Positions 1 to 15,618 of a stretch of 15,618 nt of DNA are shown piece by piece (position 1 is the first letter of the stretch; every line of letters begins with the position of its first letter). The stretch lies in NCBI GenBank assembly GCA_003162555.1, contig PMNQ01000062.1:1-15618 (forward strand), in the 5' to 3' direction. The DNA comes from Gammaproteobacteria bacterium (GTDB lineage: Bacteria > Pseudomonadota > Gammaproteobacteria > Steroidobacterales > Steroidobacteraceae). The notes beneath the pieces were generated by a model. That model saw nothing but the letters and a program-made list of their open reading frames with translations, ran no database searches and had not been told where the DNA came from. Position numbers and translations under genes: made by a program.

Positions 1-942
1 GGCGTTTTCTGACATCGGCTTTTGCAACGACCGAGCGCCCGGAAACACGAAATCCGATCGCTCGGTGACGGGCTGCAGGCCCTTCAGGATAGCCACGGCC
101 TGCGTGCAGAGCGGCACCAGGTGCGGCTGCCGCATCTTCATGCGCTCGGCGGGGATGCACCACTCGCCCTTCTCCAGTTCGACCTCCGACCAGCGGGCCT
201 TTCTCAGTTCCCCGGGACGGACAAAAACCAACGGCGAGAGTCGCAGAGCCGCCATCACGACGGGCGTGCCGATGTAGGCGTCGATCGCCATCAGCAGGGG
301 CCCCACCTGCCTGAGGTCGGTCACGGCGGGCAGGTGTCGCTCGGGCGGCGGAGTCAGTACGCCGCGCAGGTCCTGGGCGGGATCCCGCTCAGCGCGACCG
401 GAAGCAATGGCAAACCGGAAGACCTTGCTGGCGAGCTGGCGCGAGCGATGCGCCGTATCCAGCTTGCCGCGGCTCTCCACGCGCCGGAGCACGGCAAGCA
501 GCTCCGGGACCGTGATCTCCGTGACCGGTCGGTTGCCCAGCCAAGGCAGCAGGTTCTTCTCAATGCGGTGCCAATTCTTGGCGGCGTGTGAGGCCACCCA
601 CGATGATTTGTGCGTGGCGAACCACTCGCGTGCCAGCGGCTCGAAGGTATTCGCCGCGGCCGACTTGATGGAATTCTTCTGGGCGATGCGGGCGGCGCTG
701 GGATCAACGCCGGAGGCCAGGAGCCTCCGGGCATCGTCCCTGCGTTCCCGTGCGAGCTTCAGGCCCGTTTCCGGATACACGCCAAGCGCCAGACGCTTCT
801 CACGCCCTGCATACCGGTACTTGAGGCGCCAGTACTTCGACCCCCTCGGCGCGACCTCAAGATACAGGCCCCCGCCATCGAATAGACGGAGCGGCCTGCT
901 GGCCGGCCGCGCATTCCGAATCAGAAAATCGGTAATCGGCAT
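1..942 (-). CDS. Tyrosine-recombinase integrase, P4/DUF4102 type (3' end cut off by window edge)
   Basis: Site-specific recombinase that would insert and excise the element lying to the left. Read from an ATG at 942, 314 codons stay open to the first base of the window. The protein begins MPITDFLIRNARP, the usual opening of the DUF4102 (arm-binding) domain, which spans about residues 1-90 and includes GGGLYLEV (23-30). A core-binding SAM-like domain follows (about 98-195), then the start of the catalytic domain with VRPGELRKARW (241-251). R242 is the first catalytic arginine and K269 in ERMKMR is the likely beta-hairpin lysine. The remaining catalytic residues (HxxR, H/W and Tyr) lie beyond the window; such proteins are usually about 400 residues, so roughly 90 are missing. 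No clear ribosome-binding site precedes the ATG; the start was chosen from the family N-terminus. It runs away from tRNA-Lys in the same direction as that gene, as expected for an island integrase. Confidence 0.93.
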   Translation of the reverse strand, partial: MPITDFLIRNARPASRPLRLFDGGGLYLEVAPRGSKYWRLKYRYAGREKRLALGVYPETGLKLARERRDDARRLLASGVDPSAARIAQKNSIKSAAANTFEPLAREWFATHKSSWVASHAAKNWHRIEKNLLPWLGNRPVTEITVPELLAVLRRVESRGKLDTAHRSRQLASKVFRFAIASGRAERDPAQDLRGVLTPPPERHLPAVTDLRQVGPLLMAIDAYIGTPVVMAALRLSPLVFVRPGELRKARWSEVELEKGEWCIPAERMKMRQPHLVPLCTQAVAILKGLQPVTERSDFVFPGARSLQKPMSENA

Positions 943-994
943 GTGGGGGCACCACTTTTTGAGAAAACCACGATGCCCCCAAGGGTGCCCCCAC
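943..994. repeat. TGGGGGCA repeats at the integrase start
   Basis: GTGGGGGCACC at 943-953 and its exact reverse complement GGTGCCCCCAC at 984-994 form an 11-bp inverted repeat. A third shorter copy (TGCCCCCA, 974-981) is directly repeated with the 984-994 arm at a 12-nt offset. On the integrase coding strand there are two direct TGGGGGCA copies followed by an inverted copy that abuts the start codon. Likely integrase-binding or autoregulatory sites (inference). Confidence 0.6.
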
Positions 995-1021
995 CACTCG
1001 GTGCTGTCAATCCTGCTTCCT

Positions 1022-1104
1022 GGACATCCACGAATCTCGAATCTCTTACTAAATACCTACTTATTAGCCACTTAGTGGCTGTCCCCGGCTTTCCGTGGAT
1101 GTCC
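1022..1104. repeat. 11-bp inverted repeat GGACATCCACG ... CGTGGATGTCC
   Basis: GGACATCCACG at 1022-1032 is the exact reverse complement of CGTGGATGTCC at 1094-1104, with 61 nt between the arms. The palindrome at 1066-1080 lies inside the interval. The right arm is 14 nt from the CCA end of tRNA-Lys. Probable recombination-protein sites; no direct evidence of binding. Confidence 0.55.
1066..1080. repeat. 15-nt perfect palindrome AGCCACT-T-AGTGGCT
   Basis: Seven-base arms flank a single central T. As RNA on the minus strand this folds into a 6-bp hairpin with a 3-nt loop about 38 nt after the tRNA 3' end. It is not followed by a U-tract, so it is a poor intrinsic terminator; a protein-binding palindrome in the attachment region is at least as likely. 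Confidence 0.5.
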
Positions 1105-1118
1105 CTGGAAGTGGATAT

Positions 1119-1194
1119 TGGTGGGTCGGGTGGGGCTCGAACCCACGACCAACGCCTTAAAAGGGCGCTGCTCTACCGACTGAGCTACCGACCC
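1119..1194 (-). tRNA. tRNA-Lys(UUU)
   Basis: On the minus strand the 76-nt sequence folds into a full cloverleaf. The acceptor stem is GGGTCGG with CCGACCC, then discriminator A and an encoded CCA. The D-stem is GCTC/GAGC. The anticodon stem is GCGCC/GGCGT around the loop CTTTTAA, giving anticodon UUU (Lys). The variable region is five bases, and the T arm is GTGGG-TTCGAGC-CCCAC. Its 3' end faces the integrase gene, as for a tRNA used as an integration target. The gene looks intact, so the element's attachment site must restore the 3' end. Confidence 0.97.
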
Positions 1195-1206
1195 GGGAGG
1201 GGCGGC

Positions 1207-1212
1207 ATCATA
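1207..1212 (-). promoter_or_regulatory. Candidate -10 element for tRNA-Lys
   Basis: TATGAT on the minus strand ends 12 nt before the first base of the mature tRNA and is followed by a GC-rich discriminator, common at stable-RNA promoters. The -35 region would fall in the terminator stem of the upstream receptor gene, where only weak matches such as TTCGCA at a 19-nt spacing are visible. Tentative. Confidence 0.3.
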
Positions 1213-1246
1213 AAGCAAAACGCCCGCTCCTTGCGAAGCGGGCGTT
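1211..1246 (-). terminator. Rho-independent terminator of the TonB-dependent receptor gene
   Basis: A perfect 10-bp stem AACGCCCGCT/AGCGGGCGTT (1237-1246 and 1219-1228) closes an 8-nt loop and is followed on the minus strand by TTTTGCTTTA. It starts about 38 nt after the receptor stop codon and ends before tRNA-Lys, so it separates the receptor transcript from the tRNA. Confidence 0.85.
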
Positions 1247-1283
1247 CCTGCAACAGGCCGGCTGCCGGCGCTGAATTTGCGGC

Positions 1284-3806
1284 CTAGAACTTCTGCCCGA
1301 ACTTGATGCCGAAGTTGCGCGGCATGATCGGAATGATGCGCGGATTCGACAGACAATTCGAGGCGGCGCACTCGGCAGCTCGTGCCAGCTCTCCCCGCTT
1401 GTCGGTCAGGTTGCCAACGTAGGCTTCCAGCGTCCAATTGCTCTTTGCGGTACCGATAGAGAAATCGAAGCTGGAGTAAGCCGGCGAATCACCCACGAGC
1501 GCGTTTTGCGGCGCCTGGAGACTGAAGGTGGTCGCGCCGGTGTAGACACCTGCAAGTTGCACGAAGCTGTCGTAGCCGTTCCCGTTGAATTGATAGCGCG
1601 CGGTCGCGTTGGCCTTCAGCTTCGGGATGCCGGGAAGCTGCGTACCGGAAGGAGCATCCAGTGCATCGGGGGTGCATGTTGCATTCGGCACGCCGAGCGC
1701 TGATGGCTGACAGAAATCAGTGGTCGTATTGGCCTTCACGTACGTGCCCGAGAGCGACAGCGTGAGGTTGTTCATGGCCAACCAATTGAGCTCTGTTTCC
1801 AAGCCTTCGGTCCGCGCGTCACCAGCGTTCACCATGGACGTGATGCCGTTCTCTCCCTGGATGGCAACCGTCACGCCCTTCCAGGCCTCATGGAAAATTG
1901 CGCCGTTGAAGCGCAGCGTGTTGCCAAGCCACGCCGTCTTCCAGCCAATCTCGATGTTGGTCAGCGAATCGGACTTCCAGGTCTTGGCCTGCGGGCGCCG
2001 GTTGTTGCCGCCCGGCCGGTACCCAGTCGAGTAGGTGGCGTACACCATGTGGTTCGGGTCGAACTGGTAGGTGAAGTTGAGGCGTTTCGTGGCTCCCTGT
2101 TCCTTAACCTGGCTGGCCGTGTTGATGCACGGCTTGGTGGACCCCGCCGGGGAATCCGCAAAGCAGATGTGGGTGCCGCTGGCGCTTGGCAAGTTCGGGC
2201 CGTAACCGAAGAAGCCGTACAGCGTGTTGTTGGTGCTGAATTCGCGAACACCAAGGCTTGCCTTGAATTTGGACGTGAAGTCATGCGTCACGTCTGCGAA
2301 CAGCGCTGCATCGCGGTCGGAGCGCAGCTGGTCCGAGAGGTACAGGATGCCGGGGTTGCGCGGCACGGACCAGTAGTCCGAAAGCCCGTCAATCCGGAAT
2401 TCCGCGCGAATCGCATCCGTCTGCTTCTGGAAGAAGGCTCCCGCGATCAACCGGGTCGGAAGATCCTGCGGCGTGCTGATCCGGAACTCATGACTGAGCT
2501 TGGTGTAGTCGTCGTGGTTCTGGACGTACTGCGTGGGATCAGCCAGCGTCGGATTCATGTCCAGCTTGTTGTTGTTCGGGTTGTCCTGGTGACCGACATC
2601 CGGCAGATAGGTATAGCAGACGTGGTAGCAGTAATCGTACTGCACTGAATACAGCGCGTAGTCGTACTGGTTATCGACGTGCCGCGTAAACCAGCTGCCG
2701 GAATAAACGACATCCAGGTTGGAGATCTTGCCTGTGACCGTCAGCGCCGACAGCGTCCACTTGTCATTGTTGTACGTCGGCTTCATGTCGTAGGTGTTCA
2801 GGTCACCGACCTTGGGGTCGAAGCCGCTGTCACCGTGCGCGTTCTGCTCCTGGTGCATGACCGTCGGCAGCACAGTCCAATGATCGCCGAGATCCAGCTT
2901 CAGGGCCGCGCGGCCACCGTAACTCTCTGTGGAATTGAAATTCTTCTTCACCAAGGCGGAATTGTTGACGTCGATGGGGTGAGGATTCGCGGTGTAACTG
3001 GAGTAGTCAACGGGGTCATTTGTGGGATCGACCGTCCAGAGCCAAGGCCGCGATGCGGATGGCGTGGGGGAAAATGTCCCACCGGCGGGCCGCTCGTAGT
3101 GGAGCGTCTTGGGCACGTTGTTGATGTAGCCGCCTTCCTTGTCGTAGAACCCAACGAGGCGGATTGCTGCGTGGTCGCCGGCCGGGAGGTTGACGAAGGC
3201 TTCAAACGAGGAACCGGGGCCACTGTTCTTGCCGACGACGGTGCCCTTGATGTTGTAGCCGGCCTCAAATTTGGTTGGATCGGGCTTCTTCGTGATGAGG
3301 CGCAGCGTACCGGCCATCGAACTCGCGCCATACAGGGTGCCTTGGGGGCCCGCCAGACCCTCGACACGCTCCATGTCGTACATGTGCACGTCGAGCACGC
3401 CGGAAATGGTGGTGACCGGGGTTTCATCCACGTATACGCCGGTCGAGGGCGCAGGTCCCGCATGCAGGTTTGAATAACCCGCCGAAATACCACGGAAGTA
3501 GATCTGTGACTGGCCGGGGCCAAGGGTCTGGAAGGACATGCTCGGCATGAACTTCGCGTAGTCGACGAAGTTCGCGACCTGCAGCTGCTCGAGCCTTTCG
3601 CCGCCCAGCACCTGGATGCTGATGGGTACCTTCTGCACGTCCTCGACGCGCTTCTGCGCCGTAACGATGATTTCCTCGAGGCCGCCGGCGTTTTCCGTCT
3701 GTTGCGCTTGTGCCACACTTCCCCATGCGAAGGCAGCAGTAGCCAGAGGCATACCGACCCAATTGGCTGCAGTTCTATGCAGCTTGCGCTTGCGACTCCG
3801 AGTCAT
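1284..3806 (-). CDS. TonB-dependent outer-membrane receptor
   Basis: An 840-residue gated outer-membrane channel that would import a scarce substrate using energy from TonB-ExbBD. The order is a very basic N-terminus (RSRKRK), a signal peptide ending near VAQA|QQ (after residue 34), a TonB box EEIIVTA (44-50), a plug domain (about 55-175) containing GPQGTLYGASSMAGTLRLI (153-171), and a beta-barrel ending in phenylalanine (GQKF), the outer-membrane assembly signature. There is no N-terminal STN signalling domain, so it should not work through an anti-sigma factor. All eight cysteines occur as four close pairs: 393/397, 548/560, 699/711 and 813/818. The ATG is preceded by a strong ribosome-binding site, GAGGGGAG, five bases upstream. 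The substrate cannot be read from the sequence; siderophore-specific genes are absent nearby. It lies downstream of a TPR-sulfotransferase gene. Confidence 0.95.
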   Translation of the reverse strand: MTRSRKRKLHRTAANWVGMPLATAAFAWGSVAQAQQTENAGGLEEIIVTAQKRVEDVQKVPISIQVLGGERLEQLQVANFVDYAKFMPSMSFQTLGPGQSQIYFRGISAGYSNLHAGPAPSTGVYVDETPVTTISGVLDVHMYDMERVEGLAGPQGTLYGASSMAGTLRLITKKPDPTKFEAGYNIKGTVVGKNSGPGSSFEAFVNLPAGDHAAIRLVGFYDKEGGYINNVPKTLHYERPAGGTFSPTPSASRPWLWTVDPTNDPVDYSSYTANPHPIDVNNSALVKKNFNSTESYGGRAALKLDLGDHWTVLPTVMHQEQNAHGDSGFDPKVGDLNTYDMKPTYNNDKWTLSALTVTGKISNLDVVYSGSWFTRHVDNQYDYALYSVQYDYCYHVCYTYLPDVGHQDNPNNNKLDMNPTLADPTQYVQNHDDYTKLSHEFRISTPQDLPTRLIAGAFFQKQTDAIRAEFRIDGLSDYWSVPRNPGILYLSDQLRSDRDAALFADVTHDFTSKFKASLGVREFSTNNTLYGFFGYGPNLPSASGTHICFADSPAGSTKPCINTASQVKEQGATKRLNFTYQFDPNHMVYATYSTGYRPGGNNRRPQAKTWKSDSLTNIEIGWKTAWLGNTLRFNGAIFHEAWKGVTVAIQGENGITSMVNAGDARTEGLETELNWLAMNNLTLSLSGTYVKANTTTDFCQPSALGVPNATCTPDALDAPSGTQLPGIPKLKANATARYQFNGNGYDSFVQLAGVYTGATTFSLQAPQNALVGDSPAYSSFDFSIGTAKSNWTLEAYVGNLTDKRGELARAAECAASNCLSNPRIIPIMPRNFGIKFGQKF

Positions 3807-3851
3807 TGAAGCTCCCCTCGAACCGTTGGTTTTAGCACCGACCTACCGCGG

Positions 3852-3879
3852 AGTGTATGCCAGGCCACGGCAAAATCAA
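3852..3879 (-). promoter_or_regulatory. Candidate sigma-70 promoter of the TonB-dependent receptor
   Basis: On the minus strand TTGATT (3874-3879) and TACACT (3852-3857) are separated by 16 nt, each matching four of six consensus bases. The -35 overlaps the stop codon of the sulfotransferase gene, and the -10 lies about 45 nt before the receptor ATG. No terminator is visible between the two genes, so read-through from upstream is also possible. Confidence 0.4.
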
Positions 3880-5930
3880 AACCTGGGTACGGCCGGATAG
3901 GCCGTCAGCACCGGACCCAGTGTTTCCGCGAGCGGCCCCAGCCAGGGTTCATAGTGCCGCCACTGGTCCACCCCGGCGCGCGAGATGGGCTGGCGCACCT
4001 GCTGGGCGCTGGCGGTACGCACCGCCCGCTCATTTTCGTAGAAGCGCAGGCAGGACTCCTCGAACTCCAGCTCGCAGTAGGCCAGCAGGCGGCGCACCTC
4101 GGCCTCTGTGTCCTCGACCAGGGTCTCGTGGAACACCCGATGCACCCGGCCGGGTAGCACTGCGTCGTAGTGGGCCATCAATTCCACGTAGTCGCGATAG
4201 AAATGACCGATGTCCTCGAGGCTATAACTGAAATTCTGGCCGCGGGCAAAGTGCTGTTTGTACAGGGAGAAGCCACAAGCCATCGGGTGGCGTCGTGCAT
4301 CGATGATCTTCGCGCGGGGCAGGATCAGCTGTATCAGGCCGATGTGCATGAAGTTGTTGGGCATCTTGTCGATGAAGCGAGGCCTGCCGCTCTTGCGCTG
4401 GATACGGGTGTCCTCGAGATACTGCTCGCCAAGCTTCCTGCACTCGTCAGCCGACAGGTTGGCCATCTCCATTGGGTATCGCGGCCCCTCGTCCTTCGAT
4501 CCGCGAGAGCCGAGCCTGCCGGCCATGGTGAAGATGTTCTGCAGCTCCATGGTTCCCTCAACCGCAGAATGGCTGGCGAGGATCTGCTCGATCAGCGTCG
4601 ATCCGGAGCGGGGCAGACCGACGATGAAGATGGGATCCGGGGCCTGGCTGCCATGGCCGGCCCGCGCTGCAAAGAATTCAGCGCTCAGGTGGCGGCGCGT
4701 GCGCCGCACCAGTCCGGTGGCGTCTTCGGAGAGATAGCGGATGTCCTTGAGCCGCAGGCGGTTGCCCTCAGCATAGTGCTCGAAGGATTCAGCGTATTGC
4801 TCCAGATCCTCGAGCGCCTTGCCCAGCGCGAATTCAAAATGGTAGCGATCCTCATTGCTTAAGCTTTCATTGCCGAGCTGCGCGCGCATCGCCGCGATCT
4901 GCTCCGCGGAGAAACGCAAAGTCTTGAGGTTTGCCAGGCTCCAGTAGGCTTCGCCGCATGTGGGCAGCAGCGCGATGCAGCGCCCGTAGGCGTTGATGCT
5001 TTCCGCTTCGCGGCCCACGGTCGAAAGCGCGTGGGCGTAGCTCATCCAGATCTTGGGTTGATCTGGATTGGCCTTCAGCACTCCCGCGAACAACTCGATC
5101 GACTCGGCGAAGTCGCCGATCTTTGCGAGCACCACGGCCTTCAGATTCTGGTAGCCGGTGTTGCGCGGCTCGAGTGCGATCAGCTGCTCGACCTGCTGGA
5201 GCGCAGCGACCGGTTTGTTGATCCGATGCAGCACGATCGCATAGTTGTGGCGCGCACCGGGGAAGCTCGGCGCGAGTTCCAGGCAGCGTGCCAGCAGGTT
5301 CTCTGCGTCCGTGTAGCGCCCCAGGCGCGCCGCAACCTCGGCCAGCATTCGCAAGGCTGCGACATCCGTCGGATGCTGCATCAGGTGCGCACGCAGCGCG
5401 TACTCCGCTTCCGGGATGCGGTTTTCGACCAGCGCCGCGGCCGCACCCATCAGCTTCGGATCGTGGGTCGAGTACTTGATGTGGTTAGCGAAAGCGGCAT
5501 CAGCCGCAGCGGCATCGCCGCTCTCTCTCAGCAGGTCACCCAGCGCGCGCCAGGCATCCGGCAGGTCGGGCTTCAGTTCCACGGCGCGCCGCAGCTTGAC
5601 AATTGCCTCCTCTGGATTGCCGGTCTCGGCAAGCAACTGCGCCAGCTCATAGTGCGCGATCGCCCAGCGGTGCTGCGCATCGACCAGCGCGGTCAGGGTG
5701 CGCAGCGCCGCGGCGGAATCGCCGGCGGCGCGCTGCGCCTTGCCGAGCAGCAATGTTGCGGGCGCGTAGTTCGGAACCGCCTTGAGGATCTCGTTCGCCT
5801 GCTCGATGGCGAGCGCCGGATCGCGCTGCAGCAGTTCCTCGGCGTGCGCCAGCGCCACCTCGAGCGTGCCGGTGGGCTCAGTGGCGCCAGTCGCGCCGGC
5901 GGCGCCAGTCTGGTCTGCGGTGCTGCTCAT
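3876..5930 (-). CDS. TPR-repeat / sulfotransferase fusion protein
   Basis: A 684-residue predicted cytoplasmic protein. Residues about 25-400 are tetratricopeptide repeats (for example 90-150, 190-255 and 260-335). Residues about 430-640 form a sulfotransferase domain of the PF13469 type. The 5' phosphosulfate loop is IFIVGLPRSGSTLIEQIL (434-451). The 3'-phosphate site is around RRHPMACGFSLYKQHF (546-561, with R547 and S555), and DKMPNN (521-526) is another hallmark. Such enzymes move sulfate from PAPS to a hydroxyl or amine; the acceptor is unknown, and the TPR part probably binds a protein or peptide partner. No signal peptide or membrane segment is visible. The ATG overlaps the aminotransferase stop codon as ATGA, indicating translational coupling. 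The family often occurs near TonB-dependent receptors in Gammaproteobacteria and sphingomonads (from memory), and one lies just downstream here. Confidence 0.9.
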   Translation of the reverse strand: MSSTADQTGAAGATGATEPTGTLEVALAHAEELLQRDPALAIEQANEILKAVPNYAPATLLLGKAQRAAGDSAAALRTLTALVDAQHRWAIAHYELAQLLAETGNPEEAIVKLRRAVELKPDLPDAWRALGDLLRESGDAAAADAAFANHIKYSTHDPKLMGAAAALVENRIPEAEYALRAHLMQHPTDVAALRMLAEVAARLGRYTDAENLLARCLELAPSFPGARHNYAIVLHRINKPVAALQQVEQLIALEPRNTGYQNLKAVVLAKIGDFAESIELFAGVLKANPDQPKIWMSYAHALSTVGREAESINAYGRCIALLPTCGEAYWSLANLKTLRFSAEQIAAMRAQLGNESLSNEDRYHFEFALGKALEDLEQYAESFEHYAEGNRLRLKDIRYLSEDATGLVRRTRRHLSAEFFAARAGHGSQAPDPIFIVGLPRSGSTLIEQILASHSAVEGTMELQNIFTMAGRLGSRGSKDEGPRYPMEMANLSADECRKLGEQYLEDTRIQRKSGRPRFIDKMPNNFMHIGLIQLILPRAKIIDARRHPMACGFSLYKQHFARGQNFSYSLEDIGHFYRDYVELMAHYDAVLPGRVHRVFHETLVEDTEAEVRRLLAYCELEFEESCLRFYENERAVRTASAQQVRQPISRAGVDQWRHYEPWLGPLAETLGPVLTAYPAVPRF

Positions 5931-7111
5931 GTCAGGCTCTCGCAGAAGCGCCGGATTCGTTTTGCAGCCTCGAGCAACACGGCTTCATCCGTGGCGAAGC
6001 AGGCACGCACAAAGCCCTGCGCCGCGGCGCCGAAGGGCACGCCATCGAGCAGCGAGACGCCCTCGGCGCGATACAGTTGGTGTACGAACTGCTCGCCGCT
6101 GAGACCCGTGCCACGGATGTCGATCAGCAGGAACATGCCGGCCTGCGGCCAGCAGGCGCGGATTCCGCGGATGCCTGCGAGTCCCTCGAACAGCACGGCA
6201 CGGCGGTGGCGGCAATACTCACGCACCCTGCCCTCGCACTCCTCCGCCATCTCGAGCGCGGTGATGGCGGCCTCCTGCACGAAGCCCGGCAATCCATAGA
6301 GCATGCATTGCGCCAGATCGTGGGCGCGGTTGATGAAATCGACCGGCCCGACAATCCAGCCTGTACGCCATCCTGTCATGGCGTGCGTTTTCGACAGACT
6401 CGCCACGGTCAGCGTCCTCTCAGGGTACCGCGCGCCGATGCTCGGCACGCGGCCGTCATCGGCGATGCCGGCATACACTTCATCCGACACCAGCCACAGT
6501 TCGTGGCGACGCGCGATCGCCACCAGGCCGTCGACTTCTTCCGCAGTGAGCACCACGCCGCTCGGATTGTTCGGCGTGGCGACGAAGATGGCGCGCGTGC
6601 GCGGCGTGATTGCCGCTTCAATCGCCGGCAGATCGGGGTGGAAATCACGCGTCGCCGGCGTGGCCACCGGCACCAGCTGCGCGCCCGAGGCCTTGATGGT
6701 GGCCGGATAGGTGGCGTACATGGGATCGAGTGCGATCACCTCATCGCCGGGGCCCGCGAGGCAGAGCGAGGCCACGAACAGGCCGTTTTGCGTGCCGCCG
6801 AGCACGATGACGTTGTCCGCCGTGACGCTCTGGCCGCTGCGCGCCGCGTGGCGCGCCGCGATCGCCGCGCGCAGCGCCGGGCGGCCGGCGGTCTCGGTGT
6901 AATGTGTGTCGCCGCCACGCATGCGCGCGATCGCGGTGTCGATGACCGGCCCGGGTGTGTCCAGATCGGGATCACCGACGCTGAGCACGATGACATCCTT
7001 GCCGGCGGCCGCAGCCTGGCGCGCCTCCCAGTGCAGCACCCAGGGGTCAGTGCCCTCGGGCGCGACGCGTTCGGCGAGCGCGGCGAAGCGCGGTTTGCGC
7101 GGCGCGTTCAC
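5927..7111 (-). CDS. aruH: PLP aminotransferase, AruH-like (arginine:pyruvate transaminase)
   Basis: A 394-residue fold-type I class I/II aminotransferase, the usual family length. SLSKTHAMTGWRTGW (238-252) carries the Schiff-base lysine K241. TPNNPSG (179-185) and SDEVY (209-213) contribute the PLP-contacting Asn, Asp and Tyr. R369 in GFVRACF is the likely substrate-carboxylate arginine. Stretches such as VLSVGDPDLDTP (42-53), the HAMTGWR region and AQCMLYGLPGF (267-277) resemble P. aeruginosa AruH as I remember it; AruH moves the alpha-amino group of L-arginine to pyruvate, giving 2-ketoarginine. The adjacent AruI-like decarboxylase supports this, since aruH and aruI are neighbours in Pseudomonas. 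Translation starts at GTG, which overlaps the decarboxylase stop as GTGA, with GAGG eight bases upstream. A broader substrate range is possible, so the symbol is tentative; the aminotransferase family itself is certain. Confidence 0.82.
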   Translation of the reverse strand: MNAPRKPRFAALAERVAPEGTDPWVLHWEARQAAAAGKDVIVLSVGDPDLDTPGPVIDTAIARMRGGDTHYTETAGRPALRAAIAARHAARSGQSVTADNVIVLGGTQNGLFVASLCLAGPGDEVIALDPMYATYPATIKASGAQLVPVATPATRDFHPDLPAIEAAITPRTRAIFVATPNNPSGVVLTAEEVDGLVAIARRHELWLVSDEVYAGIADDGRVPSIGARYPERTLTVASLSKTHAMTGWRTGWIVGPVDFINRAHDLAQCMLYGLPGFVQEAAITALEMAEECEGRVREYCRHRRAVLFEGLAGIRGIRACWPQAGMFLLIDIRGTGLSGEQFVHQLYRAEGVSLLDGVPFGAAAQGFVRACFATDEAVLLEAAKRIRRFCESLT

Positions 7112-8721
7112 TCGAAGGCCTCAGCGCGCACTTCGATGACACTCACCTGGCGGCGTGCGGCGAATGCCTTAAGCGCGCGCGTGAGCCCTTCGGTGCTGTC
7201 AATGAGCTGGTGCGCATAGCCGTAGGCGCGAGCGATGTGGCTGAAGTCCGGTGGCCGCACGTCGACGCCCACCGGAACAATGTGCGCGGCCAGCATCGCC
7301 GATTTGATCTCGCGGTAACCATAGTTGTTCCAGACGATGATCGCAGACCAGGCATCGACATCGCGCGGCACCGCCAGCTCGCCGAGCGAAAACTGCAGGC
7401 CACCATCGCCAACCAGGCACACCACCGGCCGGTCGGGCGCGGCCAGGCCCGCACCGGTTGATGCAGGCAGCGCGTAGCCGAGCGTGCCGTAGCCAGTGGC
7501 GCTGTTGAACCAGGAACCGGGGCGCGCCGCTGCGAAACCCAGGTTGCCCGCGTACACGGTCTGCGTCGAATCGCCGACCAGGATCGCATCAGGCACTGTG
7601 TCGCGTATGCAATCGAGAAACGCGATCTCGCGGCGCATGGCCGGAGACAGTTCCGCCAGCGCGGCGGCGGTGACGTCCTTCACGCGCTGCGCACCGCTGC
7701 CGGAGCGCGCAGGCCCCAGCTGCTGCGCCAGCAGTCCTTTCATGGCGGCGCGCGCATCGGCGCGCAGCGCCAGCGCCGGACGCGCGTTGCGCGTGAGCTG
7801 CGAGGCGTCGATGTCGACGCGGATGAGATTGGGGTGCGCGGGAAAATCCGCGACGCAGTAAGCGTCGTAGTCGGTCTGACCGAGCTCGGTGCCCACCGCA
7901 AGCACGACATCGGCGGCCGCGATCATGCTGCGCACGGCGCCCAAAGTCGGGCTCACTGAAACGCCCAGCGCGTGTTCCGGCGGCAGCAGCCCGCGCGCGT
8001 TGATCGTCATGACCAGTGGCGCATCGAGCCGCTCGGCGAGCTGGCGCAACTCCGCGCCTGCCGCCAGCGCACCGCCGCCTGCCAGAATCAGTGGCGTCTT
8101 CGCGCCGCGCAGCCGCGAAGCCGCGTCGGCCAGTGCGTCTGCCGGAGCCACAGGCAAGGCCGATGCAACACTGGGTGCTGACGCTTTCGCAGGCACCGGG
8201 AGGCCCGCGGCATCCTCAGTCATCAGGTCGCGCGGAATCTCGATGTAGGCGGGACGCGGCCGCGAGCTCGCAAATCCCGCAAAGGCTTCGGCGATGGCCT
8301 CGGGGAGCTCTGCAGGCTTGCCAATGCGCCGGCTCAATCCGGAAACCCGTGCGGCCACGCCGAGCTGGTCCGTCATCTCGTGCAGGTAGCCGCGGCCGGT
8401 GCCAATCTCGCTGCGGCGGTTTTCGCTCGCGATCACCAGCAGCGGAATCGAATCGCCGTAGGCCTGGCCCATGGCGGTGACAATGTTCGTGAGCCCGGGT
8501 CCGGTGATGGTAAAGCACACGCCGGGCATGCGCGCGACACGCGCGTAGCCGTCAGCCATGAAGCCGAGCCCCTGCTCGTGGCGCCCGGTCACGTGCCGGA
8601 TGCGGGAACCGGCCAGGCCACGATACAGCTCGATGTTGTGGACACCGGGTATGCCAAATACGTGCTGCACACCCTGCGCCTCGAGAGTCTCGATCAGGTA
8701 GCTCCCGAGCGTCTTCTTCAT
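7108..8721 (-). CDS. aruI: TPP-dependent decarboxylase, AruI-like (2-ketoarginine decarboxylase)
   Basis: A 537-residue thiamine-diphosphate enzyme of the acetolactate synthase/decarboxylase superfamily, predicted to convert 2-ketoarginine (5-guanidino-2-oxopentanoate) to 4-guanidinobutyraldehyde in the arginine transaminase pathway. The N-terminal PYR domain (1-165) contains GIPGVHNIELYRGL (23-36) and the catalytic Glu E49 in GRHEQG. The middle domain is about 190-335. The C-terminal PP domain has the cofactor motif from GDGG (438-441) to NNYGY (465-469). The GVHNIELYRGL and GTGRGYLHE motifs match my memory of annotated 5-guanidino-2-oxopentanoate decarboxylases; a true biosynthetic IlvB would sit with ilvN. 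The ATG at 8721 was chosen because AGGA lies seven bases upstream and the family N-terminus begins there; an in-frame start at 8874 would add 51 residues encoded over queC. It overlaps the aminotransferase by 4 nt. Sulfopyruvate- or phosphonopyruvate-type decarboxylases are alternatives. Confidence 0.82.
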   Translation of the reverse strand: MKKTLGSYLIETLEAQGVQHVFGIPGVHNIELYRGLAGSRIRHVTGRHEQGLGFMADGYARVARMPGVCFTITGPGLTNIVTAMGQAYGDSIPLLVIASENRRSEIGTGRGYLHEMTDQLGVAARVSGLSRRIGKPAELPEAIAEAFAGFASSRPRPAYIEIPRDLMTEDAAGLPVPAKASAPSVASALPVAPADALADAASRLRGAKTPLILAGGGALAAGAELRQLAERLDAPLVMTINARGLLPPEHALGVSVSPTLGAVRSMIAAADVVLAVGTELGQTDYDAYCVADFPAHPNLIRVDIDASQLTRNARPALALRADARAAMKGLLAQQLGPARSGSGAQRVKDVTAAALAELSPAMRREIAFLDCIRDTVPDAILVGDSTQTVYAGNLGFAAARPGSWFNSATGYGTLGYALPASTGAGLAAPDRPVVCLVGDGGLQFSLGELAVPRDVDAWSAIIVWNNYGYREIKSAMLAAHIVPVGVDVRPPDFSHIARAYGYAHQLIDSTEGLTRALKAFAARRQVSVIEVRAEAFE

Positions 8722-8757
8722 GCGATTCCTGCCGATTTTATGGGCCGCATCATACCT

Positions 8758-8772
8758 TGCGGCCCGGCCGCA
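8758..8772. promoter_or_regulatory. GC-rich palindrome in the queC-aruI gap, possible operator
   Basis: TGCGGCC-C-GGCCGCA is a perfect 15-nt palindrome four bases after the queC stop. A related near-palindrome ATGGGCCGCAT lies at 8740-8750, and TATGAT (minus strand, 8749-8754) overlaps it by two bases. This could be an operator at a promoter for the aruI operon, or a weak hairpin after queC. No convincing -35 and no T-tract are present, so neither reading is firm. Confidence 0.35.
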
Positions 8773-8776
8773 GGCA

Positions 8777-9466
8777 TCAGGCGTAGCGGGTCGGATCGGC
8801 AACGCCGGCAGCCAGGAATCCCTCGCGGCGCAAGCGGCAGGAATCGCAGCGGCCGCAACCGCGCCCTTGCGCATCCGCCTGGTAGCAGGACACCGTCATC
8901 GCGTAGTCGACGCCCAGGCTTAAGCCCTCGCGGATGATGCGATCCTTGCTCCAGTGCTGAAGCGGCGCGTGGATCTGCAACGCCGCTCCTTCCACTCCCG
9001 CACGCGTGGCGAGCCGTGCCAGCCGTTGGAACGCGGCGATGAATTCCGGCCGGCAATCGGGGTAACCGGAGTAATCGACCGCGTTGACGCCTATGACCAG
9101 ATGCCGCGCGCCCAGCACCTCGGCCCAGGCCAGCGCCAGCGACAGCAGCACCGTATTGCGCGCGGGCACGTAGGTGATGGGGATGCCGCTGCTCGGCCGT
9201 TCAGGTACGGCAATGGCGGTATCGGTGAGCGCCGAGCCGCCGAGTGCGCCCAGATCCACGTGCATGGTGCGGTGTTCCCGTGCGCCGAGCGCGAGCGCTA
9301 CGCGCGCGGCGGCCTCGAGTTCGCTGTGATGACGCTGGCCATAGGCGACCGACAGCGCGTAGCACTCGTAGTGCTGTGAGCGCGCCCAGGCCAGCGCCGT
9401 GGCGGAGTCGAGCCCACCGGAGAGCAGCACGACCGCGCGCTGCGGCGCGGACTCGTCAGCGGCCAC
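8777..9466 (-). CDS. queC: 7-cyano-7-deazaguanine (preQ0) synthase
   Basis: Converts 7-carboxy-7-deazaguanine to preQ0 with ammonia and ATP in the cytoplasm, on the route to queuosine. The protein is 229 residues with this start. The PP-loop is SGGLDS (16-21), near the N-terminus as expected. [13 protein letters not shown] (104-116) and [14 protein letters not shown] (129-142) are typical of the family. The zinc site is C194, C204, C207 and C210 (SCYQ...GCGRCDSC). There is no ATG close to the PP-loop. GTG at 9466 was chosen because GGGGTGA sits five bases upstream; GTG at 9475 is the alternative. The gene overlaps the end of queE by 11 nt, and QueE makes its substrate. Confidence 0.95.
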
Positions 9467-10106
9467 GCTCTTCACCCCACAACAGCTTGTGCAGCTGCAC
9501 CTGGAACCGCACCGGCAGACGATCGGCGAGTATCCACTCGGCAAGCGTACGCGGCTCGAGCTGTCCGTAGCTCGGCGAGAACAACACACCGCAGCGCTGG
9601 TGCAGCGCCTGCCCGGTCAGCAGCGCGCGGCTCCACTCATAGTCCGCGCGCGAGGTGATCACGAACTTGATCTGGTCAATCGGTCCGAGCGTCTGCAACT
9701 GCGGGTACAGATTGCGCGGTTCTTCGCCGGACCCCGGCGTCTTGACGTCGACGACGCGGCTCACGCGCGGATCGATCCCCTCAACGCTCAGCGCGCCGCT
9801 GGTTTCGAGTGAGACGCGAAAGCCGCGCTCGCACAGTTCGTGCAGCAATGTGACGCAGGCGCGTTGCGCCAGCGGCTCGCCGCCGGTCACGCACACATCA
9901 TGGGTATCGAACTGCGCGACGCGCTCGAGGATGTCGGGCAGGCTCCACCACTCCCCGCCATGGAAGGCGTAGGCCGTATCGCAGTAGTGGCAGCGCAGCG
10001 GGCAACCGGTGAGCCGCACGAATACTGTCGGCATGCCGGCAAATTGCGCCTCGCCCTGCAGCGAGTGGAAAATCTCGGTGAGCTTCAGCCGCGGCGCGGA
10101 ACTCAA
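9456..10106 (-). CDS. queE: 7-carboxy-7-deazaguanine synthase (radical SAM)
   Basis: Radical-SAM enzyme that rearranges 6-carboxytetrahydropterin to 7-carboxy-7-deazaguanine. The protein has 216 residues. The 4Fe-4S motif CPLRCHYC gives C35, C39 and C42 (CX3CX2C). [14 protein letters not shown] (11-24) is the family N-terminus, and VTGGEPL (73-79) is the SAM-contacting GGE motif. [11 protein letters not shown] near the C-terminus is typical. The start is TTG at 10106, overlapping the cpoB stop as TTGA with GGAAGG just upstream; no ATG or GTG lies between this TTG and the conserved N-terminus. Translation is probably coupled to cpoB. It makes the substrate of the next gene, queC. Confidence 0.95.
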
Positions 10107-10906
10107 TGCCCTTCCGGCGGCAGTTTGCGCAGCCGTTCCTGCGCCAGCCGCGCGGCCTCACTGTCGGGAAAGCGCGCGACGACCTGTTGCAGCGTGGCGC
10201 GGGCCGCCGTGAGATGCTTTTGTTCGAACTGCGTATAGCCGAGCTTGAGCAGCGCGTCCGGCGCCTTGCGCGAGGCGGGCCAGCGTTCGCCAACCGTGCG
10301 GAACGCCGTCGCGGCGTGGTCGTAGTCGCGCGTCACGTAGTAGGCCTCGCCGATCCAGTATTGCGCGTTGTCGAGCAGCGAACTCGACGGATAGCGGGTC
10401 ATCAGATCCTGGAAGCCGGTGATCGCATCGGCATAGCTGCCGCCCTTGAGCTTGTCGAATGCTGCGTTGTACGCCGCCTGGTCGTCGCCGGCCGCGCCAC
10501 CCGCGCTGGCACTGGCACCCGCGGCAGCGGCGCCGCTGGCGCCTGCGATGCCCACGGTGCCGGCAGATCCGGCAGTGCCCGCAGTTCCCTGCATCGAGCG
10601 CGCTGCGCCTTCGAGCACGGCGAGGCGCCGATCCAGATCAGCGTACAGATCTCGCTGCGACTTGCGCACCGTGTCGCTGCCGTTCTGCAGCACTTCCACA
10701 CTGCCACGCAGTTCGCGCAATTGCGCCTCGAGGGCGTCGATGCGGCGCGACATGTCGACCAGGCTCTGATTGCTCACCACGCGCTCGACGCCACCTAGCC
10801 GTGTGTCGAGGTCGTTGAGCTTGATCTGCACCGGGTCTTCGGCCGGATTGCTGGCGCAGCCGGCCAGCAGCAGCGCGCAGCACGATGACAGCAGCAGCGT
10901 CTTCAT
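10103..10906 (-). CDS. cpoB: Cell division coordinator CpoB (YbgF), predicted lipoprotein form
   Basis: Periplasmic TolA-associated protein which in E. coli coordinates outer-membrane constriction with septal peptidoglycan synthesis by PBP1B. The protein has 267 residues. It has a signal peptide with a lipobox (LLAGC, C17), a coiled-coil trimerisation segment (about 28-103), a Gly-X-X repeat linker (107-127) extending into an Ala/Gly-rich stretch (to about 140), and a C-terminal TPR domain (about 143-262) with YPSSSLLDNAQYWIGEAYY (172-190). The lipobox is odd, since E. coli CpoB is a soluble periplasmic protein; alanine at +2 would predict outer-membrane sorting. It starts 12 nt after the pal stop and overlaps queE by 4 nt. 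Confidence 0.95.
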   Translation of the reverse strand: MKTLLLSSCCALLLAGCASNPAEDPVQIKLNDLDTRLGGVERVVSNQSLVDMSRRIDALEAQLRELRGSVEVLQNGSDTVRKSQRDLYADLDRRLAVLEGAARSMQGTAGTAGSAGTVGIAGASGAAAAGASASAGGAAGDDQAAYNAAFDKLKGGSYADAITGFQDLMTRYPSSSLLDNAQYWIGEAYYVTRDYDHAATAFRTVGERWPASRKAPDALLKLGYTQFEQKHLTAARATLQQVVARFPDSEAARLAQERLRKLPPEGH

Positions 10907-10918
10907 GCGTATTGAAAC

Positions 10919-11455
10919 CTAGTTCAGGTAGACGAATTCCACGCGCCGGTTCTTGGCCCAGTCCTCTTCGGTCTGGCCGGCGGCTGCGGGACGCTCCTCG
11001 CCATAACTCACGGTGGCGATCTGGCCTTCGCCGACGCCTTGCAGCAGCAAGGCGCGGCGCACGGCCTGCGCGCGCCGCTCGCCAAGGCCGATGTTGTATT
11101 CAGGCGAGCCGCGCTCATCGGTATGCCCCTCGAGGCGCACGCGAATGCTGGCGTTGGCTGCTATTGCATGCGCATGCGCGGCGATGACCGAGACGAACTC
11201 CGGCCGGATCTCGGCGCTGTCGAAATCGAAGTACACCAGCCGCGCGACACCGGCCGGCGCGGACGCTCCACTCACGCCGCCGCTGCCGACAGTGCCGGCA
11301 TTTGCGGCCATGCCGTCGCCGGACGAGCTGGCGTCGGATGTGGCGGCGCCAGCAGTGCTGGCTGTGGGCGCCGGCTTGACGGCGCTCTTGCCCGAGCAAC
11401 CCGCGGTCAGCAGCAGCGTGGCGCTGGTCAGCGCGAGGATGAGGTTTCTGTACAT
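10919..11455 (-). CDS. pal: Peptidoglycan-associated lipoprotein Pal
   Basis: Outer-membrane lipoprotein that binds peptidoglycan and TolB, tethering the envelope layers at the division site. With the chosen start it has 178 residues. The signal peptide ends in lipobox LLTAGC (C20) with serine at +2. A Gly/Ala/Ser/Thr linker follows (about 24-69), then the OmpA-like domain (71-177), with GHTDERGSPEYNIGLGERRA (110-129) and the diaminopimelate-binding NRRVEF (169-174). ATG at 11455 was chosen because it places the lipoprotein signal at the N-terminus, with GGAG nine bases upstream. An in-frame ATG at 11488 would add 11 residues before it. It lies 36 nt after tolB. Confidence 0.97.
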   Translation of the reverse strand: MYRNLILALTSATLLLTAGCSGKSAVKPAPTASTAGAATSDASSSGDGMAANAGTVGSGGVSGASAPAGVARLVYFDFDSAEIRPEFVSVIAAHAHAIAANASIRVRLEGHTDERGSPEYNIGLGERRAQAVRRALLLQGVGEGQIATVSYGEERPAAAGQTEEDWAKNRRVEFVYLN

Positions 11456-11491
11456 CGGCAAATACTCCACATCAGTTTCCCAATTCATTTC

Positions 11492-12808
11492 CTAGGGGCT
11501 CGTGAACGGGCCCCAGACCGGTTCGCGCACATCGCCGCGATCCGATTTGAGGCGCTGCGATACCTGTCCATCGATGGCCACCGTCTCGAGTGTACCGCGG
11601 CCGCCGGCACGGCCGGCGTAGATCAGCGTCATGCCGTTGGGCGAGAAGCTCGGCGACTCGTCCAGGCTGCCGCGCGTCAGCACCCGCACGCCGCCGTTGG
11701 CCAGATCCTGCACGGCGATACGATAGTCGGAACCCTCGCGCGTGACCAGCGCCAGCGAACGCCCGTCGGGCGACGGCCGGGGCCGCGCGTTATAGGGTGA
11801 ATCGAAGCTGATGCGCTGCACGCGCTGGTGCTGTGCGACGTCGGTGCGGTAGATCTGCGGACCACCCGATCGATCGGAGGTGAAATAGAGGTTGGCGCCG
11901 TCGGCGCTCCAGGCCGGTTCAGTGTCGATGGCCGGATCATCCGTGATGCGGGTCAGCGCCTGCGTGGCCAGGTCGAGCACGTAGATGTCGAGATTGCCGC
12001 CGGTGCCAGAGAGCGTAAGCGCAAGCCGATGCCCGTCGGGCGACCAGGCCGGCGCGCCGTTGACGCCTGCGCGCGCCGACACACGCTGCCGCTGGCCGGT
12101 GCGCAGCTGCTGCACGATGATCGCCGCCACGCGGTCTTCAAAGGAAACGTACGCCAGCCATTGGCCGTCCGCCGACCAGGCCGGCGACATGATCGGTTGG
12201 TGCGAGTCGAGTATGACCTGCGCATTCTCGCCGTCCGAATCCGCGATGATCAGCTGGAAATGCTGCGACGGCGGCGCGCCGTCGACCGCCACGTAGGCAA
12301 TGCGCGTGGCGAAGGCGCCGCGCGTGCCCATGATTTTCTGGTACACGAAGTCGCTCAACTGGTGCGCCGCGGACCGCGGGTTCGCGGCACTGGCCGTCAC
12401 TCGAATATTGCCCAGCGCCGCGCCGCTGAGCGTGTTGACGAGTTCGCAGTCAATGACGGAGCGCGCCGCATCGACGGGAGCCACTCTGCCCACCAGCACA
12501 TAGTCGGCGCCGTCCGCGTGCCAGTCAGCCGCCACGACTTCGCTGGCCCTGGCGGGGAGCCGGTGCATGTTGCGCCGTTCCATGCTGCGGAAGCGCCCGC
12601 TGCCGTCCAGGTCATGCTGCACGACCGCCGCGTAATCAAAAGCGCCGCTGCCGGACGCTGCCGACAGCGGCACGATGGCGATCGGAATCGGATCGGTCAC
12701 GCCCTTGGTGATGTCGATCTGCAGTTCTGCATGCGCCGCTGCGGCGCAGGCCAGGCCTATGAAAAGCAGGCTCGCGGCCTTCACTCGATTGCTTCGATTG
12801 CTGCTCAC
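11492..12808 (-). CDS. tolB: Tol-Pal system protein TolB
   Basis: Periplasmic protein that binds Pal and the TolA C-terminus and hands Pal over for relocation during division. The protein has 438 residues, the usual length. The signal peptide ends AHA|EL (after residue 27), exposing ELQIDITKG, the N-terminal TolA-interacting strand. An N-terminal alpha/beta domain follows (to about 165). The six-bladed propeller is marked by PD40 repeats such as PAWSADGQWLAYVSFE (209-224), APAWSPDGHRLAL, EPAWSADGANLYFTSDRSG and SPSFSPNGMTLIYAGR. It starts at GTG (12808), nine nt after the tolA stop; an in-frame GTG at 12784 would trim the basic N-terminus. No strong ribosome-binding site precedes either one. 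Confidence 0.96.
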   Translation of the reverse strand: MSSNRSNRVKAASLLFIGLACAAAAHAELQIDITKGVTDPIPIAIVPLSAASGSGAFDYAAVVQHDLDGSGRFRSMERRNMHRLPARASEVVAADWHADGADYVLVGRVAPVDAARSVIDCELVNTLSGAALGNIRVTASAANPRSAAHQLSDFVYQKIMGTRGAFATRIAYVAVDGAPPSQHFQLIIADSDGENAQVILDSHQPIMSPAWSADGQWLAYVSFEDRVAAIIVQQLRTGQRQRVSARAGVNGAPAWSPDGHRLALTLSGTGGNLDIYVLDLATQALTRITDDPAIDTEPAWSADGANLYFTSDRSGGPQIYRTDVAQHQRVQRISFDSPYNARPRPSPDGRSLALVTREGSDYRIAVQDLANGGVRVLTRGSLDESPSFSPNGMTLIYAGRAGGRGTLETVAIDGQVSQRLKSDRGDVREPVWGPFTSP

Positions 12809-12817
12809 GTGCGCTGC

Positions 12818-13669
12818 TCACTCGTCGGGATGGAAATTGAACTTCAGATTGCGATCGAACAGGTCCGGATTCGACGGCGACGGCAGCGGAGATGCGCGGT
12901 AGACCGCCGTCTTGATGGACTCGCGCACTGCGTCGTCGCCATTGCAGCTGCCGATCTCCACGCTTGTCACCACGCCACCCGGCACCTGCGTGACGCGCAC
13001 TTCGCAGTTTAACCCAGCGCGCGCACCCGGCGGGCGATTCCACGCCTGGGTCACACGGTCGCGGATCAGCGACAGCCACGCCGTAGCGGCAGCGCTCCCA
13101 CGTGCCGCGTTGATGCGTTCTTCTTCCGCCAGTTGCGCACGCAGTTCCGACTCGCGGCGCGCCTTGTCCTTGGCGTGCTGCGCGGCTTCCGCCGCCTTGG
13201 CCGCCGCTGCCTTGTTTGCTGCAGCCTCCTGTTCGCGCTGGCGGGATTCGGCCGCCGCCTGCTCGCGCTGCTCACGCATCTCGCGTTCGTGCTCGGCGCG
13301 CTCATCAGCGGCGCGCTGCTGCTCTTCGTGCCTTTGCTGCTCGCGTTGCTGCTGTTCGCGCTGCTCCTGCGCGTGTGTGTCCTGTTGTGGCGGCGGTGGC
13401 GCGGGCGCCGGCACGGGTGCGGGCGCAGGCGCAGGCGCAGGCGCGGTCTCCGTCGGCGCAGTGCTGGCCGTGTCCGCGGGTGCTGGAGTCATCGACTTGT
13501 CGATGACTATCGTCGCCTCGATCGCGAGCTGCTGCGGTGCGGGCTTCGGGTCGCGATAGCGCCAATAACCCCAGCCCAGCAGGCCCAGTACCGCACCGTG
13601 AAAGAGGAGTGATAGCAGCACGGCCTGCAAGCGCCCGGCGCCGCCACCGCCCTGCCGAGCGAGGTTCAT
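12818..13669 (-). CDS. tolA: Cell-envelope integrity protein TolA
   Basis: Inner-membrane protein that transmits the TolQR proton-driven force across the periplasm to TolB-Pal. The protein has 283 residues, short of the 421 in E. coli. One membrane segment (about 15-35) carries the SxxxH motif (S20, H24) that contacts TolQ. A proline/alanine-repeat segment (about 61-95) follows, then a long charged helix rich in Gln, Glu, Arg and Ala (about 98-190). The C-terminal domain III (about 193-283) has NCEVRV and IGSCNG (C222, C242), a conserved possible disulfide pair, and ASPLPSP. The long linker is compositionally biased but in frame throughout. Its ATG overlaps the tolR stop as ATGA. Confidence 0.95.
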   Translation of the reverse strand: MNLARQGGGGAGRLQAVLLSLLFHGAVLGLLGWGYWRYRDPKPAPQQLAIEATIVIDKSMTPAPADTASTAPTETAPAPAPAPAPVPAPAPPPPQQDTHAQEQREQQQREQQRHEEQQRAADERAEHEREMREQREQAAAESRQREQEAAANKAAAAKAAEAAQHAKDKARRESELRAQLAEEERINAARGSAAATAWLSLIRDRVTQAWNRPPGARAGLNCEVRVTQVPGGVVTSVEIGSCNGDDAVRESIKTAVYRASPLPSPSNPDLFDRNLKFNFHPDE

Positions 13670-14115
13670 GGCCGCGGTGCGGCTGGCGGAGGCAAGGGCT
13701 CCGTGAGAAATCCGACCTTGCTGGCGCCCGCCTGCTGCAGCATGACCATGGCGGCGACCACACGTCCGTAATTCACCGCCGCATCACCCTTGACGAGTAC
13801 GACCCGCTGCGGTGCACGGCGCAGCGCCGCTGTCGCGCGCACCAGCGCCGTGGCGTCGTCGATGGGTTGCAGCGGCGTCGCGCCCACATTCAGGTACAGA
13901 CGTCCGCGCGCATCGACCGACAGCACCAGCGGCTCGATGTTGTTGACCGCCCGCGCGTCGATCGGTTCCGCGGCCGCCTTCGGCAGCTCGACCTTGATGC
14001 CCTGAGTCAGCAACGGTGCGGTGATCATGAAAATGATCAATAGCACCAGCATCACGTCGATGTACGGCACGACGTTGATCTCGGCCATGAGCCGGCGTTT
14101 GGGTCGACTGGTCAC
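13666..14115 (-). CDS. tolR: Tol-Pal motor protein TolR
   Basis: ExbD/TolR family stator partner of TolQ in the inner membrane. The protein has 149 residues. A short basic cytoplasmic N-terminus (RPKRR) is followed by EINVVPYIDVMLVLLIIFMI (12-31), the single membrane segment. D20 is the proton-carrying aspartate (D23 in E. coli). The periplasmic domain follows (about 40-140). The start is GTG at 14115, kept because the basic residues before the membrane segment are typical; an ATG at 14088 would remove them. It is separated from tolQ by 17 nt and overlaps tolA by 4 nt. Confidence 0.96.
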   Translation of the reverse strand: MTSRPKRRLMAEINVVPYIDVMLVLLIIFMITAPLLTQGIKVELPKAAAEPIDARAVNNIEPLVLSVDARGRLYLNVGATPLQPIDDATALVRATAALRRAPQRVVLVKGDAAVNYGRVVAAMVMLQQAGASKVGFLTEPLPPPAAPRP

Positions 14116-14132
14116 CTGGAGCCTGTTAACAC

Positions 14133-14825
14133 TTATGGACTCGGTGCGCTGGCGCCACGGGTCGCGTGACGCTGCAGAATCGTCGAGAACTCTTCCATGA
14201 AGGCGTCGTAGCGCATTTCCAGGCGGCTGACCTGATCGGCATAACGGTTGTAGGCGATGACCGCCGGGATCGCCGCGAACAGGCCAAACGCGGTCGCCAC
14301 CAGCGCCTCGGCGATGCCCGGTGCAACCGAGGCCAGCGTCGCCTGCTGCACGTTACTCAGCGAAGTGAAGGCACTCATGATGCCCCAGACGGTGCCGAAC
14401 AGTCCGACGTACGGACTGGTCGATCCCACGGTCGCGAGCGTCGCCAGATTGTGCTCAAGCCGCTCGATTTCCTTGAGCTGCGCCACGCGCATCGCACGCC
14501 GTGCCCCCTCGAGCAGCAGATCGGCGGCCGCGCCATCCTGTTGACGGAGCCGTGCGAACTCGCGAAAACCAAATTCGAAAATGCTTTCCATGCCGGTGGC
14601 GCCGCCGCGCGACTCTATCGAGCGGTAAAGCGCCGTCAGGTCACCGCCCGACCAGAAGCTGTTCTCGAAGCGCTCGGCATCGGCGCGCGACTGTCGCACC
14701 ATCATGCGTTTGCCGAAGATGATGGCCCAGGACATCAGCGAGGCCGCCAACAGCAGCGCCATCACCATTTGCACCACGGGACTCGCCTGCAGGACGAGTC
14801 TCAGGATTGACAGGTCGCCACCCAT
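14133..14825 (-). CDS. tolQ: Tol-Pal motor protein TolQ
   Basis: MotA/TolQ/ExbB family proton-channel subunit that energises TolA. With the chosen start it has 230 residues, the same as E. coli TolQ. Three membrane segments lie at about 16-38, 128-155 and 168-192. T145 (GLFGTVWGIM) and T178 (ALVATAFGL) line the proton path and keep E. coli numbering. The ATG at 14825 has GGAGGA eight bases upstream and gives the family N-terminus; an in-frame start at 14891 would add 22 unlikely residues. It overlaps ybgC by one base (TAATG). Confidence 0.97.
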   Translation of the reverse strand: MGGDLSILRLVLQASPVVQMVMALLLAASLMSWAIIFGKRMMVRQSRADAERFENSFWSGGDLTALYRSIESRGGATGMESIFEFGFREFARLRQQDGAAADLLLEGARRAMRVAQLKEIERLEHNLATLATVGSTSPYVGLFGTVWGIMSAFTSLSNVQQATLASVAPGIAEALVATAFGLFAAIPAVIAYNRYADQVSRLEMRYDAFMEEFSTILQRHATRGASAPSP

Positions 14826-15229
14826 TACTGCAGTCCTCCGAAAATATCCGGCGGCAACCGGCGCGGGCGAAAGTCGTCGGCGCCAACGCACACGACCCGC
14901 ACGCTGGCCTCGGCCAGCAATTCACCGTCGTCGCGTTCGCGGCGTACCTGCTGGTTGAATATCACGCTGGCGCCGCCTTCGGTCTGCGGCTGACAGGTGA
15001 TCACGAGCAGATCGTCGAGCCGCGCGGGACTCCGGTAGCGGATATTGACCTCAGCGACCGCAAACAGCACGCCCAGCGTGCGTGCCAGTTCATTCTGGTG
15101 ATGACCGCGTGCGCGCAGCCATTCGGTGCGGGCACGCTCGAGAAACCGCAGATAATTCGCGTAATAGACGACGCCGCCCGCATCGGTGTCTTCCCAATAG
15201 ACCCGCGCCGAGACCTGAAACGCGCTCAC
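14825..15229 (-). CDS. ybgC: Tol-Pal-associated acyl-CoA thioesterase YbgC
   Basis: Hotdog-fold 4-hydroxybenzoyl-CoA-type thioesterase of 134 residues, the usual length. It hydrolyses acyl-CoA in the cytoplasm; its link to Tol-Pal is by genetic association and possibly phospholipid metabolism. The active-site motif is [19 protein letters not shown] (11-29), with catalytic D16. The residue after VVY, often His in homologues, is Tyr here, which also occurs in the family. ERARTEWLR (31-39) follows. The start is GTG, overlapping the ruvB stop as GTGA. Confidence 0.95.
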
Positions 15230-15618
15230 GGGTTGTCACCGAACAGCGGCAGGTTGGCCGCGGCGCGTTCGGGCATTTTCAGCCCGAAGTGCTGCCAGGC
15301 GCTGCGCGTGGCGACGCGGCCGCGCGCAGTACGCGCGAGGAACCCCTGCTGGATCAGAAAGGGTTCGATGACGTCCTCGAGCGTGCCGCGCTCTTCGCCG
15401 ATGGCGGCGGCCATGCTTTCAATACCGACTGGTCCGCCGTCGAATTTTTCCATGATCAGCAGCAGCAGCTTGCGGTCGAGCGAATCAAAACCGAGTGGAT
15501 CGACTTCCAGCAGGTCGAGTGCCGCCACCGCCATCTGATCGTCCACCTCGCCGCTCCCGCGCACCTGCGCGAAATCCCGCACGCGGCGCAACAGCCGGTT
15601 GGCGATGCGCGGCGTGCC
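15226..15618 (-). CDS. ruvB: Holliday junction branch-migration ATPase RuvB, C-terminal part
   Basis: The last 130 residues of RuvB; the AAA+ ATPase domain lies beyond the right edge. The visible part starts [21 protein letters not shown], at the sensor-2 arginine region, and continues through the winged-helix DNA-binding domain with [19 protein letters not shown] and [18 protein letters not shown]. The reading frame is open to the window edge. Its stop overlaps the ybgC start by 4 nt, so ruvB and the Tol-Pal genes are probably co-transcribed at least in part. Confidence 0.96.

Follow-up and report, generated by a model that had tools for sequence, protein, structure and literature searches.

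The window, which is the whole 15,618-nucleotide stretch of a Steroidobacteraceae contig that was analysed, contains a cassette of four genes on one strand, encoding a TPP-dependent decarboxylase, a PLP aminotransferase, a TPR-sulfotransferase (ST) and a TonB-dependent receptor (TBDR) (Table 1). The open reading frame coordinates agree with the initial annotation, in which the first three genes are joined by two 4-nt overlaps and the TBDR gene is next on the same strand, and the two boundaries that it named, queC and tRNA-Lys, were both located. The gap is 69 nt from the ST stop to the TBDR start and 55 nt from queC to the decarboxylase gene; starts assigned by the codon-usage gene caller are approximate (the window TBDR is called from 3716, as against an ORF start at 3806). 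A pattern scan of the window places a terminator-like hairpin between the TBDR stop and tRNA-Lys, but a single such hairpin is weak evidence because 13 sites were observed against 9.7 expected.

Table 1. Features of the cassette and its boundaries in the window
Feature	Position	Strand	Remarks
TPP-dependent decarboxylase, AruI-like (PRK07524 subfamily)	7108..8721	-	537 aa from start 8721; longest open frame from 8874
PLP aminotransferase class I/II, AruH-like by context	5927..7111	-	394 aa; PF00155
TPR-sulfotransferase (ST)	3876..5930	-	684 aa; PF13469 (160.5 bits) and TPR families
TPR superhelix of ST, about residues 23-420	4671..5864	-	AlphaFold2 helices; top Foldseek match OGT TPR domain 1w3b
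Sulfotransferase domain of ST, residues 428-684, TPST-like	3879..4649	-	
TonB-dependent receptor (TBDR), usual ST partner	1284..3806	-	840 aa; PF07715 and PF00593
Motif D382-Y383-A-L-Y386-S-V-Q-Y390-D391 of TBDR	2634..2663	-	Candidate sulfate acceptor; immediately follows strand 364-382 in AlphaFold2 model
Predicted long extracellular loop 383-425 of TBDR	2532..2660	-	AlphaFold2 secondary structure
Decarboxylase/aminotransferase overlap, 4 nt	7108..7111	-	Identical overlap in G002 and G012
Aminotransferase/ST overlap, 4 nt	5927..5930	-	Identical overlap in G002, G012 and G013
queC, upstream boundary	8777..9478	-	TIGR00364 match above cut-off
tRNA-Lys(TTT), bounds cassette	1119..1194	-	
Terminator-like hairpin 3' of TBDR	1217..1248	-	14-bp stem; pattern match only

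The gene order is repeated in three relatives. It is complete in G002, with both overlaps; it is kept in G012 with both overlaps and the TBDR on a second contig, and in G013 with the aminotransferase/ST overlap and the decarboxylase on a second contig. tRNA-Lys comes after the TBDR in all three. That the four genes are linked, rather than chance neighbours, is thus supported.

Predicted functions of the decarboxylase and aminotransferase

The decarboxylase (orthologues at 81% in G002 and 86% in G012) has three TPP-enzyme Pfam domains and scores 705.9 bits with the PRK07524 model, 5-guanidino-2-oxopentanoate decarboxylase, whose cut-off is 500. This model is broad, since a second decarboxylase paralogue on contig C226 of the same genome passes it with 588 bits, and AruI-type decarboxylation of 2-oxoarginine is a putative activity of the window enzyme. 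The aminotransferase, whose clade is present in 37 of 296 genomes of the order, scores 216 bits against PF00155. Among the best 25 of its 85 NCBIfam matches none reaches its cut-off (the top one scores 281 of 422) and there is no AruH model; as no listed cut-off is reached, the label AruH reflects no more than similarity and gene context. Identification as GntC, the (S)-gamma-hydroxy-L-arginine cyclodehydratase and second-best of the listed matches, was rejected on an NF041364 score of 277.6 of 415 bits, under the cut-off.

Carnitine-type enzymes expect a four-carbon chain. A carnitine 3-dehydrogenase homologue is encoded in 30 of the 37 genomes with the aminotransferase clade and in 29 of the 259 others (Fisher comparison, phylogeny ignored), and it shares a cluster with the pair in genus g32 and in parts of g29. 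A cationic C5 amino acid that is first transaminated and then decarboxylated would fit both this chain length and the ABC binding proteins described below. Trimethyllysine was set aside, since after both steps it would give five carbons rather than four.

Among C5 substrates, arginine is our tentative preference, at somewhat short of an even chance, and it is doubtful, though conceivable, that the substrate is instead a delta-N-methylated ornithine or a similar betaine, which would pass through 4-trimethylaminobutyraldehyde, gamma-butyrobetaine and carnitine-type steps to glycine betaine and then be demethylated. The clusters of g32, in which the carnitine 3-dehydrogenase (607 bits, cut-off 592) is accompanied by MttB-like and GcvT/demethylase-like genes, speak for the methylated compound, as does a gene for a GbcA-like oxygenase (248 of 670 bits), located close to ST-TBDR in genomes that lack the aminotransferase clade. 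Arginine-type substrates are favoured by DDAH-like and agmatinase-like genes in these same g32 clusters, and by Lys/Arg/Orn-type ABC binding proteins near homologous aminotransferase/decarboxylase pairs in two named genomes, with scores below the model cut-off. The methylated substrate touches the catabolic half of the cassette only and is compatible with the sulfation reading developed below.

The initial annotation had proposed import and conversion of a guanidino compound. Processing of a cationic C5 compound survives from that proposal; the guanidino substrate is unproven, because the AruI homologue of Sinorhizobium (IlvB1) prefers the ornithine-derived keto acid 5-amino-2-oxopentanoate, according to the available text of PMC7268258.

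Predicted fold of the TPR-sulfotransferase and its pairing with the TBDR

In the AlphaFold2 model of the ST (pLDDT 83, pTM 0.68), Foldseek finds an OGT-like TPR superhelix in the N-terminal half and a catalytic domain nearest in fold to the protein-tyrosine sulfotransferases (TPSTs), which surfaced in a second look, the best 50 rows all being TPR proteins. The PAPS loop is present, together with R441, E462, K522 and S641, which are invariant in 14 sequences, align to tick TPST and are presumably catalytic. In animals, sulfation of protein tyrosines is a familiar modification. The modelled ST resembles in its build the protein-sulfating enzymes of animals, which suggests that this bacterium may sulfate its own receptor; that the enzyme acts on a protein of some kind is probable. 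Related TPR-sulfotransferases were met in Alpha-, Beta- and Gammaproteobacteria.

The usual partner of the ST gene is a TBDR gene. Among loci hand-selected from match lists rather than drawn at random, the close clade contributes 40 ST genes, of which 33 are followed immediately, on the same strand and at no more than 300 bp, by a TBDR gene; for the more distant ST genes, a TBDR within this distance is seen in 24 of 36 cases. No TBDR lies in the fetched stretch for five of the 40, two of them near a stretch end; in two genomes of g32 (G150, at locus L154, and G280) the ST adjoins the carnitine dehydrogenase gene and leaves no space for a TBDR between. The two proteins also diverge together: their distance matrices correlate with r 0.85 over 56 pairs and r 0.82 over 32 close pairs, and in neither set was the value reached in 1000 permutations, with species relatedness uncorrected. 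On plasmids, a TBDR adjoins the related ST in 8 of 19 records, hand-chosen from 47 (the unannotated L374, L385 and L387 were searched for TBDRs only). In one more of the 19, from Asticcacaulis, the TBDR belongs to the ST gene run but is separated from the ST by another sulfotransferase gene and one for an Asp/Asn beta-hydroxylase. A related ST-TBDR pair is carried by plasmid pLA3 of Novosphingobium pentaromativorans US6-1 (L371). We consider it likely that ST and TBDR form a functional pair.

Other partners occur as well. In 4 of the 19 plasmid records the ST has an autotransporter or a type-I-secreted adhesin no more than three genes away, and two of these STs, in Enterobacter and Azospirillum, adjoin glycosyltransferases. 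These autotransporters and this adhesin have 0, 4, 0 and 6 acidic-Tyr sites, with one [DE]Y..Y in total, and owing to this scarcity the STs linked to them may target another residue or a glycan.

The tyrosine motif of the TBDR

Both the plug (PF07715) and the barrel (PF00593) are matched in the TBDR, and the closest solved folds to its AlphaFold2 model (pLDDT 81, pTM 0.83) are TBDRs, among them FyuA (4epa), Fiu and FhuA. The loop at residues 383-425 is placed on the extracellular side from a 2-residue turn at 362-363, and its residues 394-419 are modelled with low confidence (pLDDT <50). At the start of this loop, Y383, Y386 and Y390 are present in all 35 TBDRs of a family defined by sequence clustering and not by the motif, D382 in 34 of them and D391 in 33. 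They are three of the 25 long-loop residues, out of 266, that are conserved at 90% or more in the family. Invariance within a separate alignment (A3) is biased, because its 36 TBDR rows were hand-picked after the motif had been noticed, with the motif-less L306, L307 and L308 excluded; A3 was also the source of the TBDR model and of the profile used to find TBDRs.

Across linked and unlinked receptors, [DE]Y..Y is present in 57 of 62 ST-linked TBDRs versus 17 of 58 unlinked ones, where "unlinked" stands for the absence of an ST from the fetched stretch, often only a few kb long, and some labels may be wrong. These counts omit TBDR-like ORFs of <450 aa and matches above E 1e-10; the site was unalignable in seven unlinked TBDRs, L092, a TBDR that sits at a contig end, was kept apart, and eight unlinked TBDRs were scored as having the second tyrosine only, seven of them from a second TBDR family where the alignment is doubtful. 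The idea that the motif marks ST-linked receptors exclusively is refuted by the 17 unlinked carriers, some of them beside FecI/FecR-like genes, and by motif-less linked TBDRs in Pseudoalteromonas (two aligned; two further ones are unmatched by the profile) and Novosphingobium capsulatum. Its retention without an ST in the fetched stretch makes the motif at least partly a subfamily trait, and we hold it unlikely that these particular tyrosines are the sulfation site. That the neighbouring TBDR is the protein sulfated by the ST has a better, nearly even chance.

The target of the ST could instead be a glycan of the cell surface or a different envelope protein, with the TBDR linked only through a common role in uptake and DYxxYxxxYD serving as a structural or ligand-binding aromatic cluster. 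Tyrosines are suited to cation-pi binding of amines, and this reading gains from the motif-bearing receptors that lack an ST and from the glycosyltransferases beside some STs. We judge it rather unlikely in view of the tight pairing and co-divergence of ST and TBDR, and no glycosyltransferase is found among the operon genes by Pfam or NCBIfam matches. More improbable is that the ST sulfates a small molecule or a peptide for secretion, such as a pathway product or a ligand re-imported by the TBDR. The initial annotation had offered such a target as one hypothesis, and by sequence CurM, a polyketide sulfotransferase, matches the ST domain as well as TPST does; we rank it below protein sulfation because of the TPST-like fold, the OGT-like TPR superhelix and the usual TBDR partner, and it finds no support here.

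Linkage of the catabolic and surface modules

The ST occurs in 35 of the 37 genomes with the aminotransferase clade and in 50 of the 259 others (Fisher comparison, phylogeny ignored). The aminotransferase and ST genes lie within 30 kb of each other in 12 of the 37, and linkage is seen in at least five arrangements: the g1 operon, G014, g30, g32 and G262 of g29. Consistent separation of the two modules, which would have spoken against the cassette as initially annotated, is not what the neighbourhoods show, as linkage recurs rearranged in other genera; yet in 23 of the 37 genomes the aminotransferase and ST genes sit on separate contigs or over 30 kb from each other, and the ST is absent at threshold in two more. 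We are confident that the two modules are functionally linked. The other early suggestion, that unrelated genes share one promoter, here taken to lie downstream of the tol-pal-queEC genes, could draw on these separated genomes and on a pattern scan without promoter-like sites in the window (0 against 1.8 expected), but is most improbable because the linkage is repeated and rearranged.

Discussion

We tentatively propose, at slightly less than an even chance, that the cassette is a co-transcribed four-gene operon of two modules, one for surface sulfation and one for C5 amino acid catabolism. In this model the ST would be a cytoplasmic, PAPS-dependent protein sulfotransferase whose TPR superhelix grips the unfolded receptor ahead of export, while the TPST-like domain sulfates it, most likely on at least one of Tyr383, Tyr386 and Tyr390. 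The sulfated motif would lie at the mouth of the long extracellular loop, where extra negative charge could aid binding of a cationic or quaternary-amine nutrient. The aminotransferase and decarboxylase would convert a C5 amino acid with a positive delta group to a C4 aldehyde, with arginine as the first-choice substrate and methylated arginine or ornithine as possible ones, and the acid derived from the aldehyde could feed a carnitine-type CoA pathway encoded on another contig. No biochemical work on any of these proteins is known to us.

The ST differs from metazoan TPST1 and TPST2 in being bacterial, fused to an OGT-like TPR and usually next to a TBDR, and its tyrosine activity is only predicted. 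O-GlcNAc transferase and SPINDLY likewise place a TPR superhelix ahead of the catalytic domain, which in them is a glycosyltransferase rather than a sulfotransferase. The case of bacterial tyrosine sulfation met in the literature covered here is RaxST of Xanthomonas oryzae, likened to the ST by description; the available text reports in vitro tyrosine sulfotransferase activity and a secreted product as the hypothesised target (PMC4216712). The raxST gene shares its operon with type I secretion genes (raxSTAB), in contrast to the outer-membrane receptor that accompanies the ST. The literature search, with sources available in part, returned no report of TBDR sulfation as a post-translational control of nutrient uptake. 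A broader claim, that at least two bacterial classes sulfate their own TBDRs at loop-mouth tyrosines through a dedicated, adjacently encoded TPR-TPST-like enzyme and thereby capture cationic amines, is one we put forward as doubtful. If true, this would assign a substrate to the TPR-sulfotransferases met in Alpha-, Beta- and Gammaproteobacteria and give TBDRs a covalent modification that could alter binding, including that of phages and toxins entering through them.

For the catabolic module, AruH/AruI of Pseudomonas aeruginosa (likened by description) and AspC/IlvB1 of Sinorhizobium meliloti, where the available text places ilvB1 downstream of aspC (PMC7268258), also combine an aminotransferase with a PRK07524-type decarboxylase. 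The cassette pair is additionally joined to ST and TBDR, and its substrate is putative. Enzyme families of carnitine and gamma-butyrobetaine degradation (carnitine 3-dehydrogenase, beta-keto acid cleavage enzyme and crotonobetainyl-CoA enzymes) cluster with the aminotransferase and decarboxylase in related genera, whereas in this genome they are on contig C106 and not adjacent to the cassette. This tie hints that arginine-like amino acids may be processed by a CoA-dependent route, one that gene names by themselves do not reveal. For another family near ST-TBDR, the Pfam name "amine oxidase" is weakened by a best NCBIfam match that is CrtO-like and under the cut-off. One genome, G001, has a carnitine-type cluster without the aminotransferase clade, a point against the proposed model.

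Conservation of the Cassette

The four-gene cassette is conserved in relatives of the window's genome (G000). On the minus strand, queC is followed by the genes for a decarboxylase, an aminotransferase, a TPR-sulfotransferase (ST) and a TonB-dependent receptor (TBDR), and these in turn by a hairpin resembling a terminator, by tRNA-Lys and by an integrase gene of which only the start is present; ahead of queC lie what we take, from their reading frames, to be tolQ-tolR-tolA-tolB-pal-cpoB-queE. Re-reading of the ORFs confirmed the coordinates and both 4-nt overlaps of the initial annotation. The window is the entire contig C244 of a genome that is 72% complete.

Cassette genes and the neighboring integrase gene in the window
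Feature	Position	Strand
Decarboxylase	7108-8721	minus
Aminotransferase	5927-7111	minus
ST (TPR-sulfotransferase)	3876-5930	minus
TBDR	1284-3806	minus
Tyrosine-type integrase (partial)	1-942	

The cassette order is common to G002, where it is complete, and to G012 and G013, where it is split across two contigs. In all three, queC and tRNA-Lys form the borders, and the 4-nt overlaps are kept wherever both genes share one contig. The four genes of G014 cluster across two contigs in a different arrangement, with the decarboxylase and aminotransferase directed away from ST and the TBDR pointing back toward it. G126, of another genus, carries the aminotransferase and carnitine-type genes beside the queC/tRNA-Lys site.

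The integrase (Arm-DNA-bind_3, Phage_int_M), beyond tRNA-Lys, is cut off by the contig end. Because G002, G013 and G012 instead have an amino acid permease gene close to that position, an element may have entered at tRNA-Lys in the window's genome.

Co-occurrence of the Catabolic and Surface Modules

The catabolic and surface modules have repeatedly been brought together. A set of 296 genomes from the order includes 37 with the aminotransferase clade (E <=1e-90) and 85 with the ST clade (E <=1e-190); ignoring relatedness, ST is present in 35 of the 37 aminotransferase genomes versus 50 of the 259 others, and is absent at this threshold from two of the 37. In 12 of the 37, a count uncorrected for relatedness, one contig carries both genes no more than 30 kb apart: they adjoin directly in G000, G002 and G013, and are separated by 4-6 kb in G158, G169 and G262 and by 21-28 kb in six genomes of genus g32 that represent a single arrangement. 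Catabolic genes lie in the gap at those of these loci that were read. In 23 of the 37, the genes are more than 30 kb apart or on separate contigs; fragmentation is common among the assemblies. The initial annotation had weighed a functional cassette against unrelated genes; linkage and co-occurrence across relatives argue that the coupling is real, not accidental.

Probable Protein Sulfation and the Receptor

The sulfation of a small molecule or peptide, as first proposed, is not the best reading. ST is better read as acting in protein sulfation, with the TBDR as the likeliest client. A TBDR gene lies immediately downstream on the same strand for 33 of 40 close-clade ST genes; one further TBDR is convergent (G014), one is 1.8 kb upstream, and none was found in the stretch for five, two of which had fewer than 500 bases left. 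Among more distant ST genes, 24 of 36 have a TBDR within 300 bp. The carnitine dehydrogenase gene directly follows ST in G150 and G280 (g32), so no TBDR intervenes there, unlike in relatives. The ST-TBDR pair is also kept where the aminotransferase clade is missing, and some of these genomes have GcvT-like or GbcA-like genes close by (L192, L193). Distances among STs track those among TBDRs (r 0.85, 56 pairs), a correlation that common ancestry by itself could also produce. Among the open-licence papers searched, we found no report of TPR-sulfotransferase/TBDR pairing or receptor sulfation.

Other TPR-sulfotransferase settings were seen. G000 contig C26 (L295, 48-4074) holds a tandem pair, with no TBDR found on the contig. 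An Asticcacaulis plasmid (L370, 2786-8860) has a row of TBDR, family-2 sulfotransferase, Asp/Asn beta-hydroxylase and TPR-sulfotransferase genes, with overlaps of a few bases between the last three, possibly a multi-enzyme receptor-modification operon. The TPR-sulfotransferases of L376, L378, L379 and L386 have autotransporters nearby, in two cases accompanied by glycosyltransferases, or adjoin an operon for a type I secretion adhesin.

A Candidate Acceptor Motif

Across the 35 TBDRs that sequence clustering places with the window's, Y383, Y386 and Y390 are invariant, and D382 and D391 are kept in 34 and 33; these residues belong to the 25 of 266 long-loop residues conserved at >=90%. The structural model (pLDDT 81, pTM 0.83) places the motif immediately behind strand 364-382, where a 43-residue loop begins; barrel topology predicts that this loop faces outside. 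The aligned segment is typically DYSDYSxxYD (DYALYSVQYD in the window), and Novosphingobium TBDR partners of the nearest STs have DYSYYSVAYD or DYTYYSVTYD.

[DE]Y..Y occurs in 57 of 62 ST-linked TBDRs (second tyrosine only in four, neither in one) and in 17 of 58 unlinked ones (second tyrosine only in eight, none in 26, seven unalignable). The motif is absent from ST-linked TBDRs of Pseudoalteromonas and N. capsulatum. A simple rule tying the motif to ST linkage is contradicted by the 17 unlinked holders and by linked TBDRs without it; the motif thus marks a receptor subfamily in which ST pairing is common, and is a candidate site. Among the unlinked holders are TBDRs (L314, L317) adjoining genes that resemble FecI/FecR, judging from the neighbors' sequences.

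Substrate of the Catabolic Module

For the catabolic half, the initial proposal is plausible. The decarboxylase exceeds the model cut-off for 5-guanidino-2-oxopentanoate decarboxylase, and since a second paralogue on G000 contig C226 (L353, L395) does likewise, the model name leaves the substrate unfixed. That paralogue adjoins a TBDR with a DYTNY motif, with no ST in the fetched stretch.

In g32, the aminotransferase/decarboxylase pair lies inside a large cluster with carnitine 3-dehydrogenase (607 bits, cut-off 592) and, named below NCBIfam cut-offs or at domain level only, acyl-CoA dehydrogenase, crotonobetainyl-CoA hydratase-like, acyl-CoA ligase, thioesterase-like, beta-keto acid cleavage enzyme-like, MttB-like, GcvT-like, dimethylargininase-like and agmatinase-like proteins. 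A carnitine 3-dehydrogenase homologue (E <=1e-100) occurs in 30 of the 37 aminotransferase genomes versus 29 of the 259 others. The carnitine-type cluster can stand alone, because G001 holds it without the aminotransferase clade. G000 has its own on contig C106 (L388, 7175-14668), where homologues of carnitine dehydrogenase, TetR and acyl-CoA dehydrogenase face those of hydratase, CoA ligase, thioesterase and beta-keto acid cleavage enzyme.

Beyond the order, Pseudomonas frederiksbergensis and Leeia have a decarboxylase and a Lys/Arg/Orn-type binding protein (236 and 235 bits, cut-off 256) close to the aminotransferase; most of the remaining named loci, from Pseudomonas, Paraburkholderia and Azospirillum, showed no such decarboxylase in the 10 kb covered to either side. 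The carnitine-type, dimethylargininase-like and binding-protein context is consistent with a C5 amino acid substrate bearing a positive delta group. Arginine is the first choice, and delta-methylated ornithine would also fit. According to a published study, AspC and IlvB1 of S. meliloti are a neighboring pair of this type, and IlvB1 is sevenfold more active on 5-amino-2-oxopentanoate (PMC7268258). Aminotransferase-decarboxylase pairs in Leeia and a Hyphomicrobiales MAG (L232, L239) lie near dimethylargininase-like and ABC transporter genes, a possible methylarginine pathway.
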